Virus record (IMG/VR): IMGVR_UViG_3300045778_000157
Coordinates: 1 to 58,994 of that record
From: a virus
Length of the DNA stretch: 58,994 nt
Direction: 5' to 3' (one strand)
In this document: positions 1 to 58,994 of the stretch, piece after piece
Layout: the number at the start of each line of letters is the position of its first letter
Position numbering within the stretch: the stretch's first letter is position 1
Position numbers and translations under genes: made by a program
Notes under the pieces: model-generated
The model's database searches: none
Seen by the model: the letters and a program-made list of their open reading frames with translations, nothing else
What the model was told of the DNA's origin: nothing

Positions 1-134
1 CCGCGCCAAGGTGAACCGCCCTCGTCATTACGACGTGGGGATGGTCACCGCGAGGGCCGGAGCCTCGGTTGCGGCGGGGGTGGACGGAGCCTCGGCGGGA
101 TCGACAGGCTCGGCGGCGGGGGCGGGTTCGGAGG
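1..134. repeat. Terminal overlap, left copy
   Basis: Bases 1-134 recur at 58879-58994, identical except that an 18-base segment (about 98-115) between two CTCGGCGG direct repeats is missing from the right copy. This looks like the overlap of a circular or circularly permuted genome. Bases 1-27 are the first codons of the lipoprotein gene that is complete at 58487-58906. Confidence 0.9.
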
Positions 135-393
135 GGGCGGACGGAGCCGCGGGGGCCGCATCGACGGAATGCGCCTCGATGAAGGCGTCAGCAGCGGCCT
201 GGAACGAGTCCAGCTTGGCGGAGACGTCGGAGAGGACGGACTGCGCGGCCTCCGAGAAGATCGATTCGGCGGTGGCTTCGGCGCCGGAAAGAGCGGCCGC
301 GGCGTGGGCCGTGCCGAGGGCCACAACGGCGTCCAGGCTGGCCTCGAACTTGGCGATCTTGGCCGAGATATCGGCGAGGGTGATGGTGGACAT
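28..393 (-). CDS. Small Ala/Pro-rich protein of unknown function
   Basis: 121 aa. The N-terminal ~75 residues look helical and Ala-rich (starts MSTITLADISAKIAKFEASL), with a coiled-coil-like pattern. The C-terminal ~45 residues are a low-complexity Ala/Pro/Glu tail. The stop overlaps the start of the lipoprotein hydrolase gene (TAATG), so the two are probably translationally coupled across the genome junction. The right-end copy of the tail lacks six codons, so its length may vary in the population. It lies last in the accessory tail gene series and before the lipoprotein, so a virion-accessory or lysis-related role is possible but unproven. Confidence 0.75.
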   Translation of the reverse strand: MSTITLADISAKIAKFEASLDAVVALGTAHAAAALSGAEATAESIFSEAAQSVLSDVSAKLDSFQAAADAFIEAHSVDAAPAAPSAPSEPAPAAEPVDPAEAPSTPAATEAPALAVTIPTS

Positions 394-423
394 GGTCTCT
401 TCCCTTCTGAAGGAGCGTGTAGA

Positions 424-437
424 CGGTTCTTGAACCG
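424..437 (-). other. Short intergenic hairpin
   Basis: CGGTTC-TT-GAACCG inverted repeat in the 61-bp gap between the genes at 28-393 and 455-1039. No U-tract follows on the minus strand, so it may be a processing or stability structure rather than a terminator. Confidence 0.35.
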
Positions 438-454
438 AGAGTCTTTTCTAGCAC

Positions 455-1039
455 TCAGGCGTTCGAAGGCCAAGCCGCGCCATCCACGTCGGCGACGGAG
501 GCTATCGAACCGCCCATGACCCCGCCGATGACGGCGGCGAGGGCGTTGAACGAGGCTTGCACGTGCGCGACCGCCGCGTTGGAGATCTGCACGATCTGCG
601 CCGCGTTCACGGTGGTGGTGGTGCCGTCGTTGTTGAGCCACGTGGACGAGTAGGCCGGATTCTGCGCCGCCAGGAGGTAGAGGCCGAGATAGTTGGTGAG
701 CGACGAGGCGGTGGTGGACACCCACACGTTCCTCGCCGCCTGTCCCGCGGGGGCGAGGTTGAGGTTGAACCCGCCCGTCTGCACGTTGCCCTCCACCCAT
801 TCCGCGTAGGCGATGAGGTCGGCGGGCATGGCCGCTTCGGGGGCGACGAGCGGGCGCGTGTCGGGAACCGCCCTGCCGTCTGCGCGCGGCGGCGGCGCGG
901 CCCCGATGCGCGCCATCGCGGGCATGTTCTGGCACGGGATGACGGAAACCCCCGCGCCGTAGGTGGACGCCGGAACCTTCTGCGACACGTCGAGGACGGC
1001 CAGCACGATGCCGCTCTTGCAATAGAGAAGGTTGAGCAT
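455..1039 (-). CDS. Accessory tail protein, DUF4376-like, copy 2
   Basis: 194 aa. It is a tandem paralogue of the next gene (1049-1633): same length, same MNLLYC-type N-terminus, same RADGR..PD motif near residue 55, and a near-identical C-terminus ending AAWPSNA. The C-terminal half has the W-x-N-x-DGT-TT-x-AAQI pattern I associate with DUF4376-type domains found with phage tail fibres. It follows the tail spike gene, so it is likely a fibre accessory, chaperone or decoration protein. The two copies differ most in the middle, as expected for duplicated host-contact proteins. The assignment rests on pattern memory and position. Confidence 0.7.
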   Translation of the reverse strand: MLNLLYCKSGIVLAVLDVSQKVPASTYGAGVSVIPCQNMPAMARIGAAPPPRADGRAVPDTRPLVAPEAAMPADLIAYAEWVEGNVQTGGFNLNLAPAGQAARNVWVSTTASSLTNYLGLYLLAAQNPAYSSTWLNNDGTTTTVNAAQIVQISNAAVAHVQASFNALAAVIGGVMGGSIASVADVDGAAWPSNA

Positions 1040-1048
1040 CGCGGTTCC

Positions 1049-1633
1049 TTACGCGTTGGACGGCCAAGCCGCCGCGTCGATCTCGGCGAGGGTGGTGACG
1101 GTTCCCGCCGCGATGGCCGCGTTCACCGCCGCGAGGGTTCCGAACGACGCCTGGACGAGCCCAGAGGCCGAGGTGGCGACGGTGGCGATCTGCGCGGCGG
1201 TGAGCGTGAGGCTCGTCCCGTCCGCGTTCACCCAGTTCGTCGTGTAGGCCGCGTTGCCCGCCGCCAGAAGGTAGAGGCCCGTGTAGTTCGTCAGGTCGCC
1301 CTGCGTGGTGTTCACGCGGACGTTCTGCGCGGGCGCGCCGGAGGCCGCGACGTTCACCGTGAGGCCTCCCTGAGCCGCCACGGACTGCCGATAGGAGGCG
1401 TAGGACGAAAGTTCCGCCTCCGTAAGGGCGGCGGGGAGGATGAACGGGCGCATGTCCGGCAATGGCCTTCCGTCCGCCCGCGCCGCAGGGGCCGTCCCGA
1501 AGCGCAGGAGCGTCGAGAGGTCGTCCCAAGGCACGATGGACACGCCGTCGCCGTAGGCCGAGGCCGGGACGCCCTGCCCCGCCTCATGCGTCGCCAGGAC
1601 GAGTCCGGCCGAGTTGCAATAGAGCAAGTTCAT
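1049..1633 (-). CDS. Accessory tail protein, DUF4376-like, copy 1
   Basis: 194 aa. Paralogue of the 455-1039 product and directly upstream of it. It begins MNLLYCNSAGLVL and carries NWVNADGTSLTLTAAQI around residue 135 and a terminal AAWPSNA. The gap to the tail spike gene is about 10 bp, so both copies belong to the late operon. Probable tail fibre accessory protein; the exact role is unknown. Confidence 0.7.
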   Translation of the reverse strand: MNLLYCNSAGLVLATHEAGQGVPASAYGDGVSIVPWDDLSTLLRFGTAPAARADGRPLPDMRPFILPAALTEAELSSYASYRQSVAAQGGLTVNVAASGAPAQNVRVNTTQGDLTNYTGLYLLAAGNAAYTTNWVNADGTSLTLTAAQIATVATSASGLVQASFGTLAAVNAAIAAGTVTTLAEIDAAAWPSNA

Positions 1634-1643
1634 GGTTCGATCC

Positions 1644-3386
1644 TCAGTATTGGATGTAGGAGCCGCTCGAAGAGAGCGTGTTGAACGCCGGGGCCGCCTG
1701 GGCGGCGGCGCCGGTGCAGCCGCCGCCCGTCGCGTAGATGTTCGACGCGCCGAAGGCGGCGTAGCCGTTGATCCCGTTGCCGGATCCGAGGGTGTTGAGC
1801 GCGCTCATCGACCCGCAGTTCCACACGTTGAACCCGGCGAAGGCGTTTCCCGACGCGGTGGAGTAGTCCACCGAGACGCAGGCCGAGAAGTAGGCCGAGA
1901 AGCCGCAGCCGCCGTTGTTGACCGCCGAGGCGTAGTGGCAATCGATGCCGCCGAGGGCCAGAGCGGCGAATCCGTTGGTGTTGTTGCCGGAGGCGTAGAC
2001 GACGAGCGGAGTCCCGCCGAACGTCGGCTGATACGACGACATGGTGCCGCCGTCATCGACGATGAAGCCGTCCACGCCGTTGCCGTAGGCGCCGACCGTC
2101 GTGCCGAACGACATGTGCGAGTTGCCCGACGCGACGAAGCCCTGCCAGCCGTTCGCGCAGGAGAAGGTCGGGTTGTTGGCGAAGTAGATCTGCCCGCCGG
2201 ACTGGGCGACTATGCCGATGAACTGCGCGCCATGGACAGCGCAGCCGTCGATTGTCGTGATCTTCGAGCCGCCGGGACCGCCGTCAGAAATGATGAGGTG
2301 GTTCTGTGTCGATCCGTCCGAGGTGAACAGGATGTTCCTGAGGCTGACGCCTCGGATCCACACCGCCGCGCCAGCGCCGGAGAAGCGAAGCTCGGTGGCG
2401 AAGCGGCTCCTGAACATCGCCAAATTCGAGGCGGCGTCGTTGGACCTCTGCAAGGCGGAATAGCCCGTCACGGTGATATCGGTGTGCTGCACCGCCGCGC
2501 CGGACATGGGGGCGCCATTGACGAGGATGCGGTCCGAGTTCGTGTGGTTGATGTTGGTGTTGGTGTTGTAGACGAATTGCCCCGCCGCCAGCTGGAACGT
2601 CACGTAGCCGCTGTTGGTGATGGTGTAGGCCGAGAGCCAGGTGAACGCCGCGTTGAGGTCGGCGAAGTCGGCTCCGGCGCCGCCGATGGTCTTGGTGATG
2701 CCGGTGGCGATCTGGAAGCTCGTCGCCGTGATCGGCTCGATGAACGGCGCCGTCGAGGCCATGGCGATGTTCGCCGACGTGATGGTGGTCTGTCCGTTGG
2801 CGACGGTGACGAGCCAGAGCGGGACATAGCCGACGTCGGCGGCGGGCGCGACTTGGCTCCCCGTCGCGGCGGGCGTCCCGGCCTTGACCTGCATGGCGCA
2901 CACGCCCTGCCGGACGGTGGGCTGCGAGATCCCGTTGCCGCCCTGTCCCTGAAGCGCGGGGCCGGTGGGGTTCGCCGCGTTCACGTAGGACAGGAGGGCC
3001 GCGCCGCTGTCGACCTCGGAATACTGCGCCTCGATGAGGTAGACGATGCTCTGTCCGGCCGCGGCGGGCGCGGCGAGGGCGAACGTCTGCGTGGCGAGGT
3101 TCAAGCCCTGCTTGACGACGACGGTCGAATCCGTTCCGAGCGCGCCGTAGGGGTTCGCGTCCGCCACCGATTCGGCGAAGATCGCGCCCTCGCCGACCGT
3201 CACGGACATGGTGGGCGGACTCGTCGGCGCGCAGAGAAGCCCCGTGGCCTGGGTGGTGAAGGACTGCCCCTGGTTGCCGAGCAACGCCTTCGCGAGGAAC
3301 CCGAGTCCGAAGAGGTTGGCCTTGGCCTGTTTCAGGAGGGAACTCACGGGCATCTGCTGCCCGGGATACCAAAATTGACGATCCAT
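1644..3386 (-). CDS. Tail spike / tail fibre with beta-helix-like body
   Basis: 580 aa. The N-terminal ~200 residues (MDRQFWYPGQQMP...) look like a virion-attachment region. From about residue 215 the sequence changes to short beta-strand-like repeats rich in Gly, Asn, Ser and Thr, with many hydrophobic-alternating segments, typical of right-handed beta-helix tail spikes. It lies directly after the baseplate I-like gene, the usual place for the receptor-binding protein. No polysaccharide-degrading active site could be identified by eye. Confidence 0.75.
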   Translation of the reverse strand: MDRQFWYPGQQMPVSSLLKQAKANLFGLGFLAKALLGNQGQSFTTQATGLLCAPTSPPTMSVTVGEGAIFAESVADANPYGALGTDSTVVVKQGLNLATQTFALAAPAAAGQSIVYLIEAQYSEVDSGAALLSYVNAANPTGPALQGQGGNGISQPTVRQGVCAMQVKAGTPAATGSQVAPAADVGYVPLWLVTVANGQTTITSANIAMASTAPFIEPITATSFQIATGITKTIGGAGADFADLNAAFTWLSAYTITNSGYVTFQLAAGQFVYNTNTNINHTNSDRILVNGAPMSGAAVQHTDITVTGYSALQRSNDAASNLAMFRSRFATELRFSGAGAAVWIRGVSLRNILFTSDGSTQNHLIISDGGPGGSKITTIDGCAVHGAQFIGIVAQSGGQIYFANNPTFSCANGWQGFVASGNSHMSFGTTVGAYGNGVDGFIVDDGGTMSSYQPTFGGTPLVVYASGNNTNGFAALALGGIDCHYASAVNNGGCGFSAYFSACVSVDYSTASGNAFAGFNVWNCGSMSALNTLGSGNGINGYAAFGASNIYATGGGCTGAAAQAAPAFNTLSSSGSYIQY

Positions 3387-3404
3387 GAATCGGTTCCCCG
3401 TTTC

Positions 3405-4253
3405 TTAAGTTAGCAGAACCCACGCGACGGTTCCTGTCGGGCGCGTCATGTTGATAGCGTCGTAGATAGCATCGTCGGACACGTCCACGCTAGGCTCGTC
3501 GGGGATGAGGCCGAAGGCGAAACCCTCCACGGCTTGCAGCGTCGTCGGCGCGGTGTTGCCGTCCGCGATGTCGAGGCCGTTCACGAACGAATCCACCGCC
3601 ACCGTCTGCTCCGACTGCGGCTCCGTGGCGTTGGCCGTGTCCACCCCGAATATCAGTGAATCGACGGCCGGAACCTGATCGACGAGATACACCGTGGCGT
3701 CGCCTTCGATGGAGCCGAGCGCGACGGATCCGGAGAAGTCGCCGTCCGCGATCAGCCCGCCGAACCCTGGCAAGCCCGTCTGCGGGCGGTTGGCCGAAAT
3801 CAGGCACTGGTGGTTCAACGCCACGTCGCCCGCGATCGAGAAGTCGCAGTAGAACCCCGCGTCGAGCCCGCCGGAGAACTGCGCGTCCCACAGTTCGAAG
3901 ATCGTGGGGGAAATTCCCGTGATGTTCTCGATGACGGAGGCCATGCCGCGCTTCGTCACGCGCTCCTGGATCAGGTTCGCCAGAATGACGGCGCGGAATC
4001 CGGCGTCGGACTGCCCCTGCGCCCGCTGGACGCGGCGCCCGAAGAAGTCGAGGGCCACGAGGTCGAGCCAGAAGCCAGTTGCGGTGCGGATGCGCGATTG
4101 CGTCTTCGCGTCGGTCAGCGCGTCCACCACGCCGCCGATGGCCGCTTCCGGCCCCGCGAGGAAGGCGCGGAGGTTCGGCGCGTCGGCGGGGATGGGAAAC
4201 CACCCCTTCGGCATGAGGCTCCACAGCCTCTCATGGAACGTCATGTAGCCCAT
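3405..4253 (-). CDS. Tail protein, P2 gpI-like
   Basis: 282 aa. The start was placed at 4253 because TGATG couples it to the baseplate J gene; a longer open frame extends upstream but only duplicates the J coding region out of frame. The N-terminus (MTFHERLWSLMPKGW...) and the Q-S-D-A-G-F-R..ILANLI segment near residue 90 fit small baseplate wedge proteins of the gpI group. The C-terminal ~120 residues are acidic and variable. Position between J-like and fibre genes matches the order in P2- and Mu-type tails. Confidence 0.7.
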   Translation of the reverse strand: MGYMTFHERLWSLMPKGWFPIPADAPNLRAFLAGPEAAIGGVVDALTDAKTQSRIRTATGFWLDLVALDFFGRRVQRAQGQSDAGFRAVILANLIQERVTKRGMASVIENITGISPTIFELWDAQFSGGLDAGFYCDFSIAGDVALNHQCLISANRPQTGLPGFGGLIADGDFSGSVALGSIEGDATVYLVDQVPAVDSLIFGVDTANATEPQSEQTVAVDSFVNGLDIADGNTAPTTLQAVEGFAFGLIPDEPSVDVSDDAIYDAINMTRPTGTVAWVLLT

Positions 4254-5392
4254 CAGGACACCGCCACCATGGAGGTCGTGGTCTTGAGCGTCTGCGAGGG
4301 GACCGCCGCGACGTTCGCCGCCTCGCCGTTCACGCCGTTGACCGTCAGGTCCATCACGCCAGTGACGCCAGGGACGGCCCGCGCCGCCGTGTAGACGTCG
4401 CCCCACGCGCAGCCCGCGCCGAGGCCGAGGCCGTTCACGTATTTCGCCACGGCGGCGGCGACGTTGGCGCACACGGTGGAGTGGACGAAGCCCGTGGCGT
4501 TGGTGACGATCATGGCGACGTTGAGAAGCCGCGTCGTCGGGCCGATGACGGCGCATCGCACCGTGAGCGGGCGCACCGTCTGCACCGCGGCCATCACGTT
4601 GTCGAGGTAGGATTGGCTCGGCGAACCCGTTGCGTCGTCGGCGACGACGTAGAAGAACCCCGGGCACCACACCCCGTCCACGGAGTAGTTTTCGACCACG
4701 AAATACTGGAGGCCGTTGAGGTTGGTGGCCGAGTCGAGCGCGTATTGGAGGCCGAACAGGTCGCCCCGCGACAGGCCGATGATGTATTGCTGGAACCGCG
4801 TCCTGAAGTCGGCGTCCGACTCGGCGTCGGCACCTCCCGTGAACGCCGCCGCGTTCGTCACCTGATCCGCCCCGGGGACGGACTGGTAGAGGCTCGTCAC
4901 GGTTCCGGCGACGACGTTGGAGGACGCCGCCGGAACGAGCGCGGCGGCGGGAACGACGAGGGTTCCGACTCCCGGAACGAAGGCGTATCCCGCCCCCGTC
5001 CAGTTCGCGTTGGACGGGTCGGCGGTGACGGCGAACTGGACGCCCTGCGCGGTCTGCACGATTGAGCCGACAGGGACGAGCGGCTGCGACGAGTTCACGG
5101 CGAAGCGGGTGAACGTCAGTTGCCCAGTCGAGGCGAATCCGGCGATGCGGGTGAGGCCGAAGTCGGCCATCCATGAATCGAGATCCCCGGCCTTAGACGT
5201 CGCGGCCCGCGTCGTCGCCAGCAAGGCCCATATCTGGGCGTAGAGCCACAGGGCGACTCCGGCGACGGCCTCGGCGAAGGCGCGCAGCACGGAGCCGACC
5301 GAGAAGTCGAGGACGACGTTGGCGGAGTCCTGAGCCGCCGCCGTCTGATCGGACACGATGGTGTCGAAGGTCTTCGGGGTGAGGTTCGCCAT
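4253..5392 (-). CDS. Baseplate J-like protein
   Basis: 379 aa, typical of the Baseplate_J family (P2 gpJ, Mu gp47). The N-terminus (ANLTPKTFDTIVSDQ...) leads into a helical region, W-M-A-D-F-G-L-xR near residue 75, a beta-rich insertion with TGGADAESDADFRTR near 185, and a C-terminal domain. It would form baseplate wedges linking hub and fibres. Order V, W, J, I on one strand agrees with other contractile tails. The stop overlaps the next start by TGATG. Confidence 0.88.
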   Translation of the reverse strand: MANLTPKTFDTIVSDQTAAAQDSANVVLDFSVGSVLRAFAEAVAGVALWLYAQIWALLATTRAATSKAGDLDSWMADFGLTRIAGFASTGQLTFTRFAVNSSQPLVPVGSIVQTAQGVQFAVTADPSNANWTGAGYAFVPGVGTLVVPAAALVPAASSNVVAGTVTSLYQSVPGADQVTNAAAFTGGADAESDADFRTRFQQYIIGLSRGDLFGLQYALDSATNLNGLQYFVVENYSVDGVWCPGFFYVVADDATGSPSQSYLDNVMAAVQTVRPLTVRCAVIGPTTRLLNVAMIVTNATGFVHSTVCANVAAAVAKYVNGLGLGAGCAWGDVYTAARAVPGVTGVMDLTVNGVNGEAANVAAVPSQTLKTTTSMVAVS

Positions 5393-5401
5393 CGTGGTTC
5401 C

Positions 5402-5767
5402 TTACTGCGTCGCGTCGAACGAGAGGGTCTTCTGCTTGCCCGTGCCTGAATCGTAATAGAGGATGGTGCAGGACACCCCGTTGAGTATCTGCGTAACCGT
5501 AATTTTCGGGGGAGGCGAGGCCGCGACGGAAGCCTCCTGCTTGATCTGCGCCCGGATGAACGAGGCCACCACAGAGACGGCGTAGGGCTTGCCGACCATC
5601 TGCGGAACCCCCGCGCCGTAGGTGAGGTGCCACAGGTAGCCCTTCACCGCCGTGAGAAGCCGCCGGATGATTCTTTGGCGCCCGAGGTCCACGCCGTCGT
5701 TGGTGAGCAAGTCGTTGGTCGCGGACAGTTGCAAGTCCTGTCCGAATTCGTGGGAAAGGTCGGGCAT
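5402..5767 (-). CDS. Baseplate wedge protein, gpW / gp25-like
   Basis: 121 aa. Small protein between the V-like spike and J-like genes, where W/gp25-type wedge proteins normally lie. It contains D-L-x(8)-N-D-G-V-D-L-G-R-Q-R-I-I-R-R-L near residues 20-40, a pattern seen in Mu gp46-like wedge proteins. It probably initiates sheath polymerisation at the baseplate. Assigned from size, position and this motif. Confidence 0.68.
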   Translation of the reverse strand: MPDLSHEFGQDLQLSATNDLLTNDGVDLGRQRIIRRLLTAVKGYLWHLTYGAGVPQMVGKPYAVSVVASFIRAQIKQEASVAASPPPKITVTQILNGVSCTILYYDSGTGKQKTLSFDATQ

Positions 5768-5771
5768 CGCG

Positions 5772-6392
5772 TCATCCGCTGGTGAAAAGTTGCGTCGAGT
5801 CCGTGTCGTCCGACAGCCTCACCGCGATGCTAGCACCCGCCCCGCCGATCCGCACCGTTCCGCCCCCATGGTGCGTCTGAAACCCCGTCTCGTCCGTGGT
5901 CACCACGCCGCCCGCCGTGAACGACGCGCCGGCGCCGGACGTGTGCGCCACGACGATGTTCGAGCCGTCTATCGTCACGGAGCCAGCGGCAGAGTTGGAG
6001 ACGGTGATTTTCCCGTCCTTGTCCATGAAGATCTGCGCTCCGCCGGCGCCCCTCATCGCGCCCTCTCCCGCTTCGAGGCCCATCGGCGTGTCCTCGTCGG
6101 AGTGGACCCAGTGCGTGACGTGCCACGATTCGGGGTCGCCTTCCTGCCCGACGAGCATCGCCTGATCGCCGATGCGCGGCGCCATGGACAGCCCGCACCC
6201 CTTGCCGGCTGACGGCGCGCCGACGTGGACCCACCCAGTCGGGACGCTCTTCGGCATGAGGTTGAACTTCGCCGAGTGGGTGGTTTTATCCCACGACGTG
6301 ACGATGCCGAGCGTCGGGCGCGGCGTCATTTCGCTCACGACGAGTTCCACCTGGGCGCGCACGTAGTTCCAAAAGGTTTCGAGGCCTTGCAT
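5772..6392 (-). CDS. Baseplate spike protein, gpV / Mu gp45-like
   Basis: 206 aa from the ATG at 6392 (TGATG overlap with the upstream gene); a GTG three bases upstream could also serve. The N-terminal OB-like part has G-W-V-H-V-G-A-P-S-A-G-K-G-C-G around residue 60 and PRIGDQAMLVGQEGDPE, characteristic of phage baseplate assembly protein V. The C-terminal half is Gly/Thr/Ser-rich with short strands, consistent with a trimeric spike. It is expected at the membrane-piercing tip of the tail tube. Confidence 0.82.
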   Translation of the reverse strand: MQGLETFWNYVRAQVELVVSEMTPRPTLGIVTSWDKTTHSAKFNLMPKSVPTGWVHVGAPSAGKGCGLSMAPRIGDQAMLVGQEGDPESWHVTHWVHSDEDTPMGLEAGEGAMRGAGGAQIFMDKDGKITVSNSAAGSVTIDGSNIVVAHTSGAGASFTAGGVVTTDETGFQTHHGGGTVRIGGAGASIAVRLSDDTDSTQLFTSG

Positions 6393-7444
6393 CACGTCTG
6401 CTTCCTCCCGGGCTTCTGGTTCTTCGCCTCGATGGACATGCGGAGGCCGTCGCCGACCGAGAACGCTACGGAGTCGATGTAATAGGTGCTGTCCACCGTT
6501 CCGGCGCCGACGAGCTTAAGCCGCATCTGCGGCGAGATCGTCAGGTCGCCCACCATGGACAGGCTGATCCCGTTCTCGTGGCGGGCGAGTTTCTTGGCGT
6601 TCTTCTTCGCCCGCTTGTCCGCCTGTTGCTGCGTGAGGTTCGGCACGTGCTCCTCGTGCACCGCCTCGTTGCCGTCGCCCGACACCGTGGACGAGGAATC
6701 GACCTGCTTCTTCTGCTTCGAGTGCCACGAATGGACCTTGGCCGTCACCGTCTTTCCGGCGCCGAGTTCCTTCTTCACGGTGAGGTCCATGAAGTCGCCA
6801 CGCGCCATCGAAAGCGGCGTCGGCGCCTGATAGCGCACCACGTAAAGCGGATCCTTGTCGTCGTCGGCGTTCTTGAAATAGAGCGTGTCGCCCGACAGCC
6901 ACGCGTCCACGCCCTCTTCCTCGGCGAGGCGTTGGACGAGGTGCCAGTCGGACTTGCCGTTGGGCTGCACCACCTGATCGATGTGGTGGATTTTTCCCGC
7001 CACGGAGGACGTGTCGGCGCCCGCGTCGAACTGGACTTGCCAGCCGTGTTTCGCGGCGATTTCCGACACCACCTGGCGCGAGGTGTGGTTCGGATACTGC
7101 GTGTCGGAACGGCTCTCGATGGCCTTTTTGTCGTTGTTGCGCGCCGAAATTGAGGCCGTCTGCGCGAGGAACTTGAGTTCGATGCTGTCGATCGGCACCG
7201 ACAGCATCCGCCGCGTGTTCCGCCCGTCCGACAGGACGAGGGTCGCCTTGTTCTTCGACGTCAGGGCGTTCCACCAATCGGCGTTCACCTTCTCGCCCCA
7301 GTGCAGCGGGCACTCGGCGGAGAGCGAGTCGCTTGAGGCGAGTTTCGACAGGGTGCAGGAGGCCGAGCCGCACGGGATCTTCTCGCCGATGACTTCCAGC
7401 CACGCCGTGATGATGCGCGAGGTGTTACTTGAAGGCGCCGCCAT
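6392..7444 (-). CDS. Baseplate hub protein, P2 gpD-like
   Basis: 350 aa. It has the features of the phage late control gene D family: SSDSLSAECPLHWGEKV near the N-terminus, a central S-D-W-H-L-V-Q-R-L-A-E-E-E-G motif around residue 170, and a basic coiled-coil-like stretch near 280. It forms the hub between the tube and the spike. The 3' end overlaps the V-like gene and the 5' end overlaps the LysM-like gene by 20 bp. Confidence 0.82.
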   Translation of the reverse strand: MAAPSSNTSRIITAWLEVIGEKIPCGSASCTLSKLASSDSLSAECPLHWGEKVNADWWNALTSKNKATLVLSDGRNTRRMLSVPIDSIELKFLAQTASISARNNDKKAIESRSDTQYPNHTSRQVVSEIAAKHGWQVQFDAGADTSSVAGKIHHIDQVVQPNGKSDWHLVQRLAEEEGVDAWLSGDTLYFKNADDDKDPLYVVRYQAPTPLSMARGDFMDLTVKKELGAGKTVTAKVHSWHSKQKKQVDSSSTVSGDGNEAVHEEHVPNLTQQQADKRAKKNAKKLARHENGISLSMVGDLTISPQMRLKLVGAGTVDSTYYIDSVAFSVGDGLRMSIEAKNQKPGRKQT

Positions 7445-7661
7445 TGGACACAGACCTCTTCTGCGGGATGATGAGTGTTACCGTTCCCGCGATCCATGGG
7501 TCGACGAAGCCGGAGGCCGTCATGCCGTTCACCACGGACGGGTTCGCCTTGGCGATCCTGTCCCATTGCGTCGCGTCTCCGAGGTGGTCCGCCGCCACCT
7601 GGAAGAGCGACGTGTTGGAGACGGTGACGACGAGGGTCGGGGTGGCCGTCTGGATCGTCAT
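7425..7661 (-). CDS. Tail protein X, LysM-like
   Basis: 78 aa. The start at 7661 overlaps the upstream stop (ATGA). It contains the LysM-like segment LFQVAADHLGDATQWDRIAKANPSVVN followed by a beta strand (GTVTLIIP), typical of the small tail protein X group encoded just before gpD. It would sit at the hub. In the same frame a longer open reading frame runs upstream, but that part is antisense shadow of the U-like gene. Confidence 0.8.
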   Translation of the reverse strand: MTIQTATPTLVVTVSNTSLFQVAADHLGDATQWDRIAKANPSVVNGMTASGFVDPWIAGTVTLIIPQKRSVSNGGAFK

Positions 7662-8410
7662 ATCGTGTTCTCCAACAGGTTCACCCCGATGCGGGTGACG
7701 ACGGCCCCGGCGGACAGGAGGTTCACGCCCTCCGCCATGCCGGACGGAAGGCCGCTTATCGCGGCGGCGAGGGCCAGCGAGTCGGACGGCTGCGCGATGC
7801 CGAAGGCGTAGGCCGGAGCCTCTGCCGAAGCCAGGCATTGCGCGACAAGAGCCGCCAGAGACACGCTCTGAGCGTAGAGGTCTTCAATGACGGACACGGC
7901 GGCGTTGGCGAGGCTTCCTGCGGCCGCGACGGCATCGGAAAGATCTTGGATGCCATTGAGGACGGCCTCCGTGGTTATGGGCAGTTGCTGGAGGTCGTAG
8001 ACGTCCTGCCCGACGAGCGAATCCACCGAGTCGGAACCCACGTCGTTCAAGCCGCCGTCGTCCACGACCATGACGGTGATTTTGTAGGGGATCTCGTAGG
8101 CTTTTTCCCACTCCGGCTCGAACTTGGTGACGATGACGGAGAACGACAGCCCGCCCCACAGGAGGGGAACGGCGGCGCCGGCCTTCGCCATGGCCTCGAT
8201 GGCGAGGGCGCGGTCCAACGCCTCGCCCCCCCTGAAGCGGCCCTCCCACGACACGTCGGAGCGGTCGAAGCCCATCGCGTCGGCCACGCGCAAGCCGCCG
8301 ATGAGTTGGCTCTTCGACACCTTCTGTTCGCCAGAGAACGGCCCGATCTTGGCGGGGATCTCGAAGTCGCGGAAGGCGAAGCTGCCGAGGATGAGGGTGA
8401 AGTCCGACAT
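7658..8410 (-). CDS. Tail protein U-like / DNA circularisation-like baseplate protein
   Basis: 250 aa. The N-terminal ~120 residues (LILGSFAFRDFEIPAKIGPF...QLIGGLRVADAMGFDRSDVSWEG) fit proteins coded between tape measure and tail protein X that link tube and baseplate. The C-terminal half is Ala-rich and probably helical. It is coupled to the X-like gene by ATGA. The name is based on position and general similarity to gpU-type proteins, so the precise family is uncertain. Confidence 0.65.
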   Translation of the reverse strand: MSDFTLILGSFAFRDFEIPAKIGPFSGEQKVSKSQLIGGLRVADAMGFDRSDVSWEGRFRGGEALDRALAIEAMAKAGAAVPLLWGGLSFSVIVTKFEPEWEKAYEIPYKITVMVVDDGGLNDVGSDSVDSLVGQDVYDLQQLPITTEAVLNGIQDLSDAVAAAGSLANAAVSVIEDLYAQSVSLAALVAQCLASAEAPAYAFGIAQPSDSLALAAAISGLPSGMAEGVNLLSAGAVVTRIGVNLLENTI

Positions 8411-8413
8411 GGC

Positions 8414-10765
8414 TTATCCCGTCGCGTAGGCTGGAGAAGAGAAGTAGCCTTGCCCGTCCGAGCGGCCCGGGTTCGTCGGGTTCGCGACGTGGTTGCCCAT
8501 CGCCGAGGCGACCTTGCCGACGATGGCGCCCTTGTCGAGGTAGACGTTGCCCTGGAGCACGGCCTGTTTCGCGGGCGGCGGCGACGGAAGGACGACCTTC
8601 ATGCCGGACGCCGCCGCGCCGACAGCCGACTTGAACGCGGACATGAGGCTCTCTGCGGCCCTCGCGCCGACGTCGCCCCACCCCTTCGAGAACCATCCGT
8701 CGGACGCCGCCTTGGCCGCGTCCGCGCCGTCCTTCTTCGCCTGTGGGATGACGATGGCGGCGGCGGCTTTGGCCTTGGCGACGGCGCGGTCCTTCTCCTG
8801 CTGCGCGGCCAGCCTGTCCATTTCGGCCTGGTGCGCGTGCTGGTAGCCGGCGAGCCCCTTCTCGCCGGTCGGCTGCACCGCGCCGACCTTCACAAGGCCG
8901 CTCATGATCCCGTAGAGCGCGCCGGACGCCAGAGCGCCCGCGCCGAGTCCGAGAAGGACTGGAGGCGTCGCCGCGCCGATGGTCGGAAGGACCCCGAGCG
9001 TCGTCGGGGCGACGAGCGGCGCCTTCTTCAGCAGATTGTCGTTCGCGGCGTTGGGCAGGCCCTTGAGCGGGTTGATTCCGCCCGCCTTGAGAAGCGCGGC
9101 GGTGTTGGCGTCGGTCGCCAGCGTGTTGGCGGACGTCGCCGCGACGTTGGGCGCGTCCTTGCCGAACAGCGCGCCGAAGCCCTTGTAGAGCGCGACGAGT
9201 CCCACCCCTCCGACCGCGGTGGCCGCCGCAGTTTCCTTGTTGTCGAGGCCCATGCCCTTCGAGACCGACGCGATGGTCGTCAGGCCGGCGACGAGCCACC
9301 CCGCCGGCCCGAGCATGGCCAGGAGCGCGCTGGAGACGGCGATGGCGCCGAGCGCGACGAGGCCAGCGCCGATCCCGACGATGGTCTTGGCGATCTTCTC
9401 CACCTTCTCCGGGTTCTTGATCGCGTATTGCGACATGTCGCGCAGCGTCTCGGCGAGTGGCTTCAGCACCTTGTCGATCATCGGCTCAACGAGGGTGAGT
9501 CCGACGGAGGCCTGCAAGTCCTCCCACTTCTTTGAAACGCGGTCGCGCCACACCTGGGCGTCCTTCTCGCGCAGCCTGTCGGTGGCGTCTCCGGCTCCGG
9601 CGATGTTCTGCGCGCCGCGGTTCAACATGCGGTTGCCGTTCGGCAACAGGCCTTCGTCGAAGCCCTTCCACTGCGACTTCTGCGCGCCCCACGCGTCGGC
9701 GATGGCCTTCGCCATCTGCTCAGCGTCCTGGATGTTGACGGCGACGTGGTGCGCCTTTCCGTTCTTGCCGACGACGTCTATTCCGTCGCGCGAAAGCTTG
9801 TCGCGGAAGTCGTTCATCCACTTGGTCGGATCGTGCCTGAAAACCTCCGCCTCGAACGCCGACCCGGTCACGAAGTCCCTCTTTGCCTTCCCCGTGTCGG
9901 GATCGATCAGGCGGTTTTCGTGCTTCTGTATCCCCATGCGCTCCATAGCCGCCGCCATGTCCATGTTCGACGTGCGGCCGGCGTAGATGTTCTTGTACAT
10001 CATCGCAAGCGTGTTGCCCGCGCTGGTTCCCATGCCGCCGTTGGCCCACTCCATAAGGTTGCTGGCGACGAAGCTCTGGCCGTTCTTGTCGACGTCCCAA
10101 CCCTGCGCCGCCGCGCCCGCGCCCTTGACCACGGCCAGGAGCCTCATGCCGGAGGCGTTGTCGCCGAGCGCGGAAACGGTCTTGCGATACTTGTCCGCCA
10201 GCATCGCCGACTGCTCGGCGTCGCCGCCCGTAACGAGGTCGAAGGCGCGGGCCGCAGCCGCGATGTTCTTGCGGTCGAGAACCTTGTCGTTCTTGCCCTT
10301 TTCCGGCTTCACGAACGACATGACGTTGGAAAGGTTGTTGAACGCCGGCAGGAGGCGCGCAGACTCCGGCATGTCCTGAAACACCTTGTAGAGGTCTTTC
10401 AGCGTCTCGATGTTGCCCTCGAACGTCGAGTTCATGTTGCGTCCGGCCTCGGAATAGGCGGCGGTCTTGGCGATGGCCATGTCCATCGCCGCCGAGGCCT
10501 TCGGAAGCTGGTTCTCAAGCTGGTTCTGCACGTGGGCCAGCTTCTCGCCGTGCTCCTCGATGTGGCCCATCACCTTCAGCGTCTCGACGCCGAGCGCGAT
10601 CGATGCCGCGCCGCCGATCATGAGGGCCTTGTGGAACGAGGCGAAGCCCTTCTCCACCTCGCCCTGGAGGCGTTTGATGCCGAGGAGGTCGGCCGCGATG
10701 ACGGCGAGGCCTTTGGAGGCCCCGTTCGCCAGCGTGATCTCCATGCCGATTTCATAGACGGACAT
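8414..10765 (-). CDS. Tape measure protein
   Basis: 783 aa, the longest gene in the tail module, lying after the frameshifted chaperone genes. The N-terminal ~450 residues are largely helical. Two hydrophobic segments (about 455-490 and 600-640, Gly/Ala/Leu-rich) would cross the host membrane. An Ala/Lys-rich helical stretch (about 655-700) and a C-terminal tail follow. The ends NVYLDKGAIVGKV and GYFSSPAYATG resemble tape-measure C-termini. It sets tail length and is ejected ahead of the DNA. Confidence 0.85.
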   Translation of the reverse strand: MSVYEIGMEITLANGASKGLAVIAADLLGIKRLQGEVEKGFASFHKALMIGGAASIALGVETLKVMGHIEEHGEKLAHVQNQLENQLPKASAAMDMAIAKTAAYSEAGRNMNSTFEGNIETLKDLYKVFQDMPESARLLPAFNNLSNVMSFVKPEKGKNDKVLDRKNIAAAARAFDLVTGGDAEQSAMLADKYRKTVSALGDNASGMRLLAVVKGAGAAAQGWDVDKNGQSFVASNLMEWANGGMGTSAGNTLAMMYKNIYAGRTSNMDMAAAMERMGIQKHENRLIDPDTGKAKRDFVTGSAFEAEVFRHDPTKWMNDFRDKLSRDGIDVVGKNGKAHHVAVNIQDAEQMAKAIADAWGAQKSQWKGFDEGLLPNGNRMLNRGAQNIAGAGDATDRLREKDAQVWRDRVSKKWEDLQASVGLTLVEPMIDKVLKPLAETLRDMSQYAIKNPEKVEKIAKTIVGIGAGLVALGAIAVSSALLAMLGPAGWLVAGLTTIASVSKGMGLDNKETAAATAVGGVGLVALYKGFGALFGKDAPNVAATSANTLATDANTAALLKAGGINPLKGLPNAANDNLLKKAPLVAPTTLGVLPTIGAATPPVLLGLGAGALASGALYGIMSGLVKVGAVQPTGEKGLAGYQHAHQAEMDRLAAQQEKDRAVAKAKAAAAIVIPQAKKDGADAAKAASDGWFSKGWGDVGARAAESLMSAFKSAVGAAASGMKVVLPSPPPAKQAVLQGNVYLDKGAIVGKVASAMGNHVANPTNPGRSDGQGYFSSPAYATG

Positions 10766-10771
10766 GCTGCC

Positions 10772-11263
10772 TCACTTGCTGATCGGGATGTGGGTGCCGG
10801 AACCCGTCCACCCGTGGAAGCCGTTGCGCTGATACTTGCTTGAGAGGACGCCGTGGATGTGCCGCCCTGTGACGGCCACCACCTCCTTTTCCTTGTGGAC
10901 GGCGGCGATGCCGAGAACGGAGCGCGCCGGAAGGTTCCGCGACGTCCCGAGTTCGTGATACACCGCAAGCATGTTGTTCGAGCCGACCTCGGCCTTGGTG
11001 GAATCGAAGGTGCGTTCGTAGGAGTCGCGCATTTCGCCCGTCTCCAGCAGCGGGGTGTTGCCGTTGGCCTTGCGGGCGATGGTCTCGTCCTTCAAGTCCT
11101 CCCACGCCTTGAACGGCCCGGCGCCGCCCTGCTGGACCCCGGGCAGCGTCTTCACCTCTTCGAGGACGATGGCGGAGGCCAGATCGAGAGCCTCTTTGTT
11201 CGCAAGAGGCATCTGGACCGCGATAGCCATGAGGTGCGCCGCCATGCCTTCCAAGGTGAACAC
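10772..11263 (-). CDS. Tail completion / virion morphogenesis-like protein
   Basis: 163 aa from a GTG at 11263 with AAGGGGAG just upstream; an ATG at 11245 is the alternative. The arrangement L-E-T-G-E-M-R-D-S near residue 75, then YHELGTSRNLPARSVLG near 105, is typical of neck and minor tail proteins (HK97 gp10 / Mu gpG type). It lies between the frameshifted chaperone and the tape measure, an unusual place since neck proteins are normally encoded before the sheath. Confidence 0.65.
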   Translation of the reverse strand: MFTLEGMAAHLMAIAVQMPLANKEALDLASAIVLEEVKTLPGVQQGGAGPFKAWEDLKDETIARKANGNTPLLETGEMRDSYERTFDSTKAEVGSNNMLAVYHELGTSRNLPARSVLGIAAVHKEKEVVAVTGRHIHGVLSSKYQRNGFHGWTGSGTHIPISK

Positions 11264-11265
11264 CG

Positions 11266-11448
11266 CTAACTCCCCTTCTTCTCCACCCAGTCCATCTTAT
11301 CGAGGTCGAAATCCATGCCGGAGTTCTGTTCGCCGAGGACGATCATGTGGGCCATGAGTTCCCACGTCTCCATGTCCTCGGCCCGCTCGTATGGGACCCC
11401 GTGATCCGCGCAGTAGCACAACATGCGGAACTCGGAGTCCTCGATTAG
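11266..11448 (-). CDS. Frameshift extension of tail assembly chaperone (GT-type)
   Basis: Sixty codons reached by a -1 shift on the heptamer A-AAA-AAC (11454-11448) at the end of the upstream gene. Reading resumes at 11448 and ends at TAG 11268-11266. The added peptide is acidic with a plausible composition (L-I-E-D-S-E-F-R-M-L-C-Y-C then A-E-D-M-E-T-W-E-L-M) and no start codon of its own near the front. In myo- and siphoviruses this position holds a G/GT chaperone pair that loads the tape measure. Confidence 0.82.
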   Translation of the reverse strand, partial: LIEDSEFRMLCYCADHGVPYERAEDMETWELMAHMIVLGEQNSGMDFDLDKMDWVEKKGS

Positions 11449-11771
11449 TTTTTTGTGGCTTCCTTCTCGTCCTCGCCGACCGAGGAAAAGGCCGCGTCGT
11501 AGGCCTCGGAAATGGTGCCGATGGTGTCGTTGTCGTCGTCGAACTGTTCGACGAGAGCCTCAAGCTGCGTCACGTTCTGCGGGAACGCCTGGGGGGTTCC
11601 GTCGATGGCCTTGACGGCCACCACCATCGTGGCGATGCCCGAATAGGCGAAGTTGCGGACGTTGTCCGCGCCCAACAGGCGCAGGAGGGCCATGCGCTTG
11701 GCGCCGCGAATCTTCGCCAGCGTCAGGGTGCGCCCGTCCTTCAGTTCAACCGTGGTTTCCTTGCCAGCCAT
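11445..11771 (-). CDS. Tail assembly chaperone (G-type)
   Basis: 108 aa. It begins MAGKETTVELKDGRTLTLAKIRG and has a helical middle. The last codons are ACA AAA AAC TAA, a canonical -1 slippery heptamer in the right phase followed at once by the stop. It lies between the tube and tape measure genes, the standard location of the chaperone. A strong hairpin with a U-tract precedes it, so it is probably made at a lower level than tube protein. Confidence 0.85.
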   Translation of the reverse strand: MAGKETTVELKDGRTLTLAKIRGAKRMALLRLLGADNVRNFAYSGIATMVVAVKAIDGTPQAFPQNVTQLEALVEQFDDDNDTIGTISEAYDAAFSSVGEDEKEATKN

Positions 11772-11789
11772 GTCCAAATCCCTCCTGCG

Positions 11790-11814
11790 AAAAAGGGGCG
11801 GGATGAACCGCCCC
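11790..11814 (-). terminator. Intrinsic terminator or attenuator after the tube gene
   Basis: On the minus strand, GGGGCGG-TTCATC-CCGCCCC is followed by five T (11794-11790). It sits in the 83-bp gap between the tube gene and the tail chaperone gene. Partial termination here would keep tube protein high relative to chaperone and tape measure. Confidence 0.75.
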
Positions 11815-11854
11815 CTCCAATCCGAATAGCCCCACTCCGCGCCCTTTGGAAAGG

Positions 11855-12304
11855 TCAGATGAGGCGGACCCTGCGCGAGGCCTTGCCGGACACCTTGAAG
11901 GTCACCAAGGACGTCGCCTTGATGTTGCCGAGGTCGCTCGGCTTCAGGGCCACGCCGCGGAACTGGTAGACGGAGATCGAGCCGTCCGATTCGCGGATGG
12001 TCTCGTTCACCGTCACGTTCTTGATGGTGCCGCCGCCGTAATAGGCCGCGTCGTTGGCGGCGACCCACCGCTCGAAGAACGGGCTGTCGCGATCCATCGT
12101 CCACGACAGTTCGTAGCCCTTGGGGACCACGCCGTAGCGGATATCGCCGTCGATGCCGTTCGATTCGAGGTCGGCGGTGAGGGCCTTCGCGTCGAAGTCG
12201 GTGATGTTGCCGAAGCGCAGCACGTCGCCCGTCGAATCGACGAGGTCAATCGAGTAGTCCTTGCCGAGGGTAAAGACGCCATACCCCGTGTCGATTCCAG
12301 CCAT
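11855..12304 (-). CDS. Tail tube protein
   Basis: 149 aa, immediately after the sheath gene. It is a compact beta-rich sequence (GYGVFTLGKDYSIDLVD..., a KALTADLESNGIDGDIRYG segment, and a C-terminal GVALKPSDLGNIKATSLVTFKV), consistent with the tube fold of contractile phages. Size and order sheath-tube-chaperone support the call. Hairpins flank the gene on both sides, as often seen for highly expressed structural genes. Confidence 0.8.
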   Translation of the reverse strand: MAGIDTGYGVFTLGKDYSIDLVDSTGDVLRFGNITDFDAKALTADLESNGIDGDIRYGVVPKGYELSWTMDRDSPFFERWVAANDAAYYGGGTIKNVTVNETIRESDGSISVYQFRGVALKPSDLGNIKATSLVTFKVSGKASRRVRLI

Positions 12305-12333
12305 GTTCCCGTTCCTTCTCTTGTCCTGTCAAA

Positions 12334-12355
12334 GGCGGGCGGTTTCCCGCCCGCC
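12334..12355 (-). terminator. Hairpin between sheath and tube genes
   Basis: Nine-bp stem GGCGGGCGG / CCGCCCGCC. On the minus strand the loop is GAAA (GNRA type), followed by TTT. It is a likely partial terminator or mRNA-stabilising structure between two abundant structural genes. Confidence 0.6.
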
Positions 12356-12360
12356 CGTGG

Positions 12361-13926
12361 TTACGCCGCGAGGCTGAAAGTCTGCGAGGGATCGACCACC
12401 GCGACCGTCTGTCCCGCCTCAAGCGACAGGATGAAGAAGCGCGTGACGGACAGGTAGGTGACCTGGGCGTAGGCGTTCTCGTAGCCGAGCGCGGTGAGGG
12501 CCGGGTTGTTGTTGCCGTCGTCGAGTTCGGTGGCGAAGGGCAGCGAGCCGTCCGCCGTGCCGATCATGCCCGCCGTCTCCAGCGCGGCGAAGAACGCGTC
12601 GAGGGTGGCCTTGGCCTTCCTGCGCTGCCCCGACGATTGCAGGGTGCCGACATACTTGCCGAGCCCGCCGTTGAGCGTCGAACAGATGAACGACGTCATC
12701 CGCGTCCAGTTGTCGCCGTTCACCGCCGCGTTGGACGAGGCGTTGAGGCCAGTCGCGCCGCCGAAGTGGTTCCCGCCGGGGCAGGGGTAAATGATCGCGT
12801 CGAGGCCGTTGGTGTTGAGAATCGTGAGGTCGGCGTTCGAGTAGGCGAGGCCGGAGTTGCTAGTCTGCGTGGCGACGACGGCGCCGAACTGCTTGTTGAG
12901 CGAGGATTCCTGCGGCGCGAGGATGCCGAACTGCCCGAGGAAGTGGGCGGCGGGCGAGACGAGGCGCATCGGTACCTGGTTGTAGGTGTCGTTCCAGTAG
13001 GCCCAGTCGCCGAGGACGACCTTCAGCCACGGGGTGTCGATGCCCGCCGTGTTCTTCGCGGCGACGGCGGCGGTGATGGACTGTCCCGCGGGGCCGACCA
13101 CGATGCCGTAGGAGGCCTCTGACAGGGCGTAGGAGGCCTGTGAGGCCCAGGTGGTGGTGCCGGTGACGTCGGCGAGGGTGAAGGCGGTGCAGCCCTTCCC
13201 GCGCAGGGTGTAGAGGCCGGTGCGCGGCGAACCGTCCGTGCCGAGCAACACGCCCTCGATCTGGGCCTGGGTGAGGCCGGAGAAGGCGGCGCCGTCCGTG
13301 CCGCCCGTGAAGGCGAGGGAGGCGGAGGCGGGAACGGCGTCGGTGCCGTTCCCGGCGATGTTGTCGAACACCTCCTGCTGGGAGCCGAGGGTGACGACGA
13401 CGCGCACCGTGTTCGGCTTGGTTCCGGCGACGACGGCGAAGCCGAGCGCGTTGCCGAGCGAACCGGTGTATTTCGCGGCGACGATGAGGCTGCCGGAATC
13501 GACCGACGCCACGACGAGGTTCGAGGACGAGCGGATCTGCGAAATGCCGTTGTTCACCGCGTTGGCGACGGCGTTGGCGAAGGAGGCGGCGATGGAGGCC
13601 GCGACGAGGGTCGCCGTGGCGGCGGTGTCGGTGCCGTCGGAGACGCGGACGCCGTAGGCCACCGAGCCGCCCTGCTGGAGCGCGACGACGAGGTGGGTCG
13701 ACAGGTCGTATTGGCGCAGCGCGGGCTTGCCGAACATGAGGCCGATGTTGCCCGGGTTGCCGACCGGCATCGGCGAGTTCACCGGACCCCACGAGGCCAC
13801 GCCGACCGCGCCGACGATGTTCGACGGGACGCCGTTCAACAGAAGCTGCTGCGGGATGAGGACGATGTAGAGGCCCGGGACGGACAGGGCGGTGGTGTTC
13901 AACAGCCCCTGCATGAAAAGGTTCAT
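12361..13926 (-). CDS. Tail sheath protein
   Basis: 521 aa, the main evidence for a contractile tail. Features: PGLYIVLIPQQLLLNGVPSNIVGAVG near the N-terminus, W-G-P-V-N-S-P, a variable outer domain, then DTPWLKVVLGDWAYWNDTYN and a C-terminal conserved region with ALGYENAYAQVTYLSVTRFFILSLEAGQ. This matches Mu gpL-like sheath proteins in size and layout. It would polymerise around the tube and contract during infection. Confidence 0.88.
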   Translation of the reverse strand: MNLFMQGLLNTTALSVPGLYIVLIPQQLLLNGVPSNIVGAVGVASWGPVNSPMPVGNPGNIGLMFGKPALRQYDLSTHLVVALQQGGSVAYGVRVSDGTDTAATATLVAASIAASFANAVANAVNNGISQIRSSSNLVVASVDSGSLIVAAKYTGSLGNALGFAVVAGTKPNTVRVVVTLGSQQEVFDNIAGNGTDAVPASASLAFTGGTDGAAFSGLTQAQIEGVLLGTDGSPRTGLYTLRGKGCTAFTLADVTGTTTWASQASYALSEASYGIVVGPAGQSITAAVAAKNTAGIDTPWLKVVLGDWAYWNDTYNQVPMRLVSPAAHFLGQFGILAPQESSLNKQFGAVVATQTSNSGLAYSNADLTILNTNGLDAIIYPCPGGNHFGGATGLNASSNAAVNGDNWTRMTSFICSTLNGGLGKYVGTLQSSGQRRKAKATLDAFFAALETAGMIGTADGSLPFATELDDGNNNPALTALGYENAYAQVTYLSVTRFFILSLEAGQTVAVVDPSQTFSLAA

Positions 13927-13938
13927 CGCGCTAGTTCC

Positions 13939-14124
13939 TTACTTGGTGGCCGCAGGAGCGGCGGGGGTGACGGGAGCGGGAGTCGGCGCGGGCCTGTCCT
14001 TGACCGGAACCACGAACCGCCTGTGGCTGGCGAGGACCGAGGCCTCGTCGGCGGCGGCGACCTGTTGGCCGCGCCTGTAGTTGCCGAAGGGGTTTACAAC
14101 GATGAGAGCCATTTTCGTCCTCAT
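13939..14124 (-). CDS. Small protein upstream of the sheath, DUF2635-like
   Basis: 61 aa if started at the ATG at 14124 (ATGA overlap with the upstream gene); MALIVVNPF at 14112 is the alternative start. The core is a short beta-rich segment VVNPFGNYRRGQQV, followed by SHRRFVVPV and a Pro/Ala tail. Small proteins of this kind precede Mu-type sheath genes. Function unknown. Confidence 0.7.
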   Translation of the reverse strand: MRTKMALIVVNPFGNYRRGQQVAAADEASVLASHRRFVVPVKDRPAPTPAPVTPAAPAATK

Positions 14125-14918
14125 GAACCGGGCGTCTGATTCTGAAAGTTGACAATGCCCACGCCAGGGACCGTTTGCAACACAACGTCGGGATACTCGA
14201 CCCAATAGCGGAAGTCGCGGCGATAGATGCCGTCCTTCTGTTCGAGGTCCACGTTCATGGAGCGCGAGTAGCGGATTTTTCCCGCCGTGCCGTCCGCCAG
14301 CCGCAGGAACGTCGCGGCGCGCAGGGGCGTCCCGATGGCCTTGGCGACGGCCACGCGCAGCGGGTCGCTCGGCGCCCACACCGTCACGATGAACTCGCGC
14401 TCGGTGCGCCCGACTTCCTCCGCCGTCACGCCGATGGTGGACACCGCCAGCCGCCCGTCCGCGAGGTGCTGCAACAGGAACGAGTCGGCCGATGCCACCG
14501 CGCCTTGGATCTGCGCCGCAAGCCTCCCCACGAGGGTGGCGAGGGTGTCGCCCGAGTCCGCGATCACGGCGTAGACCACGCCGCGCAGCGAATAGCCTAT
14601 CGCCTGTCCCGACGACAGGACGCCCGACAGCGTGGCGGTGTCGCCGCTCACCGTCCACGCCAGCGTCGAGGTCGGCGCGACCATCACCTCTTCGTCGCGC
14701 CCGTAGATCGTCATGTCGCGCTCGACCCCCTCGGCGTTGAACACCGAGACGTTCACCGCGCCGCGCTTCAAGTCCTTGTCGAGTTCCGCCGCGATGGGCC
14801 ACCCGCGATAGACCTTGGCGGGCGCGGCGACGGCGGACGGCTGCGACGGGCCGTCGGGGTAGAGCAACAGGGCCACGGCGTCCACCAGGGCCATTTCGAC
14901 GTCGTAGATATCCGCCAT
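14121..14918 (-). CDS. Neck / tail terminator-like protein
   Basis: 265 aa. The N-terminus (MADIYDVEMALVDAVALLLYPDG) and GWPIAAELDKDLKRGAVNVSVFN near residue 40 fit tail completion proteins placed between connectors and sheath. The middle has strand-rich repeats. The stop overlaps the next gene by ATGA. It may form the gateway between head and tail. No specific family can be named with confidence. Confidence 0.6.
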   Translation of the reverse strand: MADIYDVEMALVDAVALLLYPDGPSQPSAVAAPAKVYRGWPIAAELDKDLKRGAVNVSVFNAEGVERDMTIYGRDEEVMVAPTSTLAWTVSGDTATLSGVLSSGQAIGYSLRGVVYAVIADSGDTLATLVGRLAAQIQGAVASADSFLLQHLADGRLAVSTIGVTAEEVGRTEREFIVTVWAPSDPLRVAVAKAIGTPLRAATFLRLADGTAGKIRYSRSMNVDLEQKDGIYRRDFRYWVEYPDVVLQTVPGVGIVNFQNQTPGS

Positions 14919-14919
14919 G

Positions 14920-15024
14920 TCACTCGCCTCCCCAGTCGCCGTCGCCCCACGGCTTTAGGCCGACCTTCCTGTTCGCCAGCGTGTGGGTGCTGTCGCTGAG
15001 GACGCGCAGGACGCCTTTTCTCAT
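14920..15024 (-). CDS. Very small protein in the connector region
   Basis: 34 aa, beginning MRKGVLRVLSDSTHTLANRK and ending in a Gly/Trp/Asp-rich tail. The start is coupled to the upstream stop (ATGA) and the stop is one base from the next start. The tight coupling argues that it is translated. Function unknown. Confidence 0.5.
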   Translation of the reverse strand: MRKGVLRVLSDSTHTLANRKVGLKPWGDGDWGGE

Positions 15025-15377
15025 GCCGTGAGCCTCTCGCAGCGCAGCTTCCACCCGAGGAAGTTCGGGTATTCGTTGAGGACGGAGAACACGCGGCCAA
15101 GGTCGTCGGTGAGCCTGTCGCCGCGCTGGAGACCTCCGGCGGGAATCCTCCCCTTCGGGATGAGGATCTTCCACTCGCCCTTGCGCTCGTCTGTGGGGAG
15201 GTTCTCGCGGTTGCCCATGGACCCCTGCCCCGATTCCTGGATCGAGGCGGGGACGGCGCGGAACAGCGTGGCGTCGGTGGTCTTGGACTGCCCGCGATAG
15301 GCCTCCACGCGCCCGACCGCGTTGCCCGACACGGTGCGGACGACGTCGATGCGCCTGTCGTAGGGGCCGATGCTCAT
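15021..15377 (-). CDS. Head completion / head-tail joining protein
   Basis: 118 aa. The start at 15377 is coupled by ATGA to the upstream connector gene. The middle of the protein has beta-strand pattern (GEWKILIPKGRIPAGGLQRGDRLTDDLGRVFSVL), similar to SPP1 gp16 / HK97-type stopper proteins that close the head after packaging. The longer frame running upstream in this phase is antisense to nothing real and was cut here. Confidence 0.65.
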   Translation of the reverse strand: MSIGPYDRRIDVVRTVSGNAVGRVEAYRGQSKTTDATLFRAVPASIQESGQGSMGNRENLPTDERKGEWKILIPKGRIPAGGLQRGDRLTDDLGRVFSVLNEYPNFLGWKLRCERLTA

Positions 15378-16354
15378 TTCCACGTCCTCACGCGATAGGG
15401 GTCGAGGATGCTCTTCGCGTCGGGGACGAGGTAGGGGGAATCCGCCCCCGCCCTGCGCGGCCCAGCGCCGCCGCCGCCCGAGCGCGCCGTGGAGCGGCGG
15501 AACTCCTGATCGCCGGCCTTGACGGAGGCCAGCGCGCCGCCAACGAACGTGTCGCCGAGTTTGTGGACCGCCGTCGCCACCATCGCCGTGGCGATCTTTA
15601 TGTTCTCGGGCAGCGTTCCCGAGGCCCATCCGGCGAGGTAGCGCACCCGCACCTCCGTGAAGTAGGCCAGCATGATTCCGGCCGGAACCCACACGCTGCC
15701 CGTGGTGACGCTCACCGACGCGCTTGCGACGTTCACGTATTCCCACAGCGCGGGGGAGCCGAAGGCCGAGAGCGTCGAGAGCATGTTCATTTCGTTGAAC
15801 ATGCCGTATTGCTGATCGCTGCGCCGCCCGTAGCCGTAGCGGCCCGCCAGCGACATGAGGCGGGCGAAGTTCGGGCGCATCACCTGGGTGACGCTGCGCC
15901 GATCCGGCATGTTGGATTCCTCTAGGATGCACAGGCCGAAGTCGAGGGTGCAGTTGGCCGCGTGTTCCGCCGAGACGCCCGAGAGGACGACGTAGGCCGC
16001 GACGCCGTTCTGCGCGTCCTGAGACGAGCACACCACCGCCGTTTCGCACGTCTCGGGGTCGCCCCTGTCGAGGACGACCACCTCGCCGATCATGTCCGTG
16101 CCGAGGACGGCGTTTCCGAGCGGCACCACGACGTTAACGCCGGGGGAAATTCCCGCCGCCGCCTTCAGGGTGCGCGACGGAACGAGCTTCGTCATCCACG
16201 CGGGGTTGCCGTCCTTGTCCACCTCGTAGGTCAGCCCCTCGGGGCGGCGGAGGTAGGAATCGACGATGGACGAGGCCTGATTGATCTCGGACTGGGTGAT
16301 GCCGTCCGGCAACCCGAAGGCCTCAATGTCCTCAACGGGGTCGAGATAGCCCAT
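15374..16354 (-). CDS. Head-tail connector protein
   Basis: 326 aa from the ATG at 16354, two bases after the preceding stop. The N-terminus (DPVEDIEAFGLPDGITQSEINQASSIVDSYL) resembles gp6-type connector adaptors, which have a helical DNA-exit channel. The rest is longer than typical adaptors and ends in a Gly/Arg-rich tail. It lies between the capsid and the stopper-like gene. An extended adaptor is the best guess. Confidence 0.55.
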   Translation of the reverse strand: MGYLDPVEDIEAFGLPDGITQSEINQASSIVDSYLRRPEGLTYEVDKDGNPAWMTKLVPSRTLKAAAGISPGVNVVVPLGNAVLGTDMIGEVVVLDRGDPETCETAVVCSSQDAQNGVAAYVVLSGVSAEHAANCTLDFGLCILEESNMPDRRSVTQVMRPNFARLMSLAGRYGYGRRSDQQYGMFNEMNMLSTLSAFGSPALWEYVNVASASVSVTTGSVWVPAGIMLAYFTEVRVRYLAGWASGTLPENIKIATAMVATAVHKLGDTFVGGALASVKAGDQEFRRSTARSGGGGAGPRRAGADSPYLVPDAKSILDPYRVRTWK

Positions 16355-16356
16355 TT

Positions 16357-16602
16357 TCAGCCCTTCAGTTTGAAGCCCGCGGGAAGGATGATGCTTGAGT
16401 TCCTTCCGAGGTTGTTGGCAACCATATACCGCCCGACGGCGTCCGGCACGTGGGCCACGCCATACTCGAAGTCGATGTGGAAGTTCTTCGGCTTGCCGTC
16501 CGCGCCGAACCAGTCGGCGGGGTCTGCGGCCCTGTCCCGCCCCGGCGCGATGCTCACCGACGACATGGGACGGCCCATGTCGCATTGCCTGAAAATCCGC
16601 AT
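16357..16602 (-). CDS. Small protein after the capsid gene
   Basis: 81 aa: MRIFRQCDMGRPMSS, then N-F-H-I-D-F-E-Y-G-V-A-H-V and R-Y-M-V-A-N-N-L. It is compact with alternating hydrophobics. It lies between the major capsid gene and the connector genes, a place often taken by a head accessory or decoration protein. No family recognised. Confidence 0.6.
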   Translation of the reverse strand: MRIFRQCDMGRPMSSVSIAPGRDRAADPADWFGADGKPKNFHIDFEYGVAHVPDAVGRYMVANNLGRNSSIILPAGFKLKG

Positions 16603-16639
16603 CGCCCACTCCGTTTCGAAGAACCGCCTACACGTTCCT

Positions 16640-16680
16640 TAAAACGGAAACGGCGCCGCAGCCAAGGGCCACGGCGCCGT
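16640..16680 (-). terminator. Terminator-like hairpin after the capsid gene
   Basis: Inverted repeat ACGGCGCCG (16650-16658) and CGGCGCCGT (16672-16680). On the minus strand it is followed by TTTCCGTTTT. It lies just after the major capsid stop, so it probably reduces read-through into the neck genes. Confidence 0.6.
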
Positions 16681-16708
16681 CCTTTTCCGTCACCCTCGCG
16701 GGAGGGGA

Positions 16709-17839
16709 TCAGGTGGCGGAGAACACGACCACCAGCGCGTGGCCGTAGGGCGCGCCCTTGACGACGGCCGAGCCGTAGAAAATGCCCACGAACTGCCCCT
16801 GCAACCCGGCGACGAGGCCAAGCTGGAAGATGCGCGGATTCTCGTCGCCGTTCGGGTTGACGTAGGGCAGTTCGATCAGCGACTCGCTCATGATGGCGCC
16901 GATGTGGACGAAGTTCGTCCCGACCGGAACGGCGACGCCCGGAACCAGAGCCTCGAACTGCGCGACGGTGTAGCCGCCGAAGCCGAAGGACGGGATGAAC
17001 GGATCGGAGACGATGGGCAGGACGCCCGCGACCGTCTGGAGCCCGTCAACCTGGACACCCGCGACGAAGGTGGTCTTGTTGAAGTGGTAGGCCGCGGCCT
17101 TGGCTTCCTGATCGATGAGGTCGGCCAGGAGGGTCGCGCAGAAGAAGATCGAGGGCTTCGACTTGAACTGCACGTTGGCGTGGATCTTGGCGACGGCGGT
17201 CTTCACGCCGTCGATGATGGAGGCGCCGCCGAGCTTGTTGATGGTGACGACGTTGCCGGACGCGGGCGAGGTGTTGCCCGTGACAAGCTGCTGGATGACG
17301 CCGACCCATTCGATCGTGGTCGGGGCGGCGAGGGAGGTGTCGCTGCCGAGCCAGAACATTTCGGCGTTCTTGACCGTGATGGCGGAGGCGATATCGGTGA
17401 TATCCTGCGCTTCCACCTTGGAGAAGTCGCCCTGCTGCGCCGTCACTTCGACGTCGAAGTGGGAGAAGTTGGACTGCGACGTGGTGGCCTTGATCATCGC
17501 GGCCCGTTCGACGCGGACGGGGCCGCTCGGGGTCGTGGTGATGTTGCGCGGATCGGTCGCGGTGGCCGTCGCGATGGCGATCTGTTCGAAGTAGCGGTGC
17601 GGGTGGCCCGTCGCCTTCTTATAGGCGCGCTGCTCCCTCAGGCGGGCGAGGGTCGGCGAGTCGCGGCGGACGACGTCGAGGATCTCGGCCTCGTACTTGT
17701 TGATTTCGATGGCGCCGTTGCCGAGGTAGTCGGCGGCGGCGGTGAGCTTGCCGTTGGCGCCGATGACGGCCTTGCCGGCGAACAGCTTGGAGACCTCGGA
17801 CGGGTCGTTGGGGTTGAATGCGCGGGCGTCGGTGGCCAT
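16709..17839 (-). CDS. Major capsid protein
   Basis: 376 aa from the ATG at 17839, which has AAGAGGAC about 10 bases upstream; an in-frame upstream extension has no such site. It follows the protease-scaffold gene and precedes the connectors. Sequence features: EAEILDVVRRDSPTLARLREQ near residue 50, repeated Thr/Ala-rich strands, and a C-terminal region ending GAPYGHALVVVFSAT. It is probably an HK97-fold capsid subunit; order and size are the main support. Confidence 0.82.
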   Translation of the reverse strand: MATDARAFNPNDPSEVSKLFAGKAVIGANGKLTAAADYLGNGAIEINKYEAEILDVVRRDSPTLARLREQRAYKKATGHPHRYFEQIAIATATATDPRNITTTPSGPVRVERAAMIKATTSQSNFSHFDVEVTAQQGDFSKVEAQDITDIASAITVKNAEMFWLGSDTSLAAPTTIEWVGVIQQLVTGNTSPASGNVVTINKLGGASIIDGVKTAVAKIHANVQFKSKPSIFFCATLLADLIDQEAKAAAYHFNKTTFVAGVQVDGLQTVAGVLPIVSDPFIPSFGFGGYTVAQFEALVPGVAVPVGTNFVHIGAIMSESLIELPYVNPNGDENPRIFQLGLVAGLQGQFVGIFYGSAVVKGAPYGHALVVVFSAT

Positions 17840-17923
17840 TGGTGTAAGTCCTCTTTCTCGCCCTACGGGCTTCCTGGGTTTCCCTCTCCGCCGCAAGGAC
17901 GACGGAGAGAATTCTTCGAACGA

Positions 17924-18643
17924 TCAGGCTTCAGCCTCGGCCTGGATGGCTTCGACGGCCTTCTCGATCTGTCGCTTGGCAGTGATACGCGCAGCCGGAT
18001 CGTTTGCACCAGCTTCCTTCAAGATGTTCGAAATCCGCTCGTCGGACAGTCCTGCCTTCGCCTCGTCCCGGGTGAACTTGAACTTGTCGAGAGCCGCCAT
18101 GAAGCCCGGGTTGAGGGTCTTGCGCTCGGGCTGCGGCGAGTGTTCGCGGACGCGGGCCGTCAGGTCGCCGATCTTGGTTTCGTAGGCCGAGATCTTGTCG
18201 GCGTGGTCCTTCTCGGCCTTCTCGGCGGCGGCGAGCTTGTCCGACAGTTCCTTGGTGGCGTCCTCGACGGCCTTGGCCGTCAGGGTCTTCACGTCCGCGT
18301 CGGCGGCGCGCAGCGGCCAGTCGTGGTCGCGGTGGATCTGCGGGAAAATGCCCGCCGCGCTCTGCGAACGCATGTCCTTGGCGAGGCCGCGGGCCAGCAC
18401 GGCGTGGCCGCGGGAGGCATGGGTGCCGACCCCGTCGCCTTCCATGGCGTCGGCGGCGGCTTCGAGCGCGATGGCGTGGGGTTCGACCTGCTTGGCGATC
18501 TTGTCGTTGGCTTCAAGCTTTTCGTCGGCCGCGGCCTTGAGGGTGGCGAGTTCGGCCTGAAGCGTCGTGGCCTGCGCCTGGAGGGCGGAGGTGGCGGCGG
18601 CGACCTGTTCGGCCACCAGCTTGGCGAGTTCGTCCTTGTCCAT
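17924..18643 (-). CDS. Predicted scaffold-only product from internal start
   Basis: 239 aa in the same frame as the protease-scaffold gene. ATG at 18643 with an AAGGA-type ribosome binding site. The product would hold only the coiled-coil scaffold, comparable to lambda Nu3 inside gene C. Inferred from the site and domain boundary. Confidence 0.5.
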   Translation of the reverse strand: MDKDELAKLVAEQVAAATSALQAQATTLQAELATLKAAADEKLEANDKIAKQVEPHAIALEAAADAMEGDGVGTHASRGHAVLARGLAKDMRSQSAAGIFPQIHRDHDWPLRAADADVKTLTAKAVEDATKELSDKLAAAEKAEKDHADKISAYETKIGDLTARVREHSPQPERKTLNPGFMAALDKFKFTRDEAKAGLSDERISNILKEAGANDPAARITAKRQIEKAVEAIQAEAEA

Positions 18644-19255
18644 GTCGAATACGTCCTTTTCTTCGGATGCCTTGAGCGAGGTTTTCTTGTAGGCCGCTGC
18701 CTTGGCCTTGAGGATGGCCGCGCCCATGAAGGTGAGTTCGGTGAGGTGGCGGACTCCGCCGACCATTTTGCTCTTCCAGTCCTGCGCCTCGAACGAGAAG
18801 CCGAGCGAGTCCTGCAAGCCCTTGACGGCCTCGGCCACCTTCGGGAAGTCCGAGGCGTAGATGAAGCCGCGAATGCGGTAGTCGTCGCCGTCCACGAAGC
18901 CTTCCGTGATCACGCCGACCTTGCGTTGCGCGTCGTGGTCGGCGAGTCCCGCCGCGACGTTCACGCCCATGCCGAGCAAGGACGCGGTGGCCGCTTCGGC
19001 GACGGCCTTGGAGATCAGGACGCGCTTGCCGCCGGAGCCTCCGGGCGCGCCCTCGGACGGGGTGCCGACCTTGAACAGCACACCCTCGAACGGCATCCGG
19101 TTGGGATGGTTCGCCACGTCTGGCAGTTCGATGGCCATGGCTTCGAGGGAGGACTCCCCGGACTCCACGGCCTCGCCGCCGACGACAGGCGCGCCCGAAT
19201 CGGCGAGGTCGCCTTCGGGAACGGTGTCGAGAGGATCGGTATGCCTGTTCTTCAT
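17924..19255 (-). CDS. Prohead protease fused to scaffold
   Basis: 443 aa. The N-terminal ~200 residues are protease-like: AAGLADHDAQRKVGVITEG (His in an A-D-H-D motif, near residue 105) and SLGFSFEAQDW (Ser near 150), as in phage maturation proteases. From about residue 205 (MDKDELAKLVAEQ) the sequence is a long coiled-coil-rich scaffold, ending in an Ala/Glu-rich helix. An internal ATG at 18643 has AAAAGGAC ten bases upstream, so a separate scaffold product is likely. It lies directly before the capsid gene. Confidence 0.82.
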   Translation of the reverse strand: MKNRHTDPLDTVPEGDLADSGAPVVGGEAVESGESSLEAMAIELPDVANHPNRMPFEGVLFKVGTPSEGAPGGSGGKRVLISKAVAEAATASLLGMGVNVAAGLADHDAQRKVGVITEGFVDGDDYRIRGFIYASDFPKVAEAVKGLQDSLGFSFEAQDWKSKMVGGVRHLTELTFMGAAILKAKAAAYKKTSLKASEEKDVFDMDKDELAKLVAEQVAAATSALQAQATTLQAELATLKAAADEKLEANDKIAKQVEPHAIALEAAADAMEGDGVGTHASRGHAVLARGLAKDMRSQSAAGIFPQIHRDHDWPLRAADADVKTLTAKAVEDATKELSDKLAAAEKAEKDHADKISAYETKIGDLTARVREHSPQPERKTLNPGFMAALDKFKFTRDEAKAGLSDERISNILKEAGANDPAARITAKRQIEKAVEAIQAEAEA

Positions 19256-19323
19256 GCGGAAACCCTAACTGGAAGTTTCACGGGCGTAAATCACGCGGGG
19301 GGATGTTGCCCCCGCGCCGTTCG

Positions 19324-19611
19324 TCAGATGGCCGCTTCGAGGCGGGTGAGGTAGTCCACCACGGCCTTGGAGGTTGCCATGCCCTTGGCGAGGTCGATCA
19401 CCGTCCGCACGTCGTTGAGCGCGGAGTGGATGTGGTTGAGCGCGCCGTTCTCCGCCTGGGTGATGGCCCCCGAGGACAGGAGGTTGAGGACGGCTCCCCG
19501 GGCCGTCGCGGGCTGCTTAGGCGCCTGAGTCGCCGTCGTCGCCGCCGTCGTCGCCGGATTTGCCGCGCTTGCCTTTGCCGCCGCTTTTGTCGTCTGTGTC
19601 TCGTCCGCCAT
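19324..19611 (-). CDS. Small protein overlapping the portal 3' end
   Basis: 95 aa. The N-terminal third is Ala/Thr/Gln-rich and disordered; the rest forms helices (GAVLNLLSSGAITQAENGALNHIHSALNDV). The start has AAGAAAGG at good spacing inside the end of the portal gene, with which it overlaps by 95 bp in another frame. It may be a head assembly accessory protein. Function unknown. Confidence 0.7.
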   Translation of the reverse strand: MADETQTTKAAAKASAANPATTAATTATQAPKQPATARGAVLNLLSSGAITQAENGALNHIHSALNDVRTVIDLAKGMATSKAVVDYLTRLEAAI

Positions 19612-20974
19612 TTTGTGTGCCTTTCTTGGGTTTCGCCTTGGACGGCTTCTTTCCGCCGCCGTCCGAGAGGTTCTCGTCGTCCACGACAGCCGCCCCTCGG
19701 GCCGCTTGCATGGCGATCTGAATGTCCGCGTAGGTGAGGTCGCAGATGGGGTTGTCGCTCGGCGCGAGGCCCATGCGCTGCCTCTGTTCGTTCGACGTCA
19801 GGACGTTGCCCTCGTAGAGCGCGGTGAAGATCTTCGCCACCACCTCGTCGATGAGTTCCAGCCCCTTGAAGCGGAACCGCAGCGAGTAGAACCCGAACTT
19901 GCGGTGCAGCACCTCGCGCGTGAAGTGCTCCGCGAACAGCTGCGCCGTGGGAACGATGGTCTGCACCCAGTCGCGCTGAAAGGCGACCTCGGCGGTGGCG
20001 CGGTTCACGTCCGCCTCGACGGAGAGGTTCATCGCCGACATGCCGAAAGAGGCCGCGATGACGCGGATCAGCATCGTCATCCACTTGAGATAGAGGGCCG
20101 CGTCTCCGCCCGGGAACAGCCGCTGCACCTTCACGCCGCCGTCCTTGCCGCCGCCGGGGAAGCCGAGGATCGGGATGGTGCCGGTGCCCTCGATCATGTC
20201 GATCCAGTATTTCCGCATCGCGGAAACCGTCTGTTCGTCCACGTCGCCGAGGTCGATCATCACCTCGGGGCGTTGGTTGCTCGTCACCTTGCCCGCGTAT
20301 TCCATCGCGCCGACGAGGCGGGCGATGTTGTCGAAGGCGATCTCCATCCACGACTTGCCGTAGCACGTCGCGGCGGACGGGTTCGGGCGGATGTAGACGA
20401 GTTCGTCGTTCCGCATGATCACGTCGTCGTCCGACGAGCCGACGTAGGGCGAGGACTGCACGGACTGCGCGTAGCGCGGCGAATCGGGGCGCCCGTCCCA
20501 TCCGGGATAGATTTTGATGGAGGTGGATTCGACGGGGAACATCCACAGCGGGCGCATGTCGTCGCCCGACGCCTGGAGTTCGATGCAAGCCGCCGAAATG
20601 CAGTATTCCTCAACGCATTGTTCGAGCAACAGCCGGAAGCTGTCGTCGTTGTTCGGGTGGTTGAAACACCACGTCGCGACCTCCATCTGGCGCGCCAGTT
20701 CCGAGTTCTCGTCCACGCCGTCGATGGGGGAGATTTCCCATTCCAGCATCGCGATGGGGTTCTTTATGGCGTTGATCGCGGCCCGCGCCATCGGGTGATG
20801 GCTGAAGTTGCGGAGGTTGCGCGGAGTCGCCTTCGGGAACGGCTTCTTGGTGTTGCCCCGCCCGCCGCCGCCGATGCGGAAGATCGCTGGATACGGCACG
20901 GTCTCGCGCTGCGGCGTGGCGGGTTTTCTCCCGCGCTTGGCCGGCTTCTTCGCGTCCTGATTTTTGGAGGCCAT
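19517..20974 (-). CDS. Portal protein
   Basis: 485 aa, lying between terminase and the protease-scaffold. The N-terminal portion has FSHHPMARAAINAIKNPIAMLEWEI, typical of portal clip/stem entry regions. Then come LLEQCVEEYCISAACIELQ, Y-G-K-S-W-M-E-I-A and F-G-M-S-A-M-N-L-S, patterns common in HK97-type portals. The last ~45 residues are a highly charged, Gly/Lys/Asp-rich disordered tail overlapping the next gene. It forms the dodecameric DNA channel and terminase docking site. Confidence 0.82.
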   Translation of the reverse strand: MASKNQDAKKPAKRGRKPATPQRETVPYPAIFRIGGGGRGNTKKPFPKATPRNLRNFSHHPMARAAINAIKNPIAMLEWEISPIDGVDENSELARQMEVATWCFNHPNNDDSFRLLLEQCVEEYCISAACIELQASGDDMRPLWMFPVESTSIKIYPGWDGRPDSPRYAQSVQSSPYVGSSDDDVIMRNDELVYIRPNPSAATCYGKSWMEIAFDNIARLVGAMEYAGKVTSNQRPEVMIDLGDVDEQTVSAMRKYWIDMIEGTGTIPILGFPGGGKDGGVKVQRLFPGGDAALYLKWMTMLIRVIAASFGMSAMNLSVEADVNRATAEVAFQRDWVQTIVPTAQLFAEHFTREVLHRKFGFYSLRFRFKGLELIDEVVAKIFTALYEGNVLTSNEQRQRMGLAPSDNPICDLTYADIQIAMQAARGAAVVDDENLSDGGGKKPSKAKPKKGTQNGGRDTDDKSGGKGKRGKSGDDGGDDGDSGA

Positions 20975-20980
20975 GAGGGG

Positions 20981-22384
20981 TCACTTCACCGTCGAGAGAA
21001 TCAGCTTGCGCGGGCGCATCGTCGAGAGCCTGTGGAAGGATTCGGACGTCGCATCTACGGCGTCATCATGCTTTGCCTCGGGAAAAGCTTCAAGGGCGGC
21101 TATCCATGCCGCGTTCCACGGCCCGCGCAGCACCAGCACGTTGCCGTGTTCCGCCTGGGCGGAGAAGCCCTGGAAGCGCGTCACCTTGTCGCCCTGCCCC
21201 GACATGACGCGGAAGCGCACGTTGAAGCCCGCGAGTTCGCGGGAATATTCCACCACCTGTCCCTTGCCGGCCTGTCCCGGATCCTGCGGGATGGAGATCA
21301 TCACCTCGTGGCCGTCGTATTCGGCGGTGGCCTTCACCTCGGCCATCACCCCTGCGGGCGTGTCGCGACAGGCCACGGCGTCCACCACGACATACTGCCC
21401 GTTGGTGAGACGGCCCATGAGGACGCCCCACGTCCAGTCGGGGTCGTTGTTCTCGGTCTTCGGCGTGGCCGCGAGATCCCATCCGCGACACCACTCCACC
21501 ACGTCGGCGGGGATCACGTCGATGAACTTCACCCAGCTGCGCTTGAACAGGAGTCCGGCGGCGGCGCGGATCTTCCAGTTGCCGTCCAACATGCGGCCCC
21601 TGTTCACCGCGTCCATCGACAGGAGGTTGGCCTTGTATTGCGGGTTGTTCTTCAACAGGGCCGGATTGTCGGACAGCTTCGACGGGATGAACGTCACCGA
21701 GAGGATCATGTCCTTGGTGTATTCGGGGAACCTTTCGATGAGTTCGCGCTTGGTGTCGGCCCACACGATCTGTTCGCCATTCACGCGCACGAAGTAGCGG
21801 ATCCTGCCGCCGCGCTCGGGGATGGCGTAGCCGTCATCGTCGATCCACCACGCGATGAACTCGGCCACCCAGCTGTCCGCGTCGGGGTTGCACGTGGCGC
21901 GCACGTAGGGCTTGACGGGGCAAGCCGCCGTCCTGTTGCGGGCCAGAAGGTAGAAGAACGCGTAGCGGGAAAAGTGAGTCAATTCGTCGAAGCACAGGAG
22001 AACGATCTGTGAGCCCTGCCAGTCGTCCAGGGCGTTGTCGTGCTCGACGTGGCCGAACTGGATCTTGGCTCCGCCCCTGTCGGGGTCGCCCCACTTCCAC
22101 TCCATCTGCGGCGTCTGCACGAAAGCACCGCCGGTCTGCGGGTAGAGCGAGCGCGAGACGTCGACGATGGACCCCGGCTTCCGCGCGTCCTGCAAGGTGC
22201 GGCGGAAGATCACCGCGTTGAAGTAGGGCTTGGAGATCCGCCGGAGGCACTCCAGCAACAGGCCGTAGGACTTCCCGCCCCCGGCGGCACCGCCGTAGAT
22301 GACGATATCGGCGCGGCTCTCCAGGAACAGCGTCTGTTGCCCCGCCTGGGGCGTCAGGGGCTGCACGATTGGAACGGGGGCCAT
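20981..22384 (-). CDS. terL: Terminase large subunit
   Basis: 467 aa. Walker A GGAAGGGKS at residues 31-39, Walker B IVLLCFDE near 130, and a C-terminal nuclease with RGWDLAATPK near 290 and HDDAVDATS near 445. These are the ATPase motor and RNase H-like nuclease of DNA packaging. The start is one base after the stop of a tiny membrane protein gene and next to the small subunit, a standard arrangement. The packaging type (headful or cohesive) cannot be told from the sequence, although the overlap of the ends without a unique boundary favours headful. Confidence 0.93.
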   Translation of the reverse strand: MAPVPIVQPLTPQAGQQTLFLESRADIVIYGGAAGGGKSYGLLLECLRRISKPYFNAVIFRRTLQDARKPGSIVDVSRSLYPQTGGAFVQTPQMEWKWGDPDRGGAKIQFGHVEHDNALDDWQGSQIVLLCFDELTHFSRYAFFYLLARNRTAACPVKPYVRATCNPDADSWVAEFIAWWIDDDGYAIPERGGRIRYFVRVNGEQIVWADTKRELIERFPEYTKDMILSVTFIPSKLSDNPALLKNNPQYKANLLSMDAVNRGRMLDGNWKIRAAAGLLFKRSWVKFIDVIPADVVEWCRGWDLAATPKTENNDPDWTWGVLMGRLTNGQYVVVDAVACRDTPAGVMAEVKATAEYDGHEVMISIPQDPGQAGKGQVVEYSRELAGFNVRFRVMSGQGDKVTRFQGFSAQAEHGNVLVLRGPWNAAWIAALEAFPEAKHDDAVDATSESFHRLSTMRPRKLILSTVK

Positions 22385-22385
22385 G

Positions 22386-22502
22386 TCAGTCCTCCGCGTC
22401 GTCCTCGCGGCGCTGGGGGCGCGTGTGGAAGTCCACCCACAGGCCTATTCCGCACCACGCGAGGGCCAGCAGGATGATGGCGAGTGAAGCGGCCTCTTTC
22501 AT
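22386..22502 (-). CDS. Tiny single-span membrane protein between terminase genes
   Basis: 38 aa. One transmembrane helix (A-S-L-A-I-I-L-L-A-L-A-W-C-G-I-G-L-W-V near residues 5-23) then a charged tail. Coupled to terS by ATGA and one base from terL. Too short for a firm call, but the coupling supports translation. Role unknown. Confidence 0.6.
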   Translation of the reverse strand: MKEAASLAIILLALAWCGIGLWVDFHTRPQRREDDAED

Positions 22503-23005
22503 TCGTCCTCCTCCCCGTTCGATTCGTCGTCGCGCCCGTTCGAGGGCAGGATCACAACCGCCGTCTGGTGCAGGGGCAGCGGCGCGCCGTCCGCGCCCGT
22601 GTGCTCGTTGCGCGTCGTCTCCTTCCAGCCCATGCGGGTCTTGGCGTAGAAGATCGCGGCCTGGACCGTTCCCTTGCCGTTTTTCTTGTCGGAGGCGATG
22701 CGGATGATGTTCGCGCCCACCGCCGTGTCGCACTTGGCCTTGCCGAGCCGGATCTCCTTGGCGAAGTGCTTCTTGAACGTCGGGAGCGACACCCCGATGA
22801 TTTCGGCGACCTCTTCCTGCGAGACGGAGCCGAGCGACACCATGAGTTCCACCTGGCGCCGCTGATCGTCGGACGGCGCGAACGCCCTGCCCCTGCCCAT
22901 GCCCGGAGGGTGCTTGCCCTTCACGGGCGCGACCGCGGGCTTGGGGTAACGCTTGCGCGCCCGCTTCGCCGGGTCTTCCGCCAGGTATTCGTCCTCGTCA
23001 GCCAT
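22499..23005 (-). CDS. terS: Terminase small subunit
   Basis: 168 aa. After a basic N-terminus it has a helix-turn-helix (QVELMVSLGSVSQEEVAEIIGVSLPTFKKHF, about residues 52-80), typical of small terminase DNA-recognition domains, followed by a helical oligomerisation segment with K-T-R-M-G-W. It is first in the late operon and directly upstream of terL. Confidence 0.85.
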   Translation of the reverse strand: MADEDEYLAEDPAKRARKRYPKPAVAPVKGKHPPGMGRGRAFAPSDDQRRQVELMVSLGSVSQEEVAEIIGVSLPTFKKHFAKEIRLGKAKCDTAVGANIIRIASDKKNGKGTVQAAIFYAKTRMGWKETTRNEHTGADGAPLPLHQTAVVILPSNGRDDESNGEEDE

Positions 23006-23033
23006 CCGCCTCGTCCATGAATCGACGTGGCGA

Positions 23034-23062
23034 TCCTAGCCTCGCCGAAGAGGCTGGCGCAA
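23034..23062 (-). promoter_or_regulatory. Probable late promoter
   Basis: TTGCGC (23062-23057), 17-bp spacer, TAGGAT (23039-23034), about 30 bp before the small terminase start. A GANTC site lies at 23019-23023 near the predicted transcription start, and the spacer holds an AGCCTC/GAGGCT inverted repeat. This would drive the whole late operon. Confidence 0.5.
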
Positions 23063-23253
23063 CTTTTCCGCCGATGATGGGGAAGCGGGAGACTGCCGAC
23101 GATGAAGCATCATTCATCAATCGAACCTAACTCGACCACACCACGGTTCTGCCACGGCGCAGAAAACGATGCAAGCCGACCCGGCGCCGCCGCTCGGCGC
23201 GCCTGTTTCTTTCGTCAGAAAGAAACAGAATACTACTGTGACTCTTAAGAGCA

Positions 23254-23350
23254 ATGCGTCCGCATACGCCCATGCGAGTCATATCAAACACTTGCGCGGT
23301 CGTATCGACGCCCTATCGAGGCTCTATCGGCCTCCTATCCACCTTTTATC
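23254..23350. repeat. Composite iteron element, copy A
   Basis: ATGCGTCCGCAT (23254-23265), exactly 30 bp, then five tandem 11-bp units ending in TATC (23296-23350). Units have the form N7-TATC and repeat once per DNA helical turn. The same arrangement recurs at copies B and C. Confidence 0.75.
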
Positions 23351-23398
23351 ACACTTTCGCCACAATCCGACGCGGAAAACAGGCCTCATGCGTCGGCA

Positions 23399-23506
23399 AT
23401 GCGTCCGCATTAAATCCGCAATGCGTCCGCATGAACCATGTGCAGCGATATCAATTATATGGGCGGTTGTATCGGCGTCCTATCGCGATTCTTTCCGCCT
23501 CCTATC
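23399..23506. repeat. Composite iteron element, copy B
   Basis: ATGCGTCCGCAT twice (23399-23410 and 23421-23432), exactly 30 bp after the second, then four tandem 11-bp units (23463-23506) of which three end in TATC and one in TTTC. The 30-bp gap shares ATATCAA at the same offset as copy A. An AT-rich stretch follows at about 23520-23560. Confidence 0.75.
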
Positions 23507-23629
23507 CATTCTTGGGAACCTTGATCGATATTTCTTTTGAACTTGTATCAAATAGGTTGCCAAGACGGCAAGAAAAAGCCGCCCGGACCTTTCGGCGCGG
23601 ACGGCGTGTGAGTCGTTGTGGGAAGAATC

Positions 23630-23869
23630 CTACTTGGCGGACAGGAAGTGCTCCACCGCTGCGGCGGTGAGGTGCGCCACGGCGTCCTTCAGGGAGACGT
23701 CGTCGGTGATGCGGCCAGTCGCCGCCATCTTGGCGAGGCCCTGGGCGATCAGCTTGCCGAACATGTCCACGCCGTCGTCGGAGATCCTCCCCTCGGCGGT
23801 GGAGAAGCGGCGGGGAAGCGGGTTGGCGAATTCGAGGCCGCCGTCGTCGGCGAGGTAGATGTTCTGCAT
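23630..23869 (-). CDS. Small hypothetical protein
   Basis: 79 aa (MQNIYLADDGGLEFANPLPRRF...). The second half is helical and Ala-rich with D-A-V-A-H-L-T-A-A-A-V-E-H. A promoter-like sequence lies 45-75 bp upstream. It stands alone, the last of the leftward accessory genes. Not recognised. Confidence 0.65.
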   Translation of the reverse strand: MQNIYLADDGGLEFANPLPRRFSTAEGRISDDGVDMFGKLIAQGLAKMAATGRITDDVSLKDAVAHLTAAAVEHFLSAK

Positions 23870-23914
23870 GGCTGTAACTCCCTGTTCGCGGCCCCTTGGA
23901 AGGCCGATGTAGGG

Positions 23915-23943
23915 AGTTTAATAACTGTTGCCGCAAGAATCAA
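23915..23943 (-). promoter_or_regulatory. Probable promoter for the 23630-23869 gene
   Basis: TTGATT, 17 bp, TAAACT on the minus strand. The spacer includes CAACAGTTAT, also present at 44747-44756 and, inverted, at 47042-47052. GANTC sites are at 23937-23941 and 23950-23954. Confidence 0.45.
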
Positions 23944-24116
23944 CGGGTCGATTCGATCTTTATTTCGGTATGCCGCACTATGAAGTCGGCGACGGCCTCC
24001 ACGTCCACCGGAAGGCCGCAGGAAGCCCACAGGCGCAGAGCCTTCATGTAGTGCGGGAGCCACCACGGCATCGTGATGGTGGCCTCAATCCCCGCGTAGT
24101 TGCTCCGGCTCGTCAT
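23940..24116 (-). CDS. Small hypothetical protein
   Basis: 58 aa from the ATG at 24116. It contains MPWWLPHYMKALRLWASCGLPVDVEAVADFIVRH, which looks like a folded helical segment. It is in a string of small leftward genes. No family recognised. Confidence 0.6.
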   Translation of the reverse strand: MTSRSNYAGIEATITMPWWLPHYMKALRLWASCGLPVDVEAVADFIVRHTEIKIESTR

Positions 24117-24234
24117 CGTTCCTCGCCTTTCGGGCCTTGCGCTTGCGGACCGCCCGAGCAAGCTTGGCTTCCTTGTGACGCTTCGGGCGGACGACTGCAA
24201 GGCGCCGCTGGTGAATGGGTTTCCAGTTGCCCAA
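24085..24234 (-). CDS. Possible small basic protein with TTG start
   Basis: 49 codons from a TTG at 24234 with AGGTGAGG just upstream, overlapping the next gene by 32 bp. The peptide is strongly basic in the middle (RPKRHKEAKLARAVRKRKARKA) and acidic at the end, a pattern more natural than the other frames. Low confidence because of the start codon. Confidence 0.3.
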   Translation of the reverse strand: MGNWKPIHQRRLAVVRPKRHKEAKLARAVRKRKARKARNDDEPEQLRGD

Positions 24235-24237
24235 GCC

Positions 24238-24486
24238 TCACCTGTCGAACAGGCGCGGGTCGCCGTTCGGGTTCGAGTTCTCCAGCACATCGGCGCGGGC
24301 CTGTTGCAGCATGACGATCACGGCAAGGGCCTCGTCGGGCGTCAGGGTGTAGCAGCCCTTGAACGCCCCCACGAAGTCGATGGAGCCGCACAGCGTCCCG
24401 CTGGCGTGGAACGGGCCGAACTCCGTCGCGGCGGAGAACGTCCTGGCGTCGTAGAGGCGCGGGCGAAGGTGGACGACTTCCGACAT
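24238..24486 (-). CDS. Hypothetical protein
   Basis: 82 aa from the ATG at 24486, two bases after the upstream stop; a TTG six bases further up is possible. The sequence (SEVVHLRPRLYDARTFSAATEFGPFHASG, then YTLTPDEALAVIVMLQQARADV) looks like a small folded domain with a C-terminal helix. Not recognised. Confidence 0.65.
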   Translation of the reverse strand: MSEVVHLRPRLYDARTFSAATEFGPFHASGTLCGSIDFVGAFKGCYTLTPDEALAVIVMLQQARADVLENSNPNGDPRLFDR

Positions 24487-24488
24487 GT

Positions 24489-24653
24489 TCAACGCTCCAG
24501 TGACGCGACGGCGTGGATCAGTTCCTCGTCCACGGCCTCGTGGGCCGCCGTGGCTTCCGTGAATTCGCGGATGCGCCGCTTCATGTCCTCGGTCGCCTGG
24601 CGGACGACATCCGCCTGTTGCGCCTGCTTGCGCGCTTCGAGTTCGTCCGTCAT
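24489..24653 (-). CDS. Small coiled-coil-like protein
   Basis: 54 aa, rich in Glu, Ala and Arg, predicted helical throughout (DELEARKQAQQADVVRQATED). Start coupled by ATGA to the DNA methyltransferase stop. It may assist or regulate the methyltransferase, but that is only inferred from position. Confidence 0.6.
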   Translation of the reverse strand: MTDELEARKQAQQADVVRQATEDMKRRIREFTEATAAHEAVDEELIHAVASLER

Positions 24654-25966
24654 GCCTTGCCCTTTCCAGCCTTGGCCGTCAGTCGCGCGTTCGGATTGCG
24701 CCGCGCCATCACCTCGACGAAGGTCTCGCCCGTCTCTTCCAACGTGGCAACGCCGCCCGAAAAGTTCTGCCAGCGCGTGGCGATGACGTCGACGAACACA
24801 GGGTCCTTCTCCGCAACCCTTGCGCGGCGCCCGTGCTTCTCGCAGGCGACGAGGGTCGAGCCGCTGCCGCCGAACAGGTCGAGGACGACGGCCCCGCGCT
24901 TCGACGAGTGCAATATCGCGTGTTCCGGCACGGCCACGGGCTTCTCGGTCGGGTGGTCCGTCTCGGCCTGCTTCCTGCCGATCGTCCAGGTGGACAGGGC
25001 GTGGCCCTCGGCGGGGGAGTTGAAGGTGTGCCTGCCGCGAGTGGCGTAGCAGATCAGTTCGTTGTCCCACGTCCAGTGCCGCTTCATGAGGCTCGGCATG
25101 GGGTTCTTCTTCTGCCACACGCAAGCCGAGACGTGCGAGGCCCACGTCTCCATCCACGCCCATATGCTCCCGGCGAGGTGGTGCGAGGTGCACACGTAGA
25201 CCGTTGCGTCGTCGGCGAGGTGCAGCGCGAAGGACTGCTCCACGGAGGCGAAAACGAATCCCTTGTCCCACTCGGACGCGGCGAGGTTCTTGTAGGCCTT
25301 CCGCACGTTCTTCGCCACGAGGTCGTCGCCCGAGGCGTGGTTGTATGGCGGGTCGGTGAACACCATGTCGGCCTTGTCGCCCGCCATGAGGATCGCCACC
25401 GCGCCGACGTCGGTCGAGTCGCAACAGGCGAGGCGGTGGTCGCCCAGTATCCACACGTCGCCGTCGCGCGAGATCGCGCTGTCGCCGGCGGCCGGCGTCT
25501 CGTCCTCGTCGGTCTGGCCTTCCTTGGCCTCGTCCTCGTCGGCGCCGAACAGATCCTTGAGGAAGTCGCCGTCGAGGCCGGTCAGTTCGAGGTCGAACTC
25601 CATGCCCTGCAAATCGGCGAGTTCGAGCTTCAAAAACTCGGTGTTCCAGTCCGAGCCGTTGAGCGCGATGGCGTTGTCGGCGATGACGTAGGCCCGCCGC
25701 TGCGCCTCGCTCCAGCCCCGCGCCACCATGGCGGGAACCGTGGCGATCTTCAGCTTCTTCGCCGCGAGGATGCGCCCGTGGCCGGCGATCAGGGTGTTGT
25801 CCTCGTCCACGAGGATCGGCATCGTCCAGCCGTATTCGAGGATTGACTTGGCGATGAGGTCGATTTGCGCCGGCGTGTGGGTCCGCGCGTTTCTTGCGTA
25901 GGGCAGCATGTCCACGACGCTGCGCCGCTCCACCTTGTCGGCGGGCCAAAGAACCTCATTTCCCAT
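24650..25966 (-). CDS. DNA methyltransferase with ParB-like N-terminal domain
   Basis: 438 aa. The N-terminal ~90 residues are ParB/Sulfiredoxin-like (IDLIAKSILEYGWTMPILVDEDNTLIAGHGRILAA). Next come an acidic linker and a beta-class amino-methyltransferase domain with catalytic DPPY near residue 205 and the AdoMet-binding LDLFGGSGST near 360. The DPPY-first order is that of N6-adenine or N4-cytosine enzymes, including CcrM. It probably modifies phage DNA to evade restriction or to mark promoters. The target sequence is unknown. No partner nuclease gene is seen. Confidence 0.85.
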   Translation of the reverse strand: MGNEVLWPADKVERRSVVDMLPYARNARTHTPAQIDLIAKSILEYGWTMPILVDEDNTLIAGHGRILAAKKLKIATVPAMVARGWSEAQRRAYVIADNAIALNGSDWNTEFLKLELADLQGMEFDLELTGLDGDFLKDLFGADEDEAKEGQTDEDETPAAGDSAISRDGDVWILGDHRLACCDSTDVGAVAILMAGDKADMVFTDPPYNHASGDDLVAKNVRKAYKNLAASEWDKGFVFASVEQSFALHLADDATVYVCTSHHLAGSIWAWMETWASHVSACVWQKKNPMPSLMKRHWTWDNELICYATRGRHTFNSPAEGHALSTWTIGRKQAETDHPTEKPVAVPEHAILHSSKRGAVVLDLFGGSGSTLVACEKHGRRARVAEKDPVFVDVIATRWQNFSGGVATLEETGETFVEVMARRNPNARLTAKAGKGKA

Positions 25967-26261
25967 GCCAGTCGTCCCTCTTCACGATTTCGGCGATCTT
26001 CTCGAACGACGAGCCGATGCGCTCCACGTGCCGCCTCATGTCACGAAGGTGCTGCCACGCGTTCACGAGGCGGCCGTGGCCCTCCATGTCGCAGATCACC
26101 ACCTCGCGTTCGTGTTCGCCGCGCCCGACGAACAGTTGGGTGGTGCCGCAGGTTTCGCGCAGGAACACGCGCTGAATCTCCCGCCCGTTGCTGTAGATGG
26201 CGACTTCCCGTTCACTCGCCTGCGTCGTCGTCATAGCCGTGGTCTCCATTGAAGCCGTCAT
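25956..26261 (-). CDS. Hypothetical protein
   Basis: 101 aa from the ATG at 26261 (ATGA with the YiiX-like stop); MTTTQ starts further in are possible. The middle is beta-rich (EVAIYSNGREIQRVFLRETCGTTQLFVG) and the end is helical. Overlaps the methyltransferase start by 11 bp. Function unknown. Confidence 0.65.
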   Translation of the reverse strand: MTASMETTAMTTTQASEREVAIYSNGREIQRVFLRETCGTTQLFVGRGEHEREVVICDMEGHGRLVNAWQHLRDMRRHVERIGSSFEKIAEIVKRDDWHGK

Positions 26262-26740
26262 CCCCGCGCACCCATCCGCCGCACCACCCCGCCGTTGTCC
26301 AGCAAGTCCTCCATGAGCCGCTCCGGCGTCAGGCCGCGCCTGGACAGCCGCAGGCCGCACTCTTCGAGGACGCGCCCCGCGTAGAGGCTGCAACAGCCGT
26401 CCGCCCTGTCGGGGAACAGGCCGAGGCCAACGCGGATCGCGTCGAGGTAGCGATAGGCCTTGCCGAGTTCCCGCGTGGCCGTGTTGTCGGCCCAGCCAGT
26501 CCAGCGCCACTCGCCGGAAACCATGTCGAACGGCACGGCGTCGACGATGGGGCGGCGCCGTACCCCGACCCCAGGCACGTCCTCATAGAGGAACGTCCCG
26601 TCGCTCTCCACCACGACGAACCCGACGTGGGAATAGGCCGAGCGCGTCACCACGCGGATGAACTGCGACAGGAGGTCGGTGCCGACGAAGAAAACGACGT
26701 CGCCGGACTGATAGGGTCTGCGGAGGGGCGAACAGAACAT
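26258..26740 (-). CDS. Permuted papain-like (YiiX/NlpC-P60-type) protein
   Basis: 160 aa from the ATG at 26740, which has GAAGGAACAAGG upstream. The N-terminal segment G-D-V-V-F-F-V-G leads to T-R-S-A-Y-S-H-V-G-F with candidate catalytic His38; the C-terminal half has D-G-C-C-S-L-Y-A-G with candidate Cys116/117. His before Cys is the circularly permuted order of YiiX/YaeF-type cysteine hydrolases. It lies among accessory genes, away from the lysis cassette. Possible substrates are peptidoglycan or amide bonds; no signal peptide is seen. Confidence 0.7.
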   Translation of the reverse strand: MFCSPLRRPYQSGDVVFFVGTDLLSQFIRVVTRSAYSHVGFVVVESDGTFLYEDVPGVGVRRRPIVDAVPFDMVSGEWRWTGWADNTATRELGKAYRYLDAIRVGLGLFPDRADGCCSLYAGRVLEECGLRLSRRGLTPERLMEDLLDNGGVVRRMGARG

Positions 26741-26753
26741 GGGCCTTGTTCCT

Positions 26754-27122
26754 TCAGATGGACTGGTCCTTGGCCTTCGGCGGCTGGGCCGGAGCGATGT
26801 GGATGCCGCGCAACATGCGGTCTCCCCGTTCATAGCCCAGCCGCTCCGAGTCGCGAATGCCGCTCTGCCATCCCCAGTAGAGGCCCACGCAACCCATGAA
26901 GGCGAACGTGGCGAAGGCCACCGCCGCCAGCGCGAACCACGTGGCGTCGGACGGCCTCCACGGATGCTTCAAGGGCTTGGCGTAGCCCCTCCACTCGGCG
27001 ACCTCGTCCGTGGGTTCCGGCAGGTCGTCCAGGGCCTCGCGCTCCAGCCGTTCGCGCAGCTTGGCGCGGTTGTATCCGGCCACCGAGTCCTCGTCGCCGT
27101 CGTCTGGCATGTCCTGATCCAT
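26754..27122 (-). CDS. Single-span membrane protein
   Basis: 122 aa. Acidic N-terminal ~55 residues, one transmembrane helix (W-F-A-L-A-A-V-A-F-A-T-F-A-F-M-G-C-V-G-L, about 62-81), and a C-terminal domain of ~40 residues. Overlaps nothing and sits upstream of the YiiX-like gene. Unknown function. Confidence 0.65.
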   Translation of the reverse strand: MDQDMPDDGDEDSVAGYNRAKLRERLEREALDDLPEPTDEVAEWRGYAKPLKHPWRPSDATWFALAAVAFATFAFMGCVGLYWGWQSGIRDSERLGYERGDRMLRGIHIAPAQPPKAKDQSI

Positions 27123-27148
27123 CCCGCCCGTCCCTGACCTTGCGATAC

Positions 27149-27173
27149 GTCCGATAACGCTCCCTTATCGGAC
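27149..27173. other. Strong intergenic hairpin
   Basis: GTCCGATAA-N7-TTATCGGAC, a perfect 9-bp stem, in the 61-bp gap after the 464-aa gene. No U-tract follows on either strand. It may be a processing site, operator or weak terminator. Confidence 0.55.
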
Positions 27174-27183
27174 AACAGTTTCG

Positions 27184-28578
27184 TCACTTCACGCGGTTGT
27201 GCAGAGCGGTCGGATAGCACCCCGACAACGCCTTCACGTCCTCCGCGAAGGCGTTGCGTTCCTCGGCGAGGGTCTGCACCTCCTTCACGAGGTCGGCCAA
27301 AGTGGCGCACTTGCCGTTCCGCCACCACTTGCCGTTCCGCCACCCCTTGCCGAACAGCGCGGCCTCAATGTCGCGGCGGAAGGCGTAGTTAACATCCTGC
27401 GCCACGCCGTCCACGATGAACGCCTTGATCTTGGCGATGGCGGCATTACTGACGGTTTCGACGTCGTTCACCGTCTCCATGCCGAGCGCGGCGCGCAGTT
27501 CAACCCACGCCTGATAGAACTTGCCGCCCTTCAACTTCATTGCGTCCCAATTGAAATGGGAGAAATAGCGGCCTGGCGTCAAAGGTTCGCCAGCACTATC
27601 CTCCCACCACTTGTTGAACTTGGCGATATCCTCGGCGGACGCCGCGCCAATCTCAACCGTGATGCTCTGCAACTCGCGCTCGGCCTTCAACCGCTTCATT
27701 ACGGCCACTGACGCGTCGAACACGTTTGCCCCGACCTTCCACTCGTTCGAGTCAGCGAACTCGGTGCAGAGGCATTCCTGAAGCTTCTCGAAGCCCTTCG
27801 AGTAATAGTCCTCGTTCGCCTTGAAGCTTTGCAGTGTGGACAGCGCGTTGACGAGGATGGGCGTCTCGGTGCTGTTCAAGCCCCTGTCGCGCAGCCACTT
27901 CCCGATTGCCGTGGTCTGCATGGAGAGGTTCGGAACCCTCTCATACTCTTCGGCGATCCGCAGCACCTGTCCCACCACGTCGTCCTCGCGCTCGTCCTCG
28001 CGCTGATCCACGTAGGATTGGAGACGCGACGTCACGCCTTCGAGTTTGTTACGGACGCCGGCGAGTTCCTGGAACAGTTCGCGCACCACGCGCACGGCGC
28101 CGGATCCGAGTTCCTCGCCCGCCTTGATCCGGCCGCGCAGTTCGTAGCCGATGGCCGTCAGGTCGTTCGCCGCGCCGTCGAACAGCGAGTGGAAGTGGAT
28201 CTTGAGGCGGTTGGCCTCTGTGAGTTCCGTCCGCAGTTCCACCCTCAGGCTGGTCTCGCTTCTCGCGATGGCGTCGAGGCGGGCATTCTCGGCCTTCAGT
28301 TCGGCAAGGACGCGCAGCGCGTGGTCTCCAATCGCCTCGCCGCGCTTCGGGCCACGGTCCTTGAAGCCCATGGCAAGCGTCCAGGAGAGCCGCTGCAAGG
28401 CCTCGTCGGGGCTTCCCTCAACGCCCTGTTCGACGCAGCGGCCTTCGAGTTCCGTCACCACGTCGCGCACGTGCTTGATAATGTCCAGGCGGTTGAGGTC
28501 CGCGTCGCCGATATGCTCGCACAACGCGCCGCGCAAATTCTCGAAAAACTGACGGTCGATCTTCATGCGATTAGCCAT
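27184..28578 (-). CDS. Large hypothetical helical protein
   Basis: 464 aa, start ATG at 28578 with CAGGAGGG upstream. It is mostly helical with several coiled-coil-like stretches in the first half (around residues 70-210). Near the end it has an odd short tandem repeat (WRNGKWWRNGK), and then L-V-K-E-V-Q-T-L-A-E-E-R-N-A. The base composition is slightly less GC-rich than the neighbours. No family recognised; a structural or DNA-associated role cannot be separated. Confidence 0.7.
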   Translation of the reverse strand: MANRMKIDRQFFENLRGALCEHIGDADLNRLDIIKHVRDVVTELEGRCVEQGVEGSPDEALQRLSWTLAMGFKDRGPKRGEAIGDHALRVLAELKAENARLDAIARSETSLRVELRTELTEANRLKIHFHSLFDGAANDLTAIGYELRGRIKAGEELGSGAVRVVRELFQELAGVRNKLEGVTSRLQSYVDQREDEREDDVVGQVLRIAEEYERVPNLSMQTTAIGKWLRDRGLNSTETPILVNALSTLQSFKANEDYYSKGFEKLQECLCTEFADSNEWKVGANVFDASVAVMKRLKAERELQSITVEIGAASAEDIAKFNKWWEDSAGEPLTPGRYFSHFNWDAMKLKGGKFYQAWVELRAALGMETVNDVETVSNAAIAKIKAFIVDGVAQDVNYAFRRDIEAALFGKGWRNGKWWRNGKCATLADLVKEVQTLAEERNAFAEDVKALSGCYPTALHNRVK

Positions 28579-28645
28579 TTTGCCCTCCTGATTTCAACAA
28601 AACTGCAACCAATTCACGGGATAAATCCCAAAGCCCTGCTACGGA

Positions 28646-28924
28646 TCAGGCGACTTCGTTGCCCTCTTCGAGCCTCTTGCGAAAAGCGGCCACTTTATCG
28701 ACCTCCGCCTGAAGAATTCCGACGTCGTTGCTCATCATCCTCCCCACCGCCATTTTCGCGGCGATGAACCCGCTCCGCACCCCGTCCTTCGACAGGGCGA
28801 GTTGTTCTTCCGTGGCGTCGGGGTTGAACGCAAAGGCGCGCCTGTCGAGTTCGCCGGAGTTCTGCACCTCGTTGAGCCTGTCGAGGACGGACAGGATGAG
28901 TTCGTTGCGCTGCCTGTCGTTCAT
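28646..28924 (-). CDS. Small hypothetical protein
   Basis: 92 aa. Helical: NDRQRNELILSVLDRLNEVQNSGELDRRAFAFNPDATEEQLALSKDG, ending in a coiled-coil-like helix. The start is coupled by ATGA to the upstream gene. Not recognised. Confidence 0.65.
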   Translation of the reverse strand: MNDRQRNELILSVLDRLNEVQNSGELDRRAFAFNPDATEEQLALSKDGVRSGFIAAKMAVGRMMSNDVGILQAEVDKVAAFRKRLEEGNEVA

Positions 28925-29355
28925 GCCAGTTTTCCTTTCAACGGATTGTCCACCGCGATTTCCTTCAGGGCTGATTCGATGGCCGCGAACACCCCGCGCC
29001 TGTCGAGGGCTTCGAGAAGCTTCGGCCCGCCGAGCCTGTCGAACAGGTGCGCCACGTGCATCGAGCGCACGTGTTCCTCGCCTTTGTAGACGACGCGCTC
29101 GGTCGCCTCCACGACGGGCATCCCGACCGCCAGAGCCACGGGAGGGTGCGAGGAACCGATGACGGTAAGCTTGAGGGACGCGCCCTGGACGAGCGCGATA
29201 ATGTCCGCCTCGTCCGCCGTCCACGCGCTGGTGAAGGCGTGGAGGCCGCTCTGGCCCTGATAGGGCTCGATCCTGACGGGGAGGCCCACGCACTTGCCCT
29301 GGGACTGATTCCAGTTCGGCGGCGCGCCGAGAACGGTGGTGTGGCCCTCGATCAT
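28921..29355 (-). CDS. Hypothetical protein
   Basis: 144 aa from the ATG at 29355, which overlaps an upstream stop (ATGA); in-frame ATGs further up are not supported. It has W-N-Q-S-Q-G-K-C-V-G-L-P-V-R near residue 20 and a beta-rich middle, then a helical end. Unrecognised. Confidence 0.65.
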   Translation of the reverse strand: MIEGHTTVLGAPPNWNQSQGKCVGLPVRIEPYQGQSGLHAFTSAWTADEADIIALVQGASLKLTVIGSSHPPVALAVGMPVVEATERVVYKGEEHVRSMHVAHLFDRLGGPKLLEALDRRGVFAAIESALKEIAVDNPLKGKLA

Positions 29356-29480
29356 TCCGCTCCGCATCTGTCCGCCTCCCGCGTGGCCTTGGCGAGGCGC
29401 CAAGCCTGTTTCACGATTTCCTTGTGGGTGTCGAACCGCGCCGCAACCTCCAACGCCGTGCCGGAGCCATCGACCCTGAT
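29352..29480 (-). CDS. Possible small protein with a non-standard start
   Basis: About 42 codons (IRVDGSGTALEVAARFDTHK..., ending in A-K-A-T-R-E-A-D-R). The frame is closed by a stop that overlaps the next start (ATGA), and a GGAGG motif precedes ATA/ATC codons at 29478-29483, but no ATG, GTG or TTG lies at the right spacing. A TTG at 29453 is the nearest standard start. Real coding is possible but unproven. Confidence 0.3.
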   Translation of the reverse strand: MRVDGSGTALEVAARFDTHKEIVKQAWRLAKATREADRCGAE

Positions 29481-29782
29481 TATCGCCCGCCTCCGAGTTT
29501 CCGCGTCACGCACTGCTTCGACACGCCGATCTCGGCGGCGATCTTGGCGTGGGACAGGCCCGCCGCCCGCAACTCCCGCGCCTTGTCCCAATCCGCCTTG
29601 AACCTGTAGGAGTTGCCGACGCGCTCCGGCCTCGGGCCGAGGGCGATGCCGCGCACCGCGCCACGCACCGCCGTGATGGAGACGGCGAGCCGTTCGGCGA
29701 TGACGCGAAGGACGATGCCCTCGGTCCTCATCCGCCTCGCCTCTTCGTGATCGAACCGTTTCTCCACCGCGACGTCCTCCAT
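29480..29782 (-). CDS. Tandem helix-turn-helix regulator
   Basis: 100 aa from the ATG at 29782. Two similar helix-turn-helix segments lie in tandem: ARRMRTEGIVLRVIAERLAVSITAV (about residues 14-38) and ARELRAAGLSHAKIAAEIGVSKQCV (about 68-92). It is transcribed away from the plus-strand early genes, with a 155-bp control region between. This suits a regulator of one or both divergent units. In-frame extension upstream runs into the AT-rich promoter region and was rejected. Confidence 0.7.
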   Translation of the reverse strand: MEDVAVEKRFDHEEARRMRTEGIVLRVIAERLAVSITAVRGAVRGIALGPRPERVGNSYRFKADWDKARELRAAGLSHAKIAAEIGVSKQCVTRKLGGGR

Positions 29783-29860
29783 GCCGCACCATAGGCACGG
29801 TGATTCGAACGGGTCGATCCACTTATTGAAAAAAGGTTGCCACGATTCTTCAAATAGGGC

Positions 29861-29889
29861 TTGCGAACGTCTAATATTAGGCGTATGGT
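29861..29889 (+). promoter_or_regulatory. Early promoter P1 with TCTAATATTAGGCG element
   Basis: TTGCGA (29861-29866), 17 bp, TATGGT (29884-29889). The spacer contains the palindrome CTAATATTAG. The 16 bases from 29870 are the same as in promoter P4 (37429-37444). GANTC sites are at 29844-29848 and 29802-29806. It drives the gene at 29938. Confidence 0.6.
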
Positions 29890-29937
29890 TAACAAATCGG
29901 GGGTTGCCAAGAACCGCCGCACCAAGGGAACCAGCCA

Positions 29938-30444
29938 ATGTCCACCTTCTACGTCCTCCCCACCCTCACCGTCTCCAAGGACGGAACCTTCGTCTCCCCC
30001 ATCGCGCTCGTCGTCGAAGCCGCGATCAAGGACGGCCTCGAAAAGGTCGCCAAGAACGCCAAGGCCGCTGCCGAGGCGATGAACTCCGAGACGGCGCGCC
30101 GCACCGGAGCCATCCTGATCGCCCTGTCCGCCGCCAAGTCCACCCTCTCCCTCTCGCCCGCCGACGACGAACTGAAGACCATCGTGTCCGTCCTCGAACA
30201 GGCCAAACAGGCGAACGCCGCGAAGTATTTCGACGCCGCCGCCGTCCTGTTCGTCGTCATCGCGCCAGTCGCGGTGTGGTGGCCCGAACTCGTCCTCTAC
30301 CCAGTCGGGATCGCCGCCCTCGCCGCCGTCGGCCTCGGCTCCATCCTCCTGCCGTTCGCGCTGCGCCACCCGTTCTTCTCCTACGACATGGGCCGAAGGG
30401 CTCTCAGGGGCCGCGCCAGGAAGGTGCGCGCCAACAGGGGCTGA
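29938..30444 (+). CDS. Membrane protein, first early gene
   Basis: 168 aa, ATG at 29938 with AAGGGAA nine bases upstream. The N-terminal ~95 residues are soluble and Ala/Lys-rich. Two hydrophobic helices (about 100-122 and 120-145, FVVIAPVAVWW... and GIAALAAVGLGSILLPFAL) end in a basic tail. Alone between a promoter and a terminator. Probably an early inner-membrane protein; function unknown. Confidence 0.7.
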   Translation: MSTFYVLPTLTVSKDGTFVSPIALVVEAAIKDGLEKVAKNAKAAAEAMNSETARRTGAILIALSAAKSTLSLSPADDELKTIVSVLEQAKQANAAKYFDAAAVLFVVIAPVAVWWPELVLYPVGIAALAAVGLGSILLPFALRHPFFSYDMGRRALRGRARKVRANRG

Positions 30445-30471
30445 CAACGCCGCACCCGTCCACGACGCTTC

Positions 30472-30498
30472 AGGGCCGTTCACAGCGGCCCTTTTCTT
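30472..30498 (+). terminator. Intrinsic terminator
   Basis: AGGGCCG-TTCACAG-CGGCCCT followed by TTTCTTT, 28 bp after the stop of the first early gene. Confidence 0.75.
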
Positions 30499-30705
30499 TC
30501 GCCCTTCCCGTCCTGCACCCGACGTCGAACGCCCCATCCACGGGCCGTCCTGCGCGAAAATAAACGCCATCCCCGTCCATCGCCTCGCCGCGAAAATCCG
30601 ATCCAGCTTCCTACGTTAGTCCACCCCGTGTCCTTCCGTGAAACCCACGTTTCACAAGCCTTGCCGCCGTTGCGAAAAATCTTCGCCTCCATGGTTAAAA
30701 AACCG

Positions 30706-30734
30706 TTGACACTCCCCGAAACAACGCCTAATTT
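30706..30734 (+). promoter_or_regulatory. Early promoter P2
   Basis: TTGACA (30706-30711), 17 bp, TAATTT (30729-30734). CCTAATTTTATACC is a relative of the operator-like sequence at P3. GANTC sites are at 30750-30754 and 30763-30767, just past the predicted start of transcription. Confidence 0.65.
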
Positions 30735-30786
30735 TATACCATCGACGAAGATTCCACGTCGTGATTCTTGCACAAGGGAACCCGCC

Positions 30787-31011
30787 ATGTCCGCCATCCA
30801 CGTCACCTTCGAAACCAAGGTCGGGGAGCGCACCGTGCCCGCCGACTCCGCCCTCGCCCTCGCCATGGCCGTCGCCTCGCGCCACGCCCCCGCCGTCGTC
30901 GAGGTGACGGTCGGCGGCAATCCGCTGTCCGCCCTCGACCTGTCGTTCTTCCTGCTGCTGGCCCAGTCCGGCGCCGCCGCCAAGGCCGCGAAGATCCTCG
31001 CCGCCTACTGA
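30787..31011 (+). CDS. Small hypothetical protein
   Basis: 74 aa, ATG at 30787 with AAGGGAACC upstream. Beta then helix: SAIHVTFETKVGERTVPADSALALAMAVASRH, then VVEVTVGG and a helical C-terminus. It leads the SNF2 operon. No family recognised. Confidence 0.65.
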   Translation: MSAIHVTFETKVGERTVPADSALALAMAVASRHAPAVVEVTVGGNPLSALDLSFFLLLAQSGAAAKAAKILAAY

Positions 31012-31018
31012 CGCCAAC

Positions 31019-31040
31019 GGGGAGGCTCCAAGGCCTCCCC
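31019..31040 (+). other. Hairpin between two early genes
   Basis: GGGGAGGC-N6-GCCTCCCC, perfect 8-bp stem, 25 bp before the helicase start. No U-tract. Possible attenuator or stabiliser. Confidence 0.5.
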
Positions 31041-31064
31041 ACCCGCCCCAAGGGAACAACCGCC

Positions 31065-33311
31065 ATGCCGATCCTTCTCCAGCACGACCCCGCCAAGCCG
31101 GCCTTCTTCGTCAAGTTCCCCGCGCCCTGCCCCGAGAGGGACGTGGTCAAGTCCTGTGGCTTCCGCTTCGACGGGGCCACCGCCTCGTGGGTCGGCCGCG
31201 CCGCCGACGCGGTGAGGCTGATCGCCAGGGGCGGCGTCGAGGTGGCCGAGTCCGCCGCCGATGTGCTGCGCGCCGCCCAGCGGCAAGCCGCCGAGTCCGA
31301 GCGCGCCAAGGCCGCGAACATAGCCGCCTCATTCGCCGCGACGTCCGTCGACGCCATCCCGCTCGGCGCCGGCGCCGTCGCGGCGGGCCACGACTTCCTG
31401 CCCTACCAGAAGGCGGGGATCGCCTACGCCGCCGGAAAGAAGGCGGTGCTAATCGCCGACGAAATGGGCCTTGGCAAGACGCCGCAGAGCGTCGGCATCG
31501 CCAACCTAGACCTGTCCTGCCGGAAAATCCTGATCGTCTGCCCCGCCTCGCTCAAGGGCAACTGGCGGCGCGAGTGGCTGAAGTGGGACGCCAAGGGACT
31601 CTCCGTCGCCATCGCCGAGGGGCAGAAGCCGTGGCCGTGCCTCGCCGACGTGGTGGTGGTCAACTACGATATCGTCGAACGCTTTCGGGCCGAGATCGAC
31701 GCGACACATTGGCACATGCTCGTCATGGACGAGTGCCACATGGTCAAGAACGCCAAGGCCCAGCGCACCCGCGCCGTGTTCCGCCGCCCCGAGAAGCGCG
31801 AGAAGGGCAAGCCGATGGTCCCGGGCCGCGCCGCGATCCAAGCCGACCGCGTCGTGCTGCTGACGGGAACCCCGATCCTCAACCGCCCAATCGAAATGTT
31901 CCCGATGCTGGAGCGCATCGACCCCGAAGGCCTCGGCGCCAACTTCATGGCCTTCGCCAAGCGGTATTGCGACGCCGAAATGGGCCGCTTCGGCTGGGAC
32001 TTCTCCGGCGCGTCGAACCTCGAAGAACTGCAAGAGCGGCTGCGCGGCTCGGTGATGGTGCGGCGCCTGAAGGCGGACGTGCTCACCGAACTTCCGCCCA
32101 AGCGGCGCCAGCTGATGCCGCTCGACCGCGCCGAGTCGAAGAACCTGAAGGCCGCCATCGCAGCGCTGGAGTCCGAGGACGAGGCCCACGCCACGGCCAT
32201 CGCCGAGGCCATGGCGAAGGCCGAACTCGCCAAGGCCTCCGGCGAGGACGCCTACCGCGCCGCCGCCGCCACCCTCGCCGACACGCGCAAGGTGGCGTTC
32301 GAGGACATGGCCCGCGCCCGCTACGTCCTCGCCGTCGCCAAGGCGCCCGTGGTGGCCGAGCGCATCGCCGACCTGCTGGCGGAAGACCCCGCGATGAAGA
32401 TCGTGGTGATGGCCCACCACGGCGACGTGGTCCGCGTCCTGCGCGAGAAGTTGCAGAAGTTCGGCTGCGCCGAGGTGACGGGAAAGACCCCCGTGCCGAA
32501 CCGCCAGGGCGAGTGCGACAGGTTCCAAACAGACAAGTCCTGCCGCGTGTTCCTCGGCACCATCCGCGCCGCCGGCGTCGGCCTCACCCTCACCGCCGCG
32601 CACGTCGTCGCCTTCGTCGAGTTGGACTGGGTGCCGGGCAACGTCTCTCAGGCCGAGGACAGGTGCCACCGCATCGGCCAGCGCGACTCCGTCCTCGTCT
32701 GGCACTTCGTGGTCGACGATTCGCTGGACAGCCGCATGGTGGCGACCCTCGTCGAAAAACAGTCCGTCGCCGACGCGGCGTTGAACAACCTCGACCCGTC
32801 GTCCGTGGCCGTCGCCGGGGAAGCCCCGCTCGATTCGTTCGACGTGGTCTCCGACGTCGCGGTCGCCGCAGAGGAAGCGCGCCTCGCCGCCGCCGCGGAC
32901 CACAGGGAGGGCCTCGCGGCGGACGGACGCGCCCGCATCGTCGCGGAGAGGGCGCGGAACGCCGAGCGCGCCCGCGCCGAGACAGCCCACCGCCGCGTGT
33001 CGCCGCGCGCCGCCACCATGGGCCTGTCGGGCGAACAGCTGGACAGGGAGGGCGAGGCCATGTCGCCGGCGCAGCGCGAGACCGCCATGGACGCGGTGCG
33101 CGCCCTCGCCGCCTCCGACAAGGATTTCGCCAACCTGTTGAACGACACGGGCTTCAGCAAGGCGGACGTGTTCCTCGGCCACAGCATCGCCAGGCTGCAC
33201 CCGTCCGAACTCAACGCGGCGCACCACGCCATCGCCCGCCGCCTCGTCGTCAAATACCGCCGCCAGCTGCCGGCGCACGTCGTCGATCTCGTCGCCGCCG
33301 AGGCCGCGTGA
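31065..33311 (+). CDS. SNF2-family DEAD/DEAH-type helicase
   Basis: 748 aa from the ATG at 31065. Motif I DEMGLGKT near residue 130, motif II MDECH near 222, motif III LLTGTP near 267, and C-terminal motifs G-V-G-L-T-L-T-A and QAEDRCHRIGQ near 528. This is the SNF2 (SMARCAL1/HepA-like) layout with an added C-terminal charged region of ~170 residues. SNF2 ATPases translocate on double-stranded DNA. In phages they appear with replication or DNA-modification genes, as here beside a methyltransferase. Confidence 0.88.
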   Translation: MPILLQHDPAKPAFFVKFPAPCPERDVVKSCGFRFDGATASWVGRAADAVRLIARGGVEVAESAADVLRAAQRQAAESERAKAANIAASFAATSVDAIPLGAGAVAAGHDFLPYQKAGIAYAAGKKAVLIADEMGLGKTPQSVGIANLDLSCRKILIVCPASLKGNWRREWLKWDAKGLSVAIAEGQKPWPCLADVVVVNYDIVERFRAEIDATHWHMLVMDECHMVKNAKAQRTRAVFRRPEKREKGKPMVPGRAAIQADRVVLLTGTPILNRPIEMFPMLERIDPEGLGANFMAFAKRYCDAEMGRFGWDFSGASNLEELQERLRGSVMVRRLKADVLTELPPKRRQLMPLDRAESKNLKAAIAALESEDEAHATAIAEAMAKAELAKASGEDAYRAAAATLADTRKVAFEDMARARYVLAVAKAPVVAERIADLLAEDPAMKIVVMAHHGDVVRVLREKLQKFGCAEVTGKTPVPNRQGECDRFQTDKSCRVFLGTIRAAGVGLTLTAAHVVAFVELDWVPGNVSQAEDRCHRIGQRDSVLVWHFVVDDSLDSRMVATLVEKQSVADAALNNLDPSSVAVAGEAPLDSFDVVSDVAVAAEEARLAAAADHREGLAADGRARIVAERARNAERARAETAHRRVSPRAATMGLSGEQLDREGEAMSPAQRETAMDAVRALAASDKDFANLLNDTGFSKADVFLGHSIARLHPSELNAAHHAIARRLVVKYRRQLPAHVVDLVAAEAA

Positions 33312-33589
33312 TGGCGCGCCACTTCGCCACGGCCACCCTCCACGACGTCGAACACCCGATCTACGTCCGGGACGACGGCTCCCTGATCTGCGATTGGCCG
33401 GACGGCGACCTCACCGACCTGTCCGCCGACGATTCGGACTCGGACGAAAGGATCGCCCGCGCCTTCCTCAACGAGGCGTTCTGCGTCGTCCGTGAAATGG
33501 ACCACTCTCTCGTCTCGCCTTACGGGCTTGAATCCGCCGTCTCCGCCCTGTGGGCCGAGGTCGTCATCACAAGGGTAGAAACACCATGA
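33311..33589 (+). CDS. Small hypothetical protein between SNF2 and Dcm genes
   Basis: 92 aa. It overlaps the helicase stop (TGATG) and the methyltransferase start (ATGA), so the three are coupled. The front has a strand pattern (FATATLHDVEHPIYVRDDGSLICDW); the rest is acidic and helical. Unrecognised. Confidence 0.68.
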   Translation: MARHFATATLHDVEHPIYVRDDGSLICDWPDGDLTDLSADDSDSDERIARAFLNEAFCVVREMDHSLVSPYGLESAVSALWAEVVITRVETP

Positions 33590-35220
33590 ACTACGTCAGC
33601 GTATGCAGCGGGATCGAGGCCTGTTCGGTCGCATGGAAGAGCCTCAAGGGATGGAAGCTGTTCGGGGTGGCCGAGATCGCGCCGTTCCAGGCCAACCTCC
33701 TGAAGGCCAAGTATCCCAAGGCGATGAACTGGGGCGACTTCACGAAAATCCCGGGCCACGAGGCCGAATACGACCTTCTCGTCGGCGGCACCCCGTGCCA
33801 GTCCTACTCCGTGGCGGGCTCCCGCGGCGGCAAGGACGACCCTCGCGGCAACCTCGCCTTCGAGTTCGTCCGCCTCGCCGACCGCATCGACACGGGCCGC
33901 AAGTGGCGGAAGAAGGAGGGCGGAGCCGTGCTGTGGGAGAACGTCCCGGGCGTCCTCACCATGGATGACAACGCCTTCGGCTGCTTCGTCGCCGACCTCG
34001 CCGGCGTGGAGGAGCCCTTCGTCGGGCCGAGGAAGAAGCCGGACGGCAAGGCGCCGTCGTGGACGGACTGCGGCTTCGTCGTCGGCCCGCGCCGCGCCGT
34101 GGTCTGGCGCGTCCTCAACGCCCGCCACTTCGGGGTCGCCCAACGCCGCTCCCGCGTGTTCGTGTTCGCGGCGCCGGCCGCAAACGCCCAGGCCGTCCTC
34201 TCCACCCTCATCGAGGGCGACACCCTGCTTTGCGAGGCGCACGAACCCGCCGCCGGGGCCGAATGGGAGCGGCGCGCCAAGGGCTTCGCCCACGTGTCGC
34301 ACCAGCACGGGTGCCAGATCGTCTGCTACGCCCCGTCGAAGAAGCCGACGCTGCTGCCGCTGATCGTCGGGAGCCAGCCCGCCGACCCAGTCCGCGCCGT
34401 CCTCGCCGACGTCCTGCAAGCCGACGCGCACGCCAAATACGCCCTCTCAGCCGATGGCTGTCAGGGCGTACTCAACCGCTCGGAGCGGCGCGCCAAGTCA
34501 ATGCCTCCGCTGCTGCGCTGGGTGCTTGAGTGCCAGGCCAATGGCGTTCCCGCGCTGTCTGTCGTGCGCGCCGGAGACCCGCGCTTCGACGGCATGGCCT
34601 TCAAGCCGAACCAGTCCTCGTCCGCCCGCAGCGACGGCGTGGAGATCGGCGTCTCCCCGACGCTGGAGACGGCGAGCGGCGGCAACAACGTACCAGCCGT
34701 CCTCGAAGGATTCCGCTTCTTCAAGAGCCGCGACTTCGGAGAATATGCGGATGACGCCATCGCCTCCACGGTCATGGCGCAAGCCTCCACCCTCACCCAC
34801 CGCGCCGCCGTTGAGTCGTCAGACCTCGTCTGCACCGCCGGCGACGTCAGCGGCACCCTGTGCGCGTCCGGTGCCGGACTCGACCGCGCAGCGGGACAGG
34901 GCAACGAGGTGGATTTCATCGTCGGACAGGGCAACGAGGTGGTCTACAGGTGGCGGGTGCGGCGGCTGACGCCGACAGAGGCCGAGCGGCTCCAGGGATT
35001 CAAGGACGGGTGGACCGACGTTCCCTTCCTCGGCAAGCCCGCGTCCGACACGAGGCGTTATTCAGCGATCGGAAATTCCATGGCCGTGCCGGTCATGCGC
35101 TGGATCGGGGAGCGCATCGAGGCGCGCTACGGCGAGCATCGCGCCGTCCGCGAAAAGCCCGCCAAGCCGCCGAGGAAAATAGTGCCGACCCTGTTCGATT
35201 TCCTCGTCGAAGTCGCTTGA
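33586..35220 (+). CDS. DNA cytosine-5 methyltransferase
   Basis: 544 aa. Motif I-like V-C-S-G-I-E-A near residue 8, catalytic G-G-T-P-C-Q-S-Y with Cys71, motif VI ENV at 118-120, QRRSRVF near 190, and a C-terminal R-R-L-T-P-T-E-A-E-R-L-Q-G-F and A-I-G-N-S-M-A-V-P-V. A long variable region (about 230-440) forms the target-recognition part. It methylates cytosine C5, probably for protection from host restriction. ATGA coupling to the previous gene. The target is unknown. Confidence 0.9.
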   Translation: MNYVSVCSGIEACSVAWKSLKGWKLFGVAEIAPFQANLLKAKYPKAMNWGDFTKIPGHEAEYDLLVGGTPCQSYSVAGSRGGKDDPRGNLAFEFVRLADRIDTGRKWRKKEGGAVLWENVPGVLTMDDNAFGCFVADLAGVEEPFVGPRKKPDGKAPSWTDCGFVVGPRRAVVWRVLNARHFGVAQRRSRVFVFAAPAANAQAVLSTLIEGDTLLCEAHEPAAGAEWERRAKGFAHVSHQHGCQIVCYAPSKKPTLLPLIVGSQPADPVRAVLADVLQADAHAKYALSADGCQGVLNRSERRAKSMPPLLRWVLECQANGVPALSVVRAGDPRFDGMAFKPNQSSSARSDGVEIGVSPTLETASGGNNVPAVLEGFRFFKSRDFGEYADDAIASTVMAQASTLTHRAAVESSDLVCTAGDVSGTLCASGAGLDRAAGQGNEVDFIVGQGNEVVYRWRVRRLTPTEAERLQGFKDGWTDVPFLGKPASDTRRYSAIGNSMAVPVMRWIGERIEARYGEHRAVREKPAKPPRKIVPTLFDFLVEVA

Positions 35221-35245
35221 CACGTGCAATATTAGAGTCTAATTT
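35217..35245 (+). promoter_or_regulatory. Early promoter P3 with palindromic operator
   Basis: TTGACA (35217-35222, overlapping the methyltransferase stop), 17 bp, TAATTT (35240-35245). TCTAA-TT-TTAGA, a perfect palindrome, covers the -10 (35238-35249). GAGTC (a GANTC site) is at 35235-35239 inside the promoter. Confidence 0.7.
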
Positions 35246-35279
35246 TAGACCATTGCAAGCGAACACGGGGAACACGAAC

Positions 35280-35648
35280 ATGGCGCGCACCTTCCTCAAG
35301 TCCAACGGCAACATCGACATGGGCGCCGTCCTGCGCCGCTCCTGGGAGATCGCCAAGCTCCAGGCCTCCCGCGAATACTGGGTGAAGCACACCCCCGCCA
35401 CCGTGTTCGCCAAGTTCCGCGCCGAACTGGTGTTCGTGCTGCGCGAGGCCCGCGCCGAGAAGCGCAACAGGGCCATCATCGCCAAGGCCACGGCCGAACA
35501 GGAGGCCGCGTGGGCCGCGCAGGGGCCGCTCCCCGTCCGCGTCGAGACCGAGGCCGACCGCGGCTATTCGGACGCCTGGGTGTCCTTCCAGTGCTCCACG
35601 GACGGCGCGCTGGACTATTCCAAGGCGCCGAACCGCGCCGACTTCTGA
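35280..35648 (+). CDS. Hypothetical protein
   Basis: 122 aa. N-terminal M-G-A-V-L-R-R-S-W-E-I-A-K with helical middle (AELVFVLREARAEKRNRAIIAKATAEQEAAW). Probably a small DNA-associated early protein. It is first in the operon of promoter P3. Confidence 0.7.
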   Translation: MARTFLKSNGNIDMGAVLRRSWEIAKLQASREYWVKHTPATVFAKFRAELVFVLREARAEKRNRAIIAKATAEQEAAWAAQGPLPVRVETEADRGYSDAWVSFQCSTDGALDYSKAPNRADF

Positions 35649-35672
35649 AACCACGAACCGAAGGAACCCACG

Positions 35673-35885
35673 ATGGGAAAACGCCACGCCGACGCCACAA
35701 CGATCAACGCGGAGACCCTCGCCGCCCTGCGCGAAAAACTCGGCCTCACCAAGGAAGGCATGGCCCGCGCCCTCGGCGTGTCGCGCCAGTCCTACTTCGA
35801 CTACGAGGACGGTACCCGCCCCGCCCCTCCCTATCTGCGCCTCGCCGCCGCCGCGCTGAAGGCCGGCCTCAAGCCCCTGGAGTGA
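35673..35885 (+). CDS. XRE-family transcriptional regulator
   Basis: 70 aa. Classic helix-turn-helix: E-K-L-G-L-T-K-E-G-M-A-R-A-L-G-V-S-R-Q-S-Y-F-D-Y-E-D-G at about residues 21-47. The size fits a Cro-like repressor. It lies downstream of the operator-bearing promoter P3, so it may act there. Confidence 0.78.
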   Translation: MGKRHADATTINAETLAALREKLGLTKEGMARALGVSRQSYFDYEDGTRPAPPYLRLAAAALKAGLKPLE

Positions 35886-35890
35886 GCCAC

Positions 35891-36112
35891 ATGCCCGCCA
35901 TCGAACTCGACGTGGAGGATCTCCACCGCGCCGCCTACCACCTCCACGGGACGGCGCGCCGCTACGAAACCGCCGCCGACGACAACGCCGCGTCCGGGAA
36001 CGCCGCCTATCTGAGGTCCGAGGCCGAGAGGCTGCGCGCCCTCGCCTGGGCGTTCGACGCGGCCATCGCCGACCACCTGAAGGCCATCTGCATCGAAGGG
36101 ATGAAGCCGTGA
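35891..36112 (+). CDS. Small helical hypothetical protein
   Basis: 73 aa, helical throughout: DLHRAAYHLHGTARRYETAADDNAASGNAAYLRSEAERL. The stop overlaps the next start (GTGA). Function unknown. Confidence 0.65.
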   Translation: MPAIELDVEDLHRAAYHLHGTARRYETAADDNAASGNAAYLRSEAERLRALAWAFDAAIADHLKAICIEGMKP

Positions 36113-36717
36113 TCATGTCCTCCCGCGACCTCTCCGCCTTCCTGCGCGACATGGTGGACCTGCACGGCGGCGCGAAAAACCTCGCCAAGAGCCTGAAGGT
36201 CACCACAGCCGCCGTCGAACACTCGTCGGCCACCGGCCGGCCGAGCGCGAGCATCATGGCGCGGCTCGGCATCGGCTTCGCCAAGTCCTCCGGCGAATAC
36301 GTCATGGGCGCGCTGCCGGAGTTCTGGCACGTCACCGAAATGCCGACCTCGCGCCGCATCGCCGAACTGGAGGGCCAGAACGCCGCGCTGAGGGAGCGGA
36401 TCGCCGAACTGGAGGCGAAGGCGCGGGCGGGCGAAAATGAGCCTCCCGCGCCCGTCCTGGAGGCCCAGCCCTCCGCCGCGAGGGTGAAGCGCGCCTATCG
36501 GAGAAAGGCCGCGCCGCCGACGCCCGTCGCCGAGGCGCGTGTCGAGATTCCACCGCCCGAGTCCGTGACGCGCTTCGACGTCGCTCGGGTGGTGGGGGAG
36601 TGCGGCGGGACGGGAAAATTCTCGCGCCGCTACAAGATCTCGGAAGCCGACGTCGTCGCCGTCATCCGCAACAGGGCGAAGCCTGATTCAAGGTTCGCCA
36701 ACATCCTCGAAAACTGA
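36109..36717 (+). CDS. Probable DNA-binding protein with HTH and coiled coil
   Basis: 202 aa from GTG 36109 (GTGA) or ATG 36115. N-terminal segment D-L-H-G-G-A-K-N-L-A-K-S-L-K-V-T-T-A-A-V-E looks like a helix-turn-helix. A coiled coil (I-A-E-L-E-G-Q-N-A-A-L-R-E-R-I-A-E-L-E-A-K, about 80-103), a Pro/Arg-rich linker and a C-terminal domain follow. Probably a regulator or nucleoid-type protein. Confidence 0.65.
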   Translation: MIMSSRDLSAFLRDMVDLHGGAKNLAKSLKVTTAAVEHSSATGRPSASIMARLGIGFAKSSGEYVMGALPEFWHVTEMPTSRRIAELEGQNAALRERIAELEAKARAGENEPPAPVLEAQPSAARVKRAYRRKAAPPTPVAEARVEIPPPESVTRFDVARVVGECGGTGKFSRRYKISEADVVAVIRNRAKPDSRFANILEN

Positions 36718-36730
36718 AGGGAAAACGGAC

Positions 36731-37378
36731 ATGAACCGCAAGCACAACCGCCGCGCCACCAAGGCGCCGAACGCCCCGAGACAGGCCATCCCGCCCGCCG
36801 ACTCTCGCAAGGACGGCCTGAAGGCGCAGATGAAAGCCCTGCGCGCCAAGGCCATGAAGGAAGAGGTCGCCACCTACGGCGGACGCGCCGACGGCGGCAT
36901 GGGCGCCGCGATCACGGTCGACATGGTGGACGTGAACGGCAACCTGTCTCGCTTCGGAGCGGTGGTCGGCTGGGATCTCTGCCACCCCGTGAAGCGCGAA
37001 CTCTCCGACGCCGAGAAGGAGACGCGCATCGCCCGCCAGCGCGAGTTGCTGTCCATGGCGAACAAGGACGGGCGCAGCCTGTTCGCGCCGCCGCCGCTCA
37101 CCGAAGAACAGAAGGACGTGGCGGCGAAGGTCGCCGCGCTTGTCGAGAAGGTTCAGACGCACGGCACGGCCATCGGCGCGTCCGTGGACAAGGTGGAGTC
37201 CGTCGAGACCACCGCCGGGGACGGGAGCAAGACCGTGACGCTCCACGTGTCCGATAAGCCGTCCAGGTGCGACCACGTGTTCAAGGGGTGGCGCGCCTTC
37301 GACGACGGGCGCGGCGGCGAGGCCGTCTGCGAGAAGTGCGGCGTCGGCGCCTTCGAGGCCACCGACGTTTGGGGATGA
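36731..37378 (+). CDS. Hypothetical protein with C-terminal zinc-ribbon-like motif
   Basis: 215 aa. Basic N-terminus (MNRKHNRRATKAP), helical middle, then C-D-H-V-F-K near residue 185 and E-K-C-G at the end with Cys/His pairs spaced like a small zinc ribbon (C-x-H ... C-x2-C). Last gene of the P3 operon. Possible nucleic-acid-binding protein. Confidence 0.62.
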   Translation: MNRKHNRRATKAPNAPRQAIPPADSRKDGLKAQMKALRAKAMKEEVATYGGRADGGMGAAITVDMVDVNGNLSRFGAVVGWDLCHPVKRELSDAEKETRIARQRELLSMANKDGRSLFAPPPLTEEQKDVAAKVAALVEKVQTHGTAIGASVDKVESVETTAGDGSKTVTLHVSDKPSRCDHVFKGWRAFDDGRGGEAVCEKCGVGAFEATDVWG

Positions 37379-37388
37379 CGAAAAAAAC

Positions 37389-37419
37389 GCGGCCACGCGA
37401 TCTTTTTTCGCGTGGCCGC
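37389..37419. terminator. Terminator-like hairpin between promoter and upstream gene
   Basis: Perfect 12-bp stem GCGGCCACGCGA / TCGCGTGGCCGC, loop TCTTTTT. The A7 run (37381-37387) gives the U-tract on the minus strand, whereas the transcribed upstream gene is on the plus strand. The right arm ends one base before the -35 of P4. Confidence 0.6.
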
Positions 37420-37448
37420 TTGCAATAGTCTAATATTAGGCGTAACGT
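37420..37448 (+). promoter_or_regulatory. Early promoter P4 with TCTAATATTAGGCG element
   Basis: TTGCAA (37420-37425), 17 bp, TAACGT (37443-37448). TCTAATATTAGGCGTA is identical over 16 bases to P1. GAATC (GANTC) is at 37451-37455. It drives the gene at 37494. Confidence 0.6.
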
Positions 37449-37493
37449 TCGAATCACGGCCTTCCAAGGGGCCGCAACACAGGGAACTCAGTC

Positions 37494-37838
37494 ATGGCCT
37501 CCTACAACCCCGCCAAGTGCTACACCCACACCGCCAGCCACGAACTCGTCGACGCCGAGGGCTACGAGTTCGAAGTCGAGGTCACCATCGACTTCGACGC
37601 CTACGCCGCCGAGCCGGACTCCTGGGACTGCCCCGGCCACGACGCGGGCGTGCACATCCTCGGGGTCTACGCCAAGCGCGTGGACGACGGCGCCGCCTAC
37701 GAACTCTCCGACGCCGAAGAGGCGGAAGTCCTCGAAGCCGTCGGTGACGCCGCCTTGCTCGACCACGCCGAGCCGGAAGAGCGCGACTGGGACGCCGTCC
37801 GCAAGGAACGCCTCGAAGAGCCGCAGCTTTACGACTGA
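37494..37838 (+). CDS. Small acidic hypothetical protein
   Basis: 114 aa. Beta-rich front (CYTHTASHELVDAEGYEFEVEVTIDFDAY) and a helical acidic end (LSDAEEAEVLEAVGDAALLDHAEPEERD). It is alone between promoter P4 and a strong terminator. The strong acidity resembles small early proteins that mimic DNA, but that is only a guess. Confidence 0.65.
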   Translation: MASYNPAKCYTHTASHELVDAEGYEFEVEVTIDFDAYAAEPDSWDCPGHDAGVHILGVYAKRVDDGAAYELSDAEEAEVLEAVGDAALLDHAEPEERDWDAVRKERLEEPQLYD

Positions 37839-38173
37839 GGCGCACGGCCAGGAACGACGAAACCCCCGAGGCGGATTCCTCGGGGGTTTTTCTTTGCCTT
37901 GCGCTCTCGGTTATGACGCTGCCTTGCGGCGAAACTTGGCGGGGGGCGAGACCAGAGTATCGGCCCCCCGCGTGGATCGTCAGGATTCCAAGCCGACGAT
38001 CCGGCGGCTTCGGCGAAAGGGAACATCGCAGAAGCCCGCCCGTGAACCCTTATCTCACTGCCGATCGCCTAAAGCAACCCTTGTCCTGCAAACAAGGTTT
38101 CCAAAAAGTTGCGGGGGGCTGGAGGAAGGCGGAATGTCGGGATATCGTAATGGACTAACGCAGGTCGAAAACC
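37839..38173. other. Intergenic region upstream of the recombinase, 335 bp
   Basis: It begins with the terminator (37860-37891). The rest (37892-38173) has no gene I can support. It is a natural place for an attachment site: short inverted runs such as CCCCCCGC (about 37971) and GCGGGGGG (about 38115) and a CTTGT-N7-ACAAG hairpin are present, but no core was identified. Confidence 0.55.
37860..37891 (+). terminator. Intrinsic terminator
   Basis: CCCCCGAGG-CGGATT-CCTCGGGGG followed by T5, with A3 before the stem (so it could work in both directions). It lies 22 bp after the stop of the 37494 gene. Confidence 0.88.
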
Positions 38174-39265
38174 ATGGAACCCACCCGAACCCCCGAGACG
38201 GACGCCGCGTATCTCTTCGCGGGAAAGCGGCATCTGCGCCGCGCCAAGGCTGCGCGCCCCGACCTGACGGACTTGGACGACCTTCTGATCGCCCTCGTCG
38301 AGGACGACCTTTCGGTGCTGAAGCCGTCCACGTCGCGGCTCTACAAGGCCGAATTGCTCTCCGTGCTGCGCTGGGCCGTGGCCGAGGGGAAGCTGTCCCA
38401 GGCGGCTTCCACGGCGGCTGCGGAGCGCATCGCCCGCGCCCTGTTCGGACGTCGCGGAACCCCCGAGCGTCGGCTGGCGTCGAAGAAGGTGCGGGACGCG
38501 AGGGAGGACGAGATAACGAAGGTGCTGCACCACCTCATCCACACCTCCAGGGGCCGCACCTCCGATCAGATGGCCGTCGATGGCATCCTCCCGCTGTGGC
38601 TGATCGTCGCCCCCCGCGTCGGGCTGCGGCCAATCGAATGGACGACCGCCAGGGTCGAAGGCAAGTTCGTGGTCGTCCAGTGCGCCAAGGCCACCAACGG
38701 GCGCGGCGCGGCCAAGGTGCGGCGGGTCGACCTGTCCGCGATGGAGAAGCGGGTGCGCGAGGGAACCGCCGTGTTCTGCCGCGCCTTCCCCGCCGCCTTG
38801 GCGCGCCACGAGGGCGACTGGAAGGCGTTTCGCAAGGTCTTGGCGGAGCGCCTCGCCCGCGCCTGTCAGACGTGCGGGGTGCGGCGCCTGTCGCTCTACA
38901 CCTTCCGCCACGTCGCGCTGTCCACGTGGAAGGCCGCGGGCCTGGACAAGGAAGTGGTCGCCGCCCTCGCCGGCCACGCCTCCACCGAGACCGCCGTGCA
39001 ATACGCCCCGGGCAAGGCGGGGTGGAAGAACCAGAGCCTCCCCAAGCCGGAGTCCGCGCTCGTCAGGAGGATCGCCGAGGCCAACGGCATCGCCGGAGAC
39101 CCCGACTTCGGCGCCGACGACGACGTTTCCGCCGACGCCGCCTCCTACGATTACGACTACACGCCGGAGGCCGAACTCAACCCCGATATCGACGGGGAAG
39201 AGTTGGACTGGCGCCACGACCTTGAGGACTACGCCGCCGACGAGCCGGACGTTCCCGAAGAGTGA
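38174..39265 (+). CDS. Tyrosine recombinase (integrase-like)
   Basis: 363 aa. The catalytic domain has R in G-L-R-P-I-E-W (about 150), a F-R-H at about 244-246 in place of the usual H-x-x-R, then G-H-A-S-T-E-T-A-V-Q-Y with the tyrosine near 277. The first His of the box is replaced by Tyr (L-Y-T-F-R-H). The N-terminal ~110 residues fit a SAM-like core-binding domain. It suggests lysogeny. The acidic C-terminal ~60 residues after the Tyr are unusual. Confidence 0.78.
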   Translation: MEPTRTPETDAAYLFAGKRHLRRAKAARPDLTDLDDLLIALVEDDLSVLKPSTSRLYKAELLSVLRWAVAEGKLSQAASTAAAERIARALFGRRGTPERRLASKKVRDAREDEITKVLHHLIHTSRGRTSDQMAVDGILPLWLIVAPRVGLRPIEWTTARVEGKFVVVQCAKATNGRGAAKVRRVDLSAMEKRVREGTAVFCRAFPAALARHEGDWKAFRKVLAERLARACQTCGVRRLSLYTFRHVALSTWKAAGLDKEVVAALAGHASTETAVQYAPGKAGWKNQSLPKPESALVRRIAEANGIAGDPDFGADDDVSADAASYDYDYTPEAELNPDIDGEELDWRHDLEDYAADEPDVPEE

Positions 39266-39894
39266 CCGTTCCGCACGGCCATCACCGACGCCACCGGGAA
39301 GAGCGCCAGCACGGCCTGGACGAGCGGATGGGTCAATTCCCGCGCCGTCGCCAAGGGGGCGTCCTTGGCCCTCTGCGCGGGGCTGCGGAGCGGGTTCGGC
39401 GGCATCATCGGCGGCGTGTCGAGGGTGCGCGCCACGGGCGCGGTCTTCCGCTCGGCGGGGGCGGACGGGAGGTAGTCGCGCCCGCCGCAATACATCGCCT
39501 CCAACTCGTCGTCGGTCGGCGGCGGCGGGAGGTCGGCGGGCTCCTGCGGCATCGGCGGCGCGCTCTTGGCGAGGATCCACGCCCTGCACCTCCGGCCCAT
39601 GTCCGACGTCGGGCGCGCCTCGTTCTTCAGCGACTCGATTCCGAGTTCGGCGTACATCGCCGCCTTGTCGAGGCCGTGCTCCCGCAGCGAGGCGAAGATC
39701 GCCTTGCGCGTCCTGTCGTCGAGCGGCGCCTTGGCGTCGCGCTCGGCCTGGAGTTTGGCGATCAGCGAGGACGCGTCCGCCAGAGTCTCCGGCTTGCCGC
39801 CCACCTGGATCCACTGCTTGCCCAGCTGCCCCATGAGGTCGTCGAGCCACGCCAGCTGCCGTTCGGACGGCTTCTTCTCTTCGAGTCTGTTCAT
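39229..39894 (-). CDS. Hypothetical protein, last gene of the replication operon
   Basis: 221 aa. The N-terminus (EEKKPSERQLAWLDDLMGQLGKQW) and middle helices (RKAIFASLREHGLDKAAMYAELG) look folded; the C-terminus is Pro/Ala-rich. It overlaps the convergent recombinase gene by 37 bp. ATGA coupling to the next gene upstream. Not recognised. Confidence 0.65.
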   Translation of the reverse strand: MNRLEEKKPSERQLAWLDDLMGQLGKQWIQVGGKPETLADASSLIAKLQAERDAKAPLDDRTRKAIFASLREHGLDKAAMYAELGIESLKNEARPTSDMGRRCRAWILAKSAPPMPQEPADLPPPPTDDELEAMYCGGRDYLPSAPAERKTAPVARTLDTPPMMPPNPLRSPAQRAKDAPLATARELTHPLVQAVLALFPVASVMAVRNGHSSGTSGSSAA

Positions 39895-40313
39895 TTGGTG
39901 TTCCCTTCAAGCTGCTCCACCTTGGCGTGGAGGATCTCAATATCGGCTTCCCGTGCGGAGATTTCAAGCAACGCCTTGCCGTTGGCGATCCGCGCCCGCC
40001 CGAGAAGGGCGCGCAGTTCGCGAATGTCGCGCCGCAGCGCGGAGTTATCGTTGCGGGCCTTCTCCAGCGCGTCCGCCGCGCCCGCCTCGCGGAACACCGG
40101 GTCGCGGAACCGCTCGTATTTGCCCTCGGCGCGGTCGAACCGCACCCCGAAGGCCTCCATGATGCGGCGCGAGACCCCGATCTGCCCGTTCACGAAGCGC
40201 GAGATCTGCGCCTCCTTCACGTCGGTGATGAGGGCAAGCTGACGCTGCCCGCCGTGCCTCTCCGCCACGTCGGCGACGTGCTTGCGGAACTCGGTCTGCG
40301 ACATGAAGGCCAT
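39891..40313 (-). CDS. XRE-type regulator with C-terminal coiled coil
   Basis: 140 aa from the ATG at 40313 (TGATG overlap with the helicase). N-terminal HTH: G-Q-R-Q-L-A-L-I-T-D-V-K-E-A-Q-I-S-R-F-V-N-G near residues 22-43. A long coiled coil follows (about 85-140). It lies at the end of the replication operon, so it may act as a repressor of leftward or rightward transcription. Confidence 0.7.
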   Translation of the reverse strand: MAFMSQTEFRKHVADVAERHGGQRQLALITDVKEAQISRFVNGQIGVSRRIMEAFGVRFDRAEGKYERFRDPVFREAGAADALEKARNDNSALRRDIRELRALLGRARIANGKALLEISAREADIEILHAKVEQLEGNTK

Positions 40314-42013
40314 CACTTGCCTCCCCTCTGCGGGATCCAGCGACCGTCCGAGGTCTTGGTCCACTTCGGCTTGTCCTTCTTCGCCTTGATCGCGCCGGCG
40401 AACTGCTGCGTCCGCGACACGCTGAACGTGCGGCACTCCGTGTCGAAGTCGAACTCCACCACGCCTGGGACGCCGCAGTTCTCCTGATCGCGGATCTTCT
40501 TCACGAACACCCCCGAAACCTTGTCCACCGTCACGTCGCCGAGGCGCGTGATGATGATGCCGAAGTCCGCCTTGTTCTGAAAAGCCGCCGTGTCCGCCAT
40601 GTCGTAGAGGGTGATATCCTCCGGCGCCTTCTCCGCGCCCGCCTTGGTCGGGTGCCCGACGAGGATCACCATGACGTTCATGCGCCGGCCCCACTTCTTC
40701 AGGGCGAGGATGGCGCGGTTGGCGTATTCCGTCATCGTCTCCTTCGCGCTCTTGCGATGCTCGATCTCGTTCCATGGGTCGACGAGGGCCACCTTGATCC
40801 CGTGCCTGATCACCGCCACGTCGAGGCGCGACAGGAGCCAGTCGAAGTCGGCCTCCTCGTCCGCGTCGTCGGACGGGGCGACGAACACGAAATGGTCGCG
40901 GGTGAAGTCCCACGCCATCTGCTTCATTTCGTCGTTCCACCGCGCCCGCGGCTCTCCGAGAGCCGTCGATCCGATGATGCCCTTGAGGATGTGCATGGAC
41001 ATTTCGCGGCTGAAGACGCCGATCTTCCACCCCTGTTCGAGCGCAAGCTGCGACACGAACTGCGTCGTCCACGCGCTCTTGCCGGCCCCCGCCAGTCCGG
41101 TGACGATGACCAGCGCGCCGAGATACGGCTTGAAGTGCGCGTCCATTTCCTTCCACCCCGACGACACGCATTCGGGCGGTTCCTCGTCCGGCATTTCGTC
41201 GAGCGTGTAGACTCCCGAAATGGGGTAGGGCCTGGCGACCTTCAGCATCGCGTCGATGCCCTCCCACCCGCGCTTCTCGAACACCTCGTTGGCGTCCTTG
41301 GCGAGGCGCATTTCGCCCGTCTTTCCGTCCTTCGCCCACACGTCCTTCGGCCACGCCACGAAGCCGCAGCGCACCCGCCCGAGGCGGCGCACCAGTTCCG
41401 CGCCGAGGCGGCGTCCCGGGGCGTCGTTGTCCGTCATGATGACGATGCGCTTGACGTTGGCGAGGCGGTCCCACGACGCGGACACGAACTTGAACGCCTT
41501 GTCGTTCTCCACGTCGATATCGTCCGCCGTGTCCGGCACGACCACCTCGTTGCCGTTCTCGTCCACCCCGGGCAGGTTCGCGCCGTTCGGCACCGACACG
41601 CACGGCCACCCCAGTTGCTTGAGGGTGAGGCAGTCGATCTCTCCCTCCACGATGGTGAGCGGCTTGGCGCCGGAGAGGACGTCGGGATGTTCGAGGTCCG
41701 CCGAGTTGAAGAACGCCGGCTTGGGCTTGGCGCGCTGGGTGAACTTCTTCCCCTTCTCGCGGTACTTCTCGGCGACGACCGCGCCCCTGTCGATGACGGG
41801 GAACACCAGCACCTTGCCGTTCGCGTCGGGGACGACCTCGAACGTCTCTTTGGGGCCGTTCTCCGTCTCCTTAAAGATGCCAGTTCCCTGCCACCTTCCG
41901 CTGAAGAGACCCGTATCCGCCGCCGTTGCGGCCTCGATCCCCCGCGTTTCCAGCCACGCGAGGTGCATTTCGGAAATCGCCTTGGCGCCCGTCGCCTTTT
42001 TCGTGCTGTTCAT
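40313..42013 (-). CDS. Toprim-helicase (primase-helicase) protein
   Basis: 566 aa from the ATG at 42013 with GAAGGGAA upstream; the in-frame GTG at 42037 is less supported. It has L-E-T-R-G-I near residue 25, Toprim motif V-E-G-E-I-D near 125, D-N-D-A-P-G-R near 195, and a C-terminal RecA-type helicase with G-L-A-G-A-G-K-S near 305. This is T7 gp4/Twinkle-like but lacks the N-terminal zinc finger, which is encoded separately in the next gene. It would unwind and prime at the fork. Confidence 0.85.
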   Translation of the reverse strand: MNSTKKATGAKAISEMHLAWLETRGIEAATAADTGLFSGRWQGTGIFKETENGPKETFEVVPDANGKVLVFPVIDRGAVVAEKYREKGKKFTQRAKPKPAFFNSADLEHPDVLSGAKPLTIVEGEIDCLTLKQLGWPCVSVPNGANLPGVDENGNEVVVPDTADDIDVENDKAFKFVSASWDRLANVKRIVIMTDNDAPGRRLGAELVRRLGRVRCGFVAWPKDVWAKDGKTGEMRLAKDANEVFEKRGWEGIDAMLKVARPYPISGVYTLDEMPDEEPPECVSSGWKEMDAHFKPYLGALVIVTGLAGAGKSAWTTQFVSQLALEQGWKIGVFSREMSMHILKGIIGSTALGEPRARWNDEMKQMAWDFTRDHFVFVAPSDDADEEADFDWLLSRLDVAVIRHGIKVALVDPWNEIEHRKSAKETMTEYANRAILALKKWGRRMNVMVILVGHPTKAGAEKAPEDITLYDMADTAAFQNKADFGIIITRLGDVTVDKVSGVFVKKIRDQENCGVPGVVEFDFDTECRTFSVSRTQQFAGAIKAKKDKPKWTKTSDGRWIPQRGGK

Positions 42014-42230
42014 AGTATTTCCCTTCTTCGTAGCCACAGTGGTGGCAATGGCAGACCACGCCTTCGCGGTCGATCTTCACCGCCAGAACCTTGGTGTTCT
42101 GGTTGTGTTTCTTGCGCGAGGCGGAACACGTCGGGCAGGTCGTCCGGTATTCCCCCTCGCTCGTCGACCGCATCTGCCGCGTGTCGATGCCGAGTTCGTT
42201 CAACAGTTCGGAGGCCGAGCGGATTCGCAT
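41871..42230 (-). CDS. Primase zinc-binding protein, separate gene
   Basis: 119 aa. The first ~75 residues contain C-P-T-C (Cys33, Cys36 region) and C-H-C-H-H-C-G, the zinc-binding pattern of bacterial and phage primases. After about residue 78 the peptide overlaps the helicase gene in another frame for 143 bp and has no recognisable fold. In most phages this domain is fused to the Toprim-helicase. Here the two frames are offset. Confidence 0.75.
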   Translation of the reverse strand: MRIRSASELLNELGIDTRQMRSTSEGEYRTTCPTCSASRKKHNQNTKVLAVKIDREGVVCHCHHCGYEEGKYYEQHEKGDGRQGDFRNAPRVAGNAGDRGRNGGGYGSLQRKVAGNWHL

Positions 42231-42240
42231 GGCGGTCCTC

Positions 42241-43149
42241 CTAGCGTCCGGCCGTGGGGAGGCTCGTCTTGCCCGCCCATGAGGACTGAGCGGGCCGCGT
42301 CCCGCCGCTCTTCGAGCCGTTCTGCCCCGTGGCGAGGACGGCCTCGCGCTGCTTCTTCACCACGCCCATGCACCACCCGAGCGGGTCGGCCTTGCCCTGC
42401 CTGTGGGCGTCCGCCACGATGCCGAGCAAGGCGCCCGCGTGGCTGTCTCCGCCCAGCAGCTTGAGCATCTGCCCGATGGACGAGCGCACGTTGGCGTCCG
42501 ACTTCCTACCGTCCTCCGAGAGGTAGGCGCGGCACTTGTCGCCGAACAGACGCTCCTTCGGGTCGATGCCCATCAGCCCGTCCGCCTCGGGGGAAGCCTT
42601 CGGCTGTTCCTGCGCCGAAGGGACGGCCTGGGCCTTCGCCTCCAACGCGTGAACGGGCGAAGCCGAGCCCGCCTCGTCCGCTTGCGGCGGGGCCGTATCT
42701 TTAGATACGGAATAAGGTGACTCTGACTCTGACTCTGAAACGGGCGCGCGATGCATTGCGTCCGCATCGGCGGTATCGTTGTTTTTCAACGACTTACCCC
42801 AGCGTTTCGCCGCGTTATCAGCCGCCTTTACGGCCTTTATCGAGGCCTTATCGGCCTCCTTTCCCTGTCTTTCATTGACGAAACCCGCCTCGGTGAGGAC
42901 GAAGAAGCGGGGCAGGATCTTGTCCAGCAGGGTGTGGGCCTTCCTGTGGTGGAAGTCGGCGATCTTGCTCTGCAACAGGCGGGTGAGGACGGTGCGGTCG
43001 GCGGGCAGGACGCAGCCGACGAGGTGCCAGGCGCACATGAGAAGCACCATGTAGACGCCGTGTTCCTCCGCCGTCAGGTCGAACGTGTCGGCCAGATAGT
43101 CGGTCGGATAGAGCGGCATCCACGCCATTTTCGTGGATTTGTTCGACAT
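42241..43149 (-). CDS. DUF1376-like replication initiator
   Basis: 302 aa. The N-terminus M-A-W-M-P-L-Y-P-T-D-Y-L-A-D-T with H-G-V-Y-M-V-L-L is the typical DUF1376 signature, thought to be winged-helix initiators. The middle is Ser/Ala/Pro-rich and includes S-E-S-E-S-E-S encoded by a short tandem repeat. The C-terminal ~80 residues have I-G-Q-M-L-K-L-L. The gene contains composite iteron copy C, like an origin inside an initiator gene. Transcribed from a TTGACA promoter just upstream. Confidence 0.72.
   Translation of the reverse strand: MSNKSTKMAWMPLYPTDYLADTFDLTAEEHGVYMVLLMCAWHLVGCVLPADRTVLTRLLQSKIADFHHRKAHTLLDKILPRFFVLTEAGFVNERQGKEADKASIKAVKAADNAAKRWGKSLKNNDTADADAMHRAPVSESESESPYSVSKDTAPPQADEAGSASPVHALEAKAQAVPSAQEQPKASPEADGLMGIDPKERLFGDKCRAYLSEDGRKSDANVRSSIGQMLKLLGGDSHAGALLGIVADAHRQGKADPLGWCMGVVKKQREAVLATGQNGSKSGGTRPAQSSWAGKTSLPTAGR
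42693..42710. repeat. Inverted repeat in the initiator gene
   Basis: CCGTATCT-TT-AGATACGG, perfect 8-bp arms. It lies about 50 bp from the palindrome of iteron copy C. Possible binding site for an initiator. Confidence 0.5.
42757..42863. repeat. Composite iteron element, copy C, inside initiator gene
   Basis: TGCGTCCGCAT (42757-42767), a 30-bp gap holding a T-rich hairpin TCGTTG-TTTTT-CAACGA (42776-42792), then six tandem 11-bp units (42798-42863) ending in TATC, TTTC or TTTA. The palindrome-to-array spacing equals that of copies A and B. It overlaps coding sequence in the K-E-A-D-K-A-S-I-K-A region. Confidence 0.75.
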
Positions 43150-43201
43150 TTCTTGGAACTCCCTTGGCGCGCCCCACGGGGGAATCGGGCGCGGTGTCTA
43201 A

Positions 43202-43230
43202 AAATTGATCGAATGGCGGAACGTGTCAAC
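43202..43230 (-). promoter_or_regulatory. Probable promoter for the initiator operon
   Basis: TTGACA (43230-43225), 17 bp, AATTTT (43207-43202) on the minus strand, followed by TTTTTAGAC, similar to the operator half-site at P3. GANTC is at 43182-43186. The -35 lies inside the end of the upstream gene. Confidence 0.5.
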
Positions 43231-43684
43231 GACCATTTTTCGGTTTCGAAGAATCTTGATATCCGTTCTTGTGCTCCCGCCGCAGATCGTCGAGGTGCAA
43301 CATGCTGGCGACCTGTCCCGACCCCCGCGTCAGTTCCGTGGCCGTCTCGTCCGCGTCCATCCGCTCGTCCACGTAGAAGTCCACGTCGCGGATCCCCGAC
43401 GTCGAGTAGCCCTTGAGGCGCGAGTAGTGGATCCGCACCCCGAACGGCGCCACCGCCTCCCTCGCGTAGTCCGAGAACTTCGGGAGTTCCTTCTGGCGGA
43501 TGCCCAGGGCCTTCACCATCGCGAGGCTCGGCACGTCGAGCGGCCAGTGCTCCGCGAACACGGCAAGCATCCGCCATCCGCACGTCGCGAGGCGGACGAA
43601 CGCCCCGTCGATCCTGCAATCGCGGCGGTGTTCGTCCTCGAACAGTTCGATCACGGCCCCTGGGCGGCTGCTGTCGATGCTCAC
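43226..43684 (-). CDS. Hypothetical protein
   Basis: 152 aa from a GTG at 43684 (GTGA coupling). It has D-E-H-R-R-D-C-R-I-D-G-A-F-V-R-L near residue 17 and I-H-Y-S-R-L-K-G-Y-S-T-S near 85. It looks like a small mixed alpha/beta domain. Position between the GcrA-like and initiator genes suggests a regulatory or replication role. Not recognised. Confidence 0.62.
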   Translation of the reverse strand: MSIDSSRPGAVIELFEDEHRRDCRIDGAFVRLATCGWRMLAVFAEHWPLDVPSLAMVKALGIRQKELPKFSDYAREAVAPFGVRIHYSRLKGYSTSGIRDVDFYVDERMDADETATELTRGSGQVASMLHLDDLRREHKNGYQDSSKPKNGR

Positions 43685-44049
43685 TTGGCCTTTCCCGTGT
43701 AGGCGATGCGGTGGTGGCTGTCGCAGTAATGCCTACCCCTGCCCGTCGTCCCGCCGCAATAGCCGAAGTCCTCCGCCCCGACGTCGCCGAGCGGCCACAT
43801 GCACGTCATGCCGAACACGGTGGATTCGATGGCGAGGGTGCCGTCGCGGGCCTCGAACAGTTCGAGGACGCGCCTGGGGAGGTTCGTCTCGACCCTGCGC
43901 GTCTTCGAGCCGTAGCGTTCGGCGAGGATGCCCGCCGCGTGGAGGGACGACACCCGACCGATCACGGCGGAGCGCGACAGGCCGACCTTCTCCGAAATGG
44001 CGGTGGCCGAAGCCCCGTCCTCGAACAGGTGGATTATTTCCTCTTCCAC
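43681..44049 (-). CDS. GcrA-like cell-cycle regulator
   Basis: 122 aa from a GTG at 44049. The N-terminal HTH (G-A-S-A-T-A-I-S-E-K-V-G-L-S-R-S-A-V-I-G-R-V) matches the GcrA pattern. The C-terminal C-M-W-P-L-G-D near 82 and F-G-Y-C-G-G ... H-Y-C-D-S-H-H-R-I-A-Y near 93-117 match its conserved metal-like and sigma70-contact tail. In Caulobacter GcrA binds RNA polymerase sigma70 and acts at promoters with methylated GANTC. A phage copy could redirect host polymerase. The N-terminal tryptophan region is shortened. Confidence 0.75.
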   Translation of the reverse strand: MEEEIIHLFEDGASATAISEKVGLSRSAVIGRVSSLHAAGILAERYGSKTRRVETNLPRRVLELFEARDGTLAIESTVFGMTCMWPLGDVGAEDFGYCGGTTGRGRHYCDSHHRIAYTGKAK

Positions 44050-44086
44050 GTCGCTTCTGCCCCGCCGTTTTTTGACGGACTCCGGG

Positions 44087-44626
44087 CTAGAACTCCCAAC
44101 GAAAGGGCTCTGCCCCCTCTATCGTGTTCGGCGCGGAGATCACCACCACGCCCGCCGACTCGAACACGATGGGGCCGGAACCGGATTCTTCCAAGCCCTC
44201 GTCCTCGAAGGCCGGAGAGGCGCCCATCACCCCGCTCTCGCGCAGGATCTCCGGCTCGTCGTAGTCGGCGAAGGCCTCCACCATCGGCGAACCCTCGAAC
44301 GCGTCGTCGGGGTGCGTCTCCCCCGCTTCGATGGGCTTCGGAGCCTCGGTGAGGACGGCCGGCGACAGCTTCGGCCTGGGCAGCGTGAACCTGCCGAGCA
44401 TCGGCCACGCCACCCCCTCGGGCCAGCGTCCCGCGAAGTCCGTCACCACCGCGTCGTAGGTCTTCAGCGTGAGTCCGGCCTTCGAGTTGGGCAGGATCTT
44501 CTTGCAGAACTTCGCGTCGTTCACGCAGGAGCGGCGGCACACCGTGGCTGGCGACAGCTTCGACCACGCGGAATATCGCGAAACGATTTCAAACAGGTGC
44601 GCCTTGGCTGCGGCTTCCAACATCAT
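44087..44626 (-). CDS. Probable small regulator, first gene of the replication operon
   Basis: 179 aa, starts MMLEAAAKAHLFEIVSRY. The N-terminal ~75 residues (W-S-K-L-S-P-A-T-V-C-R-R ... T-Y-D-A-V-V-T-D-F ... W-P-E-G-V-A-W-P) resemble small HTH-containing proteins of alphaproteobacteria. The rest is acidic and disordered. It is divergent to the recombination operon across a control region with promoters and palindromes. Could be the repressor. Confidence 0.55.
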   Translation of the reverse strand: MMLEAAAKAHLFEIVSRYSAWSKLSPATVCRRSCVNDAKFCKKILPNSKAGLTLKTYDAVVTDFAGRWPEGVAWPMLGRFTLPRPKLSPAVLTEAPKPIEAGETHPDDAFEGSPMVEAFADYDEPEILRESGVMGASPAFEDEGLEESGSGPIVFESAGVVVISAPNTIEGAEPFRWEF

Positions 44627-44792
44627 CGAACCCCGAGAACTTTGTTAACGATTCTTGGATAGGGTGAGATTTCGCCCTCTCGCAATGAGGTTGGTGTGGG
44701 AAGGTTCCCAAGAACCGCTTGACGCGTTCTTCAAATCGATCCATAACAACAGTTATGAAACCGCTCCAAGGCGGTTTAGAAGGGAGCATCAC
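44627..44792. promoter_or_regulatory. Divergent control region
   Basis: Minus strand: TTGCGA (44685-44680), 17 bp, CTATCC (44662-44657). Plus strand: TTGACG (44719-44724), 17 bp, CATAAC (44742-44747). ATAAC-AACA-GTTAT palindrome (44743-44756) on the plus -10. GANTC at 44650-44654. A leader hairpin AAACCGC/GCGGTTT (44758-44777) precedes the ribosome binding site of the 44793 gene. Confidence 0.55.
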
Positions 44793-46082
44793 ATGAAAAT
44801 CCTGTCGATGAAGGCCGAGAACTTCAAGCGTTTGCGGGCCGTGGAGATCACGCCCAAGTCCGCCGTGGTGGACGTGACGGGCCGCAACGCCCAGGGCAAG
44901 ACCTCGGTGCTGGACGCCATCCTCGCCGCGCTCGGCGGAGAGGGCGAGATCCAGCGCAAGCCGATCCGCGCCGGGGAGGAACAGGCCGTCATCCGCCTCG
45001 ACCTCGGCGACGTCGTGGTCACCCGCACCTTCAAGGCGAAGGAGGACGGCGACTTCACCACCTCGCTGAAGGTCGACGCGACCAACGGCGCCCGCTTCAC
45101 CTCGCCGCAGCACCTGCTGGACAGCCTCGTGGGGCCGCTGTCGTTCGACCCCCTCGCCTTCACCCGCCTCTCCGCCAAGGAACAGGCGGACGGCCTCAAG
45201 CGGCTCGTCAAGGGCTTCGACTTCGCCGCCGCCGACAAGGCGGACAAGGACGACTACGCCAAGCGCACCGACCTCAACCGCGAGGCGAAGCGGCTGCGCT
45301 CGTCCTATTCCTCCATCGTCGTTCCGGCGGACGCTCCCGCCGAGGCGGTTGACGAATCCGCGCTCGTCGCCGAACTCGAAGGCGCGGCCAAGTTCAACGG
45401 CGAACTGGACAAGCGCAAGGCGCGCCGCGTCGAGGCCAACAACCAGATCCGCGCATGGCGCCAGGACGCCGGAAACTTCAACGAGGAAGCCGACAACCTC
45501 CGCATCCGCATCGCCGAACTCGAAGAAGCGGCGAACGCCAACCGCAAGGCGGCGGACGACCTCCAAGACAAGCTGAACGCCGCCGCGCCGCTGCCGGAGG
45601 CGGTGGACGTGTCGCGGGTGGCGCAGATACTCAACGGCGCCCGCGCCGCCAACGCGGCCTTCGCCAAGTCGCAGGAGCGCGGCGAACTCGGCGCACAGGC
45701 CCACAGGGCCGAGACGGACGCGGAAGCCCTGACCAGGGCCATGGAGTCCCGCGCCAAGGCCAAGGCCGAGGCGATCAAGGCGGCGAAGCTGCCGGTGGAA
45801 GGCCTGTCGTTCGACGCGGACGGACTCACTCTCAACGGACTGCCGTTCGAACAGGCCTCCGGCGCCGAACAGCTGCGCGCCTCCATCGCCATCGCGGCCG
45901 CGCAGAACTCCAGGCTGCGGGTGCTGCGCGTGAAGGACGGGAGCCTGTTGGACGCGGACGGCAAGCGCGTCCTCATGCAGTTCGCCCAGGCGAACGACTG
46001 GCAGATCTGGATCGAATCGGTGGACGCGTCCGGCAAGATCGGCTTCGTCATCGAGGACGGCGCCGTGGCTTCGGCGAACTGA
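44793..46082 (+). CDS. RecF/SbcC-like ABC ATPase
   Basis: 429 aa. Walker A G-R-N-A-Q-G-K-T-S at residues 30-38, coiled coil around 180-300, and a C-terminal signature-like A-S-G-A-E-Q-L-R-A-S-I-A-I-A near 365 followed by a Walker B-like region. Head-coil-head layout of the RecF/SbcC/SMC ATPases in short form. It leads the recombination operon with exonuclease, Rad52 and SSB genes, so it is probably a nuclease or annealing partner. Confidence 0.82.
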   Translation: MKILSMKAENFKRLRAVEITPKSAVVDVTGRNAQGKTSVLDAILAALGGEGEIQRKPIRAGEEQAVIRLDLGDVVVTRTFKAKEDGDFTTSLKVDATNGARFTSPQHLLDSLVGPLSFDPLAFTRLSAKEQADGLKRLVKGFDFAAADKADKDDYAKRTDLNREAKRLRSSYSSIVVPADAPAEAVDESALVAELEGAAKFNGELDKRKARRVEANNQIRAWRQDAGNFNEEADNLRIRIAELEEAANANRKAADDLQDKLNAAAPLPEAVDVSRVAQILNGARAANAAFAKSQERGELGAQAHRAETDAEALTRAMESRAKAKAEAIKAAKLPVEGLSFDADGLTLNGLPFEQASGAEQLRASIAIAAAQNSRLRVLRVKDGSLLDADGKRVLMQFAQANDWQIWIESVDASGKIGFVIEDGAVASAN

Positions 46083-46093
46083 TGGAGGGGAGC

Positions 46094-46348
46094 ATGAAGA
46101 GCGATCTCGTCGATCTGGAACTGGCGGTCCACCACGAAACCGAAAAGGCCGTCCACCACGAAACCGAAAAGGCCGTCCTCGTCTCGGAGACGGGCGACAG
46201 GGCCAAGGCCGTGTGGCTCCCGCTTCAGGCGTGTGAGGTGGAATACAAGCCGATCACCGGCTGCATGGTCGGAGGGCGCAAGCGTCCGTTCCGCCTTGCC
46301 ACGGTGACCATGCGCGAGTCCCTCGCCGTGGAAAAGGGACTCGCATAA
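46094..46348 (+). CDS. Small protein with duplicated octapeptide
   Basis: 84 aa from the ATG at 46094 with GGAGGGG upstream (an ATG at 46082 overlapping the ATPase stop is possible). It contains V-H-H-E-T-E-K-A twice in a row, encoded by a perfect 24-bp tandem repeat (46127-46150 and 46151-46174). The second half is strand-rich. Function unknown. Confidence 0.65.
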   Translation: MKSDLVDLELAVHHETEKAVHHETEKAVLVSETGDRAKAVWLPLQACEVEYKPITGCMVGGRKRPFRLATVTMRESLAVEKGLA

Positions 46349-46353
46349 AGGCA

Positions 46354-46412
46354 GAAACCTAGGGGGAGCAATCCCCCGATGGTCGCGCCGTCACGCGGCG
46401 CCCGTCGAGGCC
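46354..46412 (+). ncRNA. Two-hairpin RNA-like element, copy 1
   Basis: GGGGGA-GCAA-TCCCCC (46362-46377, GNRA-type loop), CGATGGTC, then GCGCCG-TCACG-CGGCGC (46385-46401), then GAGGCC. The same layout occurs at 48877-48935 with compensating changes in the second stem. It lies between two genes of the recombination operon. Confidence 0.65.
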
Positions 46413-46445
46413 AAGCACGTCGGACACAAGCAAGGGGAGCCTATC

Positions 46446-46961
46446 ATGGGCATGTCGGGACTTCAGAACTGCAAACAGGGCGTCTACAACCTCTCCGAAG
46501 GCTCGGAGTGGGCGGACGTCGCGCTGGACGACGCCGCCAACGCCATCGCCGCCAAGTGGAAGGAGATCCACGACTTCGGCGGACTGGACGACGACGAGCG
46601 GCGCATCATGGTCCGCTTCGCCGAACTGTTCCACATGCCGCAGCACGTGTGGGGCCGCATCGAATGGCACTACGAGTTCGACGCGGGCGACTTCCTGTTC
46701 GCCGTGCCGCTCAACGACCGCACCCGCGACGTGACGTTCGCCGACGTCTCCCGCGTCGAGGTGCTGGACGATGAAGGGGAGACCATCGGCTACGTGGCCG
46801 GCGACCTGTTCCGCGCCGTCCAGGCCGCTCCGAGCGGCTGCGACAGGCTCAAGGAACTCGCCTCGTCCCTGCTGACCTTCCACAACACGGGATTCGACAG
46901 CGGGAAAGAGGCCGGCGCGAAGGATCTGCGTTGTAAGCTGCGGAGCCTCCTGGATATCTAG
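46446..46961 (+). CDS. Hypothetical protein
   Basis: 171 aa, ATG at 46446 with AAGGGGAGC upstream. Features: N-C-K-Q-G-V-Y-N-L-S-E-G-S-E-W near the front, a helical DDAANAIAAKWKEIHDF, a beta-rich R-I-E-W-H-Y-E-F-D-A-G-D-F-L-F-A-V-P middle, and a helical end. Acidic overall. Not recognised. Just before a strong terminator. Confidence 0.65.
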   Translation: MGMSGLQNCKQGVYNLSEGSEWADVALDDAANAIAAKWKEIHDFGGLDDDERRIMVRFAELFHMPQHVWGRIEWHYEFDAGDFLFAVPLNDRTRDVTFADVSRVEVLDDEGETIGYVAGDLFRAVQAAPSGCDRLKELASSLLTFHNTGFDSGKEAGAKDLRCKLRSLLDI

Positions 46962-46988
46962 CTATCCGCAACATCGATGGCGCGAAAC

Positions 46989-47014
46989 CGAGGCGGGGTC
47001 GTCCCGCCTCTTTT
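46989..47014 (+). terminator. Intrinsic terminator
   Basis: GAGGCGGG-GTCGT-CCCGCCTC followed by TTTTT. It ends the first part of the recombination operon, 28 bp after the stop at 46961. Confidence 0.9.
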
Positions 47015-47049
47015 TATTCAAGAATCGTTGTCATTGTCCTTAAATAACT

Positions 47050-47078
47050 GTTGACGGTTTCTCCGATCAGATTCATAA
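47050..47078 (+). promoter_or_regulatory. Promoter for the exonuclease-Rad52-SSB genes
   Basis: TTGACG (47050-47055), 17 bp, CATAAA (47073-47078), same form as the promoter at 44719-44747. AATAACTGTTG overlaps the -35. GANTC at 47021-47025 and 47069-47073. Confidence 0.65.
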
Positions 47079-47122
47079 ATGGACCGTCGCTGCCAAGAGC
47101 GACGCAGCCAAAGGGAACCCAC

Positions 47123-47359
47123 ATGTATCTCAACGCCACCACCAACCGCTTCGGACTGCCCGTGCCGGAAGGCATGGAATACTCCAAGCTGCACCCCGCC
47201 GACCGCTGCATCCGAGACGCGGACGGCGCGACCGGCCGCGTCCGCGCCCTCGTCTGGCAGGACACCGGCGACATTTCCTTCCTCGTCTACTTCGACAACG
47301 GCGAGAATGCCGTGTGCGGATACGACGCGGTTTCCTCCACCCTCGCGCACAGGAACTGA
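47123..47359 (+). CDS. Small hypothetical protein
   Basis: 78 aa, ATG at 47123 with AAGGGAA upstream. It has G-L-P-V-P-E-G-M-E-Y-S-K-L-H-P and a beta-strand end (FLVYFDNGENAVCGYDAV). It leads the exonuclease operon. Unrecognised. Confidence 0.65.
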   Translation: MYLNATTNRFGLPVPEGMEYSKLHPADRCIRDADGATGRVRALVWQDTGDISFLVYFDNGENAVCGYDAVSSTLAHRN

Positions 47360-47365
47360 GCCGCC

Positions 47366-48124
47366 ATGAGCAAGCCCGACCTCTTCTTCGACATTGAGAC
47401 CGGCCCGACCGACAACCAGGCCATCATCGACGCGGCCATCGCCGCCATCGAGGCGCCCGCCAACTTCAAGGACGCCGACAAGATCGCCGCCTACAAGGCG
47501 GACAAGGCCGCGTCCGTCATCGACAAGCTCGGCCTGGACGCGACCACGGGCCGCATCGTCTCGCTCGGCTGGGCGGTGAACGCGGACGAGCCTACGGCCA
47601 TCCGCTGCGCTTGCCACCGCGACGAACTGTTCCACGCGGTCGACGGCGCCCAGGTGCTGAGGAACCCGAAGTTCGCCACCACCGATTCGGCGGAGAAGGC
47701 CAACCTCGAACGCTTCTTCCGCCTCGTCGCCGAGCGTCTCGACCGCGACGACGTGGACTCCGACGAGCCGCGCATCGTTGGCCACTACGTCGGCTCGTTC
47801 GACGTCAAGTTCGTGGCGCAGCGCGCCATGATCCTCGGCGCGGCCCTCCCCGCGTGGTGGCCGATGGCCCCGAAGCCGTGGGGCAACGAGATCCTGGACA
47901 CCCGCCTCGTCTGGACGGGCGGCAACAACCAGGAGCATATGAAGCTTGACAAGCTATGCCGCGCCCTCGGCCTCCCCGGCAAGGGCGACGTCGACGGCTC
48001 CGACGTGGCGCGCCTGTTCGCCGAGCGCAAGTTCGACGAGATCCTCGCCTACAACCGAGACGACGTCGCCAAGGTGCAAGCCGTCGTCGCCCGCTTCCGC
48101 ATCGCCTACGGCGACCGCATCTGA
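47366..48124 (+). CDS. DEDD-type 3'-5' exonuclease
   Basis: 252 aa. Acidic catalytic motifs in order: F-D-I-E-T (8-12), H-Y-V-G-S-F-D-V-K near 142-150, and Y-N-R-D-D-V-A-K near 230. This is a DnaQ/PolB-exonuclease-like fold (DEDDy). Seven bases after the previous stop and followed by the Rad52-like gene, so it probably processes DNA ends for annealing. Confidence 0.82.
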   Translation: MSKPDLFFDIETGPTDNQAIIDAAIAAIEAPANFKDADKIAAYKADKAASVIDKLGLDATTGRIVSLGWAVNADEPTAIRCACHRDELFHAVDGAQVLRNPKFATTDSAEKANLERFFRLVAERLDRDDVDSDEPRIVGHYVGSFDVKFVAQRAMILGAALPAWWPMAPKPWGNEILDTRLVWTGGNNQEHMKLDKLCRALGLPGKGDVDGSDVARLFAERKFDEILAYNRDDVAKVQAVVARFRIAYGDRI

Positions 48125-48138
48125 CAGGGGTTTCAGCC

Positions 48139-48870
48139 ATGTTCACCAAGGAACAGATCAAGGAACTCCAGGCGCCGTTGAGCCGCCAGAGCGTCAAGAT
48201 CCGCAGCCAGTCGGGCCGCACCCTGTCCTACATCGAAGGATGGCATGCCATCGCCGAGGCCAACAGGATCTTCGGCTTCGAGAACTGGGACCGCTCCACC
48301 GACGAACTGCGCCTCGTCTCCGAGCGCGCCCGCAAGATCGGCAAGGACGCCAAGGACGGATGGAGCGTCAGCTACATCGCCAAGGTCCGCATCACCGTCA
48401 TCGCGGGGGAGCGCGTCGTCGTCCGCGACGGCACGGGCAGCGGCCACGGCATCGACGTGGACTGCGGCCTGGCGCACGAAAGCGCGATCAAGGAAGCCGA
48501 GACGGACGCCATGAAAAGGGCGTTGATGACTTTTGGCAACCCGTTCGGCTTGGCCCTTTACGACAAGGAACAGAGCGACGTCTCGAACGAGTCCACCGCG
48601 CAGCGTCAGGAGCGCGAACAGGCCGCTGAGGCCTACGTGAAGGGCGCGGCCTCGTCCGTCGCCGCCTTCCGCGCCATCCCGCCGCTGAAGGCGTGGTGGG
48701 ACGCCCAGGGGGCCGAGCGCGTCCGCCTCGGCATCCTGAAGGGAACCCCCCACTTCGCCGTCCTGTGGGACGCGTTCGTGGCGAAGGGGTCGGCCCTGAA
48801 GGCCGCTGCCGAAGCCGCGCCCGCCGAGCCGGACGAATACGCCCAGCAGGCGCCGGAAGAGACGTTCTAA
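48139..48870 (+). CDS. Rad52-like single-strand annealing protein
   Basis: 243 aa. The N-terminal core K-I-R-S-Q-S-G-R-T-L-S-Y-I-E-G-W-H-A-I-A-E-A-N-R and F-G-F-E-N-W near residues 20-50, then H-G-I-D-V-D-C-G-L-A-H-E-S-A-I-K-E-A-E-T-D-A-M-K-R-A, is characteristic of the Rad52/Rad22 annealing domain. The C-terminus is Ala/Glu-rich. It would anneal single strands coated by the phage SSB. Confidence 0.88.
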   Translation: MFTKEQIKELQAPLSRQSVKIRSQSGRTLSYIEGWHAIAEANRIFGFENWDRSTDELRLVSERARKIGKDAKDGWSVSYIAKVRITVIAGERVVVRDGTGSGHGIDVDCGLAHESAIKEAETDAMKRALMTFGNPFGLALYDKEQSDVSNESTAQRQEREQAAEAYVKGAASSVAAFRAIPPLKAWWDAQGAERVRLGILKGTPHFAVLWDAFVAKGSALKAAAEAAPAEPDEYAQQAPEETF

Positions 48871-48876
48871 CAGGCC

Positions 48877-48935
48877 GAAACCTAGGGGGATTCTTCCCCC
48901 GATGGTCTTGCCGTCACGCGGCAACCGACGAGGCC
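48877..48935 (+). ncRNA. Two-hairpin RNA-like element, copy 2
   Basis: GGGGGA-TTCT-TCCCCC (48885-48900), CGATGGTC, then TTGCCG-TCACG-CGGCAA (48908-48924), then GAGGCC. Compared with copy 1 the two outer stem pairs change from G-C and C-G to T-A and T-A, so pairing is kept. It is just ahead of the ssb gene. Confidence 0.68.
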
Positions 48936-48966
48936 GTCGGAATTCCACAACACAAGGAAGCTAGTC

Positions 48967-49434
48967 ATGTCGCTCAACAAGTTCACCGCCATCGGCAACC
49001 TCGGGCGCGACCCCGAGGTCCGCAACCTCAACAACGGGAAGAAGGTCGTGTCCTTCAGCCTCGCCACCACCGACAGCTGGAAGGACAAGGCCTCGGGCGA
49101 GTGGAAGAACCACACCGAGTGGCACAACGTCGTGATCTTCAACGAGAACCTCGGCGGCGTCGCAGAGAGGTTCCTGAAGAAGGGGTCCAAGGCCTACATC
49201 GAAGGCAAGCTGAAGACCCGCAAGTTCACCGACAAGAACGGCGCCGAGCGCAGCGTCGTCGAGATCGTCATGGAGGCCTTCAACGGCGCCATCGAACTGC
49301 TGGACAAGAAGGAGGGCGGCTCGGCCCCCGCGCAGCACTCCGACGCGCCCGCCGACGACCGCTCCGCGCCCGCGCAGAAGGCGCAGCCGCAGTCCACGGG
49401 CCGCCTGGCGTCCAACGACGACATCCCGTTCTGA
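48967..49434 (+). CDS. ssb: Single-stranded DNA-binding protein
   Basis: 155 aa. OB-fold start N-K-F-T-A-I-G-N-L-G-R-D-P-E-V-R, W-H-N-V-V-I-F near 52, Y-I-E-G-K-L-K-T-R-K-F near 75, a Pro/Ala/Gln linker from 110, and the acidic tip D-D-I-P-F. Complete and typical. ATG with AAGGAAG upstream. Confidence 0.95.
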   Translation: MSLNKFTAIGNLGRDPEVRNLNNGKKVVSFSLATTDSWKDKASGEWKNHTEWHNVVIFNENLGGVAERFLKKGSKAYIEGKLKTRKFTDKNGAERSVVEIVMEAFNGAIELLDKKEGGSAPAQHSDAPADDRSAPAQKAQPQSTGRLASNDDIPF

Positions 49435-49454
49435 CGGCCTAGCTTAAGCAACCG

Positions 49455-49474
49455 GAGGGGGAGCGATCCCCCTC
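49455..49474 (+). other. Hairpin after ssb with GCGA tetraloop
   Basis: GAGGGGGA-GCGA-TCCCCCTC, 8-bp stem with a GNRA-type loop, followed by TTCTC. The core matches the first hairpin of the two-hairpin elements, but the second hairpin is missing. It could be a weak terminator. Confidence 0.6.
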
Positions 49475-49498
49475 TTCTCGATCCAAGGTAAAACGCCG

Positions 49499-49822
49499 AT
49501 GACCACAAGGGAACAATTCGAGGCGATGCCGTCGCGGGAACAGGTGGAGACGCTTGCCGCGATGCGCCGCGGCGGCGCCAAGTTCGCCGAACTGTGCGAG
49601 GTTTCCGGCCTCGCCCACAGCATCGTCCGCCGCGTCCTGCGCGCCCAGGACAAGAAGCTCGTCGGGCAGTATCTGCGCCGCCGCTACGACCACAAGGAGG
49701 CCTTCGCCATGGCCCGCGCCGGATACACCAGCCGCATGATCGGCTCGGTGTTCGGGGTGAGCCACAACGCCGTCCTCAAGACCATCCGCCGCATGGAGAG
49801 CCGCAATGTCCGCACTGCTTGA
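49499..49822 (+). CDS. Helix-turn-helix protein
   Basis: 107 aa. Two HTH-like segments: A-E-L-C-E-V-S-G-L-A-H-S-I-V-R-R-V near residues 30-46 and A-R-A-G-Y-T-S-R-M-I-G-S-V-F-G-V-S-H-N-A-V near 73-93. Likely regulator of the operon. Overlaps the next gene by 17 bp. Confidence 0.65.
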   Translation: MTTREQFEAMPSREQVETLAAMRRGGAKFAELCEVSGLAHSIVRRVLRAQDKKLVGQYLRRRYDHKEAFAMARAGYTSRMIGSVFGVSHNAVLKTIRRMESRNVRTA

Positions 49823-50138
49823 AGCCGTCGAAGCCGCCGTCCTCGAAGCCGAGTCGGCCGAACTGTCGATCCGCGACGTGGACGGGCAGTCGTGCCTCGC
49901 CATCACCTTCGACTTCGGCGAGAATTCCGAGCCGTCCTGCGCCGTCCACGTCCTGTCGGTGATGAACGCGCTTCTCGTCGCGGGCGCGCTCACCGCCAAA
50001 TACGCGGGGAAGGACGGCGACGACGCGCTCTACGTCACCACCTTCTCGGCCCGCGTCGTCAAGGCGGCGAACACCGTGGCGCGCCGCGCCCTGGACTTCT
50101 CCATCGCCGACGCGACGGCCATCGCCAAGAGGACGTGA
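49806..50138 (+). CDS. Hypothetical protein
   Basis: 110 aa. Helix-strand-helix with SALLEAVEAAVLEAESAELSIRDVDGQSCLAITFDFG at the front. Not recognised. Overlaps the previous gene by 17 bp and the next start by one base. Confidence 0.62.
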   Translation: MSALLEAVEAAVLEAESAELSIRDVDGQSCLAITFDFGENSEPSCAVHVLSVMNALLVAGALTAKYAGKDGDDALYVTTFSARVVKAANTVARRALDFSIADATAIAKRT

Positions 50139-50485
50139 TGGAACAGATCGACCTCTTCCCCGCCGACTCGGCGATGGAACACCGCTACGGGCCGGACTGG
50201 GCCGAGCGGACGCAGGACGAGGTCCGCGCAGAGGCCTTCGACGTCGGCCTGTCGCTCAAGCGCACCCCGGACGGCAAGTGGTGGGGCGGCTGGACGTTCG
50301 CCACGCCGCGCCTCTCCATCGGCAACGGGAGCGGCGCCGTCATGATCGGCCCGTTCGCTTCCCGCGCCGAAACGGTCGACGACCTCGCCAGGAGCGTCCT
50401 CCTGCGCGTCCAGCGGCGGCACAGGGTCCAAGGCGCCACGGTGGTTGGATGGCTCGTCTCCGTCCGCAACAGAACCAGGAACTGA
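50138..50485 (+). CDS. Hypothetical protein
   Basis: 115 aa from the ATG at 50138 (overlaps the previous TGA). It has M-E-H-R-Y-G-P-D-W-A-E and K-W-W-G-G-W-T-F-A near 48, with a C-terminal R-V-Q-R-R-H segment. Unrecognised, small early protein. Confidence 0.6.
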   Translation: MEQIDLFPADSAMEHRYGPDWAERTQDEVRAEAFDVGLSLKRTPDGKWWGGWTFATPRLSIGNGSGAVMIGPFASRAETVDDLARSVLLRVQRRHRVQGATVVGWLVSVRNRTRN

Positions 50486-50496
50486 GGGAGAGCGAC

Positions 50497-51183
50497 ATGC
50501 AATGGTCACCCCAACAGGCTGACGCGCTGAAGCGGGTCGGCGAGTGGCTGAAGGACAGGAGCGGCCCCCAGGTGTTCCGCCTGTTCGGCTTCGCGGGCAG
50601 CGGCAAGACCACGCTTGCCATCCACCTCGCGCAGGACGTGTGCGGCTCCGTCGTCTACGGCGCCTTCACGGGCAAGGGCGCGCTCGACCCCGCGTGGGTG
50701 ACGGGCGCCGATCAGGTTCTCGTCGGACGCAACGCCACCCGCCGCCGCTACAACCGCCGCTTGCGCGAGATCGCCGGACACGTCGGCCTGTTCCCGCAGA
50801 AGGGCGAGAAGCTCGTGTGCCTGAAGAACAGCAAGAAAAAAGGCCTGTTGAACGGCGAACTGTTCACGGCGGGATCCAACGCCCGCGACAGGAAGGGCAA
50901 GGTCCACCTGTCCGTGCTGTCCGAGGACGGGACGCCGCGCAAGGTCGTGGTGCTGCGCCAGTTCTTCGACGTCTCCGACGTGGCGGAGATCCCCTACAAG
51001 GAACGGCGCGGATCGGACGAGTTCGATTACGGCTACGCCATGACGGTCCACAAGTCGCAGGGGTCGCAATGGGACGAGGTGTGCCTGTTCGACGAGAGCG
51101 CGGCGTTCCGCGACATGTCGCACCGCTGGGCCTACACGGGGATCACCCGCGCCGCCAAGAGACTCACCGTGGTCGTCGATTAG
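50497..51183 (+). CDS. RecD-like helicase with internal deletion
   Basis: 228 aa. Walker A G-F-A-G-S-G-K-T-T at 31-39, then A-F-T-G-K-G-A-L to residue 63 runs straight into D-P-A-W-V ... D-Q-V-L-V-G-R-N-A-T-R-R, and the C-terminal motif T-V-H-K-S-Q-G near 180 and Y-T-G-I-T-R-A near 212. In full-length phage relatives I recall over a hundred residues between these parts, including the Walker B D-E-C-S-M-V motif; none of that is here. So it is probably inactive as a helicase, or it works with a partner. Confidence 0.72.
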   Translation: MQWSPQQADALKRVGEWLKDRSGPQVFRLFGFAGSGKTTLAIHLAQDVCGSVVYGAFTGKGALDPAWVTGADQVLVGRNATRRRYNRRLREIAGHVGLFPQKGEKLVCLKNSKKKGLLNGELFTAGSNARDRKGKVHLSVLSEDGTPRKVVVLRQFFDVSDVAEIPYKERRGSDEFDYGYAMTVHKSQGSQWDEVCLFDESAAFRDMSHRWAYTGITRAAKRLTVVVD

Positions 51184-51192
51184 GAGGGAAAG

Positions 51193-51315
51193 ATGCTGTT
51201 CATCGCAACGTTAGCCGCCGCCGTGTTCTGCGCCGTCTACGCGCTTCTCAACGGCCTGTTCTACGCCGTCAAGGTCGCCAACAGGATTCAGTCCAGGCGG
51301 AGTCCGAAGGACTGA
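51193..51315 (+). CDS. Tiny membrane protein, end of recombination operon
   Basis: 40 aa from the ATG at 51193 with GGAGGGAA upstream: one hydrophobic helix (LFIATLAAAVFCAVYALL) and a basic tail. It overlaps the convergent minus-strand gene at 51288-51371 at the 3' end. Short, but the ribosome site is good. Confidence 0.55.
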   Translation: MLFIATLAAAVFCAVYALLNGLFYAVKVANRIQSRRSPKD

Positions 51316-51371
51316 AGCCACACGCGCCACATCACGGCGCCGAACATGTAGAGGGCGAGGGGGGCGGGCAT
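51288..51371 (-). CDS. Possible tiny membrane protein
   Basis: 27 aa, M-P-A-P-L-A-L-Y-M-F-G-A-V-M-W-R-V-W. TGATG overlap with the upstream gene. A short hydrophobic helix could be part of lysis, but there is little support beyond coupling. Confidence 0.38.
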   Translation of the reverse strand: MPAPLALYMFGAVMWRVWLQSFGLRLD

Positions 51372-51838
51372 CACGGGTGCGCCGCCCCGCTGCCGTTCCA
51401 GCCGAGGTAGTGCAGGAGTCCGGCCATGCCGAGGGCCGAGAGGACGGGGCCGATCACGGCGATGACGCGCCACGCGCCCTTGGCCTCGGCGATCTTCAGC
51501 GCGGTCTCCTGCTTGAACGTCGCCAGGTCATTGGCGAGTTCGGCGATCTTGGCGTCCCGCGCCGCGTTCTCCGTGTTGGCGCGCACCCGCTCGGCCTCGG
51601 AGGACTTGCGCTCGGTCTCGCCGTCGCGCTCCCACCTGTCGATGCGGGCGGAGACGGAGCCGATCTGCTGCGTCACCGCGTCGAGGGAGGCGAACACCCG
51701 CACCCACTTGGCGTCGTCAACCGTCCTGTCGGAGCGGAGGTCGGACACCACTTGTTTCAGGACGGCGACAGCCGCGAAGAGATTCTGTTCCGACATTTCC
51801 ATTTCCACGGTCTGCTGCCTCTGCGCGTTGCTGTTCAT
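51371..51838 (-). CDS. Coiled-coil membrane protein, candidate holin
   Basis: 155 aa from the ATG at 51838 (a GTG at 51847 is possible). A long coiled coil (about 10-115, Glu/Arg/Ala-rich) ends in one transmembrane helix (V-I-A-V-I-G-P-V-L-S-A-L-G-M-A-G-L-L near 130-147). It follows the spanin genes. A holin or lysis-regulator role is possible. No other clear holin was found. Confidence 0.55.
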   Translation of the reverse strand: MNSNAQRQQTVEMEMSEQNLFAAVAVLKQVVSDLRSDRTVDDAKWVRVFASLDAVTQQIGSVSARIDRWERDGETERKSSEAERVRANTENAARDAKIAELANDLATFKQETALKIAEAKGAWRVIAVIGPVLSALGMAGLLHYLGWNGSGAAHP

Positions 51839-51839
51839 G

Positions 51840-52118
51840 TCACTCACCGTTCAAGCGCGAATGGAACGCCCCGTCGCGGACGAGCCTATCATTGGCCTTG
51901 GCAAGGCAAGCCCACGTTTCGGCATAGAGGTTCTTGGCGTCCGCCCCGACGCGTGGCCTTCCCTGCGGGCAGGGAACGGGCTTGGCGAAGTCCGTGGGTG
52001 GCCTAGGAGCCGACACGTCCAGCCCTCCGCCCGACAGGCCGCAGCCGCCTAACGTCGCCGCCAGAGAGAGCGCAAGGGGAAGGGACGCGAACCGTGCGAT
52101 AGACGATCTGCGGGGCAT
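51840..52118 (-). CDS. Rz1: Outer spanin lipoprotein (Rz1-like)
   Basis: 92 aa. Signal peptide with lipobox A-T-L-G-G-C near residues 21-26, then a Pro-rich soluble part. It overlaps the 3' end of the Rz-like gene in a different frame by 116 bp, the classic embedded Rz/Rz1 arrangement. It would link to the inner spanin to fuse the membranes at lysis. Confidence 0.82.
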   Translation of the reverse strand: MPRRSSIARFASLPLALSLAATLGGCGLSGGGLDVSAPRPPTDFAKPVPCPQGRPRVGADAKNLYAETWACLAKANDRLVRDGAFHSRLNGE

Positions 52119-52461
52119 TGGGAGTGTCCTTCTGTTGAGTCGCGGCGACGGGAGGCATGGCGACTGAGACGCGGTTCCAACGCTCGAAGTCGCGCACCGC
52201 CGTGGCGTCGGCCGATTCGGCCACCGCGTCCGCAGCGGCGTCCTTCTCCGTCTCGGCCACGGCCTTCTGCCCCCGCACCTCGGCGGCGGCGTGAATCGCC
52301 GCGTCCTTCGTCTCCACGCGGGATTCTCCGGCCTCGAACACGACGCCGAGGACGACGAGGATCAGCCCGAGGGCCACGCAGAACGCGACGAGAGGGGCAA
52401 CGGCGTTGGACAGCCACCCCGCTATTTTCGTCCACAATCCGGCGAACAGGAGCGCAAGCAT
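52003..52461 (-). CDS. Rz: Inner spanin (Rz-like)
   Basis: 152 aa. One transmembrane helix near residues 20-43 (N-A-V-A-P-L-V-A-F-C-V-A-L-G-L-I-L-V-V-L), then a long Ala/Glu-rich periplasmic coiled coil. The Rz1-like gene overlaps its end. Follows the endolysin gene. Function: disruption of the outer membrane in the last lysis step. Confidence 0.78.
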   Translation of the reverse strand: MLALLFAGLWTKIAGWLSNAVAPLVAFCVALGLILVVLGVVFEAGESRVETKDAAIHAAAEVRGQKAVAETEKDAAADAVAESADATAVRDFERWNRVSVAMPPVAATQQKDTPNAPQIVYRTVRVPSPCALSGGDVRRLRPVGRRAGRVGS

Positions 52462-52470
52462 GTCCGCTCC

Positions 52471-53304
52471 TTAAACCTGATCGTGGGAGAGTTTCTGCCA
52501 CCTGTCCCACACGATGCCGGAGACGATGGCGACGGACAGGGCGACGACGCCCCACGTGACGAACTGCGGGCCGAGGTGGGCGAGTCCGGCCACCCGCTGC
52601 GCCGTGTCGTGGACGGCCTGGGCCTGATCCAGCGTGTTGTTCACCGCGCCGGTCGTGCCGGAGGCCATGCCGGACACGGCGCCGATGGAGATCCCGCCCT
52701 GGAGCACGGACCCCCACGCCACCTTCGACGTCGGGAGCGGCTTGACGGGCGGCGGGTTGGACGCGGCCTGGGGCGCGCCGCCCTCGTCGTCGCGGACCTT
52801 CTCGTATTCCGCCGCGTCGAGAAGCCCGTGCGCCGCGTCGTGGCCTGACAGGAACAGGGACTTTTCCGCCCTGCGGCGGACGTAGAGGCCGTTCGAGGTC
52901 TTGCCGCGGACCTTGTCGAAGAACAGGATCGCCGACGCCGCGCCATCGTCGTCGCCGTTGTTGAAGCGGCGCAAGGCGGTGGACTTGCCGAACGCGCCGA
53001 GGCCGATGTTGTAGGCCAGCGACATGAAGGCGTCCCACTGGGTCTTCGTCGGCTGACGCTTGAGGAGCTTGACGAGGCGCGAGGCCAAGTGCGCCATGTC
53101 GTCCTGGAAGATCGCCAGGCTCTGCGCCTTCGTGATCTCGTCGCCGGGGCCGAACTTGAAGCCGCCCGCCATGTTGGTGTGGCCGCGTCCGATGGTCAGG
53201 ACTCCGGCTGGGCAGCGGTAGGCGATCAGCTTGTCGCCCTCGAAGCGGGTGTCGAGTTTCGTCAAGGCCTCGTCGAGCGGGTAGCCGTGGATGTTGTCCG
53301 ACAT
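52471..53304 (-). CDS. GH24 endolysin with C-terminal membrane segments
   Basis: 277 aa, ATG at 53304 with GAAGGGGAA upstream. Catalytic triad of the T4/P21 lysozyme type: Glu22, Cys31 (D/C position) and Thr37 in F-E-G-D-K-L-I-A-Y-R-C-P-A-G-V-L-T. After the ~150-residue lysozyme domain there is a linker and two hydrophobic segments (about 210-235 and 250-270, F-V-T-W-G-V-V-A-L-S-V-A-I-V-S). A membrane-anchored or self-exporting endolysin is therefore possible. Confidence 0.85.
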   Translation of the reverse strand: MSDNIHGYPLDEALTKLDTRFEGDKLIAYRCPAGVLTIGRGHTNMAGGFKFGPGDEITKAQSLAIFQDDMAHLASRLVKLLKRQPTKTQWDAFMSLAYNIGLGAFGKSTALRRFNNGDDDGAASAILFFDKVRGKTSNGLYVRRRAEKSLFLSGHDAAHGLLDAAEYEKVRDDEGGAPQAASNPPPVKPLPTSKVAWGSVLQGGISIGAVSGMASGTTGAVNNTLDQAQAVHDTAQRVAGLAHLGPQFVTWGVVALSVAIVSGIVWDRWQKLSHDQV

Positions 53305-53393
53305 GGTAAAATTCCCCTTCCCCTCGCAAGGATCGTTGAGACAATCCTTAGCATGAGGGAAAGGGGAATGGGAGCCCCGTGGGGGGATTCCGC

Positions 53394-54860
53394 TTAGGCG
53401 AGGTTCCACGTCTCGCAGTAGACGATCCTCGTGCCGGAGTAGTAGCCGACGACGACGAGTTGGTTCGGGTTCGCCGACAGCGTGAAGGCCGAGAAGATGT
53501 TGTTCGCTCCGGCCGAGCCTGGACCGGTGTTGAACGGGATGTTGTTGGCGGCGGCGGAGGCGATTTCGCTGCCCATGCTCGCCATGTTGAGGCTGACATT
53601 CATGAGGGTCGCCGCCTGGTTGCCGACGACAGGACCGACGACGAACAGGTTGTTGGCGTTGAAGTTGGCGAACAACCCCCCGAACGCCACGGTGTTGAAG
53701 TTGCCGACCGAGTAGGTGTTGACGAGGCCGATGGTTCCAGCCGCCGTGTTGATCGTGACGAGCGCGGCCCACTTCTGCGCCGACGCGTCCGTCCACGTCA
53801 CCATCGCCGCCGTGTTGGAGAACGGAATCACGGTGAGCGAACCGCCCCACGTCCGCGCCGGAATCCGCAGATAGGCGAGAATGTCGGTGTTGTAGTCGTC
53901 GGTGTATTTCAGCTGGACGACGACGCGGTTCGTGGCGTCGGCGGGGGCGTTCATCGCCTCGACGGCGAGGGAGAACCCGCCGCCGAGATACTCTTCGGCG
54001 TAGCCGCTGGAAATGGTGGTCTGCCCCGTGATGGCGACGTTCGTCATGCCGACGCCGACCGGGCTGAAAACAGCCGTGTTGTTCCTGTCGCAGATGGACG
54101 ACCCGGCGATCTGCTCGCCGGCCGTGTATCCCTGCGCCATCGTCATCACCCACGACGAGACGCCGCAGAGGAAGCCTTGTCGGCGCCCGGTGCCGCTCGG
54201 AAAGGAGTTGTAGTTCTGGAACGCGTAGGAGCCGCCAGAGGCCCAGGACAGGACGAGTCCGACCGGATCCCACGTCAGCATCCCGGTGGCGAAGCTTCCT
54301 CCCCATCCCGACTGATAGACGACGCGCACCTGGGTCGCCGAGACAGCGACCATGGAGATCGGCGCGCCGTTTGTTGTCATGCCAGACGACGAGTTTACGC
54401 CCGTTTGCACGGTTATGGACCCGGCCAACGTCGGGTTTCCGCTGCCGTCGAGCGCGAAGCGGAACGCCTGGATCGTCAAGACGCCGTTGGTAACGCCGGT
54501 GGTTGACGACGAGGCGGCGAGGACGGCGACGGCGTTCGACCCCCACGGGCAGGCCAGCACGCCAGCGCTGACGAGGTTGGTCTGCGCGACGGCGGCGGTC
54601 GAGGCGCGGTTCTGCAAGGTGGCCGCAGTCCACGGCGTCGAGTTGGACGAGTATTTGAACGCGCCTCCGGCTGCGGGGGCCGCGTAGGCGCCTTGCGGCG
54701 GCTGGTAGACGGCGGCGGACAGCGTGGCGAGCGCGGCGGACAACGCGGCCTCAGCGGCCTCGGCGCGGGCGACCTCGGCGTCGATCCTCGCGTCGTTGGC
54801 GTTGAACTTGGTGAACCAATTGGCGCCGGTGTCTCCGGCGACGAGGGCATTTGAGGACAT
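53394..54860 (-). CDS. Tail fibre / receptor-binding protein, paralogue B
   Basis: 488 aa. The N-terminal ~60 residues (SSNALVAGDTGANWFTKFNANDARIDAEVARAEAAEA) are nearly the same as the start of the next gene, followed by P-P-Q-G-A-Y-A-A-P-A-A-G-G. The rest is Ser/Thr/Gly/Asn-rich strand repeats, likely a beta-propeller or beta-sandwich head. It is the more diverged of two fibre-like genes. Probable host-contact protein. Confidence 0.65.
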   Translation of the reverse strand: MSSNALVAGDTGANWFTKFNANDARIDAEVARAEAAEAALSAALATLSAAVYQPPQGAYAAPAAGGAFKYSSNSTPWTAATLQNRASTAAVAQTNLVSAGVLACPWGSNAVAVLAASSSTTGVTNGVLTIQAFRFALDGSGNPTLAGSITVQTGVNSSSGMTTNGAPISMVAVSATQVRVVYQSGWGGSFATGMLTWDPVGLVLSWASGGSYAFQNYNSFPSGTGRRQGFLCGVSSWVMTMAQGYTAGEQIAGSSICDRNNTAVFSPVGVGMTNVAITGQTTISSGYAEEYLGGGFSLAVEAMNAPADATNRVVVQLKYTDDYNTDILAYLRIPARTWGGSLTVIPFSNTAAMVTWTDASAQKWAALVTINTAAGTIGLVNTYSVGNFNTVAFGGLFANFNANNLFVVGPVVGNQAATLMNVSLNMASMGSEIASAAANNIPFNTGPGSAGANNIFSAFTLSANPNQLVVVGYYSGTRIVYCETWNLA

Positions 54861-54934
54861 GTGGCTTTCCTTTGGATCGGGTGACGATTGTTAACACGGT
54901 GCGGCGATGGCCGTCACCGTGGCGACGGGATGGC

Positions 54935-56416
54935 TCACGTCAGCGCGAACACTTCGAGCCAGAAGCCGGAGGTGGTGGCGGTGGCGTAGTAGAGGACGGC
55001 GATCTGATCGGTTCCCGTCTGCGCGTAGGAGACGACGACGGCGCCCGTGAGTCCCGCGATGCCGGAGCCTAGGGCCAGCGTGACGACGCCGGCGAACGAC
55101 CACAGGCCCGTCGAGGTGTTGAACGCGAAGTGGGCGAAGGAAACGCCCGTCGCCGTCGCCAGAACCGCCACGTAGAGATCCGTGCCGGAATAGGCGAGGG
55201 TTGCCCCGACGTTGGCCGATTCGTATTGTACGGGCGACCACGCGGCGATGGCGGACGCGCCCCACGTCGAGGCGTTCTGCACCCCGATCAGGGCGATGGT
55301 TCCAGCCGTCGCGTTCACCGCGACTGAGGCGACGTATTGGTAGCCGCTCGAATCCTTGAACAGGACGACGGCAAGCGTGGACGACAGGCAGTAGACCCCC
55401 GACACGGAGGCGCAGGAATAGCCGATGAGGCGGATGGAGGAAGTGATCGTCTCCGTCTGATCGCCGAACGACAGGAGGTCTATCGTCGGGCGCGCCGTCG
55501 CGTCCACGGCCCGCGTCGTGGAATAGGCGCGCACCGCGAGGCTGGAGCCGACCCAGTCGAACGGCTGCGCCACGTTGTTGTTGAGGAAGGCCAGCCCCCA
55601 GGTGCAGGACGACCCCCTGTCGATGGTCGAGAAGCCCGTCATGTAGCCGGTGGTCGCCCCCGCCGAGCTGTTGCTCTGGTAGGCGACGGAGGCCGAGCCG
55701 ACGAGGCAACCGCGCTTCTGGTAGCATGGGGTCTGCATGAAGTTGTTGGTCGATCCGCTCGAACCGACCGCGCCGGCCTCGCTCAACGCCCCGGCCGCGA
55801 ACGTCACAATCGCCGCCTGATAGGCGGAAAAGCCGCCGTTGTAATAGCCAGGGTTGTAGACGACCTTCATGGAGGTCGGGCTGATCGGACAGGCCGAGAT
55901 AACGCGTGGCAAGCAGTCTCCGGCCGCGTTGAGGGACGTGATCGCCACTGGGGACGGCACGTTGCAGGACGAGACGACGGACGGGACGCCGGCGGAAATC
56001 GTGACGTAGCGGGCCGTGTAGGCCGAGAGAGCGTCCTGCGTCACGCACAACACCGCGCCCGTCGTGGCCCCGAACGAATCCATCCATCCGCTGTATGCCG
56101 GTGTCGTGGACGACGTGTAGGCGGGCGCGATGACGGTGACCTTGCCCGTGGAGGTGGCTGTATGCCACGCCGTCGAGTTGAGGCCGTATGTCTGCAACCC
56201 ACCCGCCGCGGGGGTGGCGTAGGCGCCCACAGGGGGCGTGTAGCCGCCGGTGGACAGGGTCGCCATCTGCGCCTGCAAGGCCGCGATCTCCGCCTGCAAC
56301 GCCGCGTCTGCCGAGGCGCGGGTGGACGCCTCGCCGTCGAGGCGCGTGTCGTTGGCGTTGAACTTGGCGAACCAAGCTGCTCCGACGTCTCCGGCGACAA
56401 GGGCGTTGGCGGACAT
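54935..56416 (-). CDS. Tail fibre / receptor-binding protein, paralogue A
   Basis: 493 aa. Shares the N-terminus (SANALVAGDVGAAWFAKFNANDTRLDGEASTRAS) and G-A-Y-A-T-P-A-A-G-G motif with paralogue B; the remaining ~400 residues diverge. Coil segment near 25-60, then strand-rich Ser/Thr/Ala repeats. Duplication with a common virion-anchor and variable tip fits receptor diversification. Confidence 0.65.
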   Translation of the reverse strand: MSANALVAGDVGAAWFAKFNANDTRLDGEASTRASADAALQAEIAALQAQMATLSTGGYTPPVGAYATPAAGGLQTYGLNSTAWHTATSTGKVTVIAPAYTSSTTPAYSGWMDSFGATTGAVLCVTQDALSAYTARYVTISAGVPSVVSSCNVPSPVAITSLNAAGDCLPRVISACPISPTSMKVVYNPGYYNGGFSAYQAAIVTFAAGALSEAGAVGSSGSTNNFMQTPCYQKRGCLVGSASVAYQSNSSAGATTGYMTGFSTIDRGSSCTWGLAFLNNNVAQPFDWVGSSLAVRAYSTTRAVDATARPTIDLLSFGDQTETITSSIRLIGYSCASVSGVYCLSSTLAVVLFKDSSGYQYVASVAVNATAGTIALIGVQNASTWGASAIAAWSPVQYESANVGATLAYSGTDLYVAVLATATGVSFAHFAFNTSTGLWSFAGVVTLALGSGIAGLTGAVVVSYAQTGTDQIAVLYYATATTSGFWLEVFALT

Positions 56417-56425
56417 GTGCGATCC

Positions 56426-58057
56426 TTAGACGAGGGCTGGCCATGACTGGATGGGGCCGAAGAACGGGTTGAGTGCGTAGTGTCCCGCCGAATCCACCGT
56501 GAGGGCCGATTTAGCGTTCGCCACGGTCGGGGTCGGGATCAGGTTGTTCACGTAGGTTTCCGCCGCCGTCACAGCCGCCGCCTCCGCGAGTTCGGCCCGT
56601 GCGGTCTCCGCCGTGATGGCGTTGGCGTTCGCCGTCTCGGCGGCCTCGGCGCGTGTCGTCTCGGCGGTGGTCGCCGCAAGCGCGACGCCCTGCGCCGCCG
56701 CCGCCGCGCCGGAGGCGTCGAAGTCCGTCGCCGCGTGGGTCGCCGCTGAGCCGAGGCCGAGGTTCGTGCGCGCCGTGGCCTTGTTCGTCAGTTCCGACAG
56801 GTTGTTCGCCGCGACGAGACAGCCGCCGACCGTGGTCGACAGCGTGGTGAACAGGCCTGTGGCGAAGGCTTCGGCGTTGGACTGCGCCGTGGTCGCCGAA
56901 CCCGCCGCGTCGAAGGCCGAGGTCGGATGCGTCGAGGCCGACCCTAGGGATCCGACGGCGGATGTGGTGAAGGCCTCGGCGTTGGCCTGGGCGGTGTTGG
57001 CCGCAGCCGCCGCGTAGGTCTGCGCCGACGTCAGCACCACGGCGTCCGCGTTGGCGGCGAACGTCTCGGCGGACGACAGCGCAGAAGCCGCCGTGGCGGC
57101 GATGGAGACGTTGACCGCGCCGATGGCCGAGGTGAGGTTGGACTGGACCATGGCCGTCGCAGAAGCCGCCGTGGCAGCGTTGGTGGCGACGGTGGCGGTG
57201 ATGGCGGCGAGGCCCGACGTGTCGGCGGCAAGCTGCCCCGCGATGGCCGAGATCGTCTCAAGCGTGCCGGACGAAACGCCCGTGACGAGAAGGATCTGCG
57301 CGTTGGTGTGGGCCTGGGCGTTCGAGTAGACGACGGCGTCCGCAGCCGTGGCGAACGTCTCCGCCGTGGAGATGGCCGTGGCGATCTTGGCGTTGGACAC
57401 GGCGGTGGTGTCCGCGCCGACCTGAGCCGCCGTGACGGAGTGCGGGTTCGAGGTATTCCCCTCGTGGGCCGCGAGGCTCGTCTGGATCAGCGTCACGGTG
57501 TCCGACAGCGACGACAGGGCCGCTGCCGTCGCCGCGTCCGCGAGCGTCTCGTTCACGGCGGATATGGCCGCGTTGAGAAGCGCGACGGCGCAGGCCAGGG
57601 CCGAGGTGCGGGCCGAGGCCTCGCCGGCGATGGCCGTGGCGTTCGCCGCCTCAGCCGCCGTGGCGCGGGTGGTTTCGGCCTCCACGGCGGACGCGGCCAC
57701 GGCCTCGACGTTCTCCAGCGTGGCGGCGTCCTTCGCGTCCACCTCTTCCTTGGTGTAGGCGTCGAGCGACGACAGCGTGGGCAGCGGGATGGCGGCGATG
57801 GCCGCTGCGACCTCTTCCGTGGTGGCGAGGTTCGTCGGCCTGTCGGTGATGCCATCCCACGTCGTCGTCCCGGGCAGTCCGATCGGCCCCTCGAAGAACT
57901 CCGCGAGGGCGATGGACACGGACGGCGATTGGCCGAAGCCGAAGGCTATCGGCGGCATTTCCTCCGACAGCGCGACGGTGACTCCCTCGCCGCATTCCCC
58001 GATGGAGAACGAGAAGTCGGGCGTGGTTTCGGAAAGGGCGACGACCTGATCCGTCAT
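56426..58057 (-). CDS. Long repeat-rich tail fibre
   Basis: 543 aa from the ATG at 58057 (ATGA coupled). The N-terminal ~100 residues have beta-rich phage-attachment style with E-F-F-E-G-P-I-G-L-P-G. Then come long Ala/Thr/Glu helical repeats, a fibre motif H-E-G-N-T-S-N-P-H-S-V-T-A-A-Q-V-G-A near 215, and N-L-S-E-L-T-N-K-A-T-A-R-T-N-L-G-L-G near 425, both familiar tail-fibre repeats. Trimeric fibre likely. Confidence 0.78.
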   Translation of the reverse strand: MTDQVVALSETTPDFSFSIGECGEGVTVALSEEMPPIAFGFGQSPSVSIALAEFFEGPIGLPGTTTWDGITDRPTNLATTEEVAAAIAAIPLPTLSSLDAYTKEEVDAKDAATLENVEAVAASAVEAETTRATAAEAANATAIAGEASARTSALACAVALLNAAISAVNETLADAATAAALSSLSDTVTLIQTSLAAHEGNTSNPHSVTAAQVGADTTAVSNAKIATAISTAETFATAADAVVYSNAQAHTNAQILLVTGVSSGTLETISAIAGQLAADTSGLAAITATVATNAATAASATAMVQSNLTSAIGAVNVSIAATAASALSSAETFAANADAVVLTSAQTYAAAAANTAQANAEAFTTSAVGSLGSASTHPTSAFDAAGSATTAQSNAEAFATGLFTTLSTTVGGCLVAANNLSELTNKATARTNLGLGSAATHAATDFDASGAAAAAQGVALAATTAETTRAEAAETANANAITAETARAELAEAAAVTAAETYVNNLIPTPTVANAKSALTVDSAGHYALNPFFGPIQSWPALV

Positions 58058-58419
58058 GTCGTGACTCCGATGTAGAACGGATTCTTGGCGGATTTCGGCT
58101 GTCCGTTGCTGCCCGTGAAGCGCACCTGGCACAGGAGCCAGATCGGGTCGAGCGGGTGCTTGGCGGGCCACAGGCCGGTCGCCGTCGCCGTCGCGGTGAA
58201 CGTCAGGGCGTAGTCGGTCTTCGTCGAGTCCAGCGCGTTGACGTTGAGCGCGGCCATGGCGACGGAGATCCCTCCGCCCCCGGCGATGTAGGCCTTGCGC
58301 GACTCGTCGTAGAGGGCCGCTGCCGCCGTCCACGAATCCGTGGGAAGCGTGGCCTTACCCGCGACCCCGAAGAAGTCGCCGCGACGGAACTTCACGCCGA
58401 TCCTGTTGTCCTCGTCCAT
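58054..58419 (-). CDS. Small structural protein upstream of the fibre
   Basis: 121 aa, ATG at 58419 with GGGGAAGG upstream. Front F-R-R-G-D-F-F-G-V-A-G and a strand-rich middle T-D-Y-A-L-T-F-T-A-T-A-T-A-T-G, ending in K-N-P-F-Y-I-G-V-T-T. Likely a fibre-connecting or baseplate adaptor protein. Name not certain. Confidence 0.58.
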   Translation of the reverse strand: MDEDNRIGVKFRRGDFFGVAGKATLPTDSWTAAAALYDESRKAYIAGGGGISVAMAALNVNALDSTKTDYALTFTATATATGLWPAKHPLDPIWLLCQVRFTGSNGQPKSAKNPFYIGVTT

Positions 58420-58486
58420 GGAACCTTCCCCTGAATCTCATGAGGACGATAGGCGAAAGGCCCGCGCCTGTCATCGGCTCGGCGCC

Positions 58487-58906
58487 CTATTCGGGGGCGC
58501 GGAAGGCGATGGCCCTGCGGAGTCCGTAGACGCCGAATCCGACCCTGTGGTTGTGGTTGCCCGACAGGAGCGTGACGGAGTCGCCGTGGACCGCCGTGAC
58601 GACGCCGATGTGGTGCGCCATCACCATCACCGCGCCTGGCGCGGGGTGGGTCGGACGGCCCCAGCGCGCCCAGTCGGAGGCCTTGTCGGACGGCATGGGG
58701 GAATATCCCGCCGCCCTCGTCCAGATCCGCATCTGCGCGGCGCACCACGGCCCCTTTTGCGGGGTGTGGTTGCCCTTGCCTATGTCGCGTTTCGCAACGG
58801 AGACGATGGCGGAGGCCTGAAGCTGAGGCCTCGCGCCCGTCGTCTCGCATCCGGCCAGCGCGACGGTCGCGAGGATCGCCGCGCCAAGGTGAACCGCCCT
58901 CGTCAT
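58487..58906 (-). CDS. Lipoprotein peptidoglycan hydrolase (TIGR02594-like)
   Basis: 139 aa. Signal peptide with lipobox A-L-A-G-C near residues 16-20. The rest matches the small NlpC/P60-like layout: W-C-A-A-Q near 53-57 (catalytic Cys), P-A-P-G-A-V-M-V-M-A, H-I-G-V-V-T near 99 (His), and G-N-H-N-H. It starts in the terminal overlap and is coupled to the small Ala/Pro-rich gene. A lysis or entry role is possible; lipid anchoring of such a hydrolase is unusual. Confidence 0.72.
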   Translation of the reverse strand: MTRAVHLGAAILATVALAGCETTGARPQLQASAIVSVAKRDIGKGNHTPQKGPWCAAQMRIWTRAAGYSPMPSDKASDWARWGRPTHPAPGAVMVMAHHIGVVTAVHGDSVTLLSGNHNHRVGFGVYGLRRAIAFRAPE

Positions 58907-58994
58907 TACGACGTGGGGATGGTCACCGCGAGGGCCGGAGCCTCGGTTGCGGCGGGGGTGGACGGAGCCTCGGCGGCGGGGGCGGGTTCGGAGG
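58879..58994. repeat. Terminal overlap, right copy
   Basis: 116 bases that repeat 1-134 with an 18-base gap. See the left copy. It indicates a circular or permuted molecule and a length variant in the Ala/Pro-rich gene. Confidence 0.9.

Follow-up and report, generated by a model that had tools for sequence, protein, structure and literature searches.

In phage SPP1, the origin oriL is contained in gene 38 and the origin oriR in non-coding DNA, 12-13 kb apart, and both are bound by gp38 (PMC6316719, PMC3485210). Replication begins at oriL; the gp38 bound at oriR is proposed to arrest the fork and to trigger concatemer synthesis (PMC6316719, PMC3485210). In phage lambda, the iterons (about 20 bp) and the unstable tract of ori-lambda are contained in the initiator gene O, followed by the helicase-loading function (PMC7466680). 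The DNA analysed here (the window) was one whole IMG/VR virus record of 58,994 bases with 66% GC. As in SPP1, one array was found to be present in the gene of a predicted initiator, a DUF1376 protein, and one in non-coding DNA of the late-gene half, 19 kb apart here; direct repeats, low-stability DNA and helicase genes beside the initiator gene were present as at oriL and oriR. In contrast to SPP1, the non-coding site of the window was itself doubled and was found to contain an IHF-like site and a second phased array. The likeness to SPP1 is one of arrangement, and the binding of the boxes in the window is predicted. As in lambda, iterons and an unstable tract were contained in the putative initiator gene, followed by a gene of helicase type, whereas the boxes of the window were 5-2-5 inverted repeats at 11-bp pitch and extra non-coding copies were present.

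From these comparisons and those given below, we consider it probable that the boxes ATGCGNNCGCAT are the binding sites of the DUF1376 initiator, that the primary origin is the copy in its own gene, and that the two intergenic copies form a second, non-coding origin of the oriR kind. The best reading of the DUF1376 proteins would be as initiators like lambda O and SPP1 gp38, with the origin contained within their own gene.

The composite element was found in three copies, namely A (23254-23350), B (23388-23506) and C (42756-42863). The copies A and B were located in a 624-bp gap between a minus-strand small gene (23630-23869) and terS, and copy C was located inside the DUF1376 gene, about 19 kb from A and B (Table 1). 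When aligned on the box, all three copies were found to contain ATGCG-NN-CGCAT followed by 16 bp, a (W)TWTCAA IHF-like site and the 11-bp TWTC units, which started exactly 30 bp past the box in each copy. An earlier note on this DNA had called the box a palindrome; it was found to be an inverted repeat, but an interrupted one (5-2-5). The copy A was as described there, with the box, 30 bp and five 11-bp units all ending in TATC. The copy B was found to contain the two boxes (23399-23410 and 23421-23432), the 30 bp and the four units ascribed to it, but its third unit ended in TTTC instead of TATC. Degenerate units were also present in copy B, at 23388 (ATGCGTCGGCA) and 23410 (TTAAATCCGCA), so the boxes themselves were also repeated at 11-bp pitch. 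The third copy claimed inside the initiator gene was likewise present, with TTGCGTCCGCAT followed by 30 bp and six units, five of which ended in TWTC in phase. The (W)TWTCAA sequence, absent from the earlier note, was present 16 bp after the box in A, B and C and fits an IHF site, with 0, 1 and 1 mismatches from the IHF consensus at the same offset; only 11 such sites (1 exact) were present in the window. A weak terminator-like hairpin was present on either side of the gap. A lone TGCGAACGCA box, without an array, was found at 18363 and is probably due to chance (about 3 expected).

Table 1. Positions of the three element copies and of the features associated with them in the window.
Feature	Position	Strand	Remark
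TerL gene	20981-22384		
Small terminase subunit gene (terS), downstream neighbour of the intergenic copies	22499-23005	-	phrog_309, E=1e-10
Low-stability stretch beside box A, candidate unwinding element	23203-23252		third least stable window, starts at 23206
Box A, ATGCGTCCGCAT (5-2-5 inverted repeat)	23254-23265	+	box class also in DUF1376 genes of other phages
IHF-like site A, TATCAAACACTTG	23282-23294	+	sole exact WATCAANNNNTTR in the window; offset as in B and C
Array A, five 11-bp units ending in TATC	23296-23350	+	
Boxes B, four 11-bp units ATGCGTCGGCA ATGCGTCCGCA TTAAATCCGCA ATGCGTCCGCAT	23388-23432	+	near-identical 27-mer in DUF1376 genes of Flavobacterium-type phages
IHF-like site B, TATCAATTATATG (1 mismatch)	23449-23461	+	
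Array B, four 11-bp units ending in TATC/TATC/TTTC/TATC	23463-23506	+	
AT-rich stretch abutting array B, candidate unwinding element	23508-23557		least stable in the record; about 35% GC against 66% GC of the genome
Primase/DnaB-type helicase gene, directly downstream of the DUF1376 gene	40313-42037	-	
DUF1376 gene, predicted initiator	42241-43149	-	PF07120; PHROG 'primosomal protein'; AlphaFold2 model
Low-stability stretch beside box C, with AGAGTC x3.5 repeats	42695-42744		sixth least stable window
Box C in the DUF1376 gene, gene strand ATGCGGACGCAA	42756-42767	-	
IHF-like site C, TTTCAACGACTTA (1 mismatch)	42784-42796	+	
Array C, six 11-bp units, five ending in TWTC	42798-42863	+	phase to box as in A and B

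The claim that the element stands apart from shuffled sequence held in the tests on the gap, on the whole window and on synonymous codons, in which the composite was never reproduced. In 2000 dinucleotide shuffles of the gap, at most 3 phased TATC units were obtained and never five, and a box with at least 2 of 5 phased TWTC units at the 30-bp distance was obtained in 0 of 150 whole-window shuffles, against three observed places with at least 4 of 5. The array count of copy C was reached in 0 of 20,000 synonymous codon shuffles of the gene and its box was retained in 31 of 20,000, which disfavours copy C as a mere by-product of the protein sequence.

The identity between the copies is confined to the element, that is, the box, the IHF-like site and TWTC. 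In the A-C and B-C pairs, 27 of 32 TWTC positions were found to be identical against 19 of 56 spacer positions (p=4e-6), the upstream flanks were identical at only 18-25 of 80 positions, and no indel was found across the element among A, B and C. On the minus strand, copy A was found to read EADRASI where the DUF1376 gene reads EADKASI, and both A and C contained TATCGAGGCnnTATCGGCCTCC; the initiator gene itself is the probable source of A and B. These shared residues, together with the minus-strand frames, which were broken by stops, are consistent with A and B being non-functional remnants of a DUF1376 gene duplicated into the gap, decaying and alike only through recent copying. Such remnants are rather unlikely, since the spacers and flanks have diverged to background, yet the box, the IHF-like site and TWTC were kept without an indel, since more intact boxes were present in B than in C, and since unrelated phages also retain intergenic copies. 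The descent of A and B from the gene is likely, but a loss of function is not indicated.

The first, third and sixth least stable 50-bp windows of the record were found to abut array B, box A and box C, respectively. A perfect 11-bp hairpin (23203-23213/23218-23228) was present beside box A and a perfect hairpin with 8-bp arms (42693-42710) beside box C; these hairpins, on the box side of A and C, were found to differ in sequence. The GC-skew expectation at 23 kb failed, as the cumulative skew was found to be at its maximum and not at its minimum near 22 kb.

The E. coli oriC contains the R1 box followed by an IHF site and phased low-affinity DnaA sites in the same direction, about one turn apart. 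The order in copy B was similar, with a strong box followed by a putative IHF bend, sites about one turn apart and candidate unwinding DNA, whereas the initiator is a different one and the TWTC units did not match DnaA boxes. It is distinctly unlikely that the TWTC array consists of phased weak sites for host DnaA, which would make the element a hybrid of initiator box, IHF site and DnaA sites, resembling the left half of oriC. The 11-bp pitch and the IHF site between strong box and array recall oriC, one place was found to be 1 mismatch from a DnaA box, and a Rhizobium phage was found to contain a DnaA-like gene beside its DUF1376 gene, but only TWTC was constant and the CACA half of the DnaA box was not conserved over the 16 units. 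No convincing DnaA or CtrA sites were found in the gap.

The protein of the window was found to be a member of PF07120 (47.3 bits against a gathering score of 30.1, E=2.8e-12). DUF1376 (PF07120), a common phage family, and Lin1244_N (PF14297) are both listed as of unknown function. The AlphaFold2 model, of moderate quality (pLDDT 69, pTM 0.46), was found to contain a confident winged helix (about 13-125) followed by a disordered linker (about 126-196) and a C-terminal helical part, and box C and its short repeats were found to encode the disordered stretch 126-196. The VIA-align comparison of the model gave generic winged helices, including DnaD-N and initiator/ORC entries, all with Z under 7 and too weak to place the fold. 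No solved structure was matched by sequence to the DUF1376 protein, no Foldseek match of its model was found at E<=0.001, and no lambda O domain was found in the window protein, for which Pfam at E<=0.001 reported only PF07120. In other genomes, the DUF1376 genes were found to adjoin DnaB, DnaC-like or IstB-like (helicase or helicase-loader) genes. In the literature, DUF1376 was found only as single mentions in other contexts, none tying DUF1376 or Lin1244 to an origin or box; most subscription journals were outside this search and an earlier description is possible. Two genes from the initiator gene, at 43681-44049 (minus strand), the C-terminal end of the encoded protein was found to match GcrA, an alphaproteobacterial cell-cycle regulator.

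The entry point to other phages was a blastn search of the gap against GenBank phages, which gave one weak match (E=0.02) in Flavobacterium phage morran9-1. The match was located in the phage's own DUF1376 gene, which was found to contain ATGCGACCGCATTAAATCCGCAATGCG in the linker part, with a near copy at an earlier position. The exact 27-base pattern was found in four further IMG/VR contigs, each time inside a DUF1376-type gene; the Flavobacterium-type phages with this 27-mer contained about 31% GC against 66% in the window. A blind scan of all IMG/VR for ATGCGNNCGCAATGCGNNCGCA, that is, two boxes of class 1 (ATGCGNNCGCAT) at 11-bp pitch, gave at least 120 loci, and 111 of the 120 matches listed were found by profile search in all frames to lie in a DUF1376/Lin1244-type winged-helix gene. 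Pfam searches of the overlapping ORFs in the first 80 of the at least 120 loci gave DUF1376 for 41 and Lin1244_N for 20. The reversed pattern was found at 8 loci in all IMG/VR, 0 of them in a DUF1376/Lin1244-type gene, and at none in 40 whole records. The 120-locus samples of both box classes include near-identical phages, so the counts are not independent events.

Among the loci listed, 307 boxes were present inside initiator genes (3.6 per kb, a density inflated by the locus selection) against 13 outside (0.014 per kb, a density not so inflated). The spacing from box to box was 11 bp in 143 pairs, 22 bp in 25 and 33 bp in 15. The boxes were distributed over all three reading frames (149/116/42) and encoded NANAM, MRTHS or CERN. 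After synonymous shuffling of the initiator genes, a mean of 36 of the 307 boxes was left, so the DNA and not the peptide is conserved. A 39-base box array was found to match 4 records among the GenBank phages, 4/4 in DUF1376/primosomal genes (Acinetobacter and Vibrio phages); exact boxes were present in the DUF1376 gene of Paracoccus and Sulfitobacter phages, and a Bradyrhizobium phage was found to contain an 11-base box. The box was located in the same gene segment in the DUF1376 and Lin1244_N families. The box array had no match in E. coli genomes, and Rac YdaU ('primosomal protein I') and several other family members did not contain an exact class-1 box. Close relatives were found neither in IMG/VR by patterns of the DUF1376 protein nor, as near-identical phages, in GenBank. 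An extra single box was found about 170-213 bp upstream, in the part encoding the winged helix (peptide IRMRTHxE), in many phages, for example at L194:2294 and 2502 and at L195:2328 and 2512.

The DUF1376 genes without the class-1 box were found to contain other repeats at 11-bp pitch. Examples are CAACGACCGTTG, present in phages of Pseudomonas and Moraxella, and ATAGCAATGCT, present in EF62phi and in a Lactobacillus phage. A second blind scan of IMG/VR, for AACGNNCGTTNAACGNNCGTT with the box class AACGNNCGTT (class 2, CAACGNNCGTTG), gave at least 120 loci, and 108 of the 120 matches listed were located in a gene matched by a profile from class-1 proteins, an HMM built without class-2 proteins. 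The earlier proposal of an origin or initiator site tied to the DUF1376 protein gains from the location of the box in DUF1376-type genes in about 90% of the blind matches listed, from the helicase or loader neighbours and from the adjacent low-stability DNA.

The 70 bp after the last box were found to be low in T, with a period of 5, 6 or 7 bp as the best, in 97 of 107 genes, and the least stable 50-mer of the gene was located at most 100 bp after the box in 64 of 107 genes against 15 expected. In copy C, the short repeats were AGAGTC x3.5 (42718-42738), and the copies A and B did not contain the clear short-repeat array seen in C and its relatives. The other repeats at 11-bp pitch and the class-2 boxes suggest a plan common to the family, in which the winged-helix domain is followed by a linker with 5-2-5 boxes in its DNA, spaced by one helical turn. 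The non-coding arrays L184, L185 and L205 of other phages were found to keep both modules, the boxes and the short repeats, which coding constraint cannot account for. Class-2 boxes (AACGNNCGTT) were also observed in apparently non-coding DNA at L205:9130-9180 and in L302 near 6946, with 5-6 bp repeats (e.g. GTAAAG) before or after them.

We lean towards regarding the DUF1376 and Lin1244-type proteins as one very large phage initiator family, with the origin located where the gene encodes the linker. The origin would consist of 5-2-5 boxes, specific to the clade and spaced at 11-bp pitch, and of 5-7 bp repeats after them. In some phages the origin would have been copied to a place outside the gene, this phage would have added a second, IHF-bent array, and the binding code would be readable from each gene. 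If the box is the DUF1376 target, the DNA site of each family member can be read from its gene. Such a family would offer ready initiator/origin pairs across proteobacterial, Bacteroidota and other phages, would explain the odd repeated peptide ANAMRTHSEGNA in the linkers and would make phage origins findable by sequence.

Two related IMG/VR phages, G018 and G030 (L183-L186), were found to contain an in-gene cluster and an apparent intergenic cluster, 9.4 and 10.1 kb apart. Both clusters contained boxes and short repeats, the intergenic copy being boxes followed by (ACAAGATAAG)n. Intergenic copies of this kind may show how a gene-trapped origin can be copied out. They would add to the SPP1-like cases, with the concatemer switch possibly driven by an origin copy at a distance. 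A composite of the kind proposed earlier as a pattern to be sought in related phages, here taken as box, 30 bp and three TWTC units, was not found in IMG/VR, and the same composite gave one match in 84,980 genomes, in a cyanophycinase-like gene and at about chance expectation. The IHF/TWTC half was matched in no other sequence searched, so the evidence for its conservation comes from three copies of a single genome.

Among the TerL-related loci, none was found to contain the box or the array near terS; a box at a distance of over 5 kb was present in two, located in a DUF1376 gene in one case. Absence from close relatives at these places, which the earlier note had held to count against the element, was thus found in part, beside terS; these relatives share only about 55% TerL identity, however, and the element goes with DUF1376 and not with terS. 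These loci also bear on A and B as an initiator-bound control region of the late operon (terS-terL onward), in which the DUF1376 protein represses or times late transcription. Initiators often regulate transcription, and, along the direction of transcription, the gap immediately precedes terS. Control of this kind is nevertheless unlikely, given the TerL relatives without the element, the unstable DNA on both outer sides, which suits an origin better, and the gap itself, in which no sigma-70-like promoter was found (phage or alternative promoters may exist).

The cos site of lambda contains IHF sites in cosB, and the position just upstream of terS would also suit a cos/pac site, at which the small terminase together with IHF would recognise the DNA for packaging; this is very improbable, as a full copy was present in the DUF1376 gene 19 kb away and as the box was found to accompany DUF1376 genes in other phages and to be absent near terS in the TerL-related loci. 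The partition site also considered in the earlier note found no support, no partition operon being seen. ParR-type centromeres contain phased 11-bp direct repeats, and a ParB-N-like domain fused to an N6/N4 DNA methyltransferase was found to be encoded close to the intergenic copies, at 24650-25966 (minus strand). A partition centromere of a plasmid-like prophage is extremely improbable at A and B, since the ParB_N match was below its cutoff and part of the methyltransferase fusion, since the genes tested (part of the gene set) revealed none of ParA type, and since an integrase-like gene was present in the record.

In the preferred reading of an in-gene origin with a second origin copied out of it, the boxes would be iterons at one helical turn, bound by the DUF1376 winged-helix initiator. 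The primary origin would be copy C, in the part of the initiator gene coding for the disordered linker, as in lambda O and SPP1 gp38, and the copies A and B, located before terS in a gap of 0.6 kb, would be an origin of the oriR kind, copied from the in-gene origin and kept by selection. The initiator would fill the boxes and IHF would bend the DNA 16 bp away, and the bend may draw the phased TWTC array into one wrapped complex with the boxes. The array may be occupied by further initiator molecules, by the C-terminal part of the initiator or by some other factor. The adjacent low-stability DNA would then open, followed by the loading of the primase/helicase encoded beside the initiator. The complex at A and B may fire late or may arrest forks from C, aiding the concatemer switch, as proposed for SPP1 oriR.

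Elsewhere in the window, a gene of an SNF2-type helicase was found to adjoin a C-5 cytosine methyltransferase gene (30768-35220, plus strand), and near-perfect tandem repeats of 18 bp and 24 bp were present at 27308-27352 and 46123-46178, respectively.

Follow-up and report, generated by a model that had tools for sequence, protein, structure and literature searches.

A 64-nt element which occurs twice in the phage DNA analysed (a stretch of 58,994 nucleotides, here called the window) is very probably a hammerhead ribozyme of type II architecture with a variant core, as judged from its sequence register and modelled folds. The second copy, upstream of ssb, is predicted to cut its transcript after position 48907, and the first copy is probably weak.

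Results

The two copies (46349-46412 and 48872-48935; all features given here are on the plus strand) are identical at 54 of 64 positions in an ungapped pairwise comparison. They lie on the same strand at a distance of 2,523 nt, in a run of phage recombination and replication genes, and such clustering around phage genes is a trait of type II hammerheads. The initial annotation had reported a duplicated element consisting of GGGGGA-N4-TCCCCC, CGATGGTC, a 6-bp stem with the loop TCACG and GAGGCC, and all of these parts were found in both copies at 46354-46412 and 48877-48935. The common block begins 5 nt before these intervals. A stop codon stands at the start of each element, the stop-to-ATG gaps of 97 and 96 nt each wholly contain one copy, and the 3′ end of the element is 31-33 nt from the ATG in both cases. 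The two gaps also have letters in common near the ribosome-binding site. The gene after copy 1 (46446-46961) encodes a 171-aa protein for which homology searches found neither a family nor relatives, and a terminator-like hairpin with a T run follows it (46990-47010). Copy 2 is preceded by the gene of a Rad52/22-family annealing protein (48139-48870; Pfam PF04098, E 2e-36) and followed by ssb, encoding a single-strand DNA-binding protein (48967-49434; Pfam PF00436, E 1.4e-31; phrog_44).

No further full copies of the element were found in the window. A 42-nt pattern with up to three mismatches matched both copies only, and nothing in 100 dinucleotide shuffles. Just three perfect GGGGGA-N4-TCCCCC hairpins are present in the window, those of the two copies and one at 49457-49472 just after ssb. 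The latter belongs to a hairpin, GAGGGGGA-GCGA-TCCCCCTC (49455-49474), which by pattern and alignment resembles stem III only and may be what is left of a third copy, or a terminator or stabiliser. Its alignment score against the element (30) was reached in none of 2,000 shuffles of that gap, yet random 64-mers of the window do reach it.

The ten differences between the copies comprise four in one loop, four in two compensated stem pairs and two single sites. As the initial annotation had noted, the outer pairs of the second stem change from GC/GC to TT/AA and pair counts confirmed that both pairs are kept, although covariation from two sequences alone is weak (the observed values were reached in 125 of 500 shuffles). 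The annotation had missed that the element's conserved ends, AGGC and GGCC, base-pair with one another. Each copy consists of two perfect inverted repeats and the copies are close together, as would be expected of a DNA site for a dimeric protein or of a small mobile hairpin repeat. We nevertheless consider such a DNA-level role hardly credible: both copies have the same orientation between a stop and an ATG, the window holds no further full copies, and an RNA explains both the compensated pairs and the pairing from end to end. Two other candidates were rejected. A leader peptide starting at the common ATGG would have 20 open codons in copy 2 but lacks an early stop in copy 1, and the differences preserve RNA pairs. 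A three-way junction of GAUGG with CCGNC as a common fold is favoured energetically in copy 1, but its pairing is broken by A-A in copy 2.

The order of the parts, GAAA, stem III, GGUC with the cleavage site, stem I, CCGANGA and stem II, is that of a permuted type II hammerhead in exact register. In copy 2, the stem II 3′ strand GGCC (48873-48876; pair counts) is followed by GAAA (G12 A13 A14 A15.1; 48877-48880), the stem III hairpin from A15.1 to U16.1 (48880-48906), C17 (48907), the stem I hairpin TTGCCG-TCACG-CGGCAA (48908-48924), the core strand CCGACGA (48925-48931) and the stem II 5′ strand GGCC (48932-48935). The two hairpins were assigned by folding and Rfam alignment, the GAAA and core strands by Rfam alignment and a descriptor, and the 5′ strand of stem II by Rfam alignment and pair counts. 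Self-cleavage is predicted by the descriptor after C17, in GGUC/UUGCC, 59 nt before the ssb ATG. Compared with the 12-position consensus core, 11 positions are kept and the sole change is U4 to C. Copy 1 has an intact GAAA (46354-46357), a stem III hairpin with ACC..GGU around GGGGGA-GCAA-UCCCCC (46357-46383), C17 (46384; descriptor), 3′ of which the cut would fall if the copy is active, and the stem I hairpin GCGCCG-TCACG-CGGCGC (46385-46401), both hairpins being apparent from folds and pair counts. Its core strand, identified with the descriptor, is CCGTCGA (46402-46408; U4C and A6U), and pair counts showed that the last three bases of its stem II 5′ strand GGCC (46409-46412) pair with GGC at 46350-46352.

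In the three-helix arrangement of the type, where stems I and III are closed and stem II is open, 18 of 18 pairs are formed in both copies if 10.1/11.1 is excluded; with this position included, 98% of the cells over three sequences are paired. The GAAA strand and the NUH cleavage triplet (U16.1, H17; GGUC) are present in both copies. The CUGANGA core strand (CTGANGA in DNA) is present in neither, and the element is therefore filed as a variant and not as a consensus member. The core-adjacent pairs 1.1-2.1, 10.1-11.1 and 15.1-16.1 are all formed in copy 2, and 10.1-11.1 is a G-A mismatch in copy 1. Because of A6U and this mismatch, copy 1 is probably slow or dead, a decaying duplicate. Pairing of at least 4 bp between loop I and the 3′ tail was found in neither copy, copy 1 reaching 3 bp and copy 2 having none; the comparators have 6 bp (L158), 5 bp (L159) and, in the active Bcep176 hammerhead, 3 bp. 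Such a pseudoknot is common in type II hammerheads but not universal.

The hammerhead fold is the minimum free energy structure of the 64-nt copy 2 (−29.6 kcal/mol). When 5 nt of the tail are added, a competing fold (−33.9 kcal/mol) becomes more stable than the hammerhead (−30.8 kcal/mol). Its hairpin, CCGACG-AGGC-CGTCGG (48925-48940), is predicted to bury the core once the tail has been made, and copy 1 has an imperfect equivalent (46402-46423). This stable competitor and the core changes in both copies would also suit a dead hammerhead that is retained, or has yet to disappear, as a structured leader; its hairpins would shield the ends of messages or be substrates of a host RNase. A further locus, L159/L167, in which a canonical copy stands beside one with an altered GAAA part, fits this too. 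We regard a dead element as quite improbable since copy 2 retains nearly the whole core with all three adjacent pairs, the changes between the copies preserve the pairing of stem I, and U4C was reported to be tolerated in a viroid (PMC3088659).

A hammerhead descriptor that tolerated one mismatch in 12 core positions and asked for 5 bp or more in stem I and 2 bp or more in stem II matched copy 2 only in the window, and the result was unchanged with a stem I of 4 bp. When the whole window was shuffled 1,349 times with dinucleotides preserved, 26 matches arose as background. A relaxed form (up to two mismatches, stem II optional) matched five places in the window, two of which were copies 1 and 2. 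Over 923,910 bases of fetched loci there were four matches: the window itself (L002), L144, which had been found with model R1, and L041 and L051, which were unselected. As a blind control, the descriptor recovered the published Bcep176 hammerhead (L165:12172), the sequence of which agrees with the published table (PMC7151607); with E up to 10, cmscan does not detect this active variant. In PaP3, where the literature reports a hammerhead, the descriptor found none, and it is thus not complete.

The alignment of copy 2 with the Rfam model RF02276 (Hammerhead_II) has the predicted register and scores 12.9 bits (E 2.1), far below the model's gathering score of 37 bits. At E up to 10, Hammerhead_II matched neither copy 1 nor L144, nor was it listed in a scan of 3,261 bases with the same limit. 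Among 50 records including the window, RF02276 matched nine at E up to 0.1, none of them above the cut-off and the window not among them. No Rfam family, riboswitches included, reached its gathering score anywhere in the window, and no family other than the hammerhead matched the elements convincingly. STAXI RNA lies near ssb genes; considered through cmscan only, it was not listed. Two equal-length leaders with conserved unpaired letters, one of them preceding ssb, might suggest a cis-regulatory RNA bound by a protein or a ligand, for example in ssb autoregulation or as a new riboswitch. This is highly improbable, as the hammerhead core accounts for the conserved letters, their order and their register, and no other Rfam family gave a convincing match. 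The initial annotation had proposed a cis-regulatory or processing RNA, perhaps bound by a phage protein. Its processing part agrees with the self-cleaving type II architecture, which was not recognised there as a ribozyme, and nothing here points to a bound protein.

Searches of IMG/VR, phages and plasmids revealed no close homologues of the element. Exact and relaxed DNA patterns matched 0, 1, 7 and 1 stretches in IMG/VR, and those found (L003, L087-L093 and L094) were rejected as chance matches with unrelated context and without the second half of the element. The pattern search gave nothing in GTDB contigs. BLASTN with the leaders against phages and plasmids (leader 2 only in the case of plasmids) gave weak partial matches only (7, 7 and 5 records; best E 0.9 or worse). 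Model R1, which does not contain stem II, had one match (L143, 17.2 bits) in 31 of 43 terminase-relative records; it falls within a reading frame of the reverse strand, with different surroundings, and was rejected, as was the best match over 89 loci (21.4 bits). In 385 genomes R1 matched five places, one of which (L144) has the hammerhead core and four of which lack it at up to two mismatches. Model R2 matched 11 places in the same genomes, with the core in L144 only, two places without the core in 398 genomes of the phylum, and none in 36 genomes.

L144, one match in 385 genomes, has the same C4 core as the copies described here and, in stem II, a compensated pair (C-G to A-U), although stem II was absent from the model by which it was found. 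It shares with them GAAA, GGUC, a stem I with 5 bp or more, the strand CCGATGA and a 4-bp stem II, and loop I may pair with its tail. It differs in its short stem III and in its position close to the end of a contig of 18,765 bases with no phage gene seen alongside. Its genome belongs to the same class as a Hyphomicrobium MAG. By its sequence, L144 is possibly a third, distant C4 relative; of the further examples that the initial annotation had expected in relatives, close ones were not found and L144 is the one distant candidate.

Discussion

In the RNA, the GGGGGA hairpin would serve as stem III and the TCACG hairpin as stem I; the two ends of the element would join in stem II, and the core would be built from the GAAA and CCGANGA strands. 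After cleavage of copy 2 3′ of GGUC (48907), the rad52 message upstream would have a hairpin and a 2′,3′-cyclic phosphate at its 3′ end, and the ssb message a 59-nt leader with its 5′-OH start within a hairpin, features that may stabilise the separated messages. Once CGTCGG is transcribed, the core strand would refold into the competing hairpin, so that the time for cleavage would end and re-ligation would be blocked. The element probably cuts one long message into separate gene messages. A more far-reaching proposal, which we find rather unlikely, is that alphaproteobacterial phages and genomes carry a sub-lineage of type II hammerheads with C4 which Rfam does not see, and that the change in their core is a form of tuning and not a defect. 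Cleavage would then occur only before the CGTCGG tail folds or under particular metals, the separation of ssb would be timed or metal-dependent, and the two copies would be a fast and a slow one.

The role of hammerheads in phages and bacteria is described as an open question in a passage of a review (PMC6155905). In the window, two sister copies stand in one gene run and precede a single gene each; one is near the consensus and the other is more altered. The exact predicted cleavage site makes the processing of the ssb message directly testable. Phage hammerheads can escape scans that demand a strict core or apply the Rfam cut-off.

The element shares with known type II hammerheads (RF02276; Perreault et al. 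2011, PMC3088659) the order stem II, GAAA, stem III, NUH, stem I, core and stem II, the 6-bp stem I of the Rfam model, the intergenic position in a phage, and the clustering of copies flanking single phage genes (PMC3088659). It differs in C4 in both copies, A6U and the 10.1/11.1 mismatch in copy 1, the lack of a 4-bp pseudoknot and the Rfam score below the cut-off. The distances from stop to G12 and from the cut to ATG (6 and 61 nt in copy 1, 7 and 59 nt in copy 2) correspond to the same stop-ribozyme-ATG geometry in the canonical hammerheads L158 (6 and 53 nt) and L159 (3 and 59 nt) from two other genomes. The Bcep176 hammerhead, an active A6C core variant preferring Mn2+ (PMC7151607), is likewise an intergenic phage element of type II order with one core position changed and missed by cmscan; its change is at position 6 and not 4, its stems are different and one place was found in its genome. 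HHphage of the haloviruses HF1 and HF2 is a core variant 13 nt before the ATG of an early helicase gene, with a message end mapped near the cleavage site (PMC3088659). It is an insertion variant near C3 in archaeal viruses, whereas the phage element described here carries a substitution and ends 31-33 nt before the ATG, but both are core-variant hammerheads located just upstream of a replication gene.

Results

The initial annotation had described a duplicated element whose second stem changes without loss of pairing and one copy of which lies just before ssb, and each of these points was borne out. An ungapped alignment of copy 1 (46349-46412) with copy 2 (48872-48935) shows 54 identities over 64 positions. 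Of the ten mismatched columns, four fall in the first hairpin's tetraloop, four alter two base pairs of the second stem on both sides, and the remaining two (columns 5 and 57) are single sites. No third full copy was found in the window with R1, the covariance model built from the two copies: run with filters off, it gave them 96 and 95 bits and the next place 17 bits. A third perfect GGGGGA-N4-TCCCCC hairpin lies directly after ssb (49455-49474). It resembles stem III of copy 1 and has AACC ahead of it, the rest of the element being absent, and it may be what is left of a third copy, or else a terminator or stabiliser.

Each copy is preceded by a stop codon and followed by an ATG. For copy 1, the upstream stop ends at 46348 and the downstream ATG is at 46446; for copy 2, the stop of a Rad52/22 family gene ends at 48870 and ssb starts at 48967. 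The 171-aa protein encoded 3' of copy 1 matched no known family. The neighbouring genes encode an AAA/SbcC-like ATPase, a PolB-type exonuclease, the Rad52 protein and ssb; a similar order is annotated in Erythrobacter phage ZS04, where ssb starts at the end of the preceding gene. Elsewhere in the window, an integrase-like protein (phrog_1; 38174-39265, plus strand) indicates that the phage is probably temperate. One protein (24650-25966, minus strand) joins a ParB-like nuclease domain to a DNA methyltransferase domain. A 556-aa DNA methyltransferase (33550-35220, plus strand) matches phrog_116 over 533 protein residues and about 300 profile residues, which suggests a large insertion. The virus record is 58,994 bases long, and its ends (1-116 and 58879-58994) are 93% alike over 116 nt, reflecting either an imperfect terminal repeat or tail-gene sequence that is repeated.

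R1, in which the element ends were treated as unpaired, found five places in 385 genomes from the class of a Hyphomicrobium MAG, which we take to be Alphaproteobacteria. The top match, L144 (37.8 bits), carries GAAACC, UGGUC and CCGAUGA, and its ends pair. This arrangement was recognised as that of a type II hammerhead, which runs stem II 3' strand, GAAA, stem III, NUH, stem I, CUGANGA and stem II 5' strand. In this register, copy 2 reads GGCC-GAAA-(stem III)-GGUC/(stem I)-CCGACGA-GGCC and copy 1 GGCA-GAAA-(stem III)-GGUC/(stem I)-CCGUCGA-GGCC, the slash marking the predicted cut. The initially annotated starts, 46354 and 48877, coincide with G12 of GAAA, and the annotated ends with the final stem II base. 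A cmscan of 91 bases around copy 2 listed three matches; one was RF02276 (Hammerhead_II), aligned in exactly the predicted register and scoring 12.9 bits, where the cut-off is 37. Copy 1 gave no Hammerhead_II match, and the family was absent when 3,261 bases were scanned at E up to 10.

Across copy 1, copy 2 and L144, four pairs of the hammerhead structure are changed on both sides, a number reached in 5 of 500 shuffles; slid versions of the structure have no such pairs. The ends of L144 differ from those of the window copies by a compensated change from C-G to A-U. The stem I pairs of L144 are biased towards the structure because the selecting model contained stem I; its stem II pair, unlike these, is free of that bias. 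In L144, loop I may also pair with the tail over 4-5 bp. It lies near a contig end, beside an opposite-strand gene that we take, from its sequence, to encode a tctA-like transporter. L144 is probably a second lineage with C4, and as the top match of a large search, located near a contig end, it could still be a chance match. Folded on its own, copy 2 has the hammerhead as its minimum-energy structure; for copy 1 an alternative fold is better by 3 kcal/mol.

A hammerhead descriptor allowing at most one mismatch over 12 core positions, applied to both strands of the window, matched copy 2 only. Whole-window dinucleotide shuffles gave 26 matches in 1,349, and 1 in 40 in a separate run; 923,910 bases of fetched loci held two unselected matches beyond the window and L144. 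In a blind control the descriptor recovered the phage Bcep176 hammerhead, the sequence and activity of which are published (PMC7151607, in part). This active variant was not detected by cmscan, so a score below the Rfam cut-off does not settle the matter. The descriptor itself is also incomplete, since it gave no match in phage PaP3 despite the hammerhead reported there (PMC3088659, in part).

RF02276 exceeded its cut-off in two of the same 385 genomes, at L158 and L161 in one and L159 in the other, all with consensus cores. L158 and L159 start at a stop codon and are followed by an ATG, with 6 and 3 nt from stop to G12 (6 and 7 nt in the window copies) and 53 and 59 nt from predicted cut to ATG (61 and 59 nt). 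A gene of the DUF3164 family, which occurs in Mu-like phages, lies near L158. The canonical type II hammerheads L158 and L161 are near-identical and precede different genes on two contigs of one genome, and L159/L167 includes a second copy with its GAAA part altered. At L167, closely alike hammerhead leaders lie about 330 nt apart (6053 and about 6384), the second having the altered GAAA strand. Judged by sequence, ribozyme leaders are thus also duplicated outside the window, with one of the copies decayed. Among 179 genomes of one order, RF02276 matched four at E up to 1e-4, two of these above the cut-off. Only one of three new places passed the descriptor: L175, for which no neighbouring reading frames were called.

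Discussion

The observed feature is real and explained: it is most likely a duplicated core-variant ribozyme, predicted to be self-cleaving, before two phage genes. Both the departure from the strict CUGANGA core and the score below the Rfam cut-off led us to name it a core variant, putatively working like a type II hammerhead, and not a consensus member.

From the observed register, helices, context and folds we infer that copy 2 would be cut after 48907. In folds of the predicted products, the stem III hairpin would form the 3' end of the upstream message, and the ssb message would open with two hairpins, stem I and then CCGACG-AGGC-CGTCGG. The hammerhead remains the best fold with 2 nt beyond stem II, and with 5 nt a core-burying fold is better by 3 kcal/mol. 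This modelling suggests that cleavage would be confined to transcription and that the refolded product would be unable to re-ligate. In copy 1, A6 and a core-adjacent pair are broken, and it is probably slow or dead as a ribozyme.

In the literature searched, supplementary files aside, no C4 type II hammerhead of phages or bacteria was found, and the sole mention of C4 concerned a viroid (PMC3088659, in part). The role of prokaryotic hammerheads is described as an open question (PMC6155905, in part). PMC3088659 also records rare core variants, states that U4C reduces in vitro activity yet leaves a viroid infectious, and describes A6C of Bcep176 as weak. According to the same source, type II hammerheads are common in bacteria, and prophage hammerhead clusters flank single genes.
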